Positions 1 through 64,000 of a DNA stretch of 64,000 nt are shown here, piece after piece. The notes beneath the pieces are model-generated. The model was not told the DNA's origin and searched no databases. It was given only the letters and a program-made list of their open reading frames with translations. The stretch covers positions 310,001 through 374,000 of the forward strand of contig JAHBWY010000002.1 in NCBI GenBank assembly GCA_019636735.1, in the 5' to 3' direction. The position numbers and the translations under genes were made by a program. This DNA comes from Phycisphaeraceae bacterium (GTDB lineage: Bacteria; Planctomycetota; Phycisphaerae; Phycisphaerales; SM1A02). Positions within the stretch are counted from its first letter, which is position 1; each line of letters starts with the position of its first letter.

Positions 1-172
1 CGAAGGGATCCGCCATGGCCACCTGGAGCCTGGCGCCGTCGAGACGGAGCGGGACAACGCGAAGTCGCACAGCCGTCTCAGCGGGAATCAACGCCATCGC
101 CTCTGGCTCGGCCGTCGGCGCCTTGTCAAACCATTCGATTCCGAGGAGGCCGCAGCGATCCTTGAGGGACAT
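1..172 (-). CDS. GspE/PilB-family secretion/pilus ATPase, N-terminal fragment cut by the window edge
   Basis: Reading leftward from an ATG at 172, the frame is open to the window edge (57 codons). The visible peptide ends with a stretch close to LIPAETAVRLRVVPLRLDG and then a LQVAMADPF motif. That pattern (a prolyl-glutamate helix, a VxPLRL strand and a VAMADP turn) is typical of the MshEN/T2SSE N-terminal domain of GspE, PilB and MshE ATPases, which drive type II secretion or type IV pilus assembly at the inner membrane. A GTG at 256 is in frame and would add 28 low-complexity residues. The ATP-binding domain lies outside the window, so the exact subfamily cannot be decided. The gene lies downstream of the secreted-protein gene that ends at 298 and on the same strand. 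Confidence 0.7.
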   Translation of the reverse strand, partial: MSLKDRCGLLGIEWFDKAPTAEPEAMALIPAETAVRLRVVPLRLDGARLQVAMADPF

Positions 173-297
173 CTCGCTCGCACCGGCTCCCGCTCGAAGA
201 GAGGTGAGATCGACACCCCTGGCGGCGCTGCCGTTGGTTGCACTGCTGCCGGTCACGGGCGTCTCTCGCGTTGTGAGGGGGTCCAGAGGAGTCGTCC

Positions 298-1554
298 TTA
301 CTCAATCGCCGTGGGTGGAATCGGTGCGGCATCATCGGCCCCGGCGCCGAGGTCTCCGCCGCCCTTCGGCATGGTGGTCACACCGCCGCCACCCGGAGTG
401 GCGGGTCCGAACTGCTTACCCAAGCCTTGAGCCGCATGCCGCTGTGCTCCGGGGAGATCAGCGTACTGCTCCGGCGTCAGGATGTGCTCAAGCTGCTGGC
501 GGTAGCGCTCGGCCAGATCCTGGCGCTTCCGACGCATCGCCTCGAGTTCCGGCGAACGGCCCTGTCGCTCGGCCGGAGCCGCCGCGCGACGCTTCGGCGC
601 CGCAGGCTCATCTCGCTTGACGACCGTAAGCATCTCCCGCGAGAGGCCCTCCCACTCCCGCTCCATCTCTCCCTTGAGCGAGGTGATCGAGGCGCGCTGC
701 TCCGGGGTGAGGTCGGCGATCTCAAGGGCCGCATCAAAGAGTCGAATGACGCTGTTGGGCGAGAAGACCTCGGGGAAGGCCCGCTGCATGGCGATGACGC
801 GGAAGCGGGGCCCCCAATCGGCGCCGAGCGCCGTAGAGATCTCCTCGATGCTGATCTCCTGCGCATCACGCAAGCGCACGCGTGCGGCCATGATCCGATC
901 CTGCAGTTCGGCCGCCCGCTGATGATCCATGGTGACCATGGCGTCCATCATCGGACCCATGTTCTCCTCTTCCCGCGCCTGGCGTTCGGTGAGCGCGCCA
1001 TCGATTCGGATCTCATACGCCTCGATCACCGGCTGGGCGGTGGCGCGGACCTCCGCGGGAGGCGCGAGGTCGTTGATGATGCCGATCAGGTTCACTCCCT
1101 CGCCGGAGATCTCCGACTGAGGCAGAAGCCGCTCGCGGCGAATGGCCCGCTCGAACGCAGGCCAGCGGTCAAGCTGCTGAGGGCTGAGCACGCTCTTCAT
1201 CGTTTCGGCAAAGCGGTTGTAGAGCTCCTGTCGCTCGCGGCTCCAGTTGTTCAATGGCCGGAGCAGCGCGGTCAGATCTTCCTTCGCCGCGCTGCCCGCA
1301 TCCTGCATCTGGGCCCGGACCTTCTCGATGCCTGCGGCAAAGGAGGCCATGTAGTCCTCGAGCAGCATGTCGACGATGGGACGCTGGGTCTCATCGAGAT
1401 CGAGGATCGCCACCATCAGCGGCATGTCCCGCTGCATGATGTAGGGCTCGAAGGCCTGCACCATCAGGCTGCGGCTTCCGAACTGGGCGTGCGAGAGCGG
1501 GGAGGCAACGATGGCCCCCGCAACGATGAGCGCGGCGAAGAGTGAATGCTTCAT
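298..1554 (-). CDS. Secreted helical protein of unknown function with Spy/CpxP-like motifs
   Basis: A 418-residue protein with a clear signal peptide (a Lys near the N-terminus, a hydrophobic core of about 15 residues, and an SHAQ-type cleavage site near residue 24). The mature part is charged and mostly helical, with several LTPEQ/LSPQQ-like turns (SVLSPQQLDRW, LTPEQRASI, ILTPEQYADL), which resemble the LTxxQ motifs of small periplasmic Spy/CpxP proteins, although this protein is much longer. The C-terminal 40 residues are Gly/Pro-rich. The start is supported by AAGGAG six bases upstream of the ATG. No enzymatic motif is visible. I do not recognise a named family, and the Spy-like comparison is only motif resemblance. 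Confidence 0.8.
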   Translation of the reverse strand: MKHSLFAALIVAGAIVASPLSHAQFGSRSLMVQAFEPYIMQRDMPLMVAILDLDETQRPIVDMLLEDYMASFAAGIEKVRAQMQDAGSAAKEDLTALLRPLNNWSRERQELYNRFAETMKSVLSPQQLDRWPAFERAIRRERLLPQSEISGEGVNLIGIINDLAPPAEVRATAQPVIEAYEIRIDGALTERQAREEENMGPMMDAMVTMDHQRAAELQDRIMAARVRLRDAQEISIEEISTALGADWGPRFRVIAMQRAFPEVFSPNSVIRLFDAALEIADLTPEQRASITSLKGEMEREWEGLSREMLTVVKRDEPAAPKRRAAAPAERQGRSPELEAMRRKRQDLAERYRQQLEHILTPEQYADLPGAQRHAAQGLGKQFGPATPGGGGVTTMPKGGGDLGAGADDAAPIPPTAIE

Positions 1555-1950
1555 GTGTGACTCCTTGCGGACCTCCGTATGGGCACGATGAACGAACTGA
1601 GGCCGGGTTTATGGCAATCTCGCCCTCAAGATTGAGCGATCGGCGAGATCGGCGGCCGATTCGAGCGCATTCTCTCTGTTGGAGAGAAGATTCACGGACC
1701 TTGATCAATGAGGTCCTATAAAACAACTGCTGATGACACAGGAGTTGCTTCTGCCTTGCGCGTTCCGGGAAGGTGCTCGATCTCCTTGGACACAGGACTG
1801 GGCCTTTGAAGGAGGATGCACCGACGCCACGACACCACCGCAGATGCCGATCGCGGAGTCCGACGCCTGTACGCGGGCAGGCGCTCCATTCTGCCGATAC
1901 AATCCGTCGGTACTTGTTGGTTTCTACAGACCTTTTGTACCATGTGACCT
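1555..1950. other. Divergent intergenic region, 396 bp
   Basis: This region separates the minus-strand secreted-protein gene from the plus-strand abiE pair, so it should hold both promoters. No convincing gene is seen. A 7-bp hairpin TTCTCTC/GAGAGAA with a 5-base loop sits at 1670-1688 and would fall in the untranslated leader of the minus-strand gene. An AT-rich stretch including TATAAA lies near 1717, but no well-spaced -35 box accompanies it. Confidence 0.5.
1896..1941. promoter_or_regulatory. Imperfect inverted repeat just upstream of the AbiEi-type antitoxin gene
   Basis: GATACAA at 1896-1902 faces TTGTACC at 1935-1941 (6 of 7 positions complementary), and GGTAC at 1909-1913 faces GTACC at 1937-1941. 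The site ends 9 bases before the antitoxin start. AbiEi antitoxins are known to repress their own operon by binding inverted repeats upstream, so this is a candidate operator. The match is short and could be chance. Confidence 0.25.
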
Positions 1951-2550
1951 ATGGCCGGCCCGCCACGCCATCCTCTCGAGGCAGTCCGCGACCGTGGCGT
2001 GGTCCGGAGCCGGGACCTTGCCGCCCTTGGGATCACCCGGAACCGGCTGCGTGAACTAGTCGCTTCGGGCGACCTCCGACGGATCGCCCGCGGTGTCTAC
2101 GTCGCCGCCGACCATGATCTCACCGAGAAGCACTCGCTCGCCGTCGCATGCACCCTCGTTCCGCATGGAGTCGTCTGCCTGCTCTCGGCGCTCGTGTTCC
2201 ATGGCCTGACCGTCCAGAACCCATGGGAGGTCTGGCTGGCGATCGACCCCTGGGCACGCAAGCCGGCACAGAGCTCCCCGCCACTGCGGATCGTCCGCTT
2301 CTCCGGCGAGGCGCTCACGCACGGCGTCGAGACGCACGAAGTCGAAGGCGCGACGGTCAAGGTCTACTCCGTCGCCAAGACCATCGCAGACCTCTTCAAG
2401 TACCGGAACAAGGTGGGACTCGATGTCGCGCTTGAGGCACTTCGCGAGGCGGTTCGCTCTCGTCGGGTGACCATGGACGAAGTCCTCCGCGCCGCCAAAG
2501 TGTGTCGGGTCGAGAAGGTGATGCGTCCGTACCTCGAGGGGCTGCAATGA
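1951..2550 (+). CDS. AbiEi-family antitoxin of a type IV toxin-antitoxin system
   Basis: A 199-residue protein with the AbiEi layout: an N-terminal winged-helix segment (residues about 10-50, including SRDLAALGITRNRLRELV and a basic wing ending RRIARGVY), followed by the AbiEi C-terminal domain with the characteristic SVAKTIADLFKYRNKVGLDVALEAL stretch spread over residues about 130-160. AbiEi proteins neutralise the AbiEii nucleotidyltransferase without binding it stably and also repress their operon. The stop codon overlaps the start of the next gene (ATGA), so the pair is translationally coupled. No strong ribosome-binding site precedes the ATG. Family assignment is confident. A role in phage abortive infection is family knowledge and not shown here. 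Confidence 0.9.
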   Translation: MAGPPRHPLEAVRDRGVVRSRDLAALGITRNRLRELVASGDLRRIARGVYVAADHDLTEKHSLAVACTLVPHGVVCLLSALVFHGLTVQNPWEVWLAIDPWARKPAQSSPPLRIVRFSGEALTHGVETHEVEGATVKVYSVAKTIADLFKYRNKVGLDVALEALREAVRSRRVTMDEVLRAAKVCRVEKVMRPYLEGLQ

Positions 2551-3461
2551 CGCGCCCGCTTCGTGATATCAGCGCGTCGGTCAAGCAGCGGCTTCTCAAC
2601 CTCTCGCACGAACGCGGCGAGGAGTTCGAGCAGGTGCTCGTGCGCTCGGTCGCCGAGCGATTTCTCTACCGACTTTCGAAGTCGATGCACGCGGGATCGT
2701 TCCTCCTCAAGGGCGCCATGCTCTTCGTGGCGTGGGAGGGCATGCCGCACCGTGTGACGCGCGACATCGACCTCCTCGGGTTCGGTGACGACTCGCTCGA
2801 GCGCATGACCGCCGTCATGCGAGAAGTTGCCGCGACCGCCGTCGAAGACGATGGTCTCATCTTCGATGTCGAGAGCGTGCAGGCTGCCGAGATCCGAACG
2901 ATCCAGGACTACGGCGGCGTTCGCGTCAGCGCTGTGGCAACTCTCGGAAAGGCACGCATCCGACTCCAGGTCGATGTGGGCTTCGGCGATGCCGTGACTC
3001 CCGGGCCCGAAGACATCGAGTTTCCGACGCTCATCGATCTGCCGCGAGCCCGCCTGCGTGCCTACCCCGTCGAAACCGTCGTCACCGAGAAGGCCCTCGG
3101 GATGGTTGAGCGGGGACTCCTCAACTCGCGGATGAAGGATTACTTCGATCTGCTCCATCTCTCACGTACCCGGACTCTCGATGCATGTGGGCTGACGGGT
3201 GCGCTTGCGGCCACAGCAACCCGGCGCAATGTGCCGATTCCCGCAGGACCGGTCGCCGGGCTCAGCCCTGAGTTCGCGACGGACCCGACGAAGCAGGCCC
3301 AATGGCAGGCCTTCTGCCGGCGGCTGCGATCTGGCCAGCCGGTCGATCAGCTGCCCACGGTCGTCACCGCGCTCGCGGCGTTTCTCGGGCCGGTCTTCGA
3401 AGCGGTCGCCGATGGCAGGCAGGCCACTGGGAGTTGGCCTTGCGGCGGGCCGTGGGGTTGA
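2547..3461 (+). CDS. AbiEii-family nucleotidyltransferase toxin
   Basis: A 304-residue protein beginning at the ATG inside the ATGA overlap with the antitoxin stop. It carries the nucleotidyltransferase signature of the AbiEii/AbiGii family: a KGAMLF segment (residues about 52-57) followed by HRVTRDIDLLG, whose DxD pair is the predicted metal-binding site, and a later RMKDYFDLL segment typical of the family. AbiEii toxins transfer nucleotides, reported for relatives as GTP-dependent or tRNA-modifying, and arrest growth. The last 60 residues are less conserved in appearance. The gene ends 124 bases before the convergent CoA-transferase gene, at the position where a CoA-transferase beta subunit would often lie. 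Confidence 0.9.
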   Translation: MTRPLRDISASVKQRLLNLSHERGEEFEQVLVRSVAERFLYRLSKSMHAGSFLLKGAMLFVAWEGMPHRVTRDIDLLGFGDDSLERMTAVMREVAATAVEDDGLIFDVESVQAAEIRTIQDYGGVRVSAVATLGKARIRLQVDVGFGDAVTPGPEDIEFPTLIDLPRARLRAYPVETVVTEKALGMVERGLLNSRMKDYFDLLHLSRTRTLDACGLTGALAATATRRNVPIPAGPVAGLSPEFATDPTKQAQWQAFCRRLRSGQPVDQLPTVVTALAAFLGPVFEAVADGRQATGSWPCGGPWG

Positions 3462-3569
3462 TCGGTTCGGCAGCCCTCGGTGGCATCCGCGGTCCTCAGT
3501 GCAGAGCGCGCTGCGCCGGGCGCTGCGCGCTGCGCCGAACTCGCGTGATCTCCGGGAGATTCGCCAAGC

Positions 3570-3595
3570 GCCCGGGGGTTCGAATCACCCCGGGC
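3570..3595. terminator. GC-rich hairpin between convergent abiEii-type toxin and CoA-transferase genes
   Basis: A perfect 8-bp stem, GCCCGGGG paired with CCCCGGGC around a 10-base loop, spans the stop codon of the CoA-transferase gene. It sits where two converging transcripts would end. No T-run follows on either strand, so a classical intrinsic terminator is not proven. It may act as a Rho-independent-like pause or an RNA-end stabiliser. Confidence 0.4.
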
Positions 3596-4286
3596 GGGTG
3601 GTCCGCTGTTCGATGCGCTTCTCCGACACGGTCTTCACGATCCGCTGGACGAAGATGCCCGGCGTGTGGACCTGGTCGGGGTCTATCGAGCCGATCGGGA
3701 CGATCTCCTCGACCTCGGCGATCGTGAGGCGCCCCGCGGTCGCAATCATCGGATTGAAGTTCCGAGCCGTCCGGCGGTAGATCAGATTCCCGCACTCGTC
3801 GGCCTTCCACGCCTTCACAAGCGCAAGATCCGCAACGATGCCGCGCTCAAGCACGAAGGTCTCACCATCGAAGACCTCCGTGGGCTTGCCGGCGGCAACG
3901 GGAGTGCCGACGCCGGTGCGCGTGTAGAAGCCCGCGATTCCAGCACCGCCTGCGCGAAGGCGCTCGGCAAGGGTGCCCTGCGGCGTGAACTCAACTTCAA
4001 GTTCGCCGCACATGAACTGCCGCTCGAACTCGGCGTTCTCACCCACATAGCTCGACACCATCTTGCGAACCTGGCGCGTCTGGAGCAGGAGCCCAAGGCC
4101 CCAGTCATCGACGCCCGCGTTGTTGCTCACGCACACGAGGTCCTTCGCGCCGCTGTCCCGGAGGGCGATGATCAATTGCTCGGGGATTCCGCAGAGCCCG
4201 AAGCCGCCGACCGCGATGGTCATGCCATCCTTGACGACGCCGCGAAGGGCTTCGGAAGCACTCGGATAGACCTTATGTGTCGCCAT
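3585..4286 (-). CDS. scoA: 3-oxoacid CoA-transferase subunit A (alpha)
   Basis: A 233-residue protein matching the usual length of the alpha subunit of succinyl-CoA:3-ketoacid (or acetate) CoA-transferase. The [13 protein letters not shown] motif at residues about 27-39 is the family signature, and the [36 protein letters not shown] and [10 protein letters not shown] segments are also typical. The enzyme moves CoA between succinate (or acetate) and a 3-oxoacid; the active-site glutamate is on the beta subunit. No beta subunit gene is present on either side: the abiE-like pair lies downstream and a sigma factor upstream. The subunit therefore needs a partner from elsewhere, or the locus has been disrupted. 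Confidence 0.93.
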
Positions 4287-4369
4287 GGCCGCGAGTGTAG
4301 CGGCGGCGCAAGCGGATTCGTGATCGACAGAGGAGCCCTGTTCAGCCCGGCCTTCCGCAGGCCCACCGA

Positions 4370-5398
4370 TCAGTTCTCGCTCGGCTTGGGAGGATCCGCG
4401 CGAAGTTCGTCGAGGGCGAGCCGGATCTTCTCCAGCGCCTTGTTCTGGATCTGGCGAACGCGCTCCTTGGTCACGCCGATGATCTGGCCGACCTGATCGA
4501 GCGTGAGGCCCGGGCGATCCCGCTGCGGATCGAGGCCGAATCGATGAACGATGACCGTCCGCTCGATCTCAGTGAGATCGCAGGCGTTGCTCATGACCAC
4601 ATGGCGGACTTCGGCCGCGGAGTCGCGCTCGTCGGTGGCGCGAACCGTCTCCAGATGGTTCGACTTCTCGAACTGTGGGTCAAACTCGCTCGGGAATCGC
4701 TGGCGGTACTTGCTCAGCTTCATGCCCTGGCGACTGAACGCCTTGATGATGGCGCGGCAGGCATAAGTGGAGAACTTGAAGCCGCGACCGCAGTCGAACT
4801 TGTCGACGCTGCGCATCAGGGCCATGTTCCCCTCGCTGATGAGATCGGCGAAGTCCACCTCGCTCATGCGAGTTCGCTTGGCCATCGCCAGGACGAGCGC
4901 GAGATTCGTCTCGGCGATCTGCTCGCGGTAGCGCTTGGCGACGCGATACCAGCGAAGCACCTCGCGAGCCGTGGTCACATCGGGGAGGGCACCATCGAGA
5001 CGCTTCTGCATCTCCGAGATGCGCCAGCGGGCGTAGTTGTACTGAAGGAACAGCACGCGCTCCTGCGCACCGGTGAGCAGGACCGACCCCGGGCTTCGCT
5101 GGGAACGGCTTCGCGAACGATCGCCTGGAACAAGGCTGTCAAGCAGCGGGCGATACCAGGAGACATCGGGCCGCTGGATGTTCGGGGCCTGCTCGTAGAT
5201 GGTCCGCTCCGCGTCGCGCTTGCGAAACTCGGGAGAGTCGATGTAGTCCATCGGCTCCGAGAGGATCTCACGAAGGAGCCGCTCCTCCTCGCGGGAGAGG
5301 GCGGGGCTATCGGCGCGGTCGGCGGCGCGGCGAGCCACAATGGCACGCTGTCGGCGACGCAGGCGATCGAGCGGGGAGTTGGATCCAAGCACGGACAT
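4370..5398 (-). CDS. RNA polymerase sigma factor, sigma-70 family (group 1/2-like)
   Basis: A 342-residue sigma factor. Region 2 contains [17 protein letters not shown] and a [11 protein letters not shown] -10-recognition segment. Region 4 ends with [21 protein letters not shown], a helix-turn-helix for the -35 element. The N-terminal 120 residues are charged and Arg-rich, without a full region 1.1. Region 2.3/2.4 lacks the usual tryptophan dyad (ACRAIIKAF in place of the more common ATWWIRQAI), which suggests an alternative rather than housekeeping factor. The ATG at 5398 is preferred over a GTG nine bases upstream because AAGGTGG lies five bases before it. The factor is 83 bp upstream of scoA on the same strand but unlikely to be functionally linked. 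Confidence 0.9.
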
Positions 5399-5879
5399 CG
5401 TGTCCACCTTGAGGTGACTTCGACCTCATCCTGAAGTTGCCGCCAGAAACGGGGCGGGGCCTGCGGTTTCGCTACCGCTGTTACCAGTGGAGTACGGGGG
5501 GAGTTCGCCTTGCGTTGAATCGGGGACGCAAAATCGGCGACGGTTTGCGCATGGGGCCGCCCCGACGGTCAGCAAGCGGCCGTGGAATCACGAGATGGGG
5601 CCATCCCGGAGATCCCCCGGTTATCGCTCGGTGTGCGGGACCTTTCGGCGGGGTCGATTCAACCTCAGACTTCCGGCCCAGCTCGGCCGATCGAAATGGC
5701 CGACCCGAAGTGTGCTTCACAACCCCGTTTCGCCGAGAGCGAGCCACAAGGACTCGAGCCGGTGCGAGTGGCCCACAAGGAGCAGTCGACGCGGGCTTCT
5801 GGGAAGCCGCTGATCGAATCTCGATGCGGTGCTGCGAAGCCGGAACCGGTCGATGGCTGCGGGGCTTTCGAGGAGTCTC
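5399..5879. other. Intergenic region without a convincing gene, 481 bp
   Basis: The region lies between ndk and the sigma factor gene, both on the minus strand, so it holds the leader and promoter of the sigma factor. Open frames exist on both strands, but they lack recognisable domains and ribosome-binding sites. A long or regulated leader for the sigma factor is possible. I see no clear promoter hexamers. Confidence 0.5.
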
Positions 5880-6350
5880 TTACTCGGGCTTGCCGCTCGA
5901 GTGGTCGTAGATCCAGGCGTCGACGGCGCGGGCGTGCTCGATGACTTCGCCCGGCTTGAAGAAGAGCGAAAGCTCTCGAGCTGCGGCTTCGGGCCCGTCG
6001 CTGCCGTGAATCAGGTTGAAGCTGTTGCTGACGCCGAAGTCACCGCGAATGGTGCCGGCGGCCGCCTTGCTGCCGAAGGTCGCTCCCATCATGCCGCGGG
6101 CAACGGTGATCGCGTTCATGCCGCGGAGGGCGAGGACCAGAACGGGGGCGCTCGTCATGAATCGCACGAGCCCCGCGTAGAAGGGCTTGCCGACATGGTC
6201 CTTGTAGTGCTGGGCCGCCAGATCCGGCGAGATCTGCATGAGCTTGCAGCCGACGACCTGAAGTCCCTTCTCCTCGAAGCGGGTGAGGATGCGGCCCACG
6301 AGTCCGCGCTGGAGGGCGTCAGGTTTCAGGATGATCAGCGTCGTTTCCAC
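5880..6350 (-). CDS. ndk: Nucleoside-diphosphate kinase
   Basis: A 156-residue enzyme that transfers the gamma phosphate from ATP to other nucleoside diphosphates through a phosphohistidine. The catalytic histidine is His115 in the NLIHGSDG motif. The N-terminal ETTLIILKPDALQRGLVGRI segment and the FYAGLVRFMTSAPVL stretch are standard. Translation is assigned to a GTG at 6350 because GGGAGA lies five bases upstream and the family begins exactly here. An upstream in-frame extension would be non-homologous. The gene is a little longer than the usual 140-150 residues owing to a short C-terminal extension. Confidence 0.95.
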   Translation of the reverse strand: METTLIILKPDALQRGLVGRILTRFEEKGLQVVGCKLMQISPDLAAQHYKDHVGKPFYAGLVRFMTSAPVLVLALRGMNAITVARGMMGATFGSKAAAGTIRGDFGVSNSFNLIHGSDGPEAAARELSLFFKPGEVIEHARAVDAWIYDHSSGKPE

Positions 6351-6387
6351 GGTCGTCTCCCAGTGCGGGGTCTCCTTCTCACCGCAA

Positions 6388-6404
6388 CCACGGCCCCGCC
6401 GTGG
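6388..6404. promoter_or_regulatory. Perfect palindrome in the ndk/top6B divergent region
   Basis: CCACGGC and GCCGTGG form a perfect 7-bp inverted repeat around CCC, about 38 bases before the ndk start and about 130 bases before top6B. It could be an operator for either divergent gene or a hairpin in the ndk leader. Function is unknown. Confidence 0.35.
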
Positions 6405-6521
6405 AGTGAGAAGGGCGGAAAGGATAGCGACGACGCGAGCTTCGTGCCGATGGCGGATCCTGAAAGGGCGTGAGGTCTGGCCCGGCGCGCAAGCGATCGG
6501 GTACTTTTCGCCGAGGTTCGC

Positions 6522-6532
6522 AGGAGGTGACC
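6522..6532 (+). promoter_or_regulatory. Strong ribosome-binding site fixing the top6B start
   Basis: AGGAGGTGA followed by two bases and ATG is the strongest Shine-Dalgarno match seen in the window. It fixes the start of top6B and rules out a 21-codon upstream extension. Confidence 0.85.
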
Positions 6533-8743
6533 ATGGGCGGCACGGAGGCGGCACTGCTCGACATGCCACAGGGAAGGTCCGATCGTTCGAAGCGGGAGTC
6601 GAAGCCGAAGGAGAGCAAGGCTCGCCGAGGCGCCAGCGCCGAGGAGATGGCGTCGCGCCAGCGCGACATCTCGGTCAGCGAGTTCTTCGCGAAGAACCGT
6701 CACCTTCTTGGATTCGACAATCCGCGCAAGGCGCTCCTGACCGCGGTGAAGGAGGCGGTCGACAATGCTCTCGACGCCTGTGAGGAGGCGGGCATTCTCC
6801 CGTCGATCGTGGTGGCCATCGAGGATCTCGAGCCCGGTCGTCCGGCGACGGCTCGCAGCGGGCGCTACCGCCTGACAGTCGTCGACAACGGCCCCGGCAT
6901 CGTGCGCAAGCAGGTCGAGAACATCTTCGGTCGCCTGCTCTATGGCTCGAAGTTCCATCGGCTGAAGATGTCGCGCGGGCAGCAGGGGATCGGGATTTCC
7001 GCGGCGGGCATGTATGGCCTCATCACCACGGGGCAGCCCATGGTGATCCACACGAAACCCGGACCCAAGGCGTCAGCCCATCACATCGAGCTGGCGATGA
7101 ACACGAAGACCAATCGAGCCGAGGTGACGGTCGATCGGGTCACCGACGACTTCCCGCCGAAGCGCTTGAGCACGGTCACCGCTGGAGCGAAGGCACTTGC
7201 CCGCTCTGGCACGCTGCTCGAGACGGGGGAGTTCGCCAGCGGCACCAGCGTCTCGATCGAACTCGAGGGGCGCTATCAGCGCGGACGCGGGAGCGTTGAG
7301 GAGTTCCTCGAACTGACCGCGATCGCCAATCCCCACGCGCGGATCGTGCTGATTCCACCAACGCGGGAGAGCGCCGCGGAAGAGGAGGATCTTGAGCCCA
7401 AGCTCCTGAAGGCCGCGCTGACGACACCAGCGGACACGGTGAGCGACGGGGTCGAGGTGCGCACGAGCGAGACGCTCGGCTGCGTGAACTATCCGCGGGC
7501 GGTGAATGAACTTCCCGCTGAGACGCGCGAGATCCAGCCGCATCCGCGCGGCATCGAGCTCGGCACGCTCCTCCAGATGCTCAAGGAGTACGAAGCCACC
7601 ACCAAGGGCTCGCTCTTCACCTTCCTTCAGGAGCGCTTCTGTCGGGTGAGTTCGGCAACGGCGGCGTCGATCTGCTCGGCGGTCGGAGTCACGAGTCGCA
7701 CGCGCATTTCGTCGGTCGATGCGCCGCTCGCCGAGGCGATCTACCGGGCCTTTCAGACGCAGCGTTTCCTGCCGCCACCGACCGATTGCCTCTCGCCGAT
7801 CGGCGTGCGACAGCTTCTCGCGGGCATGTTGAAGGGCGTCCGCGCCGAGTTCTACGCGGCGTCGAGTCGCGACGCCGAGGTCTATCGCGGTCGCCCGTTT
7901 CAGATCGAGGCGGCCATCGCCTTCGGTGGAGAACTCCCCGCCGATGAGAGCGCGCGGGTCATCCGATTTGCGAACCGGGTTCCGCTCCTCTTCCAGCAGA
8001 GCGCATGTTCCAGTTTCCGCGCTGTCGCGGAAACGGGATGGCGCAACTACGGTCTCCAGCAGCCGCGCGGCGGGCTTCCGGTGGGCCCGCTCGTGATCGC
8101 GATTCACATGGCGAGCGTCTGGGTGCCCTTCACCAGCGAGAGCAAGGAAGCCATCGCCGACTACGACGAGATCCGGAAGGAGATGAAGCTGGCTCTGATG
8201 GAGTGCGGCCGCAAGCTCGGGACCTATCTGCGCCGACGCCAGCGCATGGCGCGCGAGGGTGAGCGTCGCGATGTCTTCGAGCGCTACATCGGTGAGATTG
8301 TCCAGGCAGTCCACGCGATCAACGGCACCGATCCGAAGAAGCTCTTCGAGAAGCTCCAGGCGCAGGCCCGCGCACTCACCGCCGTGGCCGATCAGGTGCT
8401 CGACGAAGAGGGCCGGGTCCAGCGCGACGAGGAGGATCTTGACGCGTTGGATGGCGTCATCGTCGTGGCGTCGCCTTCGAGCCAGCCCGTCGTGACCGAC
8501 ACGCCGCCGAGTGGGGGAGCGAACGGAACGAAAGCGGTGAAGGGAACGAAGTCGGCGAAGGGAGCGAAGGTGGCGAAGCGGACGAGTGAGGCGAACGCCG
8601 CAACGGCAAAGGCTGCTGACGCGCCGGCTCGCCAGAGTCGCGGGGCGGCGGCGAAGGCACCGGTCAAGGACTCCACCCCTGCACCTCGCCTGCGCCGCAA
8701 GGCGGCCCGCGACGACGACGAGACGCTCTTCGCCGCGGAGTGA
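6533..8743 (+). CDS. top6B: DNA topoisomerase VI subunit B (GHKL ATPase) with a basic C-terminal tail
   Basis: A 736-residue ATPase subunit of type IIB topoisomerase VI, which opens and closes double-stranded DNA gates with ATP. The GHKL Bergerat fold is clear: KEAVDNALDA (Asn78 for Mg-ATP), VVDNGPGI, and the QQGIGISAAGMYG lid. The transducer domain follows, and EIRKEMKLALMECGRKL marks the late transducer helices. After about residue 655 the sequence changes to a Lys/Ala/Thr/Pro-rich tail of roughly 80 residues with KGTKSAKGAKVAK-type repeats, like a histone H1 tail, ending in an acidic DDDETLFAAE. The top6B-then-top6A order matches archaeal operons. Topoisomerase VI is mainly archaeal and plant, and only scattered in bacteria. 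Confidence 0.95.
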   Translation: MGGTEAALLDMPQGRSDRSKRESKPKESKARRGASAEEMASRQRDISVSEFFAKNRHLLGFDNPRKALLTAVKEAVDNALDACEEAGILPSIVVAIEDLEPGRPATARSGRYRLTVVDNGPGIVRKQVENIFGRLLYGSKFHRLKMSRGQQGIGISAAGMYGLITTGQPMVIHTKPGPKASAHHIELAMNTKTNRAEVTVDRVTDDFPPKRLSTVTAGAKALARSGTLLETGEFASGTSVSIELEGRYQRGRGSVEEFLELTAIANPHARIVLIPPTRESAAEEEDLEPKLLKAALTTPADTVSDGVEVRTSETLGCVNYPRAVNELPAETREIQPHPRGIELGTLLQMLKEYEATTKGSLFTFLQERFCRVSSATAASICSAVGVTSRTRISSVDAPLAEAIYRAFQTQRFLPPPTDCLSPIGVRQLLAGMLKGVRAEFYAASSRDAEVYRGRPFQIEAAIAFGGELPADESARVIRFANRVPLLFQQSACSSFRAVAETGWRNYGLQQPRGGLPVGPLVIAIHMASVWVPFTSESKEAIADYDEIRKEMKLALMECGRKLGTYLRRRQRMAREGERRDVFERYIGEIVQAVHAINGTDPKKLFEKLQAQARALTAVADQVLDEEGRVQRDEEDLDALDGVIVVASPSSQPVVTDTPPSGGANGTKAVKGTKSAKGAKVAKRTSEANAATAKAADAPARQSRGAAAKAPVKDSTPAPRLRRKAARDDDETLFAAE

Positions 8744-8768
8744 GCGATGGCGATCGCGGGAGTGGATA

Positions 8769-8933
8769 GAGCAGGCCTGAAACGAGCAGGCCTGAAACGA
8801 GCAGGCCTGAAACGAGCAGGCCTGAAACGAGCAGGCCTGAAACGAGCAGGCCTGAAACGAGCAGGCCTGGAATGAGCAGTACTGGATTGAGCAGTTCTGG
8901 ATTGAGCAGTTCTGGAACGAACAGAACTGAACT
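8769..8933 (+). repeat. About eleven tandem 15-bp repeats with palindromic core, between top6B and top6A
   Basis: Six perfect copies of GAGCAGGCCTGAAAC (8769-8858) are followed by five drifting copies. The core of the perfect unit, CAGGCCTG, is a palindrome. Copy 8 has CAGTACTG, again a palindrome. Copies 9 and 10 have CAGTTCTG and copy 11 has its exact complement CAGAACTG, so copies 10 and 11 can form an 8-bp stem with a 7-base loop. The array fills most of the 235-bp gap between the two topoisomerase genes. No start codon or conserved peptide supports translation across it. Confidence 0.95.
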
Positions 8934-8978
8934 GAGCGGGATGTGGCAGATCATCGAACCCAACGGCAGGACTCACCC

Positions 8979-10154
8979 ATGGCTCGGCGAACAGTGAAAT
9001 CGGCAGCGACATCACCTCCCGCACGGCGTCGAGGTTCTTCGACCGGCCGACGCTCCGTCGCCGATCGGGATGCCCTGACCGGCGGCAAGATCGAGGCGCT
9101 CGCCAACACCGTGGTCTCGCGCGCCGTTGCCGGGAAGGAGCCGGTCATCGAGGTGCCCTCGCGCACACGCTCCAACACCATCTGGAACAGGAAGCGCGGC
9201 ATTCTCGAGATGGGCGAAGCGACGCAGGAGCGTCAGCTCTTCAACCTGAACCAGGCGAAGCAGTTCATGCAGACCCTGCTGCATGCGAGCACCATCAAGG
9301 ACCTGATTGCCGCGAGCAAGACCTCGAGTCTTCGAGGTGTGTTCTACAAGGCGAAGCACACGGTCGCGGGGACGAAGGAGAACACCTTCGACGAACAGAA
9401 TGAGTCCGACGCGATCCTCGAAGATCTCGAAGTCACCCTCGGGTCGCTGCGGGAGGAGCTCCATGTCTTCGCCGAGAATCGCGGGTCGATGGTCGGCACC
9501 ATCACGCTCGTCGACAAGGGCGACGAGATCGATTGCCGCCGAATGGGCTCAGGCGGCTATGCGCTGCCGAGCATCGTCGAACCCGATGTGATCCAGTTCA
9601 AGAAGTGCGATGCGAAGTTCGTGCTTCATGTCGAGAAGGGCACGGTCTGGAATCGATTCAACGAGGATCGCTTCTGGGAGAAGCACCAGTGCATCCTGAC
9701 TCACGGTGCGGGGCAACCGCCGCGCGGCTGTCGCCGGCTTCTCCAGCGCCTTCACACCGAGCTGGGGCTTCCCATCATCTGCCTGCTCGATTGCGATCCG
9801 TGGGGGCACTACATCTACAGCGTCATCAAGCAGGGGTCGATCTCGCTCGCCTTCGAGTCGTCGAGGTTGGCGATTCCAGCGGCCAAGTTCCTCGGCATTC
9901 GCGCGAAGGACTTCGTCGAGTGCAAGCTCTCCGACGCGGTGAAGATCACGCTGACCGACACGGACATCAAGCGGGCGAAGGAGATCGCGGCCTACCCGTG
10001 GTTCGCCCAGCACCGCGGCTGGCAGCGCGAGATCGACCTCCTCCTGAAGAACGGCTTCAAGATGGAGGTCGAGTCGCTGATTACGAAGGACATTTCCTAT
10101 GTCACCGAGACCTATGTGCCCGAGCGCCTGAAGGCGAAGGACTGGCTCGACTGA
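8979..10154 (+). CDS. top6A: DNA topoisomerase VI subunit A (Spo11-like)
   Basis: A 391-residue DNA-cleaving subunit, related to meiotic Spo11. The catalytic tyrosine is predicted to be Tyr123 in SSLRGVFYKAKHT within the winged-helix domain. The Toprim domain has LLDCDPWGHYIYSVIKQGS, whose acidic pair binds magnesium. The first 35 residues are basic and Ser/Arg-rich, unlike the compact archaeal N-terminus. ATG at 8979 is chosen over an in-frame GTG at 8943 because the shorter form avoids translating into the repeat-flanking DNA and a GGCAGG element lies upstream. It would form an A2B2 tetramer with the upstream gene product. Confidence 0.95.
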   Translation: MARRTVKSAATSPPARRRGSSTGRRSVADRDALTGGKIEALANTVVSRAVAGKEPVIEVPSRTRSNTIWNRKRGILEMGEATQERQLFNLNQAKQFMQTLLHASTIKDLIAASKTSSLRGVFYKAKHTVAGTKENTFDEQNESDAILEDLEVTLGSLREELHVFAENRGSMVGTITLVDKGDEIDCRRMGSGGYALPSIVEPDVIQFKKCDAKFVLHVEKGTVWNRFNEDRFWEKHQCILTHGAGQPPRGCRRLLQRLHTELGLPIICLLDCDPWGHYIYSVIKQGSISLAFESSRLAIPAAKFLGIRAKDFVECKLSDAVKITLTDTDIKRAKEIAAYPWFAQHRGWQREIDLLLKNGFKMEVESLITKDISYVTETYVPERLKAKDWLD

Positions 10155-10159
10155 CTCAT

Positions 10160-10184
10160 GGGCCTCGGCGCGGTGCCCTGGCCC
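10160..10184. terminator. Weak inverted repeat between convergent genes
   Basis: GGGCC and GGCCC form a 5-bp stem with a 15-base loop in the 32-bp gap between top6A and the convergent beta-rich gene. Position fits a bidirectional terminator, but the stem is short and no T-run follows. Confidence 0.2.
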
Positions 10185-10186
10185 GT

Positions 10187-11107
10187 TCACTTGCGGACGA
10201 CGCGGAGCGCGAGCGTGGTCCAGGTTCGCTCGAGTTCGAATCGGAGGCCGTTGGGCAGGTTCGGAGTCTCGACCGCGGCGAGCTCGCCGCAGAGCGTACT
10301 GGCCTGGACCAGGGGGAATGAGTCGCCGGGCTTCAGCATGGTCGGAAGCGACTGGAAGGCACTGGCAACGATGAGCTTCGACCCGCCCAGATGCAGGGTG
10401 CCCTGCACTCGAAGCATGTCGCTGGTGCGGCCATTCCAGTCGCGCGGCCCGACGCGCAGTCGCAGCGTGCTCCGCTGCATGACCGCGCCCATGTCGAAGT
10501 GAAGCGCTCCATACTCCGCCTCCTGCGAGAGACGCGCATTCGGGTTTGATGGCGCTACGGCTTCGCAGCCGAAGGGTTGAACCTCGAGATTCGGGCCGAG
10601 AAAGGCGCCGATCGAACCGGCATGGGCGGTGTCGCCCGCATGGGGCGAGCTCGGTGTCGCGCAGGCACCTTCGTGAAGCTCCAGTGTGCCATCCCCGAGG
10701 AGATGGCCGGACCAGAGGACGAACATGCCTGCGCGAGCCCGTCCTCGCAGGACGAAGAGCATGTCAGCGCGGGGTGGTGAGGCGATGGCACCGTCCACTC
10801 GCAGGGCGGGCGGGGTGGAACCTCGAACCCCGCCCGCGACTGCGAGAAACGCACACGCCGCGCCTGCGTCTTGAGCGGGCGTGTGTCCAAGGAGGAGATC
10901 GCCGCGAAGGTGGAGCCCCGTGACCAACCCCGCTTCGGGGTCGATCGCGTGCGCCACGGTCATTGATTCATCTTCGCTTCCCCTCGACGCGAGGGAGAGG
11001 TGTCCGTTGACCGTGAGCGTGCCGAACTGATCGGCGCTCTCGGGGACGGTGCCAGGGGTGTTGGTCTGGCGAGTCGAGGTCTGCGAAGGGTTGCGCGGGG
11101 TGTTCAT
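10187..11107 (-). CDS. Beta-rich protein of unknown function
   Basis: A 306-residue protein with alternating short hydrophobic strands (GTLTVNGHLSLASRG, GTLHLGGSKLIVASAF) resembling the beta-strand repeats of autotransporter-associated or planctomycete secreted proteins. A PGDSFPLVQAS segment near the C-terminus is typical of such strand repeats before a terminal domain. No signal peptide is obvious: the N-terminus is Thr/Ser/Pro/Asn-rich. Start is supported by AAGGAG six bases before the ATG at 11107, after a hairpin (CGCCGG/CCGGCG). The upstream DNA shares a promoter-like block with the dockerin gene at 12.9-14.8 kb, so the two may be co-regulated. Function is unknown. Confidence 0.7.
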   Translation of the reverse strand: MNTPRNPSQTSTRQTNTPGTVPESADQFGTLTVNGHLSLASRGSEDESMTVAHAIDPEAGLVTGLHLRGDLLLGHTPAQDAGAACAFLAVAGGVRGSTPPALRVDGAIASPPRADMLFVLRGRARAGMFVLWSGHLLGDGTLELHEGACATPSSPHAGDTAHAGSIGAFLGPNLEVQPFGCEAVAPSNPNARLSQEAEYGALHFDMGAVMQRSTLRLRVGPRDWNGRTSDMLRVQGTLHLGGSKLIVASAFQSLPTMLKPGDSFPLVQASTLCGELAAVETPNLPNGLRFELERTWTTLALRVVRK

Positions 11108-11134
11108 CGGTGGCTCCTTGGCGCCGGGAAGTCC

Positions 11135-11176
11135 GGCGTTCAGGGGCACCTATCGAGACTCTGTCGGGTCCTGACA
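11135..11176 (-). promoter_or_regulatory. Promoter-like block shared with the dockerin gene, copy A
   Basis: On the minus strand TGTCAG is followed after exactly 18 bases by TAGGTGC and then CCCCTGAAC. The same arrangement, TGTCAG-N18-TAGGTGCYCYTGAAC, precedes the dockerin gene at 14825-14855, while the spacers differ. Conserved boxes with a fixed spacing and unrelated spacer sequence are what a shared promoter would show. The two boxes do not resemble standard sigma-70 hexamers. Confidence 0.6.
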
Positions 11177-11207
11177 GCGCACGCGAGGATTTTCTCAATC
11201 GGGCCGG

Positions 11208-11852
11208 TCACCCCGAGCGGGCGGGCTCGATCAGCATGAGGAACTCGAGGTTCCCTTCGCCCTTGCGGGCCCGAGAGGACTTCCCGCCCATGATCGGCGA
11301 GGCGCACGAATCGATCACGCTCGCCCCGAGGGCGGGCATCTCCGACGCGACCCGTTCAGCCACGCCTCGTGCTCGATCATGGGCAAGGAAACCCCGCTCC
11401 AGGAGGTGCTTCTCATCGGCGCGGAGTTCATAGTGCGGCTTGACGAGCGTGATGATCCGTTTCGCTCCCGAGGGTGAAAGCCACCGAAGTGCCGCAGGAA
11501 CGGCAAGCCGCTGCGGAGTCCATGAGAGGTCGATGACCACAAGGTCCACGCCTTCCCGCGGCGGTTCCGCATGAAGCGCATTCGTCCGCTCGCGCACCTC
11601 GACCCGTCGATCGCTGCGCAGCTTCCAATCGATGATGTTGTAGCCCGTGTCGATCGCGATGACATGGGCGGCGCCGCGCTGTAGGAGACAGTCGGTGAAG
11701 CCGCCCTTGTTGCAGCCGAAGTCGGCGCAGCGAAGACCGCGGACATCCAAGCCGCGCGAGCCGAGAGATCCCGCCGGTCCGAAGGTATCGAGGGCGTGCG
11801 CGAGCTTCATGCCCGCGCGGCTGACAAAGGGGTGTTCCTCGTCCCGCTTCAC
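11208..11852 (-). CDS. TlyA/FtsJ-like rRNA 2'-O-methyltransferase lacking the S4 domain
   Basis: A 214-residue methyltransferase. It begins with the TlyA-like FVSRAGMKLAHAL motif, has CNKGGFTDCLLQRGAAHVIAID as the SAM-binding loop (the family has G-x-S/N-T/K-GGFTD), and the DLVVIDLSWTPQRL and ITLVKPHYEL segments, giving the K-D-K-E type catalytic set. TlyA proteins methylate 16S/23S rRNA cytidines. The usual N-terminal S4 RNA-binding domain is missing because the gene starts with a GTG that overlaps the lpxI stop as GTGA. The fold and class are clear, while the rRNA target is inferred. Confidence 0.85.
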   Translation of the reverse strand: MKRDEEHPFVSRAGMKLAHALDTFGPAGSLGSRGLDVRGLRCADFGCNKGGFTDCLLQRGAAHVIAIDTGYNIIDWKLRSDRRVEVRERTNALHAEPPREGVDLVVIDLSWTPQRLAVPAALRWLSPSGAKRIITLVKPHYELRADEKHLLERGFLAHDRARGVAERVASEMPALGASVIDSCASPIMGGKSSRARKGEGNLEFLMLIEPARSG

Positions 11853-12727
11853 GAAGGAGCGCCGGTGCCTCGGTCGGACGCGGCGACCTCCGGAACTCCG
11901 ACCACCGCGATGCCGAGTCGGTCCGCCGCGGCGAGCACGGCGGGGCGATCGACCATGATCACGCGCCCAGCGCCGAGGGCCAGGCAGCGCCCGCCGCGCT
12001 CGGCCAGACGCTCGATGGTCTGGACCCCGACCGTTGGGACATCGCTTCGCATGTCGTGGGCGCGCTTCGCCGTCTTGAGCAGCGTCCAGCCCTTCGCGCG
12101 GCAGAGCGCGCCGGCGCGGTCGATGAGCGCATCGGTGCCCTCGACCGCCTCGACGGCAATCACATCGCGATCCCGGACGGCGATCGACTGGCCGATGTCG
12201 AGTTCGACGATCTGCACCAGGAGAGGCCATCCGAGGGTCATGTCGCCTTCGGCCTCGCGCGAGGGAGTCACCTTGCCCATGACGCCGGGTGAGGCCATGT
12301 GACCGGGGATGTACGCAGTCGAGTCGATCAGCGTGATTCCAGCGGAGGCGAGCTCATCGGCGACCGCAGCCAGCAGCGCGGCGTTGCGGCGGTCATGCCT
12401 GAGACGACGGTACCAGAGGAGCGCCGCCCGCAGGTCTGGGAGTTGCCTGAAGAGCCGCAGAGGATCGTGCATCCGGGCCTTGGCGACGCGGCCGACCATG
12501 ATCGCCTCGTGGACACCCTCGCGCCGCAACAGACGGATCCATCGGCCGATCTGCACGATGCCCGCCGTGTGAAAACGATGGCACAGGGAAGGAAGCGCGG
12601 GATCGAACTGGTCCCGCAGGCCTACGGCCACCACCGCGCGGCCTGCAGTCCGCGCTCCTGAGGCCACAAGGAGAGGCAGTTGGCCGCTCCCGGCGATCAG
12701 GCCCAGGGGAGGAGGAGCATCCGCCAT
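11849..12727 (-). CDS. lpxI: UDP-2,3-diacylglucosamine pyrophosphatase LpxI
   Basis: A 292-residue protein of the LpxI family, which cleaves UDP-2,3-diacylglucosamine to lipid X in lipid A synthesis and replaces LpxH in many bacteria. The N-terminal LGLIAGSGQLPLLVA motif and the C-terminal ELDIGQSIAVRDRDVIAVEAVEGTDALI block, split over about residues 200-235, are diagnostic. The family-typical start is the ATG at 12727; an in-frame extension reaching back to 12865 would read through the upstream inverted repeat. The stop overlaps the tlyA-like start, so the two proteins are translated in a coupled fashion. No ribosome-binding site is evident. Confidence 0.92.
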   Translation of the reverse strand: MADAPPPLGLIAGSGQLPLLVASGARTAGRAVVAVGLRDQFDPALPSLCHRFHTAGIVQIGRWIRLLRREGVHEAIMVGRVAKARMHDPLRLFRQLPDLRAALLWYRRLRHDRRNAALLAAVADELASAGITLIDSTAYIPGHMASPGVMGKVTPSREAEGDMTLGWPLLVQIVELDIGQSIAVRDRDVIAVEAVEGTDALIDRAGALCRAKGWTLLKTAKRAHDMRSDVPTVGVQTIERLAERGGRCLALGAGRVIMVDRPAVLAAADRLGIAVVGVPEVAASDRGTGAPS

Positions 12728-12791
12728 GGGCCGTGGTTGTACCCGCGTTCGGCGTCGGCCCGCCAGCCGTGCCAGGGTCTTGCGGGGCGCG

Positions 12792-12860
12792 CAACACCAT
12801 GCCCCCGGACCGCCGTGCTCGAATGTTCGAGGCACGAGGGCCGCAGGGGGCATGGTGTTG
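12792..12860. repeat. Long nested inverted repeat between the dockerin gene and lpxI
   Basis: CAACACCATGCCCCC at 12792-12806 is perfectly complementary to GGGGGCATGGTGTTG at 12846-12860. Inside the 39-base loop, GTGCTCGAA and TTCGAGGCAC pair again with one bulge. The structure lies upstream of lpxI and just downstream of the dockerin gene stop, both on the minus strand. It has no T-run, so it is more like a REP/MITE-type element, an RNA processing site or an attenuator than an intrinsic terminator. Confidence 0.85.
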
Positions 12861-12919
12861 ATCAAGGTCGGTTCGGTGGTGCGGACGCCGAGTGCGCCCG
12901 CCGGTTCAAGGAGCGTCGG

Positions 12920-14758
12920 TCAGTTCTCGTCGCAATCGCCCCAATTGCCAAGCGCCAGGGCGAGATCAGCGCCATCGACCTTGCCGTCGTCATTGAGGTC
13001 GAAGGCTGCGTTGTTGGTGAGCCATGCCTGCAGCAGCAGGGCAAGATCAGCGGCATCGACCACGCCGTTCCCATCGACATCGCCGACACATGGTTGGGCG
13101 CTGCACTTGGCATCGGCGAAGACCAATCCCTGCATGAGGTTGACGATCTGATTCCAGGCATCGTTCAGAGCCACCGGCTGGGCGAATCCCGTCAGTTCGA
13201 CCGCTTCGGCATTGATGACGATCTCGCCGAAGCCACCGTCGCAGGTGACCGCACCAGCGGCCGAGCCCTTCAGCTTGATGGTTCCTCCGTCGGTGTTCAG
13301 GCAAACGAGGGTGATGCCTTCGACGGCGTTCGCGCCGAGGCCGGCGAGGTCGATCGTTGATGCGGCGGCCAGGAGTCCCGCCGCGCCGACCAACTTCACC
13401 TCGTCACCGAATGCCTTGACCACGCCGTAGATGTTGGGCGAGACAACCGTCAGATCACCATGGGGCTTGCCGGCCTCGTTGCCCGTGCGGCCCTTGCCCG
13501 CGAGGATCTTGCCGACCCGCGCCTTCGTGCTGGCGAAGACGGCCACCGAGCCACCCTCGGCGGGCGTCGGTGTCTCGCCGATGCCCGCCTGGCCACCGAG
13601 AATCTGACCCGGCCGGAGCTGACCCGTCGGGGAGACTCCGTTCAACAGGGTGGCCGCCAGAATGGTGACTCGCCCGCCCTTGCCGGAGGACACTCGATGC
13701 TGGGGACTTGCCGGTCCGCCGTTTCCCGCGCGGATGGTGGCGCTCTGCTGGTCACCGCTGTTCACATCGCCGGTGTTCTGCACGCTCTCGATGGCCACGA
13801 GGGTCACATCGCCACCTGCCGCCCCGAGCATGGTCCCGGATCCGGCCGTGATCTTGGCAAACGACATGTTGTTGATGATGTTCTTTGCCGTGATCGAGAC
13901 ATGGCCACCCCGAGCCACGCCATCGCCAGCGCGAACGCCCGGCTGATCCCCCCACCCGACATTCAGGAAGTCCCCGTCGGTGACCACGATGTTGATGTTG
14001 CCGCCGCGAGCGGACTGGGGAATGAAGGCCTGGGGCGAACTTCCGGAGTCACCCGCCACGATGCGGCCCTTCGTGCAGCGAACCAAGGTCTTCGCGATGA
14101 GCATGATGTCGCCGCCGGCTCCGGAGAAGACATTGGCGCCACCGCCGCCCTTGCCGGCCACGATCATCGCGCTGCTGTCCAGGACGATCGCTCCATCAGT
14201 GCTCTTCAGAGTGACACTTCCTCCCGCGAACCCCTCGGCCATCGGCCCCACGCCGCTCGAGGCGGCGATGATGCGATGGCCCATGCCGATGTGAAAGCCC
14301 TTCTCGGCGTTCAACTCGATCTCGATGGCCTCGCCGGAGGCGGCGCGACTGCTCGTGATGGTGGTGATGGCGCCGCCGGTCGCCATGTTCAGGGACTTCA
14401 GGTTCTTCGCGCCGCTTGCCGTGATGGTGATGGTGCCCGATGAGCCGGGAATCAGCACTTCGTAGGGTCCGCCGTCGTTCTCCGATCCGGGGGCGGCCGC
14501 AGGTGCGCCCTGGGGCTGGCCCTGTGCATTGAGCTTGGTCCAGTTGTTCTTGTTCTCCCAGCGCTTGTCGCCAGCGGCGCCGGTCCACCTGACGGTCTCG
14601 GCGTGAAGCGGCCCGACGAGGCTGCTGGCGATGATCGCCGCGGCGAGGAGCCATTGTCCGGGTCCAGCGGAGGCACTTTCCGCAAGGAAGCGGGTTCGGA
14701 CGATCCGTGGAGCGTGATCGCCAGCGGATGAGGTGAGGTTGTGTGGCGAAGTGGTCAT
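12920..14758 (-). CDS. Secreted beta-rich protein with a C-terminal dockerin-type module
   Basis: A 612-residue exported protein. A hydrophobic export segment (about residues 36-53) ends near HAETVRWTG. The middle is long, Gly/Ser/Thr-rich and strand-rich, with repeated GGxVTxxA patterns such as GGSVTLKS, GGDVTLVA and GGRVTILA, resembling a right-handed beta-helix of the haemagglutinin type. The C-terminal about 60 residues hold two calcium-binding loops, DVDGNGVVDAADL and DLNDDGKVDGADL, each followed by a helix, as in type I dockerins and the dockerin-like anchor modules of Phycisphaerae. The ATG at 14758 is preferred, with GGGAA upstream. A TGTCAG-N18-TAGGTGC block lies 67 bases before the start. 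No cohesin gene is in the window. Confidence 0.85.
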   Translation of the reverse strand: MTTSPHNLTSSAGDHAPRIVRTRFLAESASAGPGQWLLAAAIIASSLVGPLHAETVRWTGAAGDKRWENKNNWTKLNAQGQPQGAPAAAPGSENDGGPYEVLIPGSSGTITITASGAKNLKSLNMATGGAITTITSSRAASGEAIEIELNAEKGFHIGMGHRIIAASSGVGPMAEGFAGGSVTLKSTDGAIVLDSSAMIVAGKGGGGANVFSGAGGDIMLIAKTLVRCTKGRIVAGDSGSSPQAFIPQSARGGNINIVVTDGDFLNVGWGDQPGVRAGDGVARGGHVSITAKNIINNMSFAKITAGSGTMLGAAGGDVTLVAIESVQNTGDVNSGDQQSATIRAGNGGPASPQHRVSSGKGGRVTILAATLLNGVSPTGQLRPGQILGGQAGIGETPTPAEGGSVAVFASTKARVGKILAGKGRTGNEAGKPHGDLTVVSPNIYGVVKAFGDEVKLVGAAGLLAAASTIDLAGLGANAVEGITLVCLNTDGGTIKLKGSAAGAVTCDGGFGEIVINAEAVELTGFAQPVALNDAWNQIVNLMQGLVFADAKCSAQPCVGDVDGNGVVDAADLALLLQAWLTNNAAFDLNDDGKVDGADLALALGNWGDCDEN

Positions 14759-15118
14759 GTCGGGTTCCCTGTTGAGGTGGCTCTCGTGGCTTGGTGCCGA
14801 CGCCGGCACAGCCCATGTTCAAGAGCACCTAGAGGACCGACATGACTCTCTGACACGACCCTCTGTCGATTGGGCGAGAGAGTTTCAGTCCGGGGCGATG
14901 GCCGCGCCCGGAGCAGATTCCGAACTCGAGGCGACCGTGGATGCGCCGACCGGCCGCGCGCGATGGGGCGCCGAGCGGCGCCCGTCCCGGGCCACTGCGC
15001 TGAATTCCGGAGGTAGGATCGCCCGACTCCGCAACGCGACAGAGTCGAGCGACCCCCACTCGATAACGCGTCCTTCAGGCGTGCGGTCCACATCGAAATC
15101 TTCAGGATTCTGGACGAG
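14759..15118. other. Intergenic region, 360 bp
   Basis: The region lies between the ECF-linked kinase and the dockerin gene, both on the minus strand. It carries the shared promoter-like block and a leader hairpin (GTGCCG/CGGCAC around GCGT) just downstream of it. The remaining 250 bases next to the kinase stop contain no convincing gene. Confidence 0.5.
14815..14855 (-). promoter_or_regulatory. Promoter-like block shared with the beta-rich gene, copy B
   Basis: On the minus strand TGTCAG, 18 bases, TAGGTGC, then TCTTGAAC. The block sits 67 bases before the dockerin-gene start, compared with 39 bases in the other copy, so the similarity is not an artefact of aligning start codons. Both copies are followed by a short GC-rich hairpin and share a CCGGCG segment. 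Confidence 0.6.
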
Positions 15119-18100
15119 TCAGGGGAGCGGCGGTCCGCCGGGAGGATCGACCGCCGGGTCGTGATCGGATGTCCGGTACGCCGAGGGAGGGGCGTCGGCC
15201 AGCGTCTCGCGTGAGTCGTTGTTGTGGCGTTCGGCCCGGATCGCCATCAGGCGAGCGACGCGCACCTCGCGGTCGAAGATCTTCCGCGCGGCACCTTCCA
15301 CACTTGCAGGAAACCACGCCGAGCTGCTGGGCGGCATCGCCCGAATGAGCTCCTCGGCGTCGTCGATCCTGCCCATCGAAAGCAGCGCATCGACACGGGT
15401 TGCGACGGCAACGCCGTGGTTCGCGGTCAGTCCCTCGGTCAGGCGCCGGTCGAACGCATCGAGAAGCTCAAGAGCGCGAGCGGGCTCGCCGGCGCATTGG
15501 GCGAGACCCGCTCGAATCAGAAGCAGCTCGGAGCAGTTGGGGTTCAGTTGTTCGCACCAATCAAGCCAGCGCGAGGCCTCCTGACGACGGATCGCTGAGG
15601 CGGTGTCATCAACCTGCGACACGGCGGTGGGGTCCCCATTTCGCAGCGCCTGGGCGCTCGCAAGCTCTTCCAGCCAGAGCAGCCACGCGCGATTCAATGG
15701 CCGCGCCAAGGCCATCGGGGAGTTGACAAGCTGTCCTTGTGCGGCGCGAAGTTCGTCGTCGGTGAAGCCGCCCACGGCCAACGCCTGTGCAAGGAGCGCT
15801 TCAGCGTCGAGCGGGGTGTCGGTGGGAGAGGTCGAGAGGTGGTGCCAGAGCCATTTCGCCGCCCGGTCCATCTGAAGTCGCCATCGCTCCCGGTGAACTC
15901 GCGTGGGGCGGTCGATGTCCGCCTCCCAGAGCCGGGCGGCGTTCCCCAGCCCGCCGAAGCCAGCGCTGCCGGTGAGCAGCCGGACTCTTCCCGAAGGATC
16001 GGCGGACGCCCGCAGGAAGAGGACGGACCTGGCTGAGCCGCCAAGCGTTGCGACGGTGGTCCTGGTCCGAGGGTCCCACACCTTGATGGTGCCATCGAGT
16101 GACGAGGTGAAGATCCGGGGCGGGTCGCACTGCGTGGCAAGGCTGATCGAGGAGATGGCTTCCGAGTGAGCGCCTCCAGCGGTCCCGTAGGGCTCGACGA
16201 CCACGCGTCCTCCCCCGAAGCTGATGCGCGACACCGGTCCATCCTTGTGTCCGGCGAGCAGAGTCTCCTGATCAACGAAGACCAGCGTCGACACAGGCTC
16301 GATGGAGGAGCGCCCACCCGGATCGTGGGCCGCGTCGACCCGCAGCTCACGAGCTTCGTCATTGGAATCAAGATCGAGCAGGAAGACGCCTCCATCGAGG
16401 CGTGAGAATGCGGCAACTCGGCCCGAGGGGGAGAGCGCAAGACTGGCGACCGGCGCCGGCACATGGCACCTCTCCCGCAGGCGAACCTCCACTTCGCCGT
16501 TGATCCACTCGAGTTCGCCGACCACGACGATTGAGCCCTCTGTCAGATCGGCCCCACCCCAACGGCTGACGCCGCAGTTTGCGAAGATGAAGCGTTCGCC
16601 GTTCTCGGTTGCCGCGAGCACGGCCTGGGTAGCGACGGAGGCTGGCCACGAAAGGGACCTGCGGAGTCTCGGTGCCCTTTCATCGGCAATGTCCCAGATG
16701 CTCATCGCGCCTCCCCCGTGAGCCATCAGCATGGTGTTGAAGCGCGGCAGGACTGCCAAGGCAGAGATTGAAGGACCGGGCAACTGCTCCCAGAAAATGG
16801 GTGCGCCGGGGCGGTCGATCTCCCAGATGGTCAGCCAACTGTTCTGTCCCGCGACGAAGGCGAGCTGACCGCAGCGCGAGAAGTCAACTGCGCGAACACC
16901 GGAGGTGAGGTAGGGGAGAGATGTGATCCCGTCGCTGTCCGCTGGCACCCACAGTCGCGCCGATTGGGAGCAGTAGGAGATGAGCCAGCGACCGCAGTCG
17001 CTGAACCGCAGGGAGTAGGGCGGGACCGTGTGACCTTTGAGGGTCGCCTCCTGGCGGACTCGAGCTGAGCCACCTGACCGCTCGAGACGGAAGAGCATGA
17101 TGTCATTGCTCCCATCGGCAACGGCGAAGAGATCGGGATCGGCTGGCGAAGTGGCGATCGAAAACGCCGCAGATCCGAGGTTCTCGGCAGTGCCAATCCG
17201 GGTGCGATGCTCAGCTTCGACCACTTCCTCCGGCAGGGCGCCTCGCTGGCGGGCCTCGAAGGCGGCGCGCGCCTCATTCACACTCCAGAGGATGGCCGAT
17301 CGATCCGATGAGGCCGTGGCCAGGAGCGTGCCGTCGGAGGAGAAGGTCATGTCGTTGATGTAGTGCGAATGGCCGGTCAGATGGCCGCACTCGCGCGGGA
17401 TGCCCTCGTCGTCGATCTCGTAGAGCGTGATCACATTGGCCCGGCTCACTGCAAGGGTGCGTCCATCGGGAGAGAAACTCGCCAGGGTGTAGGCCGGCGT
17501 CGATGCGTCCAGGAAGTGATAGCGCTCGAAGCGACCGTCGTCCTTCCGACGAAGGAGCCAAATGCCCACATCGGACTCGGAAGGCGCGCTGTAGGTGACC
17601 GCGGCAATGATGCGCCCAGTTGGATCGCAGGTCAGGTTCCGGACACCCAGATGAGCCGTCGGGCGAAGAAGCTCCTGCACCAGGTTGCAACGAAGGCCGC
17701 CGTCCGCCCACTCGAGCTGGAGTAGCACGAATCCGTTGGACATGATGTAGCCGTCACGACCGTCGGGCGATCGGAAGCGAGCGCAGGTTCGATCGAAGCG
17801 ACCCGACTCTGAAGTGAGCGCCTCGATTACAGAGGGATCGAGACTCGGCGCCTCGCGGCCCTTGGATGCGCCATTGAGTCCGAAACGATGGAGCATGACC
17901 GGGCCACCCGCCTCCGAGGTCAGAGTCAGGAGATCATCGCCGTCGCTGAACGGAAGTGCGAACCGGAACTCGCCTTTCGCACTCTCGATCATGACCGCGG
18001 CCAGGTCGGCGCGGCCGCGAAGGTGCTGCGCTTCCCAGGGGGTGTAATCGGCTGGCAACCCGGCGAGCGCATGCTGCGCCCCGCGCACATCGCCACCATT

Positions 18101-19465
18101 GAGTGCCGCCGCAGCCTCCGCCGTACTGATCTGGCGCTGCGTCAGCTCCCTGGTGGCACGCTCGTTCTCCGCCGTTCGGGTCGAGCGCTCGAGCTCGGCG
18201 TAGGACTCATCGAGCGCCCGGTTGGTCGCCACCACCACGAGAAGGGCGACCAGTGAGATGACGCTGACGAGGAGGAGACCGGCGACGGCGACAGCACCCG
18301 CCGCGACGGGAACCGGGTATCGCCGCGCGAGTCGGCGAAGTTGGCGACTGAAGGTGAGCGGCCTGGCCTGAACCGGTTCGCCGGCCAGCGCGCGGTTGAG
18401 ATCCTCCGCAAGCTCCCGGGCCGAGGCGTAGCGCGCGACGGGATCGCGCTCGATGGCGCGCATGACGACGGCATCGAACTCGGAGCCCAGTGCGGGCGCC
18501 AATGTGCGCAGTCGCCGCGGATCATGGGTGCGAATCACATCGGCCACGGCGATGAACGAGTCCGCGGGAAAGTCGAAGGGCGGTCGGCCCGCCAGGAGCT
18601 CGTAGAGCACCAGGCCCAGTGCGTAGACATCGCTCCGCACGGTGATGGCCGCGGGGCGACCCTCACACTGTTCGGGGCTCATGTACTTCGGTGTGCCCAC
18701 CATTTCGCCCGTCAGCGTGGCCATCGATCGCTCCATCGACGCGGCAGCAGTCGGCTTGGCGATCCCGAAATCGATGACCCGTAGGCGCCCATCACTCCCG
18801 ACGAGCAGGTTGGATGGCTTCAGGTCCCTGTGGATGAACCCGCGGGAGTGCGCGTGTTCAATGGCCTCGCACGCCTGGACGACAAGAGCCACGCGCTCGT
18901 GTGAAGCGAGCCCTTGAGCATCGGCGTAGGCGAGGATGCTCTGCGCGTCGGGCACGAGCTCCATGGCGATGTAGGGCAGCGCGCCATGGGGCATCCGATG
19001 CACTCCCGCCTCGAGCACCCGGGCGATCCCGGGGTGGTCGAGCTGTCCCAGGGCCTCCGCCTCCATCGCGAATCGCCTGGCGAGGGCGGGGCTCATCGCG
19101 TGAGAGGCAAGCACCTTGAAGGCGATCTTCCGACGGGGCGAGGACTGCTCCGCCTCGTAGACCCGGCCCATGCCCCCGGCACCAATCAGGCGACCGATGG
19201 TGAACGAGCCGATCCGCTGGCCCTCGAGACCGACCGAAGGATCGTGTGACGCCTCGGCGATCGCTTGCGCCGCACCTTCGGTGGAGACAATCGGCGCCTC
19301 CATGAAGGCCGTTTCCCTCGACGCCTCGGCAAGGAGCGCCATGATCTCGGCGGCGAGCGCAGGGTCATCCCTGCACTTCCGATGCACGAAGTCGGCCCGC
19401 TCGCTCTTCGGGCGCTCAAGCGCCGCAGCGAAGAGCCGACGCATCCGTTCAGGTCGCGACTCCAT
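15119..19465 (-). CDS. Membrane-anchored Ser/Thr protein kinase with WD40-like propeller and TPR-like C-terminus
   Basis: A 1448-residue Hanks-type kinase. The kinase domain (residues about 88-360) has GAGGMGRVYEA, Lys117, HRDLKPSN (His212-Asn219), DFG at 232-234 and a GTPKYMSPEQ activation segment. A single membrane span follows at about 387-413, then a coiled helix, and from about 500 to 1240 a chain of WD40-like repeats such as TGHSHYINDMTFSSDGTLLA. The last 150 residues are TPR-like helices. The N-terminal 80 residues match the helical leader common in ECF-linked planctomycete kinases. Its start overlaps the ECF sigma gene by 17 bases, so the pair is probably one unit. The propeller likely senses a ligand or partner outside the cytoplasm, which is inference. 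Confidence 0.92.
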   Translation of the reverse strand: MESRPERMRRLFAAALERPKSERADFVHRKCRDDPALAAEIMALLAEASRETAFMEAPIVSTEGAAQAIAEASHDPSVGLEGQRIGSFTIGRLIGAGGMGRVYEAEQSSPRRKIAFKVLASHAMSPALARRFAMEAEALGQLDHPGIARVLEAGVHRMPHGALPYIAMELVPDAQSILAYADAQGLASHERVALVVQACEAIEHAHSRGFIHRDLKPSNLLVGSDGRLRVIDFGIAKPTAAASMERSMATLTGEMVGTPKYMSPEQCEGRPAAITVRSDVYALGLVLYELLAGRPPFDFPADSFIAVADVIRTHDPRRLRTLAPALGSEFDAVVMRAIERDPVARYASARELAEDLNRALAGEPVQARPLTFSRQLRRLARRYPVPVAAGAVAVAGLLLVSVISLVALLVVVATNRALDESYAELERSTRTAENERATRELTQRQISTAEAAAALNGGDVRGAQHALAGLPADYTPWEAQHLRGRADLAAVMIESAKGEFRFALPFSDGDDLLTLTSEAGGPVMLHRFGLNGASKGREAPSLDPSVIEALTSESGRFDRTCARFRSPDGRDGYIMSNGFVLLQLEWADGGLRCNLVQELLRPTAHLGVRNLTCDPTGRIIAAVTYSAPSESDVGIWLLRRKDDGRFERYHFLDASTPAYTLASFSPDGRTLAVSRANVITLYEIDDEGIPRECGHLTGHSHYINDMTFSSDGTLLATASSDRSAILWSVNEARAAFEARQRGALPEEVVEAEHRTRIGTAENLGSAAFSIATSPADPDLFAVADGSNDIMLFRLERSGGSARVRQEATLKGHTVPPYSLRFSDCGRWLISYCSQSARLWVPADSDGITSLPYLTSGVRAVDFSRCGQLAFVAGQNSWLTIWEIDRPGAPIFWEQLPGPSISALAVLPRFNTMLMAHGGGAMSIWDIADERAPRLRRSLSWPASVATQAVLAATENGERFIFANCGVSRWGGADLTEGSIVVVGELEWINGEVEVRLRERCHVPAPVASLALSPSGRVAAFSRLDGGVFLLDLDSNDEARELRVDAAHDPGGRSSIEPVSTLVFVDQETLLAGHKDGPVSRISFGGGRVVVEPYGTAGGAHSEAISSISLATQCDPPRIFTSSLDGTIKVWDPRTRTTVATLGGSARSVLFLRASADPSGRVRLLTGSAGFGGLGNAARLWEADIDRPTRVHRERWRLQMDRAAKWLWHHLSTSPTDTPLDAEALLAQALAVGGFTDDELRAAQGQLVNSPMALARPLNRAWLLWLEELASAQALRNGDPTAVSQVDDTASAIRRQEASRWLDWCEQLNPNCSELLLIRAGLAQCAGEPARALELLDAFDRRLTEGLTANHGVAVATRVDALLSMGRIDDAEELIRAMPPSSSAWFPASVEGAARKIFDREVRVARLMAIRAERHNNDSRETLADAPPSAYRTSDHDPAVDPPGGPPLP

Positions 19466-20042
19466 TGCGGTGTTCCCCGTTCATCAAGGTCCGGAGCTTC
19501 GCCCGTGCAAAGCGCCAATCGTCCTGCACGGTTCGAAGCGACACCCCGAGCCGCGCGGCGATGGCCTCCTCCTGCAATCCGCCGAAGAATCGAAGCTCAG
19601 CCACCTGCGCCTCGCGCGGATGATCTCGTTCAAGGAGGGTCATGGCCTCTTCCAGCGCCAGCAGGTCAAGGCCCGGGGTGGTCGTCTCGATGTCCACGGA
19701 GTCGATCGAAATCGGCCTCACTCCGCCGCCTCGCTTGACGCGGGCTCGACGGCGCGCATGGTCAACCAGGATTCGGCGGATGTGTCGCGCGGCAAGAGCG
19801 AGAAAGTGATTGAGGTTCTGAGGGGAACCTCGGTCACCCGCCATCCTGATGAAGGCTTCATTCGCAAGCGCCGTCGGCTGAAGGGTGTGGCCCGGTGCCT
19901 CCTTGGTCATGAAGCGCGAGGCGAGGGCGCGAAGTTCGTGGTAGAGCCGCTCGCTGAGCTCGCTGCGCGCTGCGGAGTCGCCTGCCGCCTCCCGCATCAG
20001 AAGCTCTGTGATGTTTGCAGCGCCAGGCTCCGGAGTCCCCAT
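19449..20042 (-). CDS. ECF sigma factor of the kinase-linked type
   Basis: A 197-residue sigma factor (an in-frame ATG at 20087 would add 15 residues). Region 2 begins ELSERLYHELRALASRFM, and region 4 has RFFGGLQEEAIAARLGVSLRTVQDDW, a typical -35 helix-turn-helix. Region 2.2 reads GHTLQPTALANEAFIRM, so the acidic DAED motif that binds core RNA polymerase is replaced by LQPTAL with Thr57 (codon at 19872-19874). In the ECF43-type factor EcfP a threonine in this motif is phosphorylated by a linked kinase to switch the factor on. The gene overlaps the start of such a kinase by 17 bases, which fits the same logic. The equivalence of Thr57 is inference. Confidence 0.9.
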   Translation of the reverse strand: MGTPEPGAANITELLMREAAGDSAARSELSERLYHELRALASRFMTKEAPGHTLQPTALANEAFIRMAGDRGSPQNLNHFLALAARHIRRILVDHARRRARVKRGGGVRPISIDSVDIETTTPGLDLLALEEAMTLLERDHPREAQVAELRFFGGLQEEAIAARLGVSLRTVQDDWRFARAKLRTLMNGEHRNGVAT

Positions 20043-20192
20043 GATGGGGTCGATGGTAACCGACGGAACGCCGCGCACCAACGCCATTGCGGCGACGAAC
20101 CGAATCGCGCAGAGCCTGCGCGGTTGACCAGTCCATGGGGGCCATGGCGACGGTGCGAGCGGCGCATCGCACGAGTGCAGAGGTCCGTGAAC

Positions 20193-20804
20193 CTATCGGG
20201 GCCCCATCGGGAGGTAGATCTGCGGGTCATACCTCGCGGCGGCTCCGCCATCGGCGGCTTCATTCGCGCATGCATCCAGCACCCAGTCGGGATCGGGATG
20301 AACATGGAGCATGGCGCGCGTGGCCGGCTTGACGAAGCGGTGCTCGATCGAGTGATCGATCATCGCCAGCATCGGGTCGTAGTACCCGCGGTCGTTCACG
20401 ATCCCAATGGGCTTGTGGTGGTCGCCGATCTGTCGTCCGACCAGGATCTCGAAGAACTCCTCGAAGGTGCCCAGCCCTCCGGGGAGGACCACGAATGCAT
20501 CGGCGCGCTCCGCGAGCTGTCGCTTCCGCTCGCGCATGGTCTCGACCACGACCAGCTCATCGCAGCCATCCCAGCCCTGTTCCAGCCGCAGGAACTTCGA
20601 GGTGATGATCCCCTCGACCCGGCCGCCGTGCGCCTTCGCACTTCGGGCGATGACCCCCATCAATCCGATTCCGCCTCCTCCGTAGACGAGCGTGAGGTTC
20701 CGTCGTGCGATCGAAGTCGCCAGCCGCTCTGCCGTGTGTGCGAAGTGCTCTTCGAGGTGAGGTGAACTGGAGCAGTAGACGGTGACGCTTCGAAGTGGTG
20801 GCAT
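20193..20804 (-). CDS. LOG-family nucleotide 5'-monophosphate phosphoribohydrolase
   Basis: A 203-residue Rossmann-like protein of the LOG/TIGR00730 family, formerly annotated as lysine decarboxylase. Motifs seen are YGGGGIGLMG for the phosphate and PGGLGTFEEFFE for catalysis, with the conserved MRERKRQLAERADAFV helix before it. Members hydrolyse cytokinin riboside or purine monophosphates to base plus ribose 5-phosphate. Length matches the family. It is transcribed away from the sugar-phosphate transferase gene, with a 90-bp divergent gap. The substrate in this bacterium is unknown. Confidence 0.93.
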   Translation of the reverse strand: MPPLRSVTVYCSSSPHLEEHFAHTAERLATSIARRNLTLVYGGGGIGLMGVIARSAKAHGGRVEGIITSKFLRLEQGWDGCDELVVVETMRERKRQLAERADAFVVLPGGLGTFEEFFEILVGRQIGDHHKPIGIVNDRGYYDPMLAMIDHSIEHRFVKPATRAMLHVHPDPDWVLDACANEAADGGAAARYDPQIYLPMGPR

Positions 20805-20894
20805 GAGTCGGTGGGGGGAAAGGGCGGGAAGTGATGGGGTCAGGTGGAGCCCGAACCCTCAACGCCGGAGCGTCGCTCGATACCATACGACGCG

Positions 20895-22022
20895 ATGGTT
20901 GCGACGGCGCTTGCGCTCCTTCTCGTCGGCTTCGTGATCTCGGTTCCGACGACGGCGCTGCTCATTCGCCTCGGTACCCGATGGAACGCGCTCGACTCGC
21001 CGGGGGCGGCGGGACACGCCAAAGTGCTGCGCCGGGTGCCCAACATCGGTGGGATTGCGATTGCGGCGGCGATCGCCCTGCCGCTCCTGCTGGGGCTCCT
21101 GCTGGTGAGTGCGAGCCGGCTCGACCTGGTGCTGGCGCTTGAGCCGATGGTCGAACCCTTCCTTGATCGCCTTCTGAAGAGTGCTCCCTTCGGATGGGCG
21201 TTTCTCGGCGGCTTGCTGGTGATCCACCTGATGGGTTTGATTGATGATCGGCGACCACTGCCGGCATTGCCGAAGCTGGTGATTCAGCTTGGCGTGGCGT
21301 TCACGCTCGCGGCGTTCTTCGATCTGCGACTGCTGGTTCTCCTCGATGAGTGGGGAGCCGGGGGGCGTTGGCTGTCGATTGCGCTGTCGACCCTCTGGAT
21401 CACCGCGGTCATCAACGCGCTGAACTTCCTTGACAACATGGATGGCCTGGCGGGAGGAGTGGGATTCATCGCCGGTGCGCTCTTGCTCGCGGCTGCGCTG
21501 ATCGTCGAGCAGTGGTTCATCGCGGGAGTGCTGGCGCTGCTTGTCGGCGGGCTTGCCGGGTTCATGCCGCAGAACTTTCCGCTGCGGGGTTCGGCCCGCA
21601 TCTTCATGGGCGACGGCGGCTCTCTGGTGATCGGTTATGTCCTGGCGGTCATGACCATCAGGATCACCTTCACGGCCACCGACAATCCGGCCTACGCGCT
21701 GGGAAGCGCGTGGTACGGCGTCTTCATGCCGTTGATCATCTTGGCCGTACCGCTCTACGACCTCATCGCGGTGTCGATCCTGAGGGTGTCGCAGGGGCGA
21801 AGCCCGCTGGTCGGCGATCAGCAGCATCTCTCCCACCGGCTGGTCGAGCGCGGGCTCTCCCGGCGCCAGGCGGTGCTCGTCATCTGGGCGCTGACCTTCA
21901 TCACCGGTGTGGGAGGTGTCAGCCTCGGGACGGTGCAGCCATGGCAGGCGGTGCTGATCGGCGTGCAGACGATGGCGACGCTGCTCATCCTCGGACTTCT
22001 TGAACACACGGTGCGACGATGA
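20895..22022 (+). CDS. Polyprenyl-phosphate sugar-1-phosphate transferase (WecA/TagO/MraY superfamily)
   Basis: A 375-residue integral membrane protein with about ten membrane helices. Catalytic loops are visible: HLMGLIDDRRPLPALPKL (Asp-Asp), NFLDNMDGLAGG and RIFMGDGGSLVIGY. The first step of lipid-linked glycan synthesis is the transfer of a sugar phosphate such as GlcNAc-1-P from its UDP form to undecaprenyl phosphate on the cytoplasmic side. It is closer to WecA/TagO than to MraY by these loops. An in-frame GTG at 20844 would add 17 residues before the first helix. The stop overlaps the next start (ATGA), tying it to the ligase-like gene. Confidence 0.9.
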   Translation: MVATALALLLVGFVISVPTTALLIRLGTRWNALDSPGAAGHAKVLRRVPNIGGIAIAAAIALPLLLGLLLVSASRLDLVLALEPMVEPFLDRLLKSAPFGWAFLGGLLVIHLMGLIDDRRPLPALPKLVIQLGVAFTLAAFFDLRLLVLLDEWGAGGRWLSIALSTLWITAVINALNFLDNMDGLAGGVGFIAGALLLAAALIVEQWFIAGVLALLVGGLAGFMPQNFPLRGSARIFMGDGGSLVIGYVLAVMTIRITFTATDNPAYALGSAWYGVFMPLIILAVPLYDLIAVSILRVSQGRSPLVGDQQHLSHRLVERGLSRRQAVLVIWALTFITGVGGVSLGTVQPWQAVLIGVQTMATLLILGLLEHTVRR

Positions 22023-24442
22023 GTGTCTCGCGCGGAGCCTTCGAATCGCCGGCGCTTGCGGCCGCGCGCCTGCGCGAGCGCGTGGCGCTGGTGGTCCTCG
22101 CGGGCGTCGCTTCAGCGCGCGGCCTCGTGACGATCGCACCGGCTCTTCGCTTTGACAGTGACCCCGCCCTGGTGCCCGGCGCCTTCGCGGGGATGGGGCC
22201 CAGCGGAAGTCTGCTGCTCGACGCCATCGGCGCGGCGGCGATCGCCATGCTTGCGGCGGCTCGACTCAGAGCGTCGCGACTGTCGCAGGCCGGAGTCATG
22301 GACCCGCGCGCCTCGACGCGCGAGGGCGTGGCGCTGCTGATCATTCTCGCGCTCCTTCCGCTTCCCGCGTTCGTCGCTCAATCGATGGCGCACCATGCGG
22401 ACTTCGCGAACTTCTGGCGAGGTGCGACATGGCTCGTGGCGGCGATGGCCGCAGTGCTCGTGGCGGGAAGCGATCGGGCCGGGCGCGCGATCGTGGCCGG
22501 TGCGCTGATCGGAGCGGCGGCGGCGATGACGGTCCGCGGCGCGAATCAGTTCCTCGTCGAGCATCCGGCGCTCGTGAGCGACTTCGAGCGCGTGAGGGAG
22601 TCCTTCTTCGCAAGCCGGGGCTGGACGCCCGGCTCGCCCGCCGCGCTCGCCTATGAGCGTCGCCTTCGTCAGCCCGAGGCGACGGGTTGGTTTGGCTTGG
22701 CGAATGTGCTCTCAGGAGTATTGCTCAGCGCGGCACTCTTGGCCGCGCTTCTCGCGTGGTCCGAGCGCCGCGGCAGTGAGGCTCGGGCCGTCGGGCGTGC
22801 CTCCTCCGCATCACGGGCACGAAGTGGAGCAGTCGAATCGAGCCCGCGCGAGATGAGGCTGAATCAGGTCGCCGGTCTCGCGTGTGCGGTGCTGGCGCTC
22901 GGCTCGCTCGCGCTCGTCATCATGAATGGTTCGAAAGGCGCCTTCGCGGTGCTGGTTCTCGCGGTCGCGGCGACGGGACTGCTGGTCTGGAGGCGATCGT
23001 CAGGGCCTGCACCCGGATGGGTGCCGCGTCTGCTCCTCGTGCTGGTCTTCACCGCACCGGTGGTGGCGTTCATTCGTGGCGGACTGCTGGGCGAGACGAC
23101 GCTCGGCGAGCGCAGCATGCTGTTCAGATGGCACTACCTGATCGGCAGTGCCCGCGCGTTCGTCGAGGTGCCGCTGATCGGAACTGGTGTCGGTGGTTTC
23201 CAGGATGCGTATGTGCGGAACCGCCCCTGGTTCTCCCCCGAAGAGGTCACCAGCGCCCATGGCGCGTTCGTGGATTGGATGGTGTCCTTTGGAGCCGGAG
23301 GTGCCGGGCTCGTGGTGCTGGCGCTCTTCCTCCTGCGAGCTTCGCTTCGCGGTGCGGCGCGCGATGAAGATGAGCCCGATGCCCCGACAGCGCAGGAGCG
23401 CTCTGCGTTGGGCTCTGCGCCGGGCTTTGCGCTCCTGGCGGCGGCGCTCGGCGCTCTTCTCGCCCTCGCGCTCACTTCATCGAGCGATCATGCGGTCGAG
23501 TCGCTATCAGTCCGACTCCTCGGCAGCGTGATCGCCACCGTGATGGCGCCCCTCGCCGCGAGGCTGGTGCTGCGCGGAGGGCGCGTCATTGCGCTGGCGC
23601 TGGCGGTTTCCGCGTGGGCTCTGCTGACGCACGCGCAGGTGGACATGGACTTCTGGCTGCCCGGCAGCGCGTGGTGGTGCTGGTTGCTGCTTGGGACGGC
23701 GGCGGCCGGTGCAGGATCACGGCCGCCAAGCCGCGCCGATCGGCCAATGCTGGCGCTCGTTGGTGTGCTCTCGCTCGCCGCAGCAATGGCACTCGCCGTC
23801 GTCTCGATGCGAGCGGGCATCCAGGAGCGCAGCGCCGAGCGAGCCGCGCAGTCGATCGAAGAGGCCGCGGCCACGGGAGAGCCGCTCCCTCGGCGCGCCG
23901 CGGCGATGCTGCTCGAGGAGTCGACGCAGGCCATTCCCGGAAATGCGCTCCCGTGGCTCGCGGCGGTCGAGCAGGGCATCCGCGCGGTCGAGACCGTGCC
24001 GCCTTCGGAGACCACCGAGAGGGAAGCGCTCGCCAGGGAGGCGCTTGATCGCGCCGAGCGGGCGTTCAGGAGTCGACCAGAACTCGCCACCGCGCGCCTG
24101 CTCGTCGATGCGCACGCGCTGGTGGCGATCGAGTCGCGTCGCGATGCTCGCGGCACCGTCGTGCCCGGCCCCGGTGAGCCCGACGAGGACGCGGCGCTGC
24201 GCGAGGCGATCGATACAGCCCTGCGCCGCGATCCCCGCTCACTCGGCATGCTGCGGCGCATGGCGGAGATCAACCTGCTCCTGAGCGATACAGCGGGTGC
24301 GGAGAGGGCGGCTCGGCGAGCCCTTGAGGTGAATGAGAGCTTCACGCTCGATCCTCTCCGACAACTTGCCCCCGCGGATCGAGCCTTCTTCGAACGACTG
24401 ATCAGCGCCGCGCCATCGACCCCCGCTTCGCCGCGAGATTGA
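22019..24442 (+). CDS. O-antigen-ligase-like membrane protein with helical C-terminus
   Basis: An 807-residue protein with many membrane helices in the first 560 residues. The Wzy_C-like part includes NGSKGAFAVLVLAVAATG (about residue 302), a large GERSMLFRWHYLIGSARAF loop and the FVEVPLIGTGVGGFQDAY segment, typical of O-antigen ligase/polymerase family proteins that join lipid-linked glycans. After about residue 600 the protein becomes Ala/Glu/Arg-rich and helical, similar to TPR regions. It is coupled by ATGA to the sugar-phosphate transferase gene, so both probably act on the same surface glycan. Its 3' end overlaps the convergent dsbD gene by 41 bases. The exact polymer is not known. Confidence 0.8.
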   Translation: MSVSRGAFESPALAAARLRERVALVVLAGVASARGLVTIAPALRFDSDPALVPGAFAGMGPSGSLLLDAIGAAAIAMLAAARLRASRLSQAGVMDPRASTREGVALLIILALLPLPAFVAQSMAHHADFANFWRGATWLVAAMAAVLVAGSDRAGRAIVAGALIGAAAAMTVRGANQFLVEHPALVSDFERVRESFFASRGWTPGSPAALAYERRLRQPEATGWFGLANVLSGVLLSAALLAALLAWSERRGSEARAVGRASSASRARSGAVESSPREMRLNQVAGLACAVLALGSLALVIMNGSKGAFAVLVLAVAATGLLVWRRSSGPAPGWVPRLLLVLVFTAPVVAFIRGGLLGETTLGERSMLFRWHYLIGSARAFVEVPLIGTGVGGFQDAYVRNRPWFSPEEVTSAHGAFVDWMVSFGAGGAGLVVLALFLLRASLRGAARDEDEPDAPTAQERSALGSAPGFALLAAALGALLALALTSSSDHAVESLSVRLLGSVIATVMAPLAARLVLRGGRVIALALAVSAWALLTHAQVDMDFWLPGSAWWCWLLLGTAAAGAGSRPPSRADRPMLALVGVLSLAAAMALAVVSMRAGIQERSAERAAQSIEEAAATGEPLPRRAAAMLLEESTQAIPGNALPWLAAVEQGIRAVETVPPSETTEREALAREALDRAERAFRSRPELATARLLVDAHALVAIESRRDARGTVVPGPGEPDEDAALREAIDTALRRDPRSLGMLRRMAEINLLLSDTAGAERAARRALEVNESFTLDPLRQLAPADRAFFERLISAAPSTPASPRD

Positions 24443-26555
24443 CCGCGTCGAGGACCTGTTGCGTCGTGTACGCATCGCTGCGGAGGGTGAGCGCGCCGTC
24501 GGGTGCATACACAAGAAGCAGCGGAATCGTTGCGCTCTCCGCCTCGCGCAATCGCGCCTTCTGAATCGGGTCGCCATCGGTGATGTCAACCGTCAGAAGC
24601 TTCACATCGGGCCGGGAGAGGCGATCGACAATCCGCGGCGGCGAGAGCGCCACCTTCTCAAGCGCCTTGCAGGAGAGGCACCAGTGGGCGGTGAACTTGA
24701 TGACCACCACCTGGCCTTCATCCCGAGCCCGCGCTTCGGCCTCGGGCGAGAAGAGACTCCAGTTGAGCGGATCGACCTGACCCGCCATCGCATGCCCGAC
24801 GGCGCCGGAGATGGCGATGATCACCGCGCCAACGCCGCCGAACATCAGGCGGCGTGAGGGCGAGCGCGTGATCTGCATGGTTCGGATCATCAGCCAGAGC
24901 CCCGCGAATCCCGAGACCGCGGCCACCACCCACCAGTACTCATAGCCCCGGTGGCCGATCAATCCGACGACGCCTGATCCGATGAAGTAGAGCGCCGCCG
25001 CCAGCAGCAGGAGACCCATGATCTGCTTCACGAGTTCACTCGCCGGTCCCGCACGCGGCACCCGCTTCACCAATTCGGGGAATGCCGAGAGCACCAGGTA
25101 GGGCAGCGCCATGCCGATGCCGATCGCGATGAAGATGCCGAAGAGGAGCCACGGTGAGTTGATCTTCTGCGCGAACCCGATGCTCGCGCCCATGAACGGG
25201 CCGGTGCAGGGCGTGCTCAGAATTGCCGTCATGATGCCCACCATGAAGCTTCCCTTGAGCGAGTCATGCTTCGGCTCGAAGGCATAGACCCAGTTGGGGA
25301 GGCCCACCGTGAAGACACCGCTCATGGCGATGGCCATGACCGCGATGAAGAGTCCGATGCCAAGCGTCACCAGCGGGAACTGGAAGAGCGCGCTCACCGC
25401 ATCGACACCCCGAATCGACGCCATCAGGATGCCCAGCACGGCCCAGAACGCGATGATTCCGCCCGTCATGGCGAGCCCGAGCACGATCGCGCGCATGCGA
25501 TCGCCCGCCATCTGCGTGAGCCCCATGATCTTGAGCGGAATCACCGGCAGCACGCACGGCGTGAGGTTCAGCAGCATGCCGCCGACGAGCGCGATCAGGA
25601 TCAGCAGCAGCACTCCCGCACCGTCGGGGTCAACACTGAACTGGATGACAAAGAGATTGAAGTGAACGCGGCGATCGTCACCAGCTCCGGAGATGAGCGG
25701 CGCCTCATCACCCGCCTCGCCCGCCGCGATCCTTCCGAAAACTGAGGGATCGAAGGCCGCAAAGAGCGCCGTGTCGGTGGAGCCACCTTGAGAAGCACTG
25801 CTGCTGCCTCCGGGAGGCTGCGTCATGCCTGGTGCCTGCGCGGTGCCAGTTGACTGCTCCGCAGCAGCTTCACTCGGCGAAAGCACGGTCAGGGCGACTC
25901 GGACGGACACATCCTCGGGCATCGCACAACTGGAGTCGTCACACGCCTGGACGCTGACAAGCAGGGGGATTGTTCGTTCGCCCGGCACCGCGTCTGGCGC
26001 GACCATGATCGGCAGGTACGCGATCACGCGACCTTCGTAGAACGCGAAGGTCTGAGGCCCTTCGCCCAGTGAGACCGTCGAGGGCTTGTAGTCGGGCCAC
26101 TGGATGAACGAGGTGCCGACCACAAGCCCCTCGACACCAGCGCTGCTCGCCGCTGAATCAAGCGCGATCGTGGTGTAGGTCGCGCCATCGAATCGAGAGA
26201 ACTCCGCGGGGAGTCGGGCCGCCTGAACGGCCGAGGTCCAGATGTGCCAGCCCGGCTTGATGTCAAAGACGATGGCCACCGGCACCGGATCACCCGGAAT
26301 GACCCGCTCCCGCGCGGGAATGGCGCGAACTCGGACGATCGAATCGTCAACAGGGGCCTGCACACTGCCTATGCCCGGAATACCGAACCCGCCTCCGCCG
26401 CCCTGACCGCCGGGGCGACCCCCGGACGCCGGTGGTCCCTGGGCTGCGGCCTCGCCAGCCTCGACGCCCGCCAGAAGCAGGAGGCCCATTCCCAAGGCGA
26501 GCGTGGTGATGACCGCCCGGGGCAGTCGGAAGAGGAAGCTGGCCGAATCGAACAT
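24402..26555 (-). CDS. dsbD: Thiol:disulfide interchange protein DsbD
   Basis: A 717-residue three-part protein that moves electrons from cytoplasmic thioredoxin to the periplasm. The N-terminal part, after a signal segment and a Gly-rich spacer, is a DsbD alpha-like Ig domain with the cysteine pair in SVQACDDSSCAMPED. The central membrane domain has the cysteines of LTPCVLPVIPLK and LSTPCTGPFMG, as in CcdA/ScsB. The C-terminal thioredoxin domain has WCLSCKALE. The length is larger than E. coli DsbD because of the Gly/Ser/Gln-rich linker before the membrane domain. ATG at 26555 gives the expected signal peptide. It diverges from fliM across 87 bp. Confidence 0.93.
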   Translation of the reverse strand: MFDSASFLFRLPRAVITTLALGMGLLLLAGVEAGEAAAQGPPASGGRPGGQGGGGGFGIPGIGSVQAPVDDSIVRVRAIPARERVIPGDPVPVAIVFDIKPGWHIWTSAVQAARLPAEFSRFDGATYTTIALDSAASSAGVEGLVVGTSFIQWPDYKPSTVSLGEGPQTFAFYEGRVIAYLPIMVAPDAVPGERTIPLLVSVQACDDSSCAMPEDVSVRVALTVLSPSEAAAEQSTGTAQAPGMTQPPGGSSSASQGGSTDTALFAAFDPSVFGRIAAGEAGDEAPLISGAGDDRRVHFNLFVIQFSVDPDGAGVLLLILIALVGGMLLNLTPCVLPVIPLKIMGLTQMAGDRMRAIVLGLAMTGGIIAFWAVLGILMASIRGVDAVSALFQFPLVTLGIGLFIAVMAIAMSGVFTVGLPNWVYAFEPKHDSLKGSFMVGIMTAILSTPCTGPFMGASIGFAQKINSPWLLFGIFIAIGIGMALPYLVLSAFPELVKRVPRAGPASELVKQIMGLLLLAAALYFIGSGVVGLIGHRGYEYWWVVAAVSGFAGLWLMIRTMQITRSPSRRLMFGGVGAVIIAISGAVGHAMAGQVDPLNWSLFSPEAEARARDEGQVVVIKFTAHWCLSCKALEKVALSPPRIVDRLSRPDVKLLTVDITDGDPIQKARLREAESATIPLLLVYAPDGALTLRSDAYTTQQVLDAVNLAAKRGSMARR

Positions 26556-26642
26556 GATGCCAAGCGTACGGTCGACGGCCTGTTCGGGTGCAAGGGTGTA
26601 ATCGCTGGGACAAGGGCCCGCAGACGGCCGATATCGAATCGG

Positions 26643-27782
26643 ATGGATGACGCCACAGCTGCCAGCAGACCGTCGGCCGGAACGCCGACCGCACCACCTC
26701 TCGACGCCTCCGAGCGAGACGCACTGCGGGATGCCGTGACGAGCGGCGTGTTCGATGGTCGCTCCCCCGCGCAGATGTTCACGCGTCGCCGGCGCGGTCA
26801 GGAGACCGTCGAGATCAGACCCTACGACTTCAAGCGTCCGGAGCGCATCGGCAAGGAGCAAATGCGTGCGCTCAACACGCTGCACGAGACCTTCGCGCGA
26901 AGCTATGGCGCCGGGCTCTCGGGGTTGCTGCGCACCATCGTCGAGATCAGCGTGCAGAGCTGCGAACAGGTCAGCTACGCGGAGTTCATCTCGCGCCTGC
27001 CGAATCCCACGAGTCTGACCCTTCTGCACAGTGGCCGACTGGAGGGGCACTTCCTGCTCGATCTCAGTCCGACGGTGATCTATCCCGTCATCGATCGCCT
27101 GCTCGGCGGCAGCAATCGCGAGATCTTCGTGCCGCAGCGGCCCATGACGCCGATCGAGATGCGCCTGGTGAGGAACCTGCTTGATCGTGGCGTAAGTGCG
27201 CTTGCGGAAGCGTGGCAGGGCCTTGAGCGCATGGACTTCACGCTCGGTGAAACGGAGAGCAATCCACAGCTCGTGCAGGTGGTGCCGCCGAACGAAGTCG
27301 TCGTCGCCATCACCTTCGATGTGAAGCTCGGCACATGCAGCGGCCCGATGCGCCTCTGCCTGCCCTACAACGCGATCGAGCCGCTGATGGACCGCCTGAA
27401 CAGCCAGAGCTGGCTCGCGGCGGGCCGCTCGCGCCGCGCGCCCGATGCGCAGCAGCGCCTTTCGAAGTCGCTCTCTTCCGCAACGCTCACGATCGACGCG
27501 GTGCTCGCCGAGACGACCATGACGGTCTCCGAACTCCGCGCTCTGGAGCCCGGGGACATCATCGTGACCACACGAAAGGCCTCTGCTCCGGCCACCCTCA
27601 GAGTGGAGGGGCGGCCCAAGTTCCATGGGCGGCTCGGCCAGAGCCGGGGTCGCCGGGCGGTCGCAATCTCGGGGGCGTCGCAGGGCCACGGCGCGGTGGC
27701 GGATCGCGATTTCAGCGTAAGTCGTTCTGCGACATCGGATTCCGCACACCCCGGCGGGGCATCGGCGACTGCCGGATCTTGA
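26643..27782 (+). CDS. fliM: Flagellar motor switch protein FliM
   Basis: A 379-residue rotor protein that forms the cytoplasmic C-ring and switches motor direction on binding CheY-P. The middle domain begins IRPYDFKRPERIGKEQMRALNTLHETFAR, split over residues about 55-85, a classic FliM segment, and continues to the DFTLGETESNPQLVQVVPPNEVVV region. The C-terminal SpoA domain with LELKPGD-like SELRALEPGDII is present. The N-terminal CheY-binding motif is degenerate, as LDASERDAL in place of LSQDEIDALL. No other flagellar gene is nearby, so this is either a remnant of a dispersed set or a lone locus. The tail beyond residue 320 is variable. Confidence 0.88.
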   Translation: MDDATAASRPSAGTPTAPPLDASERDALRDAVTSGVFDGRSPAQMFTRRRRGQETVEIRPYDFKRPERIGKEQMRALNTLHETFARSYGAGLSGLLRTIVEISVQSCEQVSYAEFISRLPNPTSLTLLHSGRLEGHFLLDLSPTVIYPVIDRLLGGSNREIFVPQRPMTPIEMRLVRNLLDRGVSALAEAWQGLERMDFTLGETESNPQLVQVVPPNEVVVAITFDVKLGTCSGPMRLCLPYNAIEPLMDRLNSQSWLAAGRSRRAPDAQQRLSKSLSSATLTIDAVLAETTMTVSELRALEPGDIIVTTRKASAPATLRVEGRPKFHGRLGQSRGRRAVAISGASQGHGAVADRDFSVSRSATSDSAHPGGASATAGS

Positions 27783-27807
27783 GAATTTCGGGACGATGGC
27801 GTATTAT
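27779..27807 (+). promoter_or_regulatory. Strong sigma-70-like promoter for the nusA operon
   Basis: TTGAGA at 27779-27784, a 17-bp spacer, and TATTAT at 27802-27807 form a close match to consensus -35 and -10 boxes. The -35 box overlaps the fliM stop codon. The predicted start is near 27814, which leaves about 385 bases of leader before nusA. Confidence 0.7.
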
Positions 27808-28198
27808 TCGCGAGTCAGTCGGGCCGTCCCGGCTGGCTTGTCGTTCCGTCCCTGTCCTCAGCCCAGGAAGCCCGCATGATCGTGCTGGTTCCAACGCTCC
27901 TTGCCGACTCCCGATGACGCGCCACGCGTCCATCGTGAGCCGTCGAGCCGGTCTCGCACAGCGGGCCCGTGGGGCCTGTTGGCAGATCCCGGAGGCCGCC
28001 GTGCCGTAACGCCGGTTGCCAAATGGGACAGGGTGAGAGGTGTCGGCTCTGCCGGCAGCGTCTCGCCCAAGGGACGGGCCATGTTCGGTGCTGCGACCGA
28101 GCGTGGCCCGTGTTTCTTTTCGCAGCGACATCTCGTCGTCCGCCGGGGCGTCACAGGCAGACATCTCGACAACCAGGCATCCATCGCAGGACCGTCTC
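27808..28198 (+). other. Long untranslated leader of the nusA operon
   Basis: About 390 bases between the promoter and nusA contain no open frame with known similarity. rimP, which often precedes nusA, is absent, and no tRNA (such as metY) is found. A CGGG/CCCG hairpin occurs near the 5' end. The leader may be regulatory, since nusA operons in other bacteria are autoregulated, or it may hold an unrecognised RNA. Confidence 0.45.
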
Positions 28199-29509
28199 AT
28201 GAACTCGGAAACCCTCCGCATCCTCGACTCCATCGCGCGCGACCGCAACATCGACCGAGAGTTGCTCATCGGCGATCTCGAGCAGGCGCTCGTCAGTGCC
28301 GCGCGCAAGCACTTCAACTCGCTCGACACCGAGGAGTTCGGCTGCGAGATCGATCGTCTCTCAGGCAAGGTGCGCCTCTGGCGCAACAACGAGGGGACCA
28401 TCGAGGAGATTCCGCTTGAAGCGCTCGGTCGGATTCCGGCACAGACCGCGAAGCAGGTGATGATCCAGCGCTTCCGCGAGGATGAGCGCAACAGCCTGCT
28501 GGATGAATTCTCGAAGCGCCAGGGCGAGCTCGTCACCGGCACGGCGCAGCGCTACGACGGCAATGTGCTGATGGTCCAGATCGATCGGGCCGAGGGCTTC
28601 ATGCCCCGCTCCGAGCAGATTCCCGGCGAGCAGTTTCAGCCGGGTGACCGCGTCCGCTGCCTGATTCTCGATGTGCGCGACGGCGGCCATCAGGTCCGCA
28701 TCGTCCTTTCGCGGGCCCATCCGGACTTCATCCGGCGCCTCTTTGAGGCGGAAGTTCCCGAGGTCGCCGAGCGAGTCATTGAAATCAAGGCGATGGCGCG
28801 CGAGGCCGGCTTCCGCACCAAGCTCGCCGTCGCCTCGGTGGACAGCAAGGTCGACGCCGTCGGTGCGTGCGTCGGCGTGCGCGGCAGTCGCATCCGCAAC
28901 ATCGTGAACGAACTCGGCGGCGAGAAGATCGACATCGTGCGCTGGAACGACTCGAGCCAGGTGCTGCTTGCCAATGCGCTCAAGCCGGCCGAGGTCGAAG
29001 AGGTCAGCATCTGTCTCGAGTTGAGCCGCGCCACCATCGTGGTGCGCGAAGATCAGCTTTCGCTCGCCATCGGTCGACGAGGTCAGAATGTGCGACTGGC
29101 GGCGCGCATGACCGGGTGGGACATCGACATTCTCACGCCAGCGGAGTTTGACCGCGGCCTTGAGATTCTCGAAGAGACGGTTCGGCCCATCGAAGGTGTC
29201 ACGAGCGAGATCCTCGACAAGATGGGCGCGCTCGGTCTCATCAGCGTCTTCGATGTCGAGGAGGTCCGGTCGGACATCTTCACCGAGAAGCTCCGCCTCG
29301 AACCGGATCTGGTCGATCGGATTGTCGACGCGTGCAGCGCCAGGGCGCGCATCGTCGAGGAGGAGCAGGCTCGCGAGCAGGCCGAGGCGGAAGCTCGCAA
29401 GGCAGAGGAGCACGCGGCGGCCGATGCGCTGCTGGGCGGCGGAGTCCACGCCGAGGTGGACGCGCAGGCGGAGAGCGCCGCGGACGACATTCTCGGAGGC
29501 GGTCGCTGA
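28199..29509 (+). CDS. nusA: Transcription termination/antitermination factor NusA
   Basis: A 436-residue protein with the standard order: N-terminal RNA-polymerase-binding domain, an S1 domain (about residues 115-190, GELVTGTAQRYDGNVLMVQI), then two KH domains (GVRGSRIRNIVNELGGEKIDIV and LSLAIGRRGQNVRLAARM). The C-terminus beyond residue 380 is acidic and Ala-rich and ends DDILGGGR, without the Escherichia-type acidic repeats. NusA modulates pausing, termination and antitermination. The gene is followed 73 bases later by infB, a near-universal arrangement, although rimP is missing upstream. Confidence 0.97.
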   Translation: MNSETLRILDSIARDRNIDRELLIGDLEQALVSAARKHFNSLDTEEFGCEIDRLSGKVRLWRNNEGTIEEIPLEALGRIPAQTAKQVMIQRFREDERNSLLDEFSKRQGELVTGTAQRYDGNVLMVQIDRAEGFMPRSEQIPGEQFQPGDRVRCLILDVRDGGHQVRIVLSRAHPDFIRRLFEAEVPEVAERVIEIKAMAREAGFRTKLAVASVDSKVDAVGACVGVRGSRIRNIVNELGGEKIDIVRWNDSSQVLLANALKPAEVEEVSICLELSRATIVVREDQLSLAIGRRGQNVRLAARMTGWDIDILTPAEFDRGLEILEETVRPIEGVTSEILDKMGALGLISVFDVEEVRSDIFTEKLRLEPDLVDRIVDACSARARIVEEEQAREQAEAEARKAEEHAAADALLGGGVHAEVDAQAESAADDILGGGR

Positions 29510-29570
29510 CGGGGCGGAGAGAACCACGCGCGGCAGGGCGGTGCCGCAGGAACGATTGTCAAGGGACGGC

Positions 29571-29582
29571 AAGGAGCCACAT

Positions 29583-29585
<3 letters not shown>
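29571..29585 (+). promoter_or_regulatory. Shine-Dalgarno site and TTG start for infB
   Basis: AAGGAG, six bases, then TTG. This is the only start that matches the IF-2 N-terminus; no ATG or GTG is available near the homologous beginning. The rare TTG may lower initiation. Confidence 0.75.
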
Positions 29586-32612
<3,027 letters not shown>

Positions 32613-32618
32613 CTCGCC

Positions 32619-33023
32619 ATGGGAAGGTCGGACCCGCGCATGCAGCGAAGTGCACGGTCCGGCGATGGACCGCGATCGCCGCGCCAGGGCCATCTCGAAG
32701 CGCGCTTGCGACGCGCGCTCCAGACGATTCTGGCGCGAGGCCTGCACGACCCGCGCTTCCGCGGTCTCGTCAGCGTGACCGAGGTCGATCTCTCGCCCGA
32801 TCAGGCGCGCGCGTCGGTCGGCATCTCCGTTCTGCCCTCGGAACATGGTCCGCTGACCGTGGCGGCGCTTCGTCACGCGGCGCCGCACCTGGCGGCCGAA
32901 GTGGGCCAGATGGTGCGCTCGCGTCGCCTGCCTCAACTTGACTTTCAACTCGACGATCGCCTGAAGAAGCAGGCGGCGCTCGATGCCGCACTCAACTCCA
33001 CCAAGGGGGAGGATGCTTCGTGA
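32619..33023 (+). CDS. rbfA: Ribosome-binding factor A
   Basis: A 134-residue small protein that binds the 30S subunit and helps process 16S rRNA. The KH-like core is visible with LEARLRRALQTILARGLHDPRF and VTEVDLSPDQARASVGISV, and the family-typical C-terminal LPQLDFQLDDRLKKQAALDAAL. The N-terminal 25 residues are extra, basic and Ser-rich. It lies six bases after infB and overlaps the following gene by GTGA, so all are probably cotranscribed. Confidence 0.93.
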   Translation: MGRSDPRMQRSARSGDGPRSPRQGHLEARLRRALQTILARGLHDPRFRGLVSVTEVDLSPDQARASVGISVLPSEHGPLTVAALRHAAPHLAAEVGQMVRSRRLPQLDFQLDDRLKKQAALDAALNSTKGEDAS

Positions 33024-34129
33024 AGCATGATGGTTCAACGAGCAAGCTCAACGCGATCCTTCGATCGAACGCCGTCGCGGCGCCGCCACCGGCCTCGAAG
33101 GAGCGGCCTGATCCAGTCGAACTGCTGGTGCACTCCTTCATGGTCTGGGAGGCGACCACCGCGCAGGCCGATGCGGCCATGGCTCGAATCAAGACCGCGG
33201 TCGTCAGCTTCAATGACTTTCGAGTGTCGCTCGTCAAGGAAGTCGTTGAACTGATCGGTCCGCGGTACCCGCTGGTCCAGGAGCGGGCGATCCGCGTCAG
33301 GGCTGCACTCAATGATCTCTACCGTCGTGAGTACGCGGTGTCACTCGATCGAGTCTCGGGGCTGAGCAAGCGGGACGCCCGCGCCTATCTCGAGAGTCTC
33401 CAGGGCATGGTTCCGTTCGTGGCGGCCCGCGTCGCGCTGCTGGGGCTCGACGCGCACGCCGTACCCGTCGATGACCAGACGCTGATGATGCTGGTGCATC
33501 ATGGAGCGCTTCATCGCGAGACGACGGTGGTCGAAGCGACTGGGTGGCTTCAGAGGCACATTCCCGCCGATCGCGCCCTCGCTTCGCATCTCGCGCTTCA
33601 GCGGGCGGCCGAGACATTCGTTGCCAAGGTAACGCCGCGAGGCGTGGCGCGAATGATCGCGGAAGCGGAAGCCGCGCGCGTCGCCCGGATGCCGCGCGTT
33701 GTCGCCGAGCCCCCACCGACCGAAGCCGAGACCAGTGCCACGCAACCCTCGCGCGGTGGCGGGAGCGCAGCTCGCGCCTCCAAGTCGGCCGCCGGTCGCA
33801 AGGGAACCCCCGCGACAGGGGCGTCCAACGGCAAGCCCGCCCCGTCGCGAACCAAGGAGAAGGCAGCCAGGGGTGGGAAGACGCCCGCCGCCCCGCGACC
33901 GAAGCCGAAGAAGTCGTCAGCGGGATCCGCGGGACGAAGCAAGAGTGCGCGACCCAGCGGCGCGAAGACCTCGCGAGGCGCACGGCCTTCGTCGCGCGCA
34001 CCAGCCCGCGTCGCCAATGCGAAGCGAAGCTCGCGGCGCGCGAAGCCGGCCTCGCGCCCCGCCAAGGGTTCGACGCGCGCGTCCGGTCAGGCGTCTCGCC
34101 GGAAGGCTGGAAAGGCGGCTCGGAAGTGA
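33020..34129 (+). CDS. Divergent HhH-GPD/endonuclease III-like protein with a histone-H1-like tail
   Basis: A 369-residue protein in two parts. Residues about 30-205 resemble the endonuclease III fold: PVELLVHSFMVWEATTAQAD matches the PFELL helix; the hairpin and following helix read LQGMVPFVAARVALLG (residues 127-142); and Val150-Asp151 lies exactly where the catalytic VD(T/H) is found, with the same 23-residue spacing from the LPG-like start. The catalytic lysine position is Phe133, and no Fe-S cysteines exist, so a bifunctional lyase is unlikely. Residues about 230-369 are a Lys/Ala/Arg/Pro/Ser tail like histone H1. It starts at a GTG overlapping rbfA (GTGA) and overlaps the next gene (GTGA). 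A DNA- or RNA-binding role is inferred. Confidence 0.65.
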   Translation: MKHDGSTSKLNAILRSNAVAAPPPASKERPDPVELLVHSFMVWEATTAQADAAMARIKTAVVSFNDFRVSLVKEVVELIGPRYPLVQERAIRVRAALNDLYRREYAVSLDRVSGLSKRDARAYLESLQGMVPFVAARVALLGLDAHAVPVDDQTLMMLVHHGALHRETTVVEATGWLQRHIPADRALASHLALQRAAETFVAKVTPRGVARMIAEAEAARVARMPRVVAEPPPTEAETSATQPSRGGGSAARASKSAAGRKGTPATGASNGKPAPSRTKEKAARGGKTPAAPRPKPKKSSAGSAGRSKSARPSGAKTSRGARPSSRAPARVANAKRSSRRAKPASRPAKGSTRASGQASRRKAGKAARK

Positions 34130-37100
34130 GCCATCATTCGCGGTGTCGATGGCTTCGCGCAGTCGGATGTGTGGCGCTCACTTGGGCGACCATGGCCTTC
34201 GCGCGGGAAGCGTTCGCTGGACCTCCAGCGCCGCCGCCCGGTGTGCCCGAATCAGATGTTCGAGTGCATGCCGAGCCCGAACTCGCGGCGAGATCACTCG
34301 CTGAGGTGCTCGAGTTGCTCGGTCCGCTCGCGCCACCGCAGGGGCCCGGAGTGGCACCGCTCGACCCCGACGGTGTCGACGCCGCTGAGGTGCGCAGGCT
34401 TCTTGAGCGTGCTCGGGAGTCGCTCGGTGCGGGAAAGCTCCTGAAGGCGATCGTGGACCTCGAAGCGGCCACGGCTCGAGACCCCGGAGATCTTGAGGCG
34501 CTTCGCCTCCTGGCGCAAGCCTTCACGCAAGTCGGCAACGATGGGCGTGCGCTCAATGCCTATGAGCGAATCCTCATCATCAAGCCCGATGATCCGCAGG
34601 CCTTGATGGCGACGGGGACCGCGGCGGCGGCGCAGCGGCAGTACAAGGATGCGATCCGCCGAATCGCCGGTGCACTCCTTGCGGCTGAGCGGAATGGAAC
34701 TCCACTCACGAGCGCGTCCCGCGTCATCGGCGGTCGAGTGCTTGGGGGCGTCCTTCGTGAGATCGAGTTCGATGTGGCGGCCATCGAAGCGTGGCGAGAT
34801 GCGCTGGTCGCGCTCGATGAACTCGAGGCCGCGCGGCATCTCGACCCCAACGCCGCTGCACAGGACACGACTCGGCTCCGTGCAGAGCTCCTGCTGGCTC
34901 GCGCCGATGCGATGGCGCGTCTGAGTCGATGGGCCGATGCTCTCGAAGAGCTCGAAGTCATCAAGGAACTTCCCGGCGTTGATCACGATGTCGTCCTTCC
35001 GCGCGAGCTCTACCTTCTGGAAGCCGCAGGGCGACGCGAAGAGGCCGAGGCGCGCCTGGCCGAGACGCTGGCCCAGCTTCAGGAGCCATCGGCCCGAGAG
35101 GTCGATCTCGCCCGCTGGCTTGTTTCGATCGACGCGACGCGCCCCGCCCTCATCGAGCGAGCGCGCCTCATGGCGAGAGAGCGGCCGCAGTCGATTCTCG
35201 CGGTGCAGTTCCTGGGCGAGGTTGATCCGAAGCAGGCGCGCGAGGCATTCGAGCAATTGCTCGCCGCGTCACCGGGGGATGATGTCTCCCTGCGAGGCTG
35301 GTTCGATGCGGCGGGAGACAGCGATCCCGACGCGCGGGCGAAGGCGCTCGTCGAGCGCCTTGAAGCGACCCCCGAGTTCGGAATGGCCGCGACCATTGCG
35401 GCGCTCTCGGGGGCGGTTGATGAGCGCTCGCTTCGAACGGCGCTTCGAGCACTGCCCGATTCGCCGTCGCGCGCAGCGGCCGAAGTGCGCCTCGCGGCGC
35501 TGGGTCGCGACTTCGGAAGTGCTTGGACGACCGTGGTCGCGGCACGGGCCAAGGCGCCCGATGACCTCGGGCTCGCCATCGCCCAACTCGAGGTGGCTGG
35601 CGCCCTCGAAGAGGCGTCGTTGATCGCGAAGCTCGAATCAGGAGCGCCCGGCACGGCGGAAGGCCTGCCCCCCGGCGACGAGGTGGAGCGGGCGGCGGCG
35701 CTCGCCCTTCGAGCTGCGGGAGAACTGGACCTTGCGCTCGCCCGGCTCGAAGCGCTTGATGCGCGCGGCGTTCGAGGCGCGGCCTCAGCGCGGGCGAAGA
35801 TGCTCGCCGACCGCGTCGCGCTCCTTCGTGCCGATGATCCAACTCGTCAGGAACTCGCCCTGACGGCGCTCCGTCGGGCGACCGCCGCACTCGAACAGAA
35901 CCCCACCGATGACGAAGCCGCCGTGGTCATGCTTCGGCTGCTCGACCCGCGCCAGGGCGCGGCGGCCGATGCAGAGTCATGGACCTTGCTCCGGGCCAAG
36001 CTGCGTCGAGGTCCGATGGCGTGGCTCGATGAGCGCGTCTCGATTGAAGAGGACATTGCCCGAGGTCGCGCCGAGCAGGCCGTGGCGCGGCTTGAGGCGC
36101 TCGCGCAGGCGAGGCCGTTCGATGGAGAGATTGTGGGTCTTGCCGTCAACTTGATGGCGCGCTCGGGGCGCGGCGACGAGGCGATTGCGTGGCTTGAGCG
36201 AGAGCGCGAGGCGCGGCCCGGACTGGTCCCTCTTCGTGACGCGCTGCTTGCAGCGCGGGTGCAGGCGGGCCAGAGCGATGCGGTGCTCGAAGAGCTGCGC
36301 CGCGCGATGGTCGATGACCCCGATGATGCGCTTCTCACCTGGCACTTCGAGGCGGTGCTCCGGGCGCTTGGGCGCCGCGAGGAGGCGGCCACTCGAAGCC
36401 GCGAGCGCCTTCTCGCTCGACCACCGGGTGTGCGTCGCTCGCTCGAACTCGCCAACTTGGAGCAGCGTGCCGATCGCCCCGGCGAGGCTCTCGAAGCGCT
36501 CCGAAGCGTGCTCGAAGCACCCTCGATCGGCGCGGCGCAGCGATTGGCCGCGGTCGAGATCGCCTCGCGCCTGCCCAACAGCATTCCGGGTCGAAGCCGC
36601 GTGCTCATCGAACTCGCCGAGCCGGGACTGGCCGAGGGTGGTCCTGACGCGGTGCTCTATGCCGCGGCGGCCGCCGTCGGCACCATGGAGGATGCGCGTG
36701 GCGGCTCGCTCAACGAGCAGCGCGAGGCCGTCGAGCGCGTGGCGGAACTCGCGCGACGAGCAGCGGCGACGAGCGCGGGCGCGAGTGGCGATCTTGCGAT
36801 GGCCATGCGATGGCGCGACTCCGCACAGATGTTCATCGATACGGGGTTCCCGCAGGCGGCGGGTGTCTTTCTTCGAGCCCGTCTCGAGGACCCCTCCTCA
36901 CTGCCGCCGGTCGCGCTTCGAGCGCTTCAAGCGGCGGCGTTTGCCTCGGATGCCGAGACGCGCGATCAGGCGGAAGAGTCGATCGCCCTCTTCCGTGCCC
37001 TGCGCGGCAAGGGCATTCGTCCATTCGAGTGGGCGCGCGATGTCGGTGACGATGAGGCGAGCGCCCTCGTGCAACTGGCCACGCTCTACTCGATGGTCGG

Positions 37101-37698
37101 TGATCGCGAAGGCAGTGAACGCCTGCTGGAAGAGGCGATCCTCGTGCAGCCCGATCACGCGATGGCCCTCAACAATCTGGCGTGGTCGAGACTCGAGCGC
37201 GGGCTCCTCGACGCTCGAACGGTCGAACTCGCGGAGCGGGCCCTCGCGGGTGCGCCCGAGGAGGCGGCCATCCTCGACACCCTCGGTTGGGTGCGGTACA
37301 TGCAGGGTCAACTGGCCGATCGCGGCGACGGCACCCCCGGCGCACTGACACTCCTGCGCCGATCGGTCGCCGTCAAGCAGCAGGAGCCGAGCCTCGAAGT
37401 CCTCGACCATCTCGGTGATGCGCTCTGGGCTTCCGGTGATCGAGATGGTGCCATCGAGTCGTGGCGCAAGGTCGTCAGAATCTCCTCGCAGCAATTCGAT
37501 CGGGCGAAGCTCCTGCCGCAGCTCGGCGCGTACCTGATCGGCGAGTGCGGACTTCGCCTGGCCGATCCCGAGGGCTTCTACGAGGAGCACTTCGGGCGTC
37601 CCACGCAGCGGGCGGCTCGCAAGCTGGCCGATGTCGAGGCCGGTCGCGCACCGATGATCGCGACTCCGCAGGTTGCGGGCGACGGCGGCGATCCGTAA
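34126..37698 (+). CDS. Large exported TPR-repeat protein
   Basis: A 1190-residue protein starting at a GTG overlapping the previous stop (GTGA). A signal-like segment (CVALTWATMAFAREAFAG) begins it and suggests export to the cell envelope. Most of the rest is helical TPR repeats, for example the DPGDLEALRLLAQAFTQVGNDGRALNAYERIL stretch (about residues 118-150), in two separate blocks near the N- and C-termini; the final block includes HAMALNNLAWSRLERGLLDA. A low-complexity Ala/Glu/Arg middle also looks helical. Such proteins often act as scaffolds. It is probably cotranscribed with the nusA-rbfA group, but no functional link is visible. Confidence 0.8.
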   Translation: MSHHSRCRWLRAVGCVALTWATMAFAREAFAGPPAPPPGVPESDVRVHAEPELAARSLAEVLELLGPLAPPQGPGVAPLDPDGVDAAEVRRLLERARESLGAGKLLKAIVDLEAATARDPGDLEALRLLAQAFTQVGNDGRALNAYERILIIKPDDPQALMATGTAAAAQRQYKDAIRRIAGALLAAERNGTPLTSASRVIGGRVLGGVLREIEFDVAAIEAWRDALVALDELEAARHLDPNAAAQDTTRLRAELLLARADAMARLSRWADALEELEVIKELPGVDHDVVLPRELYLLEAAGRREEAEARLAETLAQLQEPSAREVDLARWLVSIDATRPALIERARLMARERPQSILAVQFLGEVDPKQAREAFEQLLAASPGDDVSLRGWFDAAGDSDPDARAKALVERLEATPEFGMAATIAALSGAVDERSLRTALRALPDSPSRAAAEVRLAALGRDFGSAWTTVVAARAKAPDDLGLAIAQLEVAGALEEASLIAKLESGAPGTAEGLPPGDEVERAAALALRAAGELDLALARLEALDARGVRGAASARAKMLADRVALLRADDPTRQELALTALRRATAALEQNPTDDEAAVVMLRLLDPRQGAAADAESWTLLRAKLRRGPMAWLDERVSIEEDIARGRAEQAVARLEALAQARPFDGEIVGLAVNLMARSGRGDEAIAWLEREREARPGLVPLRDALLAARVQAGQSDAVLEELRRAMVDDPDDALLTWHFEAVLRALGRREEAATRSRERLLARPPGVRRSLELANLEQRADRPGEALEALRSVLEAPSIGAAQRLAAVEIASRLPNSIPGRSRVLIELAEPGLAEGGPDAVLYAAAAAVGTMEDARGGSLNEQREAVERVAELARRAAATSAGASGDLAMAMRWRDSAQMFIDTGFPQAAGVFLRARLEDPSSLPPVALRALQAAAFASDAETRDQAEESIALFRALRGKGIRPFEWARDVGDDEASALVQLATLYSMVGDREGSERLLEEAILVQPDHAMALNNLAWSRLERGLLDARTVELAERALAGAPEEAAILDTLGWVRYMQGQLADRGDGTPGALTLLRRSVAVKQQEPSLEVLDHLGDALWASGDRDGAIESWRKVVRISSQQFDRAKLLPQLGAYLIGECGLRLADPEGFYEEHFGRPTQRAARKLADVEAGRAPMIATPQVAGDGGDP

Positions 37699-37848
37699 AC
37701 GCGAGTTCCGTCCGGCGCCGCGACGATGCACGACGCATGTCGGTGGTCGCGGCTCTTGCCCGCGGGTGACCCACAGGCCTCGCTCGCCTCGTGACCGTCC
37801 GCTGAGAAGATCCTTACCCAAAACCACTCAACTTCCGACTTCGACGAC

Positions 37849-38574
37849 ATGGCCGGACACAGTGCATGGAAGAACATCAAGCGGCGCAAGGCCGCCGTCG
37901 ACGCCAAGCGAGGCAAGCTCTGGTCGAAGCTCAGTCGCGCCGTCATCGTCGCGGCAAAGAGCGGCGGTGGTGACCCGCGCTTCAATGCCGGTCTGCGACT
38001 CGCCGTCGACGAGGCGAAGGCTGCCAACATGCCGCGCGACACGATCGAGAAAGCGATCAAGAAGGGGGCTGGTGGCGGTGAGGGGGAGAACTACGAGGCG
38101 GTGCGCTACGAGGGCTATGGCCCGGGCGGCGTGGCGATCATCGCGGAGAGTCTCACTTCCAATGTCAACCGCACGGCTCCCGAGATCAGGACTATCTTTG
38201 ACAAGAACGGTGGCAAGCTCGGAGTACCCGGGAGCGTCCTGCATGGCTTCTCCCAGCAGGGGGTGATCCTGGTCTCCGCCGACCGCGTCGGGGAGGAGCG
38301 AATGCTCGAGATCGCACTTGAAGCGGGGGCCGACGATGTGCGGAGCGACGCCGACGGACACCTCGTGTCATGCCCGCCCACCCGCCTCGCCGCGGTCAAG
38401 GAGGCCATCGAGGCGGCGGGTGTTCCTGTCGAGAATGCCGAGTTGTCGTATGTTCCACTGATGACGACCGCCGTCGAGGGCGACTTGGTGGCGGCCGTGC
38501 AGCGACTCATCGATGCACTGGAAGAGCATGACGATGTCCAGAAGGTCCACAGCAATGCTGACTTTGTCGAGTGA
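37849..38574 (+). CDS. yebC: YebC/PmpR-family translational/transcriptional regulator
   Basis: A 241-residue protein, the usual length. The start MAGHSAWKNIKRRKAAVDAKRG is the family signature, followed by NMPRDTIEKAIKKGAGG and the YEGYGPGGVAIIAESLTSNVNRTA block. Homologues (TACO1, YebC) act in translation of difficult sequences such as polyproline or as DNA-binding regulators. No ribosome-binding site precedes it. Its 3' end overlaps the start of the lipoprotein gene by 20 bases. Confidence 0.96.
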   Translation: MAGHSAWKNIKRRKAAVDAKRGKLWSKLSRAVIVAAKSGGGDPRFNAGLRLAVDEAKAANMPRDTIEKAIKKGAGGGEGENYEAVRYEGYGPGGVAIIAESLTSNVNRTAPEIRTIFDKNGGKLGVPGSVLHGFSQQGVILVSADRVGEERMLEIALEAGADDVRSDADGHLVSCPPTRLAAVKEAIEAAGVPVENAELSYVPLMTTAVEGDLVAAVQRLIDALEEHDDVQKVHSNADFVE

Positions 38575-39292
38575 GAGCTCCGGCGTGTCCTGCGCCTCGC
38601 CCCGCGCCACACCCCGCGCAGTGCCCCATGCTTCGCCCGATGCGGCGCCATCGGGCGCTCGCGGTCGGCGATCTTCTTGCGTGGCGTGGTGCATGCTGGC
38701 CGCTGCGGCGGCGACTGCATCGGGCTGTTCGCAGAGCCGATCGTTCGAAGGTCACACGCGCGACGAAGTTTGGCAGGCGATGGTGGCTGCCGCGAAGCAG
38801 CCCCGCTATCGCGACTGGATGGTGATGGACAACATGGTGTGGACCGACGAGCCGGGGGCTCGTGTCGAGATCTGGCGCGAGTTGAAGCGCGATGTGGTCC
38901 TCCCCGGGCAGAAGCCCTATCGCGAGGAGGCGGAGTGGCGCCTGCGCGGCACCCTCGAGCCCGGAGATCTTCCGGTGGTGCGCTTCTCGACCAGTGACCT
39001 CTGCATCCCGGCGCACTTCTGGCTGCAGGCCGATCACTACTTCGACGAGGTGCAGTCGAGGCTCATGGCGATGGCGCCCGCTCGTGCGATCGCGCCATCG
39101 GTGCCCATGGACCTTGATGATCCGATGCTGCTTCCACCGGCGAGCCTCTCCGCGCGCGATGACGCACGCGACGATCCGCTCGACTCGGTGCCTCCGCCCG
39201 ATGCGGCGCCCTCGGGTCGTCGCATCGCTCCGCCACCTCCACCGCCTGCGGCGCGCCCGAGCGGCCAGTCGCAACCCATCGACATTCCCTGA
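38555..39292 (+). CDS. Lipoprotein of unknown function
   Basis: A 245-residue protein with a lipobox: [23 protein letters not shown], with cleavage before Cys58. The mature part has no recognised domain, with a short conserved-looking region [25 protein letters not shown] and a Pro-rich C-terminus. The ATG at 38555 follows AGAAGG and overlaps yebC, and an in-frame GTG at 38621 is an alternative that gives a shorter signal peptide. The long n-region of the longer form is unusual. Role in the envelope is unknown. Confidence 0.7.
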
Positions 39293-39357
39293 CGGGCCGA
39301 TCCGCCGGACGCGCCCCGCTTCGAACCTTCAGATCTTCGCCCCAAGGAGAGAGACCC

Positions 39358-40830
39358 ATGCCCAGCTCCATTTCGATGTCCGCCAGCGGCCTCAAGGTCC
39401 CCGATGAGCCCATCGTTCCGTTCATCGAGGGCGATGGCACCGGACCGGACATCTGGCGCGCGAGTGTCAAGGTCTTCGACGAAGCCGTCCGCAAGGCCTA
39501 CGGCGGAAAGCGGCGCATCCACTGGCACGAAGTGCTCGCCGGCGAGAAGGCCTTCAACAAGACCGGCAACTGGCTTCCCGACGAGACGCTCAAGGCCTTC
39601 CGTGAGCACCTGGTCGGCATCAAGGGCCCGCTCACCACGCCCGTCGGCGGCGGCATCCGCTCGCTGAATGTGGCGCTCCGTCAGCTCCTCGATCTCTATG
39701 TCTGTCTGCGCCCGGTGCGCTGGTTCAAGGGCGTGCCCAGTCCGGTCAAGAAGCCCGAAGATGTGGACATGGTGATCTTCCGTGAGAACACGGAGGACAT
39801 CTACGCGGGCATCGAGTATGCCGCGGGCACGGCGGAGAGTCAGAAGGTGCTCGACTTCCTCGCGAAGGAGTTCCCCAAGGAGTTCGGCAAGATCCGCTTC
39901 GGCACGAAGGAGCGCAGTGTCGAATGGCAGGCCCAGCTCGAAGGAGTCGGCGCGCCGAAGCGCGATCTCTCGAGTACGCCGCCGCAGGTCGGCATCGGCT
40001 TCAAGCCCGTCTCCTACCTGGGCAGCGAGCGACTCATTCACAGCGCCATCGCCTATGCACTCAAGGAGAAGCGCCGCAGCGTCACCTTCGTGCACAAGGG
40101 CAACATCATGAAGTTCACCGAGGGCGCCTTCCGCGACTGGGGCTACCAGATTGCGGCCAGGTACTTCCGTGATCAGGTTGTCACCGAGCGTGAGAGCTGG
40201 ATCCTCGGAAACCGCGAGAGCAAGCCGTCGATCACGAGCGAGGAGAACGCTCGCATGATCGATCCTGGCTACGAGATGATGACGCCGGAGCAGAAGAAGA
40301 AGGTGATCGCCGAGGTGGACGAGGCGATGAAGCTCTGGTCGACGCATGGCGACGGCAAGTGGAAGTGGAAGCTGCTCATCAAGGATTCGATCGCAGACAT
40401 CACGCTCCAGCAGGTGCTGACGCGGGCCAAGGACTTCGATGTCATCGCCACCATGAACCTGAATGGCGACTATCTGAGCGATGCGCTCGCCGCGCAGGTC
40501 GGTGGCATCGGGATCGCCCCCGGCGCGAACATCAACTATGTGACCGGTCACGCGATTTTCGAGGCGACGCACGGCACGGCCCCCAAGTACGCGAACCTCG
40601 ACAAGGTGAACCCCGGTTCGGTCATCCTCTCGGGTGAGATGATGCTCCGCTTCATGGGGTGGAGCGAGGCGGCGGATCTCATCATTCGCGGAATCGAAGG
40701 CGCCATCGCCGCGAAGACGGTGACCTATGACTTCGAGCGGATGATGCCCGGGTCAACGCTCGTGAGTTGCTCTGGCTTCGGCGATGAGATCATCAGGCAC
40801 ATGGATGTGAAGGTCCCGGTCGGTGTCTAG
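39358..40830 (+). CDS. icd: NADP-dependent isocitrate dehydrogenase
   Basis: A 490-residue enzyme of the TCA cycle that converts isocitrate to 2-oxoglutarate and CO2 with reduction of NADP. The substrate loop [23 protein letters not shown] includes the regulatory serine (IRS-LNV), and [14 protein letters not shown] and [26 protein letters not shown] carry other active-site residues. Length is somewhat above the E. coli 416 residues because of an internal insertion. AAGGAG lies nine bases before the ATG. Confidence 0.95.
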
Positions 40831-40977
40831 CGGGCTGGGCACACCCGCGGCGTGACGGACTCAGTTCGACGCGACTTCGAGCAGGGCTTTGGGCTGGGTG
40901 GTCCTGCCACTACCATGAAGGGGGGCGGACGCTGTGTGCGGTGGGTGTGGATGCCGTCAGTGGAGCGTGGTGTGGCC

Positions 40978-41712
40978 ATGGAGCAACCTCGAGGTGAATG
41001 GACCGTTCACGAGTGGGATCAGGCGATCGAGGCGATCGATCCCCCGGCGCTCCTCCTCGTGATCGAGTCGCGGATGTCCACGGCGCTGAAGACGATGTGC
41101 TCGCCGGACGATGTCTGGCAGGAGGCGATGTTGCATGCCTGGCGCGATCGTCACCGTTGTGAGTGGCGGGGGAGGCGAGCGTTTCGAAACTGGATCCTGA
41201 GCGTGATCGACAATCGAATCCGGGACATGGCGGACTACTACGCGGCGCTCAAGCGAGGAGGAGACCATGGCTCCGACGAACCTCCCGTCCACGCACCGCC
41301 ATGGCGGAAGCGCATCGATCTGCAATGTGTCGACGGACCGGGAGTGTCCGATTCGAACACGCCGAGTCGCGTTGCCATTCTGCGGGAGCGGGCGGGGGCG
41401 ATCCGCTCCGCGCTTGCCGCGCTCTCCGATGAAGACCAGGAGGTGGTTCGTCTGCGACTGATCGAGCAGCTTCCGGTTGAGCAGATCGCTGAGCGGCTTC
41501 ACATCGGGATCTCGGCGGTCCGGCATCGCTTCAGACGGGGCGCTGCCTTGTACGCATCCGGCCTTCGCCTCGCGCTTCGTTCGCACAGTGCGCCAGTCAC
41601 ATCCATGGCCCCGGCTGGCTCTCCCCCCGTGGAACGCGACACGGCGCCCGACGCGGCCACCGGCCAGAGTCCCGGGTTTGGCGGCGCACACGACAACTCT
41701 CCGGGTAGTTGA
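40978..41712 (+). CDS. ECF-type sigma factor paired with a kinase
   Basis: A 244-residue factor (an ATG at 40951 would add nine residues). Region 2 has CSPDDVWQEAMLHAWRD, so acidic residues in the DAED position are kept. FRNWILSVIDNRIRDM follows, and region 4 ends EDQEVVRLRLIEQLPVEQIAERLHIGISAVRHRFRRG. The C-terminal 40 residues are Pro/Ser/Thr-rich. It lies 30 bases before a Ser/Thr kinase on the same strand. The preserved acidic motif contrasts with the other ECF factor in the window, so the two pairs are not simple duplicates. Confidence 0.85.
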   Translation: MEQPRGEWTVHEWDQAIEAIDPPALLLVIESRMSTALKTMCSPDDVWQEAMLHAWRDRHRCEWRGRRAFRNWILSVIDNRIRDMADYYAALKRGGDHGSDEPPVHAPPWRKRIDLQCVDGPGVSDSNTPSRVAILRERAGAIRSALAALSDEDQEVVRLRLIEQLPVEQIAERLHIGISAVRHRFRRGAALYASGLRLALRSHSAPVTSMAPAGSPPVERDTAPDAATGQSPGFGGAHDNSPGS

Positions 41713-41742
41713 AGGAAGGGCCGCGGGGCTCCTGTCACTCCT

Positions 41743-44124
41743 ATGGCGCCGACCTCATCGCCTTCTGAAGACGAATCGTTCCTCGACGAGGTCTTCGATC
41801 GCATCATTCGTGGATTGGAGGAAGGGGAGACACTCGACGCGCACCTGCTGTGCCGTGGTCAGCCGCGGCTCATCGGTCGCGTCCAGGGCCTCATCGAGCT
41901 TGCGCGCCGGATTCGATCCGACCCTCTCGAGCCCATGCCTGATGTGCCGGGGTTCACGCTTCTGCGAGTCCTGGGGCGCGGCGGAATGGGCACGGTCTAC
42001 CTTGCCCACCAGCACCGGCTGGCCGACCGCCTGGTCGCTCTCAAGGTCCTGCCGTCCTCGCATGCCGTCTCGCCAAGGGCCAGGGAGCGCTTCCGTGACG
42101 AGGTTCGTGCCGTGGCGCGCCTCTCGCACCCCAACATCGTGGCGATCCATGATGTGGTCGTCTCCGAGTCCGTGCAGGCCTTCGCCATGGAGTGGATCGA
42201 TGGGCCGACGCTCGCGGAGTGGATCCAGGAGTGCCGCAGGGAGCGGGGCGGCGCTCGCACGAAGGGCGAGGCGGCGGAGTCCCATTGGGCCCTCGTCTGC
42301 GATCTGGGAGTCTCGATCGCGAAGGCCCTCGCCGCGGTGCATGCGGCGGGTCTCATTCACCGGGATGTGAAGCCCTCGAACATTCTCATCCGCGAGAGTC
42401 GCACCCCGCTGCTGGGGGACTTCGGCCTGGCGAGGGAGACGGACGCGACGCTGACCAGCCAGGGTCAGTTCATCGGCACGGCCGCGTATGCCTCACCCGA
42501 ACAGTTGTGCGGCGATGCCGAGCGGATTGACCGCCGCAGTGACATCTACTCTCTCGGCGCCACGCTCTATCACGCCGCGGCGCTTCAGCCGCCCTTCGAG
42601 GGCCATGACCCGGTGCGGCTTCGAGCCCAGATCGAGGGCGGCAGCGCGCCTCCGCTCAGACACCTGAACTCGAAGATCCCTCGCGACATGGCGACGGTGA
42701 TCGCCAAGGCGATGGACCCTGACCCGACGCGCCGCTACCAGACGGCGCGAGATTTCGCGGACGACCTCGTGCGCGTTCGCACGCATCGACCGATCCTGGC
42801 GAAGAGGGACGGGCTGCTGACCCGGGCGGTGAAACTCGCTCGACGGCGTCGTGGTGTGCTGATCTCCGCATCCGTCGGTGCCGTCCTGGCCGGACTGCTT
42901 CTTTCGGCGGTGGGCGTGCGACTCTTCCTGGTTCCCGGATGGGTCGACCAGCATCGGACCAATGCCCATCGCTCGCTCCTCAATCAGAGCACCATCCTCG
43001 TGATCTTCTCGAGCGCGTTCTACAACGATCCGGGGGTAGACGGGAGTCGGCCGCTCAGGACGCTCGTGCCTGAAAGTGTCCACTCGGCCCGCGATCAACT
43101 CCGCGCGGCGCTCTTCTGGTCACCATGGAACCGCGACGCCCGAGCGGAACTGGAGGTGGTCGAAGCGGCCCTGGCCGGCGAGCCGATTCCGGCGCAGTAT
43201 GCGAACGATGATCGACTGGTTGGACTCCGCGCCTACCTGGAGACCGAGGTGGATGAGGCCATCGCCGCCTTCGACCGATTCGAGGCCAGGCGATCCGTCC
43301 ACTCACCGCCCGATCCGTTCGTGGATGGCGCCCTCGGCGTCATGCTGTTGGCCAGCGGCGAACCCGCTCGAGCCTATCCGCGCCTTCGCGAGGCGGTCCG
43401 CGCCCACCCCTCCATGGAAGTGCTTCGGCTCTATCTCGCCGATGCCGCAAGACACTGCGGCGACATTGCGCTTGCCGAGCGGATCGTGGACGAATTCGCC
43501 GCAGAGGTCCTGGCAAACCGACTCGGTGGCACGGCACGGGTGACCGCCGGGGTGCTCGCGGCGCAAGGACGCGACGAGGAGGCTGAGGCGATCTACCGGG
43601 CGGCCGTACGGGCCCATCCCCTGCGATTGGAGTACGGACAATTCCTCGAGTCGCGCGGAAGGCTCGACGAGGCCGTGGCCGTCTATGCGTCGATCATGTC
43701 CGATGTTCCGAAGGGACGACGCCCGATCGGGATCTTCGTCAGTGCCGCGGATCGGTGGTGGGACGCCATGTCGCCCGAAGAACGACGCGCTCGAGTCTGG
43801 GTGGCCACGCTCTGCGGGGCGGAGAGAGGCGGCCTGATCGACATTCTCGCCAGTCGCCTTGCAGTGGAGCGCCGCCGCCCAGATGGGCTGCGCCAGCCGG
43901 CGCCGATCGCACCAGCGCCGCAGGTGACTTCATGGCAGACAATGTCGCTCGTTGACGCGGCGACACTTCTCGAGGCGGGCGATCCGGCCCTCTGGAAGGT
44001 GATCCGCTCTGGGCCGCTTTGGATCAGGGGTCTGGCCGTGGTTGGGTGGAGCCATCCACACCTCAAGCCGGCACTCTTCGCCATGGCGAAGGCACATCGG
44101 ACCCTGCGGTCCCTGGCGCCGTGA
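41743..44124 (+). CDS. Membrane-anchored Ser/Thr protein kinase with TPR-like extracytoplasmic part
   Basis: A 793-residue kinase. The domain at about residues 70-350 has GRGGMGTVYLA, Lys101, HRDVKPSN (His206-Asn213), DFG at 226-228 and GTAAYASPEQ. One membrane span at about 371-395 follows a basic patch. Outside, residues about 430-780 are helical and TPR-like (AEAIYRAAVRAHPLRLEYGQFL, DEAVAVYASIM), in contrast to the WD40 of the other kinase. It is downstream of the ECF gene by 30 bases and probably translated with it. Signal and target are unknown. Confidence 0.9.
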   Translation: MAPTSSPSEDESFLDEVFDRIIRGLEEGETLDAHLLCRGQPRLIGRVQGLIELARRIRSDPLEPMPDVPGFTLLRVLGRGGMGTVYLAHQHRLADRLVALKVLPSSHAVSPRARERFRDEVRAVARLSHPNIVAIHDVVVSESVQAFAMEWIDGPTLAEWIQECRRERGGARTKGEAAESHWALVCDLGVSIAKALAAVHAAGLIHRDVKPSNILIRESRTPLLGDFGLARETDATLTSQGQFIGTAAYASPEQLCGDAERIDRRSDIYSLGATLYHAAALQPPFEGHDPVRLRAQIEGGSAPPLRHLNSKIPRDMATVIAKAMDPDPTRRYQTARDFADDLVRVRTHRPILAKRDGLLTRAVKLARRRRGVLISASVGAVLAGLLLSAVGVRLFLVPGWVDQHRTNAHRSLLNQSTILVIFSSAFYNDPGVDGSRPLRTLVPESVHSARDQLRAALFWSPWNRDARAELEVVEAALAGEPIPAQYANDDRLVGLRAYLETEVDEAIAAFDRFEARRSVHSPPDPFVDGALGVMLLASGEPARAYPRLREAVRAHPSMEVLRLYLADAARHCGDIALAERIVDEFAAEVLANRLGGTARVTAGVLAAQGRDEEAEAIYRAAVRAHPLRLEYGQFLESRGRLDEAVAVYASIMSDVPKGRRPIGIFVSAADRWWDAMSPEERRARVWVATLCGAERGGLIDILASRLAVERRRPDGLRQPAPIAPAPQVTSWQTMSLVDAATLLEAGDPALWKVIRSGPLWIRGLAVVGWSHPHLKPALFAMAKAHRTLRSLAP

Positions 44125-44723
44125 TCTTGCCTTGCGTGGCGTGCGCGGTCCGCACTGCGTGGGATTGACGGCGGTGGCCGAGTGTGGATGACATTCCGCG
44201 CATCAACCGCGCCGGAGCGCGGCGATCATGCGCCGACGCCGTGCGGACTGTGGACGATCCGTTCCGCCGTGAGCCGGGCGATCATCAGTTCTTCGTTGGT
44301 CGATACCACACAGATGGCGACGCGGCTGGTCGGTGCGGATTCCTCCACCCTTCCGCGAGCCATCGTCGAAAGAGAGATGATCGTCGCAAGTGCCGCGACG
44401 CCAAGTGGCCAGAAGCGCATGATCAGGAGTCCATGGGCGGGGGTGAACTCACACTCGCTACCTGCGGAGGTGCGGCCTGACGCCGTCCCGGATCAAGCGC
44501 ACTCCGCTGGCCGTTCCCCATGGCTCCTCGCCTCCGAGCCCCCGGAAAACGCCGAGTGAACGGGAGACGCGGAGCGGTGGTCTGGGAACGGCCTCGTTGC
44601 AGATGTCGCCAATGCGTGCCTCCGCAGGCAGGCGTCTCTCCTGCGAGCGATCAGTCGAAGCGCTCGGCCGCTACCCTTGCCGCCGGCTCGATCTGACCGT
44701 CGATCAGGCACCCATGGGTCACG
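44125..44723. other. Intergenic region, 599 bp
   Basis: The region between the kinase gene and the lactate-permease gene contains one possible small secreted ORF on the minus strand (see separate entry) and otherwise no convincing gene. It must hold the promoter for the lactate permease. Confidence 0.45.
44226..44420 (-). CDS. Possible small secreted protein
   Basis: A 64-residue open frame with an N-terminal hydrophobic segment (MRFWPLGVAALATIISLSTMA) that looks like a signal peptide or membrane anchor, followed by a short strand-helix part (VAICVVSTNEELMIARL). No ribosome-binding site is clear, and about 73 percent of third codon positions are G or C, below what I would expect for genes in this region. 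It may be spurious. Confidence 0.3.
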   Translation of the reverse strand: MRFWPLGVAALATIISLSTMARGRVEESAPTSRVAICVVSTNEELMIARLTAERIVHSPHGVGA

Positions 44724-46406
44724 ATGACGCTGGCGATGGCCATCCTCCCGCTCGCCCTGCTGGTCGCGGCGATGACCGTCGCCAGGCCGCGGCGGTGGTT
44801 TCCCCTGCCGGCCCATGTCGCCCTTCCGGCGGCGGCAGGGTTGGCCTACGCCCTCCAGTGGATCTGGTTCAGGGCAGGGTCGACCGCCAGTGGAGCGCTT
44901 CCGGGCTCCACTTCGGTTGGGCGCCTGGTGAACGCCGCCGTCATCGATGGCGCGCTCTCCGCGCTCACCCCGATTGGAATCGTCTTCGGCGCGGTGCTCC
45001 TGTTCAAGACAATGGAGGCCTCGGACGCCATGCGCGAGCTGACCCAGCGCATCCGCGCCCTGAGCCCGCATCCCGTTGCGCAGCTCATGCTCGTCGGCTG
45101 GAGCTTCTCGTTCCTCATCGAGGGTCTGTGCGGCTTCGGTGCGCCGGCGGCTCTGGCGGCACCAATCCTCGTCGGTCTCGGGTTTCCGCCCGTGCGCGTG
45201 GCGGCCATGTGTCTCATCATGAACAGCGTGCCGGTCTCGTTCGGCGCCGTCGGCACACCCATCTGGTTCGGTCTTGGCGAGCTCGGGCTCGGCCCCGGCG
45301 AGCTGCTCGCCATCGGGCGCAAGGCGGCTGCCGTGAACGCGGTGGCGGCGCTCGTGATCCCGATTCTCGCGCTTCGTGTCGTCCTTCCGTGGCGGACGCT
45401 TCGCGGGTCGCTCGGCTTCACGCTTGCGGTCACGCTCGCCACCGTGGTGCCCTACACGGTCATGGCGTTGTTCTCGTATGAGTTCCCGTCGATCGCGGGA
45501 GGCCTCTGCGGCACCATCCTCGGTGGCGCGCTCGCCCGCCGACAGTTCGGGCTCTCGACCACCGCCACCGTGGCGACCCCGAAGTCCGCCGATGCCAGGG
45601 CTGAGAGGCGCTTCGGAACACTCCGAGCGGCGACGCCGCTGATCGCCGTCGTCGTGCTGCTCGCGCTGACGCGCATCGAGGCGTTCGGACTTCGCACCCC
45701 GCTCACCGCCGACAGTCCCGCCGCAGAGATCGACTTCGGGATCGCGGGAACGGGGTGGGTCACACCCGGGCTGGTGGTGGGACTGCGTCACATTCTGGGG
45801 ACCGACGCCGCGTGGCAGATGCCGCTTCTGTTCGTTCCATTCCTGCTGCCATTCGTGGCCGTGTCGCTCATGGCCATTCCGCTGCTCGGTATGAGGCGCG
45901 AGGCTGTCGCCACAGCGTGGCGCGACACCGTGTCGCGCCTCGTGCGGCCGGCTGTTGCGCTCGTCGGCGCGCTCGTGCTCGTGAAGGTGATGATGCTGGG
46001 CGGAGCAGCCGCGCCGGTCATGGCGATCGGACATGCCATGGCGCTCGCGGCGGGATCCTCGTGGCTCCAGGTCGCCTCGTTGCTCGGAGCGCTCGGAGCG
46101 TTCTTCTCCGGATCAAACACGGTCTCGAACCTCACCTTCGCGCCGGTCCAGGCGGCGATCGCCGGGACGCTCGACCTGGAGCTCACCACGGTGCTTGCGC
46201 TTCAGACCGTGGGGGGCTCGCTCGGGAACATGATCTGCATCCACAACATCGTTGCGGTGGCGGCCGTGGTCGGCCTGCGCGACCGGCCCGCCGGCGGGGC
46301 GGAGCCCGATGCGCTCGACGGCAGTGTCGCATCGATTCTACGACTCACGGTCGCCCCCATGCTGGTCTACGCCGCGATCGCAGCGGTCAGTTCCCTGCTG
46401 CTCTGA
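44724..46406 (+). CDS. lctP: L-lactate permease (LctP family)
   Basis: A 560-residue membrane protein with about twelve membrane helices, of the LctP lactate/glycolate:proton symporter family. Diagnostic segments are FLIEGLCGFGAPAALAAPILV and the later GSNTVSNLTFAPVQAAIA. The length matches the family. No lactate dehydrogenase is adjacent, so the substrate (lactate or glycolate) is inferred from the family only. Confidence 0.92.
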   Translation: MTLAMAILPLALLVAAMTVARPRRWFPLPAHVALPAAAGLAYALQWIWFRAGSTASGALPGSTSVGRLVNAAVIDGALSALTPIGIVFGAVLLFKTMEASDAMRELTQRIRALSPHPVAQLMLVGWSFSFLIEGLCGFGAPAALAAPILVGLGFPPVRVAAMCLIMNSVPVSFGAVGTPIWFGLGELGLGPGELLAIGRKAAAVNAVAALVIPILALRVVLPWRTLRGSLGFTLAVTLATVVPYTVMALFSYEFPSIAGGLCGTILGGALARRQFGLSTTATVATPKSADARAERRFGTLRAATPLIAVVVLLALTRIEAFGLRTPLTADSPAAEIDFGIAGTGWVTPGLVVGLRHILGTDAAWQMPLLFVPFLLPFVAVSLMAIPLLGMRREAVATAWRDTVSRLVRPAVALVGALVLVKVMMLGGAAAPVMAIGHAMALAAGSSWLQVASLLGALGAFFSGSNTVSNLTFAPVQAAIAGTLDLELTTVLALQTVGGSLGNMICIHNIVAVAAVVGLRDRPAGGAEPDALDGSVASILRLTVAPMLVYAAIAAVSSLLL

Positions 46407-46538
46407 CCATGGCGCCGGCGCGCGAGGCCGAGGGTTCCGCTGGCCGCTGTCTGGCCGCCCGGTCGACACGCCCGGCGCCGCCGTGTAGCGTGCGTCCGCG
46501 CCTGCGAATCTGGCGAACACCCGGTCCGCTGCACACCG

Positions 46539-47312
46539 ATGAGCACAGTCCTTCGAACCAAGCGATCGAAGCGCCTCTTCGCCACAAGCGTCCTTGCGGT
46601 GCTCTGGGGAACGACTCCGCCGTTGTGGGGCTTTGTTCTGCTGGCGTACCTCGGGCCGTTCTCCGAGTGGCTCCGCTCCGATCCCGACCGTGGGATCGTG
46701 ATCTTCGTCGCGGTGTTCATTCTGGCCGCCGGCACGGGCATGCTGCCGACCTATGCCCAGGCGATCCTCGGCGGCTGGGCCTTCGGATTCACCCGCGGCT
46801 TCACCGCGTCGATCATCGGCTTCGTGGGTGGCGCCTTCGTGGGGTGGTGCATCTCCCGACTCGTGGCGGGGAAGGGCGTGGAGGGCTGGCTTGACTCCAA
46901 GCCCAAGGCACGCGTGGTGCGCGAAGCGCTCGTCAATGAGGGCTATTGGCGCACGCTCCTCATCGTGACACTGCTTCGCGTGCCGCCGAACTCGCCATTT
47001 GCGCTCACGAATCTGGCGATGTCCGCGAGCGGCGTCCGACTCTGGCCCTACCTGATCGGTACGGCGATCGGGATGGCGCCCCGGACCGCAGTCGCCTGCT
47101 GGATCGCCGCCGAGGGCGCCAGTCACGCCGAGGACATCCAGTCGCTTGTCCGTGAGAAGGGACTGGGAATGGCCTTCGTCGGCGTGGTGATCATGGCCGT
47201 CTGCCTCGGCGCCATCAGTCTCATCGGTCGCGCCGCGCTGCGACGCGCCATGCGAACACCCGGAGGGAAGGCCTCGCCCCCGGCGGGTCCGGCGGACCGT
47301 CCGACGGCCTGA
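46539..47312 (+). CDS. TVP38/TMEM64-family membrane protein (VTT domain)
   Basis: A 257-residue protein with about six membrane helices and the VTT/SNARE-associated signature: AILGGWAFGFTRGFTASIIGFVGGAFVG, split over residues about 75-102, and LLRVPPNSPFALTNLAMS. Members are related to DedA proteins and may flip or transport lipids or anions; no substrate is known. The N-terminus is basic and the C-terminus short and Pro-rich. It lies 34 bases before the methyltransferase gene. Confidence 0.88.
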   Translation: MSTVLRTKRSKRLFATSVLAVLWGTTPPLWGFVLLAYLGPFSEWLRSDPDRGIVIFVAVFILAAGTGMLPTYAQAILGGWAFGFTRGFTASIIGFVGGAFVGWCISRLVAGKGVEGWLDSKPKARVVREALVNEGYWRTLLIVTLLRVPPNSPFALTNLAMSASGVRLWPYLIGTAIGMAPRTAVACWIAAEGASHAEDIQSLVREKGLGMAFVGVVIMAVCLGAISLIGRAALRRAMRTPGGKASPPAGPADRPTA

Positions 47313-47346
47313 AGGGGCCGCGGCGCTTCGTTACCATCACCGTTCC

Positions 47347-48381
47347 ATGTCGAATTCCGCCACGGCTGTTGCTTCACCTCGTCCGCCACTTCGTTCCAAG
47401 TCCAGGCCCTCGGCGGCGGGGACTCGCAGTGCCACGCCGAAGCGTCGGACCTCGACGGCGAAGTCGCGACGCGCGCCGGGTGCGGCAGAGTCGACCGCGA
47501 GCGCACGCCCGACCGAGCGGACTTCGAAGGCGCCCAAGGCGAGAGCATCTCGACGGCGCAAGAGTGAACGCTCGCCGCGCCGCGCCTGGCGGAATGCCTC
47601 GAACTCCGATCCGCGCGAGCTCTACGAACTGGCAGTGCAGAGTCCCGACAACGAGGCGGACTTCATTGAGCGCGTCTTTCGAAAGCTTCGCGGCCGTGCG
47701 CCGGTGACACTGCGCGAGGACTTCGCGGCGAGCTTTGCGCTGGCCGCCGAGTGGGTGCGTCGGAATCCGCAGCATCGAGCGATCGGGATCGACCTCGACC
47801 CAGAAGTGCTCGCGTGGGGGCAGCGTCACCGCGCTGGTGAGCGGACCGCCGAGGAGCTGGGGCGCATCCGACTGGCGCAGGCTGACGCCGCCACCTTTCG
47901 CGGTCCATCGGTCGATGTCGTCGTCGCGCTCAACTTCAGCTACTTCGTCTTCAAGAGCCGCGCGGCCCTGCGGCGCTACTTTGCCAACGCCCACAAGGCG
48001 CTGGTGCGCGACGGCGTGCTCATCCTCGATGCGTACGGTGGGTATGAGAGCTGGTCGGTCATGGAAGAGGAGCGCAACCTCGACGGCTTCACCTATGTGT
48101 GGGACCAGGCGATGGTCAATCCCATCACCAACGAGGTGGTCAATCACATCCACTTCCGATTCCCCGACGGCAGCGAGATCAAGCGGGCGTTCACCTATGA
48201 CTGGCGCCTCTGGACGCTCGCGGAAATCCGAGAGGTCCTCGCCGAAGCAGGCTTCAGCCGCAGCACCGTCTACTGGGAAGGGACCGAGCGACGAAGCGGC
48301 GAAGGAAATGGTGTCTTCAAGCCGAGCGATCGCGGGGAGCCCTGCGCCGGCTGGATCGCCTACATCGTGGCGGAGCGGTAG
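47347..48381 (+). CDS. Class I SAM-dependent methyltransferase with a basic, histone-H1-like N-terminus
   Basis: A 344-residue protein. Residues 1-85 are Ser/Arg/Lys/Ala/Pro-rich low complexity, much like the tails of top6B and the HhH-like protein. The methyltransferase follows, with LREDFAASFALAAEWVRR (motif I region), AIGIDLDPEVL (acidic residue binding SAM ribose) and VDVVVALNFSYFVFKSR. Substrate is unknown, with aromatic/hydrophobic loops such as SYFVFKS. The basic segment could bind nucleic acid, which would fit an rRNA or DNA target, but this is conjecture. Confidence 0.8.
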   Translation: MSNSATAVASPRPPLRSKSRPSAAGTRSATPKRRTSTAKSRRAPGAAESTASARPTERTSKAPKARASRRRKSERSPRRAWRNASNSDPRELYELAVQSPDNEADFIERVFRKLRGRAPVTLREDFAASFALAAEWVRRNPQHRAIGIDLDPEVLAWGQRHRAGERTAEELGRIRLAQADAATFRGPSVDVVVALNFSYFVFKSRAALRRYFANAHKALVRDGVLILDAYGGYESWSVMEEERNLDGFTYVWDQAMVNPITNEVVNHIHFRFPDGSEIKRAFTYDWRLWTLAEIREVLAEAGFSRSTVYWEGTERRSGEGNGVFKPSDRGEPCAGWIAYIVAER

Positions 48382-48489
48382 CCGCAGCCGCAGGTCGTCA
48401 TACGCCGACGCAGTCCTCGAACCCTCGGAGCCACCATTGGCCGCATGGGGAGCGACATTGCCGACGCGGGGCCTCCTATCATTCCGCTC

Positions 48490-49509
48490 ATGACCCGCCC
48501 GTCGCTGCTCGGCCAGGAAGCCACCGCCGCCCACGCCTGGGTGGCGGCTCGCCTTGCCGAAGAGCTTGGTCAGGTCGAGCGCATCTTCGATGAGCAACTT
48601 GTCAGTGATCTCCCCGAGGTCAACGAGCTCTGTCGCTATGTCGAGCGCTACCGCGGCAAGATGCTGCGTCCTTCACTCATGGTCCTGAGCGGCATGGCGG
48701 CGCGCGGGGGCACGGACCCCGATGCCGTCACCGAGCGTCACCGAATGATCGGCGCCGTCGTCGAGATGATTCACATGGCCACGCTCGTGCACGACGATGT
48801 GCTCGATGATGCGGAGATCCGTCGCCGGGGCCGCACCGTGAACAGCCTCCGCGGGAATGAGACGGCCGTGATCCTCGGCGACTACCTCATTTCGAACGCC
48901 TTCCACCTCTGCTCCCGCGCGGGAGAGCCGTGGATCAATCTGGCCCTCGGCGAAATCACGAACACGCTGTGTGAGGGCGAACTGGTGCAGCTCGCGCATC
49001 GCGACGATCTGGCCCTTGATGAGTCGCGCTACTTCGACATCGTGCGTCGGAAGACAGCGTCACTGGTCGCCGCCTGCTGCCGCATTGGTGCCAGGCTTTC
49101 CGGCGCCAACGAAGCGCTCTGTCAGGCGCTGGGCGACTTCGGCCACGACCTTGGCGTAGCGTTCCAGATTCAGGATGATCTCCTCGACCTCGAGGGCCAT
49201 CCGGACATCGTCGGCAAGAGTCTCGGCCGCGACCTTGCCAAGGGAAAACTCACGCTGCCGGTCATTCTCCACCTCGGCGCAGCCTCGGCCGATCGTCGCC
49301 GCCATGATGCGGCGCTCGCCCTCGTGACCCAGCGCGATGTCCAAGGCCTGCTCGCGGCGATGCGGGCCAGCGGGTCGCTCGATCGGGCTCGTGAGCGGGC
49401 GATGGACCTCGTCGCCCGCGCTCGGGCGAGGCTGTCGCTCCTGCCTCCGGGCCCGGCGCATGACTTCTTGGCCGATGCCGCAGCGAGTGTCGTTCGACGC
49501 GACGCGTGA
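48490..49509 (+). CDS. Long-chain polyprenyl diphosphate synthase
   Basis: A 339-residue enzyme of the trans-prenyltransferase family that condenses isopentenyl diphosphate units to C40-C50 chains for quinones. The two Asp-rich motifs are LVHDDVLDDAEIRRRG (first) and FQIQDDLLDLEG (second), and KMLRPSLMVLSG comes before the first. The small residues before the first motif suggest a longer product. ATG at 48490 avoids the upstream 45 bases. The gene is convergent with the thioredoxin-like gene. Confidence 0.92.
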   Translation: MTRPSLLGQEATAAHAWVAARLAEELGQVERIFDEQLVSDLPEVNELCRYVERYRGKMLRPSLMVLSGMAARGGTDPDAVTERHRMIGAVVEMIHMATLVHDDVLDDAEIRRRGRTVNSLRGNETAVILGDYLISNAFHLCSRAGEPWINLALGEITNTLCEGELVQLAHRDDLALDESRYFDIVRRKTASLVAACCRIGARLSGANEALCQALGDFGHDLGVAFQIQDDLLDLEGHPDIVGKSLGRDLAKGKLTLPVILHLGAASADRRRHDAALALVTQRDVQGLLAAMRASGSLDRARERAMDLVARARARLSLLPPGPAHDFLADAAASVVRRDA

Positions 49510-49572
49510 CGCGGACAGATCAGCGCCGTCACGAGCGCCCGGAACGCGTTCTCATCTTCATCCCCGGGGATC

Positions 49573-50835
49573 TCAATAGCGCTGCCGGACATCGCGCCCG
49601 CCACCACCCTGGCGCGGCGGAGGAGCCGATCGCTTCCAGCTTCGATCGGGCGAACTGCCGCTCTTCTTCGCCTTGACGAGTTCGCGATTGGCGGAAATGA
49701 GCTTCTGCATCACATCATTGGTGAGCTGATTGGGGCCTCCCTGCCATCGGACCACTCCGTCAGAAGAGACGACGACGCAGTGGGGGATGCCGCGCACTTC
49801 GAAGAAGCCCTGGAGGCGCGCCTGTGGATCGATGGCGAGGGCGTACTTGAAGTCTCGCTCCTTCAGCTTGCGATCGCGGAAGCCCTGCTCGAACTTCGAC
49901 TTGCTCTCGTTCGAGATTCCGACGATGCAGGCGTCGGCACCGAAGCGGTCGGCGAGCTGGTTCATGTGGGGAATCGCCTGAATGCAGGGCCCGCACCATG
50001 TGGCCCAGAAGTCGATGACAACCAGGCGATCGCCCGGGGTCGGCTGGGCCGTGATCCACGATTCGATCACGAATTCAGGCATCGGCGTGCCCCGGCGGTC
50101 AGCGGCGCTTCCTACGGCGTCGCGGAAGGTGGGGAACTCGACGCGGGCGTCGCCGGCCGGCCGCGCGGGAGGCGGAGCGGCATCGGATTCGCGCGTCTCC
50201 TTGTTGAGATGCTCGACTGCGGCGCGAACGCCTTCCGGAGTGAGCCCCGCGTACCGAACGGCGCCATTGCGGTCGACGACGAGGTTCACGGGTCTCCGCC
50301 AGACTCCGAGTTCGTCGCAGAAACTTCCGTCCGAGTCGATGAGGCCGATCCACCCATCAAGGGCGGGCTCGAGCTGTCGTCGTCCCTGGTCCGCGGCCTC
50401 GGGCACATGAAGAAGGAAGACGACTGGTACTTCGCTGACATCCTTGAGCTGCGTCCGCAGTTGATCGACGGACCCGCGCCATGATCCTCGTGTCGTGAGG
50501 CTCTGAATGACCACGACCCGCCCTCGCAGTGCTTCGACCGAGAGCGGCTCACTTCCGATCCACTCGACACCGTCGGCGGGCACAGGCGGCATTGCGAAGC
50601 CGATGTTCCGATCAAGCGCTGCGCGGTCGGCCTGATCCAGTCGAAGCTGGAATCGAGGCTGGGCGACAGGGTCTTCGGGGCCGCGCTGAAGCGAGCCTGG
50701 AGTCCTCGGTCCTCGTCCCCCGGGGGCGCCCTGGGCGAGCGCGACTGATGGCAGAAGCGCCACGGAGAGAAGGGCGCACGCGACTCCACGCATTGAGGTG
50801 AGGCCGGAGAATCTCGTGGGGAAGGAGTGGCTCAT
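49573..50835 (-). CDS. Exported protein with two thioredoxin-like domains, one redox active
   Basis: A 420-residue protein with a signal peptide (ALLSVALLPSVALAQG, cut near residue 35). The first thioredoxin-like domain (about 95-210) lacks the cysteines: GSWR occupies the position where CxxC would lie (VIQSLTTRGSWRGSVDQL). The second domain (about 250-385) has VVIDFWATWCGPCIQAIPH with Cys281 and Cys284 and resembles TlpA/ResA. The last 35 residues are basic and Gly/Arg-rich. The inactive first domain may bind substrate. No cytochrome c maturation gene is nearby. Confidence 0.85.
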   Translation of the reverse strand: MSHSFPTRFSGLTSMRGVACALLSVALLPSVALAQGAPGGRGPRTPGSLQRGPEDPVAQPRFQLRLDQADRAALDRNIGFAMPPVPADGVEWIGSEPLSVEALRGRVVVIQSLTTRGSWRGSVDQLRTQLKDVSEVPVVFLLHVPEAADQGRRQLEPALDGWIGLIDSDGSFCDELGVWRRPVNLVVDRNGAVRYAGLTPEGVRAAVEHLNKETRESDAAPPPARPAGDARVEFPTFRDAVGSAADRRGTPMPEFVIESWITAQPTPGDRLVVIDFWATWCGPCIQAIPHMNQLADRFGADACIVGISNESKSKFEQGFRDRKLKERDFKYALAIDPQARLQGFFEVRGIPHCVVVSSDGVVRWQGGPNQLTNDVMQKLISANRELVKAKKSGSSPDRSWKRSAPPPRQGGGGRDVRQRY

Positions 50836-50913
50836 GCGTGGGCGTCCAGAGTTTGAGTGAGCGGCGTCGCCAGGCCCATCAGAGGCCGGAGCGACCCTTG
50901 GAACACGGGCATC

Positions 50914-51828
50914 CTACGCCCTTGTTCCCATGGACTGATCAATGGAATCGCCGCCGTGCCGGGGGTGCAGCGGAGCGTTATCGATGAGCCGAACGCCACC
51001 GACGCGGGCCGCCACGAGCGCCCGCAGGCGTTCGACGGGTGTCGACGCGCCCGGGGCGTTCAGGGAGTCCTCCTCACGGATGACCGCATAGTCGACTTCG
51101 AATCCCTCGGCGACCAGCAGATTGGTCATGGCCTCCTCGATCTCGGTGAGCGCGAGGTGCTTCAACTCTCGAGCGAGTTGGATCGCGCGCCAGGGTGCCG
51201 TCGCGCGTCGGCGATCTTCGGCGGAGAGGTAGCGGTTGCGACTGCTCATCGCGAGGCCGTCATGCTCCCGCACCGTGGGCGCAACAGAAAGTTCGAGGTG
51301 ACGAAGCGGGCTCTCAATCGGCGCGTCGGCGGCCGCCCGCTGCGCCATCTGATCGATGACCCGCCACTGCTGCCAATCCTTCTCGCCGAAAATGGCGACT
51401 CTCGGAGCCGCGAGTTCGAAGAGTCTCGCGACCACAAGACAGACTCCGCCGAAGTGGCCCGGTCGAATGCGATCTTCAAGGGCTGGCGTCGTCGCCGCCT
51501 GCGGCAGGGGAAAGTGCTCCGCGGCGCGTGCGGCGGCGTCGGGGCCGTCGGGGTAGATCTCCTCCGGAGGTGGTGCGAAGATCACATCGGCGCCGGCGGC
51601 CTTTGCAACGACCGAATCGGCCTCGAGCGTGCGCGGATAGCGCGCGAAGTCCTCGTGCGGCGCGAACTGCGTCGGATTCACGAAGATCGAGACCAGCACC
51701 GGACCCACCCTCCGGCGCCGCGCCTCTCGAATGAGCGAAGCGTGACCATCGTGCAGCGCTCCCATCGTCGGGACGAGCGCGCCGTTCGGCCAGCGCTGAA
51801 GCGCTCGACGGTCCGAGATGATCTCCAT
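50914..51828 (-). CDS. panC: Pantothenate synthetase
   Basis: A 304-residue enzyme that joins pantoate and beta-alanine with ATP hydrolysis to AMP in pantothenate (vitamin B5) synthesis. The PTMGALHDGHASLI motif (HxGH nucleotide-binding), FGEKDWQQ (usually KDYQQ) and MSSRNRYL (the KMSKS-like loop) are present. The KDW variant is minor. The upstream gene on the other side is the Fe-S operon, with no panB in the window. Confidence 0.95.
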   Translation of the reverse strand: MEIISDRRALQRWPNGALVPTMGALHDGHASLIREARRRRVGPVLVSIFVNPTQFAPHEDFARYPRTLEADSVVAKAAGADVIFAPPPEEIYPDGPDAAARAAEHFPLPQAATTPALEDRIRPGHFGGVCLVVARLFELAAPRVAIFGEKDWQQWRVIDQMAQRAAADAPIESPLRHLELSVAPTVREHDGLAMSSRNRYLSAEDRRRATAPWRAIQLARELKHLALTEIEEAMTNLLVAEGFEVDYAVIREEDSLNAPGASTPVERLRALVAARVGGVRLIDNAPLHPRHGGDSIDQSMGTRA

Positions 51829-51942
51829 GGGCCGTCACACTACCGCCCCAACGGATGGCCGCGATTCGCGGTTCAGGGCTCAAATCCGGAAGCCAAGGTC
51901 CGTGGAAGTCCGCCGAGAGGACGCGGTTTCCATGGCGATGCA

Positions 51943-51968
51943 TATACTCCCGTTGAGAACGATTCTCA
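51943..51968 (+). promoter_or_regulatory. Palindromic operator candidate and -10 box upstream of iscS
   Basis: TATACT at 51943-51948 resembles a -10 box. TGAGAACGATTCTCA at 51954-51968 is a palindrome of 6-bp arms about a 3-base centre and would cover the transcription start. It matches the Fur-like 7-1-7 pattern TGATAATNATTATCA at 10 of 14 fixed positions. No clear -35 box lies at the right spacing, and no iscR gene is visible. Iron- or Fe-S-dependent repression is thus plausible. Confidence 0.45.
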
Positions 51969-52076
51969 GCGACCAAGGAATCTTGGAACAGTGGTCGTCG
52001 AATCGTCTGTACGAGTGTTCAAGGCGCCTCCTCGGGGCCTTTCTCAGAGTCTTCCCTTTCAGTGCACGACACCCCT

Positions 52077-53315
52077 ATGGCTCCCAAGCTTCCCATCTAC
52101 ATGGACCATGCCGCCACCACCCGCTGCGATCCGCGCGTGGTCGAGGCGATGCTTCCCTACTTCACCGAGCGCTTCGGCAACGCCGCCAGTCGCAATCACA
52201 AGTTCGGCTGGGAGGCGGAAGACGCCGTCGAAGCCGCGCGTGACCAGGCCGCCGCGCTGATCGGCGCGAGTTCGAAGGAGATCATCTGGACCTCCGGCGC
52301 GACCGAGAGCAACAACCTGGCGATCAAGGGCGCCGCTCGCATGTATGCGAAGGCCGGCGACGGCCAGACTGGACGCGGCCACATCATCACCTCGGTCCTT
52401 GAGCACAAGGCGGTCCTTGATCCGTGCAAGCGACTCCAGCGCGAGGGCTTCGAGGTCACCTTCCTCGAGCCCGGCGCTGACGGCATCATTTCGGCGGCGA
52501 TGGTGAAGGCCGCGCTGCGCCCCGACACGATCCTCGTCTCCCTCATGTGGGCGAACAACGAGATCGGCACCATCAACGAGATTCCCGCGATCGGCGCACT
52601 CTGCCACGAGCGCGAGATCATCTTCCACACCGATGCGACGCAGTGGGTCGGCAAGATGCCCACCGATGTCGAGCGGGACAACATCGACCTCATGAGCTGG
52701 TCGGGCCACAAGATCTACGGCCCCAAGGGGGTCGGCGCTCTTTATGTCCGCCGCCGCAAGCCCCGCGTGCGCCTCGAGGCGCTCATGGATGGTGGCGGCC
52801 ACGAGCGCGGCATGCGCAGCGGCACGCTGAATGTGACGGGCATCGTCGGCTTCGGCAAGGCGTGCGAGCTCTGCGCCGCCGAGATGGACCGCGACGGCCA
52901 GCGCCTGCTCGGACTTCGTCAGAAGCTCGAGCGCGAGCTCGCCTCGAAGCTTGAGGTGGTGCAGGTCAATGGTCACGCCGAGCGTCGGCTGCCGCACATC
53001 ACCAACATCTCCTTCGGCTTCGTCGAGGGTGAGAGCCTGCTCATGGGCATCAAGGACATCGCATGCAGCAGCGGCTCCGCCTGCACCAGCGCCAGTCTTG
53101 AGCCGAGCTATGTGCTCAAGAGCCTGGGCGTGGGAGACGAACTCGCCCATAGTTCGCTGCGTCTCTCGCTCGGCCGTTGGACCACCGAGGAGGAGGTCGA
53201 CTACGCGATCGCCGGGATCGTGAAGGCCGTCAACCACCTCCGCACCATGAGCCCGCTCTACGATCTCCACAAGGAAGGCATCGATATCTCGAAGATCCAG
53301 TGGCAGGCCCACTGA
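52077..53315 (+). CDS. iscS: Cysteine desulfurase IscS
   Basis: A 412-residue PLP enzyme that takes sulfur from cysteine for Fe-S clusters and tRNA thiolation. The PLP lysine is Lys212 in [12 protein letters not shown], and the catalytic cysteine is Cys336 in [17 protein letters not shown], nearly identical to E. coli IscS. ATG at 52077 is used because [15 protein letters not shown] matches the family start; an in-frame GTG at 52062 is possible. It leads the iscU/iscA genes. The palindromic element lies about 110 bases upstream. Confidence 0.95.
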
Positions 53316-53375
53316 GCTTCGTTTCTCCGCTCGCACCCACCGGCCCTCGTGGCCGCACCATGAAGGACTGAACCC

Positions 53376-53810
53376 ATGGCCTACAGCGACAAGGTCATCG
53401 ACCACTACAACAACCCGCGGAATGTCGGCAGTTTCGGCTCCAGCAAGGATGTGGCGACGCGCAAGGATGTCGGCGTCGGAATCGTCGGCGCCCCCGAGTG
53501 CGGCGATGTCATGCAGCTCCAGATCAAGGTAAGCGACAAGGGCGTCATCGAGGACGCCAAGTTCAAGTGCTTCGGCTGCGGCTCGGCGATTGCGTCGAGC
53601 TCCCTCGCCACCGAGTGGATCAAGGGCAAGCAGGTTGACGAGGCGCTCGCGATCAAGAACACGCAGATTGTCGAAGAGCTGAGCCTTCCGCCGGTCAAGA
53701 TCCACTGCTCGGTGCTCGCCGAGGATTCGATCCGAACTGCCATCGCCGACTGGAAGAAGAAGAATGGCGTCGCCGAGGCGAAGAAGCCGCAGGCCGCGAA
53801 CACGCACTGA
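53376..53810 (+). CDS. iscU: Iron-sulfur cluster scaffold protein IscU
   Basis: A 144-residue scaffold on which the cluster is assembled. The three ligand cysteines are in GAPECGDVMQL, FKCFGCGSAIASS and VKIHCSVLAED. The Asp after the first Cys is also conserved. LPPVK, the HscA chaperone contact motif, is present (SLPPVKIHC), although hscA and hscB are not in the window. The C-terminus is extended with Lys/Ala. AAGGA lies about nine bases before the start. Confidence 0.95.
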   Translation: MAYSDKVIDHYNNPRNVGSFGSSKDVATRKDVGVGIVGAPECGDVMQLQIKVSDKGVIEDAKFKCFGCGSAIASSSLATEWIKGKQVDEALAIKNTQIVEELSLPPVKIHCSVLAEDSIRTAIADWKKKNGVAEAKKPQAANTH

Positions 53811-53903
53811 CTGCCTCACCCGGGCCGCGGTGTCGGCCCAAGTTCACTCGCGGGTGTTCTTCACCCGCCCCGTCCGCACTCGCTAATTTTCAAGGACCGA
53901 TTC

Positions 53904-54350
53904 ATGCCCGTCAATGTGACCGAAACCGCCGTCCGTGAGATCGCCTCGATCGTCCGCCAGCAGGGGCTCGACGCGGAGAAGATCCGCCTTCGCGTGGGCG
54001 TGAAGGGCGGCGGCTGCTCCGGCTTCAGCTATCTGCTCGATCTCACCGAAGTGCAGAAGGACAACGATGAGGTGTGGGAATACACCTTCGCCCTCGCTCC
54101 GGTGGCCAAGAAGGAGTCGGGAGTCACGGTCAGCGCCTCGGCGGCGGCGTCAAGCCAGGGCGGAGCGACCGCCACGGCCACCCATTCGGCCGAGTCCTTC
54201 ACCCTGCGCGTGATCTGCGATCCGAAGAGCTACCTCTATCTCAACGGCACCACGATCGACTTCAAGGACGAGCTCATGGGCCGTGGTTTCGTCTTCAACA
54301 ACCCGAATGCCACGACCACCTGCGGCTGCGGCTCAAGCTTCGCGGCCTGA
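53904..54350 (+). CDS. iscA: A-type Fe-S carrier (IscA/HesB) with an internal insertion
   Basis: A 148-residue A-type carrier that passes Fe-S clusters to targets. Ligand cysteines are Cys38 in KGGGCSGFSY and Cys140, Cys142 in TCGCGSSF. Usual members have about 107 residues; the extra length comes from an insert of about 36 residues (62-97), Ala/Ser/Thr-rich, between the YTFALAP strand and FTLRVICDPKSYLYLNG. The insert lies in a place that is normally a short turn. It is the last gene of the operon and is followed by a terminator. Confidence 0.9.
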   Translation: MPVNVTETAVREIASIVRQQGLDAEKIRLRVGVKGGGCSGFSYLLDLTEVQKDNDEVWEYTFALAPVAKKESGVTVSASAAASSQGGATATATHSAESFTLRVICDPKSYLYLNGTTIDFKDELMGRGFVFNNPNATTTCGCGSSFAA

Positions 54351-54388
54351 GCCGCCTCCGAGGTCAGCTTCGCCCGGCTTCCAAGCGC

Positions 54389-54419
54389 GCCCCCGTCGAC
54401 CTTTCGGCGGGGGCCTTTT
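54389..54419 (+). terminator. Rho-independent terminator of the isc operon
   Basis: GCCCCCGTCGA and TCGGCGGGGGC pair as an 11-bp stem (one G-U) with a CCTT loop, followed by CTTTT. It is the clearest intrinsic terminator in the window. Confidence 0.85.
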
Positions 54420-54532
54420 CATGCGCGCTCCGGTACCCTTGGCGACTTGAGCGCCCAAGGGGGCGCGATCGAGCATCCCGCGCGGCGCCAAGGCGTGCTG
54501 GGGATGCACATGCACCTTCAGAGAGAATCGTC

Positions 54533-55285
54533 ATGAGCCAGACTCGAGTTCTTGTGGTCGAAGATGACGCCGCGATCCGACGCGGACTTGTGGATGCTCT
54601 GGAGTTCCAGGGCTACCAGACGATTGAAGCGGGGGATGGAGAAGCCGCCGTGGCGCAGGCCCTCGAGTCGGCGCCGGACCTCGTGATTCTTGACTGCATG
54701 CTTCCCAAGCAATCGGGTTTCGACGCGCTCAAGGCGATCCGCGCTTCGCGCCCGACGCTTCCTGTGATCATGGTGACCGCGCTCGGCGCAGAGAATGAAC
54801 GGGTCACCGGACTCTCACTCGGGGCGGACGATTACATCGTGAAGCCGTTCTCACTCCGGGAGCTGCTCGCGCGCGTCGAGGCGGTGCTGCGGCGTTCTCC
54901 CGGCCGACCTTTGGATGTCACGCAACTCAGTGACGGTGCCGTGACAGTGGACCTCGCCCGGCGGGTCGTGGAGGCAGTGTCCAATGGTCAGGGTGCGCCC
55001 GTGTCGTCGCCAGCTTCCGAGCGAGCCGCGAGCGAGAGCTCAATTTCCGAGCGGGATGTGGGCATTCTGCGCCACTTGGCCGCCCATCGGACGCGCGTGG
55101 TGGAACGGGATGAACTCCTCCAGGTCGTCTGGGGTCTCGACCCCCGCAATCTCGAAACGCGGACCGTCGACATGCAGATTGCGAGGCTCCGGGAACGCAT
55201 CGCCTCGGCGGGCGCTCGCAGCGAGTGGATCGCCACCGCGCGCGGGAAGGGCTATCGTCTGGGGAGTGAGATCACCGTGCGATAG
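54533..55285 (+). CDS. OmpR-type response regulator
   Basis: A 250-residue regulator. The receiver domain has Asp11-Asp12, phosphoacceptor Asp54 (LVILDCMLPKQSG) and Lys104 (GADDYIVKPFSLREL). The winged-helix domain (about 150-250) ends with VDMQIARLRERI and WIATARGKGYRLG, characteristic of OmpR/PhoB. The linker between domains (about 125-160) is longer than usual and Ser/Ala-rich. It precedes the histidine kinase gene. Regulon is unknown. Confidence 0.95.
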   Translation: MSQTRVLVVEDDAAIRRGLVDALEFQGYQTIEAGDGEAAVAQALESAPDLVILDCMLPKQSGFDALKAIRASRPTLPVIMVTALGAENERVTGLSLGADDYIVKPFSLRELLARVEAVLRRSPGRPLDVTQLSDGAVTVDLARRVVEAVSNGQGAPVSSPASERAASESSISERDVGILRHLAAHRTRVVERDELLQVVWGLDPRNLETRTVDMQIARLRERIASAGARSEWIATARGKGYRLGSEITVR

Positions 55286-55369
55286 CCACGGACGGTGGAT
55301 GGGCCGCGGGAGCTCCCGTCGTACGGCGCATCACCCTCGGCCACGATCACTCGGAAGCGGACGCTCTCC

Positions 55370-57205
55370 ATGAGACGCAGTCGACGCACAGCCTGGTGGA
55401 TCGTCTACGCGATCGGCAGCGGCGCGGTTCTGGCGGGCCTCGGGTGGATCTCCGTGCAGGTCGCGCGACTCGAACGCGAGGAGGCGATGGCCCGCGCCGA
55501 AGTCGCGCAGCAGGAGACGCTCCGACTGGCGCTATGGCGCATGGATTCATGGATCGCGCCGATTCTTGCGCGCGAGAGCGCACGCACCTGGTTCGAGTAC
55601 CAGTCCTACTACCCGGAGACGCTCGCGCTCAATCGACTTGGCGAGCCGCTGGCCGCCGGTGAAGTGGTGGTGCCGAGTCCGCTGCTCCTCTTTCGCAGCG
55701 AGCTCCTGCCGCTGCATGTGCAATTCACCCATCGCGATGGCTTCACTTCGCCGCAGCTCCCGTCGCCTGAGATCGTGGCGCAGGGGCTGATCGGCTGCGT
55801 CCCGCTTCCGCCCGATCCATCGATGGCCGATCGCTTGCGCGCCTTCGCCATGCAGCATGATGGCACGCTTCTCCTTCTTCAGCTCGAAGACACCGAGACA
55901 CGATTGATGTCGGCGTTCGAGCTGGATGGGGGCGATCCGCGTGCTTCCGGCGGGCATCCGGTGTGGCCCTGGGGCGAGCGGGCGCAGAGCCTGACGGCCG
56001 ATGCCGTGCGTGACTTCCGGGCGAGGCGCGACGCGGCATCGATGGCGGAGTCGGCCTATCGACGCACCCACGGCATGCCGGGCAACGCGCTCACGGCGCA
56101 GCTCTTCGACTCGCACCCGGAGCTGCTCGAGGTGACCGGAGGCATGGCGGACATCGGACCCATGGTGCCGCTCTGGCTCGGCTCGCCGCCGGGGCAGTTG
56201 CTGCTCGCCCGACGGGTCGCCCTTGGCGATCGGATCTGGCTTCAGGGCGCGGTGGTCGATTGGCCCGTGCTGCGGAGGGAGCTTCTTGAGCGCGTGCGTG
56301 ACCTCTATCCGGCGCCGGGCGCGATGCTCGAGCCCGTGGCGATCGGCGATGCTCCGGGCGGAGGGATTCTCGCGAGCCTTCCCGTTCGATTCGTCCCTCC
56401 ACCGAGCCCTGCGCCGGTGCCCGTGGTGGGGCAGGGAGTCGCGATGGGACTGGCCGTCGTCTGGGCTCTCGCGATCAGTGCGATCGGCGCCACGGGACTC
56501 GCCATGCGAGCGACCATTCGTTCGGCGCTTCAGACCAGTCGCTTCGCATCCAGTGTGACCCATGAATTGCGGACGCCCCTGACTACCTTCCGTCTCTACG
56601 CGGAGATGCTTGCCGACGGGATGGTCGATGATCCGGTCCGGTCGCGCGAGTATCTGCGGACGCTGCGTGATGAGTCGACGCGCCTCGGCCTGCTGGTCGA
56701 GAATGTTCTGGCATGGTCGCGTCTCGAAGAGGGGAGAGGAGCCGCCGAGGCGCGCCCAGTACCGGCGAAGGCGCTGCTCGATGACGCCGAGTCGGTGCTG
56801 CGACGCCGCTGCGAGGAGGCGGGAGCCGAACTCGTGACTCGCAGCACCTGTGATGTCCAGGCGCTCGCCGATCCGTCGCGCGTGCGGCAGATTCTCTTCA
56901 ACCTCGTCGACAACGCCTGCAAGTACGCGGGCGAGCATGCGAGGGTCGAGGTGAGCGCTGTCGCCCGCAACGGCAGCGTGGTGCTTTCCGTCGATGATGA
57001 TGGTCCCGGGGTGCCACCGGAACTGCGCGAGCGCGTCTTCCGTGCGTTCGACCGAGGCTCTCTGGGGCCCGGCGATTCGGTGCGAGGTCTGGGACTCGGG
57101 CTTTCGATTTCGCTTGAACTCGCGAACAGCCTCGGCGGTTCGCTGCACTGCGGCGAAAGTGCGATCGGCGGCGCTCGATTCGAGCTGGCGCTGCCGCGCG
57201 GGTGA
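55370..57205 (+). CDS. Membrane sensor histidine kinase
   Basis: A 611-residue kinase. Two membrane spans (about residues 8-30 and 362-384) flank a large extracytoplasmic domain of about 330 residues without a recognised fold. The phosphoacceptor is His398 in SSVTHELRTPLTTF (HisKA). The ATPase has FNLVDNACKYA (N box), DDDGPGVPPEL (G1) and GLGLGLSISLELANSLGG (G2). ATG at 55370 gives the basic MRRSRR start before the membrane segment. Its last six codons and stop are the first bases of the 83-bp repeat. It follows the response regulator gene by 84 bases. Confidence 0.92.
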   Translation: MRRSRRTAWWIVYAIGSGAVLAGLGWISVQVARLEREEAMARAEVAQQETLRLALWRMDSWIAPILARESARTWFEYQSYYPETLALNRLGEPLAAGEVVVPSPLLLFRSELLPLHVQFTHRDGFTSPQLPSPEIVAQGLIGCVPLPPDPSMADRLRAFAMQHDGTLLLLQLEDTETRLMSAFELDGGDPRASGGHPVWPWGERAQSLTADAVRDFRARRDAASMAESAYRRTHGMPGNALTAQLFDSHPELLEVTGGMADIGPMVPLWLGSPPGQLLLARRVALGDRIWLQGAVVDWPVLRRELLERVRDLYPAPGAMLEPVAIGDAPGGGILASLPVRFVPPPSPAPVPVVGQGVAMGLAVVWALAISAIGATGLAMRATIRSALQTSRFASSVTHELRTPLTTFRLYAEMLADGMVDDPVRSREYLRTLRDESTRLGLLVENVLAWSRLEEGRGAAEARPVPAKALLDDAESVLRRRCEEAGAELVTRSTCDVQALADPSRVRQILFNLVDNACKYAGEHARVEVSAVARNGSVVLSVDDDGPGVPPELRERVFRAFDRGSLGPGDSVRGLGLGLSISLELANSLGGSLHCGESAIGGARFELALPRG

Positions 57206-57438
57206 GTGCCGCTGTTGAGTGACGCTCCGGGCTGCGCGATCGCGGGAGCGCGAAGTGTCTGTCGGGAGAGACGCTGCCGCGCGGGTGAGTGCCGTTGTTG
57301 AGTGACGCCCCGGGCTGCGCGATCGCGGGAGCGCGAAGTGTCTGTCGGGAGAGACGCTGCCGCGCGGGTGAGTGCCGTTGTTGAGTGACGCTCCGGGCTG
57401 AGCAATCGCGGGAGCGCGAAGTGTCTGTCGGGAGAGAC
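57190..57438 (+). repeat. Three tandem copies of an 83-bp unit
   Basis: Copies at 57190-57272, 57273-57355 and 57356-57438 are nearly identical: copy 1 and copy 2 differ at two positions, copy 3 at two or three positions from each. Each unit begins GCTGCCGCGCGGGTGAGTG, so copy 1 contains the last codons and stop of the histidine kinase. Within the unit, CGCTCC and GGAGCG form a stem, and GTCTGTC faces GAGAGAC. The unit is not a multiple of three. The array fills the gap before the yifB start and is a recent duplication. Confidence 0.97.
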
Positions 57439-57528
57439 GATTCGTTATGGAGAGGGGATTTTCGGCGGTCGTCAGAAGAGGCGCTTCGTCGGAAAGAAGG
57501 GCGGATCTTCGATGGTTCGCTCCTGTCG

Positions 57529-59118
57529 ATGGCACATTGGGCCTGCGTGATCAGTCGGATCCAGAGTTTCGTCCTTCAGGGGGTCGATGCCCAGCCCTGC
57601 GAGATCGAGGTCGATTTCGCGGGAAGCGGCCTGCCGCGCACCACCATCGTGGGATTGCCCGATACGGCGGTGCGCGAGTCGGCCGATCGGGTGCGGACGG
57701 CCCTTGAGAACACGGGATTCGAGTGGCCCCGCTGTCGGTTGACGATCAATCTCGCGCCGGCCGATCTCAGGAAGGAGGGCCCTGTCTACGACCTGCCGAT
57801 GGCCGTCGGCGTGCTGCACGGCGGGGGCGCCCTCGATCCTCCAGGTGTGCGCGGGACGAAGGCGCCCGCGGCGCGGCCCGATCTCGATCGCTTCATCTTC
57901 GCAGGCGAACTCGCCCTCGATGGCCGACTGAGGCCAATCAAGGGTGCAGTCAGCCTCGCCCTTCATGCCCGGCAGCGAGGCCTCTCACTCTGCCTGCCCA
58001 TGGTGAATGCGCGCGAGGCCGTGCTCGTCGAGGGGGTCCACGCGTATGGATGCGACTCGCTGCGCGAAGTGATCGACTTTCTCCGCGGAGAGAGCCCACT
58101 CGAGCCGCTTCCGCCGGTCGATGTCGATGCTGCCGTGCGCTCGGCGGAAGCGGATGTCGACTTCGCCGAGGTGCGAGGGCAGGAGACGGCCAAGCGGGCG
58201 CTGCTGGTCGCGGCCGCAGGTGGTCACAACGCGCTCATGATCGGTCCCGCCGGTGCTGGGAAGACGATGATGGCCCGCGCCCTTCCCGGAATTCTGCCGC
58301 CTCTCACGCGGGACGAGGTGGTCGAGGTGACGCGGCTCTACTCCTGCGTTCGCGCCGGTGCTGTGGCGGGCGCGATGGTGGTGCGTCGACCCGTGCGGGC
58401 ACCGCACCATGGGGCGAGCGCCGTCGCCGTGGTCGGCGGTGGAGCGATTCCGCGGCCGGGCGAGGTGAGTCTCGCGCACCGGGGCGTTCTCTTTCTTGAT
58501 GAAGTTCCCGAGTTCGGTCGGGCGGTGCTTGAGAGCCTTCGCGAGCCACTCGAAGATGGACACATCACCATCGCCCGCGCCCACGGCGCGATTCGCTTTC
58601 CCGCCGAGGTGATGCTGATTGCCGCGATGAACCCCACGGCGCGCGGTCACCGCGCCCGCGGCGAGAAGGGCGCGATGGAGCAGGCGAAGTACATGGAGAA
58701 GCTCTCGGGGCCCCTGATTGACCGAATCGATGTTCATGTCGAGGTGCTTCCGGTGCCCTTTCGTGAGTTGGCGCGATCGCGGCCGGGCAGGAACTCCGCT
58801 GCGCTGCGCGCGGCGGTGGCCGAGGCGCGGGCACGGCAGGCGAGCCGGCAGGGGCCGGGGCTCCTCAACGCCCGGCTGAGGGGACCTGCGCTTGACCGCC
58901 ATGCCGCGCTACCCGAGGCGGCGCAGAGGCTTCTCGGCGATGCGATCGACCAACTCGGCCTGAGCGCGCGGGCGCATGACCGCATTCGCCGGGTTGCCCG
59001 AAGCATCGCCGACCTCGCGGAGAGCGATGAAGTGCAGATCGAGCATGTCGCGGAGGCGATCCAATATCGGCTGCTCGATCGACTCGGAGCCCCCGCGTCG
59101 GTCGGCGCGAGCGCCTGA
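57529..59118 (+). CDS. YifB/ComM-family AAA+ ATPase lacking the usual cysteine motif
   Basis: A 529-residue protein of the ComM/YifB Mg-chelatase-like family, hexameric helicases that aid homologous recombination during transformation. The N-terminal Lon-like fold begins with VISRIQSFVLQGVDAQP. The AAA+ domain has GPAGAGKTMMARALPG (Walker A), GVLFLDEVPEF (Walker B) and LIAAMNPT (sensor). Typical members have NPCPCG after the sensor, which binds zinc; here it is NPTARGHRARGEKG with no cysteines. ATG at 57529 is used and the upstream frame is part of the 83-bp repeat region. It is convergent with putA. Confidence 0.88.
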   Translation: MAHWACVISRIQSFVLQGVDAQPCEIEVDFAGSGLPRTTIVGLPDTAVRESADRVRTALENTGFEWPRCRLTINLAPADLRKEGPVYDLPMAVGVLHGGGALDPPGVRGTKAPAARPDLDRFIFAGELALDGRLRPIKGAVSLALHARQRGLSLCLPMVNAREAVLVEGVHAYGCDSLREVIDFLRGESPLEPLPPVDVDAAVRSAEADVDFAEVRGQETAKRALLVAAAGGHNALMIGPAGAGKTMMARALPGILPPLTRDEVVEVTRLYSCVRAGAVAGAMVVRRPVRAPHHGASAVAVVGGGAIPRPGEVSLAHRGVLFLDEVPEFGRAVLESLREPLEDGHITIARAHGAIRFPAEVMLIAAMNPTARGHRARGEKGAMEQAKYMEKLSGPLIDRIDVHVEVLPVPFRELARSRPGRNSAALRAAVAEARARQASRQGPGLLNARLRGPALDRHAALPEAAQRLLGDAIDQLGLSARAHDRIRRVARSIADLAESDEVQIEHVAEAIQYRLLDRLGAPASVGASA

Positions 59119-59189
59119 GGCGACCGGCGGCGCCTGTCAGGCCGCAATCGAAGCGCCGATGTCGGCGACCGGGCGCGAGCGCCTGAGGC
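59104..59189. repeat. Direct repeat pair spanning the yifB stop
   Basis: GGCGCGAGCGCCTGAGGC occurs at 59104-59121, over the yifB stop codon, and again at 59172-59189, 68 bp downstream. Internal GGCGC/GCGCC pairs give each copy a short palindrome. Confidence 0.8.
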
Positions 59190-59232
59190 AAGCGGAAGCT
59201 GCCGCCGGCCCCGGTGATCGCCGATCCCGACG

Positions 59233-62200
59233 CTACTCGAGGCCGGGGGCGAAACCGCGGCGCATCGTGTTCTCGCACATCGCGCGGGGCTCGACGAAGT
59301 GAAGCAGGTAGTCGGCACCGCCAGCCTTGGTGCCCACGCCGCTCATGCCGCCACCACCGAAGGGATGGCGACCGACGAGAGCGCCCGTGATTCCCCGATT
59401 CAGGTAGAGGTTGCCGACCCGGAACTCGCGCTTGGCTCGTTCGAGATGCGACGGCTTGCGCGTGTAGACGCCGCCGGTGAGTCGATAGATGGTGCCTTGC
59501 GCCACCTGCAACGCCTCGTCGAAATCACGCACGCGCATGACCGCGAGCACCGGGCCGAAGATCTCCTCATGGGCGAGGCGATGCTCGGGGCGAATGCCGC
59601 TGATGATCGTGGGCCCCACGAATGGCTTGCCGACCGACTCGGCGACTCCAGCAGGCACGGGGAGTTCAACTTCGAGCTTGCCCTCGCGGGCGCCGAGTTC
59701 GATGAAGCGCCGAATGCGCTCCGCAGCCTCCGCGTCGATGACCGGGCCCACATCGGTGCCCGGCAGCATCGGGTCGCCGACCGAGAGGCACTTGGTCGAC
59801 TCGATGAGTCGATGCAGGAAGTGATCATGCGCCGAGTCAACGACGATCACACGGCTGCATGCGGAACACTTCTGTCCGGAGAAGCCGAAGGCGCTCTGAC
59901 GCACGCCGAGGACAGCCTCGTCGAGATCGGCGCTCGCGTCGACGATGATGGCGTTTTTGCCACCCATTTCGCAGACGACGCGCTTCACATGATGCTGCTC
60001 CGGCGAGGTATCGCCCGCGACCCGCAGGATGTCGAGGCCGACCGCCTTCGAGCCCGTGAAGGCGATGATCGCCGTTCGCGGGTCCCGCACGAGCGCGGCG
60101 CCGACGGTCTCGCCCGCACCGGGCAGGAATGCGAGCACCTCGCGCGGCGCGCCGGCGGCCCAGAGCAACTCGCACATCAGGCGAGCAATGCCGGGTGTCT
60201 GCTCGGCGGGCTTCACCGCCACCGTGTTGCCGCAGACGAGGGCTGCCACGGTCATGCCGGTGCAAATCGCCAGCGGGAAGTTCCACGGACTGATGACCGT
60301 GCAGACGCCGCGCGGTTCGTGAATCACTTCATCAAGCTCACCCACGAATCGTCCGAGACGCTCCCGACGGAAGAGCTTCGCCCCGAGCCGCGCGTAGTAC
60401 TCGCAGAAGTCAATCGCCTCGCAGACATCGGCGTCGGCCTCGCGCCAGGTCTTGCCCGCCTCACGGATCATGACGCCGGCGAGTTCATCACGCCGCGCCC
60501 GCATCGCTGCGGCGGTGCGCGTCAGGATCGCGGCTCGCTCCCTGTACGGCGTGTCGCGCCACTTCGGAAAGGCCCCGTGCAGTGTGGCCATCGCCGCCTT
60601 CGCCTGCTCCACGGTGGTGTCATTGGCCACCTTCGGCACCTTGGTCCGGGCAATCGCGGCGGCGAATGCGTCGCGCTGATCGCGCTTCGAGAAGTCGCGG
60701 ACCGCCTCGGTGAAGAACGGCCGCTCGTCGCCAATGCCCGGTTCGGCGGGGGAGAGCGCATGGTGCTCCTTCGGCGTGGCGCGGGGATGCGCCGGTGCAG
60801 CGCGCTGCCGATGCGGCGAGCGAAGCAGCTCCTCCGGAGAGGCGTTGTCCATGAAGCCCGCGCGGAGCCAGCTCTCGTTGCTCGTGTTCTCAAGGAGCCG
60901 TCGCACGAGATAGGCCATGCCCGGAATCATCTCGCCGACGGGCACATACTCGCGGACACGAAGGTCGAGCTCGACCGCCGCCGCCTTGAGTTGGTCGGCC
61001 ATGCCGTGGAGCATCTGGAGTTCGAGCGCCGATCGCGGCAGATCGAAGCGCTGGAGCAACGCGAGCGCGGCGGCGATGCTCCGCGCATTGTGGGAGCCGA
61101 GCGCCAGCTTCACGCCGCCGGCGCCCGCACTGCGCGGAGTCTGCGCGAGAATGGCCTCCGCCATGCGCTCGAAGCAGGCGTCGGTCTCATGCTTGCGGCT
61201 CCAGACCGGAATGGGCCAACCCTGCTGTTCCGCATGGATCGTCTCGTAGTCCCAGTAAGCGCCTTTCACCAGGCGCACGGTCACCTGGCGACCGGAGCGC
61301 TTCGACCACTCGATGATCCTTTCGGCGTCGTCGTCGCCGCTGCGGAGATAGGCCTGCATCGCGAGACCGGCTTGGAAGTCCACCGCTTCGCAGCAGCGCA
61401 TGAAGAGCTCGAGCGTCAGGTCCTTGAGTGACGCCTGCTCCATGTCGAAGTTGACGAAGACGCCATGCGTGCGAGCCGCCTTCAGAATCGGGGCGAGGCC
61501 CTCCATGAGCCCGCGGATCGAACCCTCCGTGTCGATCGGGTCGGTCCGGGCGTGGAGCGAGCTGATCTTGATGCTCACATTGGTGCGGGGAATCTCACCG
61601 AGGTGATCGCGATCGAGGCGCTCGTTCGCGGGCCATCGGGCGACTTCCTTCGGCAGATGCTCGATCAGATCGAGGTACTTCGCCTGATACGCACGGGCCT
61701 CCTCGTCGCTGACGCACGCCTCTCCGAGCAGATCGACGCTGAAGGCGAGGCCGTCCTTGCGGATCGCCTTCAGTTTCGGCAGCGCGCTCGCCGCGTCGGT
61801 GCCGGCGATGAACTTCCCGGCCATGCCCGTGATCTGGGAGGAGATTGTTCGCGCCGCGATGCCCTTGAGAAGCCCGCCCGCCTTGAGTCCGAGGTCGAAG
61901 CCCGGCGGCGGATTCACTCCCGGCTGACTCATCGAGTCGACCAGGTGATCGTGAATCTGCTCCGGCGTCCGCAGCATCGGGAACGCATCAACGAAGCGGA
62001 AGAGTTGCACCTTGAAGGCCTGATCCTTCATGGACCAGTCCATCAGCTTGTCCGACCAGAACGCAGCGCTGAGGAAGCCGCTTCGATTCGCGCGAGCCCT
62101 GTCGAGCATCTCTCGCCCGACCTTGAGCAGTTCGCTGGTGAAGGCGGACTCTTCACTCTCGACCAGGCGCGCCGGACCCCGGCGCGAGACGGGCGATGAC

Positions 62201-62358
62201 GAAGATCCCGATGGGCCGTCCTGATCATCAAGGGCCCGCCCGCCACGCCCGTCGGATGAGTCGGCGCCGAACGAGGAGGATCCTGACGAGGCGGATCCGG
62301 ATGAGGGTGGCGCGGGAGCGACGGTGGCGCGCGACTTGCGCTTGGAGAAGAGACCCAT
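59233..62358 (-). CDS. putA: Bifunctional proline dehydrogenase / glutamate semialdehyde dehydrogenase
   Basis: A 1041-residue enzyme that oxidises proline to pyrroline-5-carboxylate in an FAD-dependent step and then to glutamate with NAD. The PRODH barrel is at about residues 150-460 with VSIKISSLHARTDPI and VRLVKGAYWDYE. The aldehyde dehydrogenase is at about 540-1030, with VVCEMGGKNAIIV (Glu) and GFSGQKCSACSRVIV (catalytic Cys). No N-terminal ribbon-helix-helix DNA-binding domain is seen, so this is a non-regulatory class of PutA. The first 70 residues are Ser/Gly-rich low complexity. The gene is convergent with yifB. Confidence 0.96.
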   Translation of the reverse strand: MGLFSKRKSRATVAPAPPSSGSASSGSSSFGADSSDGRGGRALDDQDGPSGSSSSPVSRRGPARLVESEESAFTSELLKVGREMLDRARANRSGFLSAAFWSDKLMDWSMKDQAFKVQLFRFVDAFPMLRTPEQIHDHLVDSMSQPGVNPPPGFDLGLKAGGLLKGIAARTISSQITGMAGKFIAGTDAASALPKLKAIRKDGLAFSVDLLGEACVSDEEARAYQAKYLDLIEHLPKEVARWPANERLDRDHLGEIPRTNVSIKISSLHARTDPIDTEGSIRGLMEGLAPILKAARTHGVFVNFDMEQASLKDLTLELFMRCCEAVDFQAGLAMQAYLRSGDDDAERIIEWSKRSGRQVTVRLVKGAYWDYETIHAEQQGWPIPVWSRKHETDACFERMAEAILAQTPRSAGAGGVKLALGSHNARSIAAALALLQRFDLPRSALELQMLHGMADQLKAAAVELDLRVREYVPVGEMIPGMAYLVRRLLENTSNESWLRAGFMDNASPEELLRSPHRQRAAPAHPRATPKEHHALSPAEPGIGDERPFFTEAVRDFSKRDQRDAFAAAIARTKVPKVANDTTVEQAKAAMATLHGAFPKWRDTPYRERAAILTRTAAAMRARRDELAGVMIREAGKTWREADADVCEAIDFCEYYARLGAKLFRRERLGRFVGELDEVIHEPRGVCTVISPWNFPLAICTGMTVAALVCGNTVAVKPAEQTPGIARLMCELLWAAGAPREVLAFLPGAGETVGAALVRDPRTAIIAFTGSKAVGLDILRVAGDTSPEQHHVKRVVCEMGGKNAIIVDASADLDEAVLGVRQSAFGFSGQKCSACSRVIVVDSAHDHFLHRLIESTKCLSVGDPMLPGTDVGPVIDAEAAERIRRFIELGAREGKLEVELPVPAGVAESVGKPFVGPTIISGIRPEHRLAHEEIFGPVLAVMRVRDFDEALQVAQGTIYRLTGGVYTRKPSHLERAKREFRVGNLYLNRGITGALVGRHPFGGGGMSGVGTKAGGADYLLHFVEPRAMCENTMRRGFAPGLE

Positions 62359-62466
62359 GGGAGGCGGAAGTATAGAAGGGGGCCCCCGTCACTCCTCGGC
62401 GTCAGTCATCGTCGCCGCCGATCTCCCGACCGACGGCGACGATGGCCCCGATTCCGCCGCAGGCGG

Positions 62467-63993
62467 TCAGGCGTGCGCCGCCTCCGGCACCGAGCCGAGG
62501 GCCGACAGGTCGACACCAAGGGCGGCCGCGACTCGCTTGCCGTAATCCTCGTCCGCACGGAAGAAGTGGCAGAGCTGACGCAACTGCACCTCCATGCGGG
62601 CCTGCCCGAGCGCGCCGGCGATGCGAGCGGCAAGGCGATCGCGATGAGCCGAATCGAACATCCGGTAGAGATTGCCCGGCTGGGTGTAGTCGTCGTGATC
62701 GAACGTGCTGTCGAAGCGATCGACGATCGTCTCACCGAGTTTCCACGCGGGGTCGGCAAAGGTCGGCTCGGGCTTCGGCGCCGAAGCGTGGCTGTTGGGC
62801 CAGTAGTTCGGCGCCGAGCCGTAGTTCGCGGCATTGGCCTGTGCGCCATCGCGAATGTAGTTCATCACCGGGCAGCGCGGCGCATTCACCGGAATCTGAT
62901 GATGGTTGACGCCAAGCCGATGGAGATGCGTGTCGGCGTAGGACATGAGCCGCGCCTGGAGCATCTTGTCGGGGCTCGGCCCGATGCCGGGCACGAGCGC
63001 CGATGGCTTGAACGCCGCCTGCTCCACCTCGGCGAAGTAGTTCTTCGGGTTTCGGTTGAGTTCCATCTCGCCGACCTCAATCAGCGGGAACTCCTTCTGC
63101 GGCCAGACCTTGGTCAGGTCGAAGGGATTCCAGTGGAATCCATCCGCCTGCGCCTGCGTCATCACCTGAATGCAGACGCGCCACTTCGGGAAGTCGCCGC
63201 CCTCGATCGCCTCGAAGAGATCGCGCTGATGGCTCTCGCGGTCGCGGCCGATGAGCTCCGCGGACTCCTGATCGGTGAGATTCCGAATGCCCTGCTTCGA
63301 CTTGAAGTGGAACTTGCACCAGACGCGCTCGCCCGCAGCATTGATGAGCGAATAGGTGTGGCTGCCGAAGCCGTGAAGATGGCGGTAGGTCGCGGGAATG
63401 CCGCGATCACTGAAGAGAATTGTCACCTGGTGGAGCGCCTCGGGACAGAGCGACCAGAAGTCCCACTGCATATCCATGTCGCGCAGATTCGTCTGCGGGT
63501 GACGCTTCTGCGTGTGAATGAAGTTCTGGAACTTGTAGGGGTCACGCACAAAGAAGACGGGCGTGTTGTTGCCGACGAGATCCCAGTTGCCCTCGTCGGT
63601 GTAGAACTTCACGGCAAAGCCGCGGACATCGCGCTCGGCGTCGGCGGCTCCGCGCTCGCCCGCCACCGTCGAGAAGCGGAGAAAGAGCTCCGTCGTCTTG
63701 CCGACTCGGCTGAAGATCGACGCCCGGGTGTATTTCGAGATGTCCTTCGTGACGGTGAAGGTGCCGTAGGCGCCAGACCCCTTGGCGTGGACGACGCGCT
63801 CGGGAATCCGCTCGCGATTGAAGTGCTGCATCTGCTCGAGCAGCGCCACATCCTGCATGAGCAGCGGTCCGCGCGGGCCGGCGGTCAGCGCCTGCTGCAC
63901 GCCGATGGGCGCGCCATTGGCAGTCGTGAGGACGGGGCACTTCGGCTCGACAGCGCCGTTCGGGCGCGGGGAGGGGTTCGATCGCTCGGTCAT
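62467..63993 (-). CDS. katA: Monofunctional heme catalase
   Basis: A 508-residue catalase that disproportionates hydrogen peroxide. The catalytic His69 is in VVHAKGSGAYGTFTV, the catalytic Asn is in the DLVGNNTPVFFVRDP segment, and the heme-ligating Tyr is in RLMSYADTHLHRLG. Length and motifs match clade III small-subunit catalases. It starts seven bases from the window edge, so its promoter is outside. It is probably transcribed alone, with a 108-bp gap to putA downstream on the same strand. Confidence 0.97.
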   Translation of the reverse strand: MTERSNPSPRPNGAVEPKCPVLTTANGAPIGVQQALTAGPRGPLLMQDVALLEQMQHFNRERIPERVVHAKGSGAYGTFTVTKDISKYTRASIFSRVGKTTELFLRFSTVAGERGAADAERDVRGFAVKFYTDEGNWDLVGNNTPVFFVRDPYKFQNFIHTQKRHPQTNLRDMDMQWDFWSLCPEALHQVTILFSDRGIPATYRHLHGFGSHTYSLINAAGERVWCKFHFKSKQGIRNLTDQESAELIGRDRESHQRDLFEAIEGGDFPKWRVCIQVMTQAQADGFHWNPFDLTKVWPQKEFPLIEVGEMELNRNPKNYFAEVEQAAFKPSALVPGIGPSPDKMLQARLMSYADTHLHRLGVNHHQIPVNAPRCPVMNYIRDGAQANAANYGSAPNYWPNSHASAPKPEPTFADPAWKLGETIVDRFDSTFDHDDYTQPGNLYRMFDSAHRDRLAARIAGALGQARMEVQLRQLCHFFRADEDYGKRVAAALGVDLSALGSVPEAAHA

Positions 63994-64000
63994 CGTGGTC

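Follow-up and report, generated by a model that had tools for sequence, protein, structure and literature searches.

A palindromic 15-bp tandem array between the topoisomerase VI genes of a Phycisphaeraceae bacterium, probably a young minisatellite

The topoisomerase VI locus and its spacer array

The window analysed here, a stretch of 64,000 nucleotides from a Phycisphaeraceae bacterium (contig JAHBWY010000002.1), carries on its forward strand the genes for both subunits of DNA topoisomerase VI. The gene for subunit B, top6B, is placed at 6470-8743 as the longest open reading frame, although its true start may lie further downstream; its identity rests on Pfam PF09239 and HATPase and on NCBIfam NF003218 and TIGR01052, above cutoff. 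The C-terminal tail of the encoded protein is of low complexity and rich in Lys and Ala, and the stop codon lies at 8741-8743. The part encoding this tail contains an 18-bp tandem repeat (8519-8578; 3.3 copies, 80%) that is unrelated to the array in the spacer. The gene for subunit A, top6A, present in one copy in the genome and recognised by Pfam and NCBIfam, runs from an ATG at 8979 to 10154. Between the two genes lies a spacer of 235 bp (8744-8978), composed of 70 bp of spacer and a 165-bp array (70 + 11 × 15). A scan of the spacer region for promoters and terminators found none.

The initial annotation described eleven 15-bp units between top6B and top6A, and the array reads exactly so: at 8769-8933, eleven contiguous units stand head-to-tail and in register. 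Units 1-6 (8769-8858, forward strand) are identical, each GAGCAGGCCTGAAAC, and units 7-11 (8859-8933, forward strand) have drifted while keeping their CAG..CTG arms: unit 7 is GAGCAGGCCTGGAAT, unit 8 GAGCAGTACTGGATT, unit 9 GAGCAGTTCTGGATT, unit 10 GAGCAGTTCTGGAAC and unit 11 GAACAGAACTGAACT. Six perfect palindromic units had been counted; six are indeed identical, but unit 7 retains the same palindrome, so that CAGGCCTG is present in seven of the eleven (units 1-7). The later units carry CAGTACTG once, CAGTTCTG twice and CAGAACTG once as their cores. Substitutions in units 7-11 are confined to columns 3, 7, 8, 12, 14 and 15, and CAG (columns 4-6) and CTG (columns 9-11) are constant in 11/11 units. 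Approximately 101 bp of the array is perfectly periodic, and Tandem Repeats Finder (TRF) gives its 7.4-copy core a score of 208. The 15 bp directly 5' of the array (8754-8768, forward strand), which agree with a unit in 9 of 15 bases (chance ~2%), may be a further, degenerate unit.

The spacer also holds two small open reading frames. One, a putative 42-codon frame called mechanically at 8747-8875 on the forward strand, would encode MAIAGVDR(AGLKR)6AGLE and has a GGAG 6 nt upstream; the other, at 8872-8998, is joined to it by an ATGA overlap and itself overlaps the start of top6A.

Distribution of the array among relatives and within the genome

In the single same-genus genome compared (G001; top6A 86% identical), the spacer between the two genes is 70 bp long and free of the array. 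The flanks of the two spacers align only patchily and do not fix the insertion point exactly, and the equality between the 70-bp remainder and the spacer of G001 may be partly coincidence. The unit is found in none of 52 other top6B-top6A spacers from members of the family (median 31 bp). Close relatives thus lack the array, an outcome that the initial annotation had named as contrary to its reading, and its proposal of a binding site or modulator is not supported. When two consecutive units were sought with the core bases left free, 2 of 181 family genomes gave matches: the array's own genome nine times and another once, the isolated match looking like chance. On the sequences compared, the array is lineage-specific.

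Three of the 52 family spacers are at least 150 bp long (L150, L024 and L031). That of L150 is long only through the choice of start codon, with an ATG lying 7 bp past the stop; L024 and L031 are the only others above 125 bp, and both contain unrelated repeats. Because the long spacers come from unrelated repeats, they arise by local duplication and not from one retained element. The L024 spacer (genome G027) holds at 1322-1489 an independent, decayed tandem array of 13-14-bp units, unrelated in sequence and with no 8-bp palindrome by eye. The L031 spacer (genome G029) holds at 1178-1408 two copies of an element of ~95 bp, an unrelated duplication in which each element contains a GCCCGGCA-GGA-TGCCGGGC hairpin.

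The initial annotation had also allowed for a generic repeat scattered through the genome. With up to one mismatch, the unit has no match in its own genome outside 8769-8933; with two mismatches it has six scattered sites, versus nine for a reversed-pattern control. A scan of a genome collection for two units in a row returned 26 matches in unrelated taxa. Two were inspected and neither is the array: a match in Gemmatimonadaceae belongs to an unrelated GAGCAGTGCTGC repeat, and one in Phycisphaeraceae stands alone. We take the remaining matches to be chance.

Tandem arrays as such are plentiful in this genome. A census with TRF of 864 kb of the 3.43-Mb genome, made up of the window and 40 further 20-kb segments, found 74 distinct arrays, 22 of them noncoding, that is, outside our own crude gene calls (332 intergenic gaps longer than 30 bp); by eye, the noncoding arrays share no unit. 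An 8-bp palindrome occurs in 16 of the 74 consensus units, longer units included, and is expected by chance in 2.7% (array composition) to 8.3% (67% GC) of random 15-mers. The spacer array is among the better arrays of the genome and is no outlier in kind.

Several other repeats came to light in this survey. The window itself contains, at 57189-57439 between two forward-strand genes, three copies of an 83-bp unit that are 97% alike. Elsewhere, perfect arrays of the heptamer TCGGTCG lie at C1:67488-67610 (L104, 7488-7610; 17.6 copies) and C1:103935-104030 (L106, 3935-4030; 13.7 copies); these two share a unit but, unlike the 22 noncoding arrays, are genic, and sit between the start codon and the apparent signal peptide in the genes of two paralogues that seem to be secreted. 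As a heptamer does not fill whole codons, changes in copy number would shift the frame, which makes these candidate phase-variable loci. Both are absent from G001. A third copy of the gene start at these loci (MKCLDTRETQ), at C1:107542 (L203), meets a stop after ~11 codons and adjoins sequence for a dockerin-like tail; it resembles a leftover of recombination.

Symmetry of the drifted units

The pairings among later cores named in the initial annotation are found as described, and they had been read there as compensatory change that keeps the fold or dyad. Every core, in 11/11 units, has a perfect complementary partner, an outcome reached in 0.28% of 4000 trials in which the same mutations were re-placed at random; this statistic was framed after the data had been looked at, and the excess is suggestive only. 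Taken separately, the sparing of the arms has a 1.7% chance under random re-placement, and the partnering of all three derived cores, given intact arms, a 5% chance. Permutation of the 15 columns gave arrays that fold as well as the real one or better in 52 of 1000 cases; the palindromic unit is uncommon, not extreme. With the mutation patterns assigned to columns at random, the folding energy was as good as that of the real array or better in 667 of 1500 cases, indicating that drift did not preserve folding energy. The claim of compensatory change is thus partly supported: the partnering of cores exceeds random re-placement, with the post hoc caveat, and folding energy does not. Nor is an excess of palindromic variants over random drift clearly lacking, as might have told against a kept dyad, and this excess has a neutral explanation.

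Origin of the array and comparison with known systems

The array is probably a minisatellite of recent origin that grew within an operon spacer of ~70 bp, and did so in this lineage alone. Replication slippage, perhaps aided by hairpins of the palindromic unit, would have multiplied the unit, the uniform copies at the 5' end being the most recent and the diverged ones at the 3' end the earliest. The symmetry of the drifted units would be explained most simply if inverted repeats served as templates for mutation in one another: homogenisation of the arms could have yielded CAGTACTG, and CAGTTCTG could have become CAGAACTG when the two bases separating CAG from CTG were inverted, the change from TT to AA at this place being an exact spacer inversion. 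Template switching between short inverted repeats, which is known to homogenise arms and invert spacers (PMC8604942; see also PMC3820800 on quasi-palindromes), is the source we infer for the palindromic drift. The array is probably co-transcribed and would add hairpins to the operon mRNA, presumably neutrally. Three considerations count against the minisatellite reading: selection on a dyad would likewise make every core partnered, the RNA of the region has a better fold than its shuffles, as would any tandem palindromic array, and the array is carried by a single genome, too few for a comparison that bears on neutrality.

The hairpins raise the question of function, and the initial annotation had proposed a modulator of the ratio of B to A. 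As an mRNA element, nested 8-bp hairpins, together with a hairpin of units 10 and 11, would protect top6B mRNA or slow both decay and intergenic translation, and so set this ratio. The gene pair lies on one strand, the cores are complementary, and the predicted RNA fold of the region, with nested hairpins, reaches -101.2 kcal/mol versus -80.2 for dinucleotide shuffles (z -4.5); the opposite strand gives z -3.8, and a fold better than shuffles would be expected of any tandem palindromic array. Against this, every relative read lacks the array, folding energy is kept no better than chance, the top6A start is predicted to be equally accessible in both cases (unpaired fraction 0.49 with the array versus 0.52 without, longer contexts being similar), and a search of the region against Rfam gave no match at E up to 1; we consider such an element unlikely. 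The annotation's other proposal, a binding site for a protein or for topoisomerase VI itself, would make the array a set of sites for a dyad-recognising factor, for example in autoregulation. The CAGNNCTG dyad does recur at a fixed 15-bp spacing, but at this distance neighbouring dyads face different sides of the helix, the spacer lacks a promoter-like site, and the unit is found nowhere else in the genome and is absent at this site from relatives whose topoisomerase VI is the same, which makes this reading very unlikely.

Translation of the spacer is a further alternative: ribosomes leaving top6B would re-start at the ATG at 8747 and pass via the ATGA to the frame at 8872-8998, so that coupling to top6A survives the insertion. 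The frames and overlaps are present in the sequence, GGAG precedes the ATG, and a 15-bp unit, as a multiple of three, keeps the frame when copy number changes. However, open frames of this kind often arise by chance in DNA of such GC content, relatives have no counterpart, and the array is known from one genome, so that we hold this account to be highly improbable. An assembly artefact, in which copy number was misjudged across the ~101 bp of perfect periodicity, might be feared in a 33-contig assembly, where assembly from short reads could shorten or lengthen such a run; yet the drifted units 7-11 cannot come from an assembler, and eleven units account exactly for the extra 165 bp, leaving it extremely improbable. 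Also quite unlikely is a recently gained function, in which the palindromic minisatellite would tune expression of both topoisomerase VI subunits through mRNA hairpins or through translation of the spacer, its copy number serving as the dial. Regulatory roles are possible but unsupported: the array is real and ordinary in kind, and no evidence calls for a function.

An array in an operon spacer can thus be strikingly palindromic and yet be a minisatellite of a single lineage. Topoisomerase VI is, to our knowledge, little studied in bacteria, and a search for literature on the enzyme in Planctomycetes, judged by title and abstract, found nothing relevant. If the array varies among strains, it would serve as a natural experiment on the influence of spacer hairpins on the balance of topoisomerase VI subunits in bacteria.

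REP elements occur in many copies dispersed over a genome, and REP hairpins between the genes of an operon can act on mRNA decay or translation. The array resembles REP and BIME elements in being palindromic, in lying between genes of one operon and in its predicted mRNA hairpins, but it is not dispersed, its unit being confined to one locus (all matches with at most one mismatch lie in the array). With iterons and operator arrays it shares regular dyad repeats, but it is not at a detected promoter, is not conserved and comes with no evidence of a binding protein. Membership in a cis-regulatory RNA family finds no basis in Rfam (E up to 1) or in relatives, where the array is missing. The nearest likeness is to bacterial minisatellites or VNTR loci. 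The array, known from one genome of the species, differs from the usual ones in that its unit contains an 8-bp palindrome; like them, it consists of short units in tandem, head-to-tail (within the range of ~10-60 bp), is uniform at one end and diverged at the other, is absent from the close relatives compared, and has a unit unrelated to the other arrays of its genome.

Follow-up and report, generated by a model that had tools for sequence, protein, structure and literature searches.

What does a protein related to DNA glycosylases, with its catalytic lysine replaced and its Fe-S cysteines gone, do directly after rbfA? The question is raised by a gene (33020..34129, plus strand) in the window, by which we mean the whole stretch of 64,000 nucleotides analyzed here, from the genome of a Phycisphaeraceae bacterium. 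The gene encodes 369 amino acids from a GTG start and is present in a single copy in that genome. Upstream of it, on the same strand, lie the open reading frames of nusA (28040..29509, start codon left open), which as a NusA query matched the same neighbor cluster at the loci of the family, and of infB, for translation initiation factor IF-2 (29148..32612, true start likewise left open), followed by rbfA, for ribosome-binding factor A (32619..33023; PF02033, E 9.6e-20). A Shine-Dalgarno-like sequence, read as GGGGGAGGA (33005..33013, plus strand), stands 6 bases ahead of the GTG. An earlier note on this DNA had described the frame as coupled by GTGA on both sides, and this was confirmed: the rbfA stop overlaps the start of the gene at 33020..33023, and its own end overlaps, at 34126–34129, the gene for a TPR-repeat protein (34126..37698, plus strand), whose N-terminus resembles a signal peptide by eye. 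The placement within a translation operon, also proposed there, stands for the upstream side, where rbfA is found, and not for the downstream side, where the coupled gene encodes the TPR protein and no translation factor; yebC (TACO1/YebC family; 37849..38574, plus strand; PF01709, E 1.8e-52; PF20772, E 9.5e-30) comes after it.

The core of the protein (residues 30–200; 33107..33619) scores 230.9 bits against the profile of its own family. Searched alone, the protein gave no HhH-GPD (PF00730) match in Pfam and only weak matches to family models, namely NF053634, the DR2438 glycosylase (E 0.009), and ogg (E 0.037); an acyltransferase match (PF03417, E 0.31) was dismissed as noise. Even at E ≤ 1, PF00730 recovered just 3 of 69 members from the class Phycisphaerae, the best at 0.0012. 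The relationship was seen with a profile built from these 69 class members. Against the PDB, its best match was Deinococcus radiodurans endonuclease III-1, or EndoIII-1 (DR2438; PDB 4unf; NF053634), over columns 2–144 of 175 (E 1.4e-10; 8.1e-11 for a mutant chain), with EndoIII-3 (1e-6) and the plant DNA glycosylase/lyase ROS1/DEMETER (PDB 7yhq; 4.6e-7) behind it and OGG1 weaker. In profile–profile comparison by hhalign, the core matched 18 planctomycete Nth proteins at E 3.8e-6 and 12 MutY proteins at 3e-5, collinearly over 150–155 columns, while six controls (RbfA, YebC, NusA, InfB, TPR, and reversed Nth) gave E values of about 0.07 or worse (0.078 or worse in local alignment). Two AlphaFold runs, with a two-row input of the window protein and its closest relative (L031, from a Phycisphaerae metagenome-assembled genome, 65% identity over the best segment), returned pLDDT values of 39.5 and 41.3. 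As judged by the profiles, which support it well, the family core is a diverged HhH-GPD domain. The earlier note had called the fold firm from the distance between Leu127 and Asp151. That distance is indeed 24 residues, and the HMMER alignment to EndoIII-1 runs ungapped across the places of the catalytic lysine and aspartate; the call proved right on profile evidence, and this single spacing would have been insufficient by itself.

The same alignment sets Phe133 (33416..33418) on the catalytic lysine and Asp151 (33470..33472) on the catalytic aspartate, which we take to be K120 and D138 in E. coli endonuclease III; the proposed replacement of the lysine by Phe133 is thus borne out. Residues were counted over 130 aligned members, 71 from the class and 59 from outside it, after removal of four duplicates (L036, L037, L038, and L075, of L008, L023, L024, and L007, respectively) and of L102, a fusion of an HhH-GPD domain with a DNA methylase that falls outside the family. 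At the lysine place, the class rows carry F (37), Y (30), or H (4) and never K (0/71); the rows outside the class, for which the alignment of the hairpin region is less certain, carry any of 15 residues, with K in 1 of 59. Lysine thus occupies the catalytic place in 1 of the 130 members, and only 3 of the 130 rows have one within a single column of it. The aspartate is better kept, in 59 of the 71 class rows and 22 of the 59 others (81/130 overall). When the 178 columns are ranked by entropy, Asp151 comes 31st and Phe133 89th. Conservation is highest elsewhere, in a family motif of the form V-D-x-N-[ED]-x-R-V-S at residues 62–70 (33203..33229), which in the window protein reads VSFNDFRVS: N65 and R68 are invariant (130/130), the column of D63 holds D in 124 of 130 rows, and that of V69 holds V in 119 of 130. 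At the column which we equate with the catalytic Glu of MutY, the class carries S, A, G, or C.

The loss of the Fe-S cysteines, likewise proposed from the sequence, was confirmed, the window protein having no Cys at all. A four-cysteine motif of the C-x6-C-x2-C-x5-C type is found in 36 of the 59 rows outside the class and in 1 of the 71 within it; because of this distribution, the motif was probably ancestral and then lost in the class. The single class member of 71 that retains it (L049, 6475–7197, genome G239) looks like an intermediate in this loss. Regarding the lysine, the MutY proteins of the same genomes have Tyr at that place, and most class members retain Asp151, so the loss of the lysine alone is no proof of inactivity; an aromatic residue there is, taken alone, compatible with a monofunctional enzyme.

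The refuting outcome named beforehand, a grouping with active endonuclease III, was looked for in a maximum-likelihood tree quickly built from 124 rows, with support by SH-aLRT only, no bootstrap, and many inner forks left open, and it did not occur. The 12 MutY rows cluster together (SH-aLRT 100), the 18 Nth rows fall on one side of a branch (76), and all 89 family rows stand together (92), adjoining ROS1 and then EndoIII-1 and EndoIII-3. Despite the collinear match to bacterial Nth and MutY, the tree places the family apart from both, and its genomes carry separate proteins of the ordinary kind: PF00730 proteins over the Pfam cut-off were present in all 16 planctomycete genomes searched, and the window's own genome encodes a single Nth and a single MutY besides the gene described here. 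The identity of an active Nth was ruled out by the tree, the absent lysine, and the loss of the Fe-S cysteines. On this tree, the family traces back to the EndoIII-1/ROS1 branch within the HhH-GPD superfamily and is diverged from true Nth and MutY. Unlike EndoIII-1, which has the lysine, the aspartate, and an Fe-S cluster, the family has dropped the lysine and its class members the cluster, and it has gained the N..R motif. ROS1, a large eukaryotic 5-methylcytosine enzyme, is the nearest row in the tree from outside the family; it reads VDWKAIR where the family reads VDxNExR and, unlike the family, has the catalytic lysine in the alignment. The HhH-GPD fold is also shared with EndoIII-3 of D. 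radiodurans, which is reported to bind DNA with no glycosylase activity detected (PMC9268735); in contrast to the family, it has lost neither of the two catalytic residues nor the Fe-S cluster, and it is described as specific to Deinococcaceae (PMC10523315). The excluded methylase fusion (L102, 4976–6826 on the minus strand, G494:C5) joins the HhH-GPD domain to a C5 cytosine DNA methylase in one frame of 617 amino acids (PF00145, E 1.9e-65; PF00730, E 2.8e-7), with Tyr at the lysine place and the Fe-S cysteines present, and is possibly a repair protein linked to methylation.

Behind the core, residues 229–369 (33704..34126) form a basic tail rich in Ala, Ser, Lys, and Arg. The end of the protein from about residue 201 to 369 (169 residues) is 25% K/R with a net charge of +37, and is among the longest in the class. 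Over 67 class tails, those shorter than 10 residues being excluded, the median length is 42 residues, and the net charge is at least +5 in 63. The tail of one member (L136) gave a weak match to the histone H1-like HC2 (E 0.0022), below the cut-off. Of the H1-like tail of 140 residues put forward in the earlier note, the basic character is real, and the length is restricted to the window's lineage: by comparison across the class, a basic tail is a habit of the family and its H1-like length a local elaboration.

The survey of rbfA neighbors in Phycisphaerae that had been proposed was carried out on the class loci with long flanks, short contigs being scored as misses. The family gene directly follows rbfA (at most 500 nt upstream) in all 39, and infB lies within 3.5 kb upstream in all 39. 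On the downstream side, 23 of them have a TPR match within 2 kb and 24 have yebC within 6.5 kb. A start codon at position −4 from the rbfA stop is available at 40 of 63 class loci. Among the family's loci at large, L066 (6314–7909) has the family domain and HisG in one open frame; a neighbor cluster represented by HisG occurs at 23 loci. In L095 (4745–6360), several overlapping open frames each take part of the yebC matches, as in a frameshift or an assembly error.

Outside the class, 59 loci were hand-picked from the better hits in the phylum, about one per family, so that their fractions do not describe an unbiased sample. Among these, 49 of the 59 lie either at rbfA/yebC or at a second site, ffh-rpsP-x-maf-prfA. 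Thirty-one have rbfA immediately before the gene, yebC downstream of it, or the two together (5 with both, 5 rbfA only, 21 yebC only), and 18 of the remaining 28 stand beside rpsP, ffh, and/or maf-prfA, with domains confirmed by Pfam; the commonest order at this site is ffh-rpsP-gene-maf-prfA. At 10 of the 59, no translation neighbor was found by the rbfA/yebC and rpsP/ffh/maf-prfA tests, and one of these ten (L107) has the family gene enclosed, along with yebC, in a single longer open frame. RbfA and S16 both act in the small subunit. The same functional company at two unrelated sites argues against a single inherited linkage. This second translation site, the spread through the phylum, and the invariant N..R motif are new.

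The window core has a match (E ≤ 0.001) in 195 of the order's 201 genomes and in 187 of the 198 of the class. In the phylum, the family profile matched 272 of 294 genomes, a count that overstates the family, as it includes other HhH-GPD proteins; in the families f37, f67, and f95 (10 genomes), the weak matches are such proteins without the motif. These lineages appear to lack the family protein, which is hence not universal in the phylum. By these matches, it is nonetheless widespread in Planctomycetota and not a local oddity. In a look for relatives beyond the phylum, a scan of viral contigs gave no family member among 32 candidates, a scan of genome contigs one locus among 211 candidates, from the same class, and a plasmid search one weak partial match, annotated HesB, from Azospirillum.

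RimM, like RbfA, is listed as an early 30S factor in a review (PMC9032327). With PF01782, RimM was detected in none of 20 planctomycete genomes and, with TIGR02273, in 1 of 199, while all 10 named bacterial controls were positive with both; RimM appears, by these profiles, to be missing across Planctomycetota. The family protein is not a strict replacement, an idea ruled out by two genomes (G411 and G448, family f67) that have neither RimM nor a family member. Because of these two genomes, the link to RimM is at most suggestive, and only in that sense might the HhH-GPD-like protein be part of what replaced it. As for KhpA, whose replacement was also considered, PF13083 matched in 16 of 20 genomes, always below the threshold.

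Taking neighborhood and conservation together, we consider the chances about even that the protein is a catalytically degenerate relative of glycosylases, recruited to small-subunit assembly or to translation. A fuller and somewhat less probable version would have a Planctomycetota HhH-GPD protein, its glycosylase chemistry lost and its D-x-N-E-x-R face invariant, travel with rbfA/yebC or ffh-rpsP/prfA and act in small-subunit maturation, in a phylum apparently without RimM. The protein would then no longer be chiefly a DNA glycosylase, that chemistry being lost or secondary, and would serve the translation machinery as a nucleic-acid-binding factor, which would most likely act jointly with RbfA and bind the pre-30S particle or the precursor of 16S rRNA. 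The surface for this binding would come from the HhH-GPD core, the D-x-N-E-x-R face could be the conserved contact, and the basic tail might add non-specific affinity for RNA. Several observations count against a ribosomal role or fit other functions equally. A gene's neighborhood is an indirect guide to its role, and the downstream side of the NusA/InfB clusters carries unrelated genes, HisG and the TPR protein; the Fe-S cysteines of 36 of the 59 members outside the class would suit a protein acting on nucleic acids or in redox chemistry no less than a ribosomal one; and the pattern kept in the class, Asp151 in 59 of 71 members with an aromatic residue at position 133 in 67 of 71, could still serve a monofunctional glycosylase.

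That last enzyme, an active DNA glycosylase of the AlkA, MutY, or EndoIII-1 kind working with the aspartate only and coupled by its operon to transcription or growth, is to our minds unlikely, though the foremost of the alternatives. Besides the retained Asp151 and the Tyr of MutY in the same genomes, it draws on the nearest profile, that of the DR2438 glycosylase (NF053634), to which 60 of the 69 class members give a match at E ≤ 1, the best reaching 4.8e-11, and on the enzyme behind that profile, which acts mostly as a monofunctional glycosylase according to PMC10523315. The scores to NF053634 nevertheless stay far below its curated cut-off of 400 bits (17.1 for the window protein), the aspartate drops to 22 of 59 outside the class while the lysine place there is free to vary over its 15 residues, the presumed place of the MutY Glu is occupied by S, A, G, or C in the class, and the strongest conservation falls on N65 and R68 and not on the pocket. 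Of the earlier suggestion of a role in rRNA or nucleoid biology, the first half agrees with recruitment to small-subunit assembly; the second ranks as a rival. A nucleoid protein, whose core and H1-like tail would bind undamaged or damaged DNA without catalysis, agrees with the basic tails of 63 of 67 class members and with the weak HC2 match, and is made rather improbable by the translation-gene neighbors at two sites and by tails that are short (median 42 amino acids) and variable in length; basic Ala-rich tails are, moreover, common on RNA-binding proteins. Least probable in our view is a protein that reads or processes rRNA with damage or modifications, recognizing or excising bases on RNA as quality control of 30S assembly. 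A glycosylase-derived fold beside rbfA and rpsP would suit it, and SMUG1 is reported as a precedent for a DNA glycosylase acting on rRNA (PMC7826747); against it, the pocket is unconserved outside the class.

No account of the family was found in the literature covered, in keeping with the earlier statement that its role had not been described: no paper held both 'HhH-GPD' and 'Planctomycet', subscription journals and preprints being outside the coverage, and papers on inactive HhH-GPD proteins, planctomycete signature proteins, glycosylase neighborhoods, and planctomycete RimM had nothing on it. Since Pfam misses the window protein and all but 3 of 69 class members at E ≤ 1, the members probably appear in annotated genomes as hypothetical proteins. 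An essential-gene study of Planctopirus limnophila reports 108 essential phylum-specific proteins of unknown function (PMC10632474). If a relative of glycosylases was indeed recruited to small-subunit assembly or to translation, most of a bacterial phylum would have put a DNA-repair fold to work as a ribosome or translation factor, and the family would be a candidate explanation of small-subunit maturation in planctomycetes, where no RimM is recognizable.
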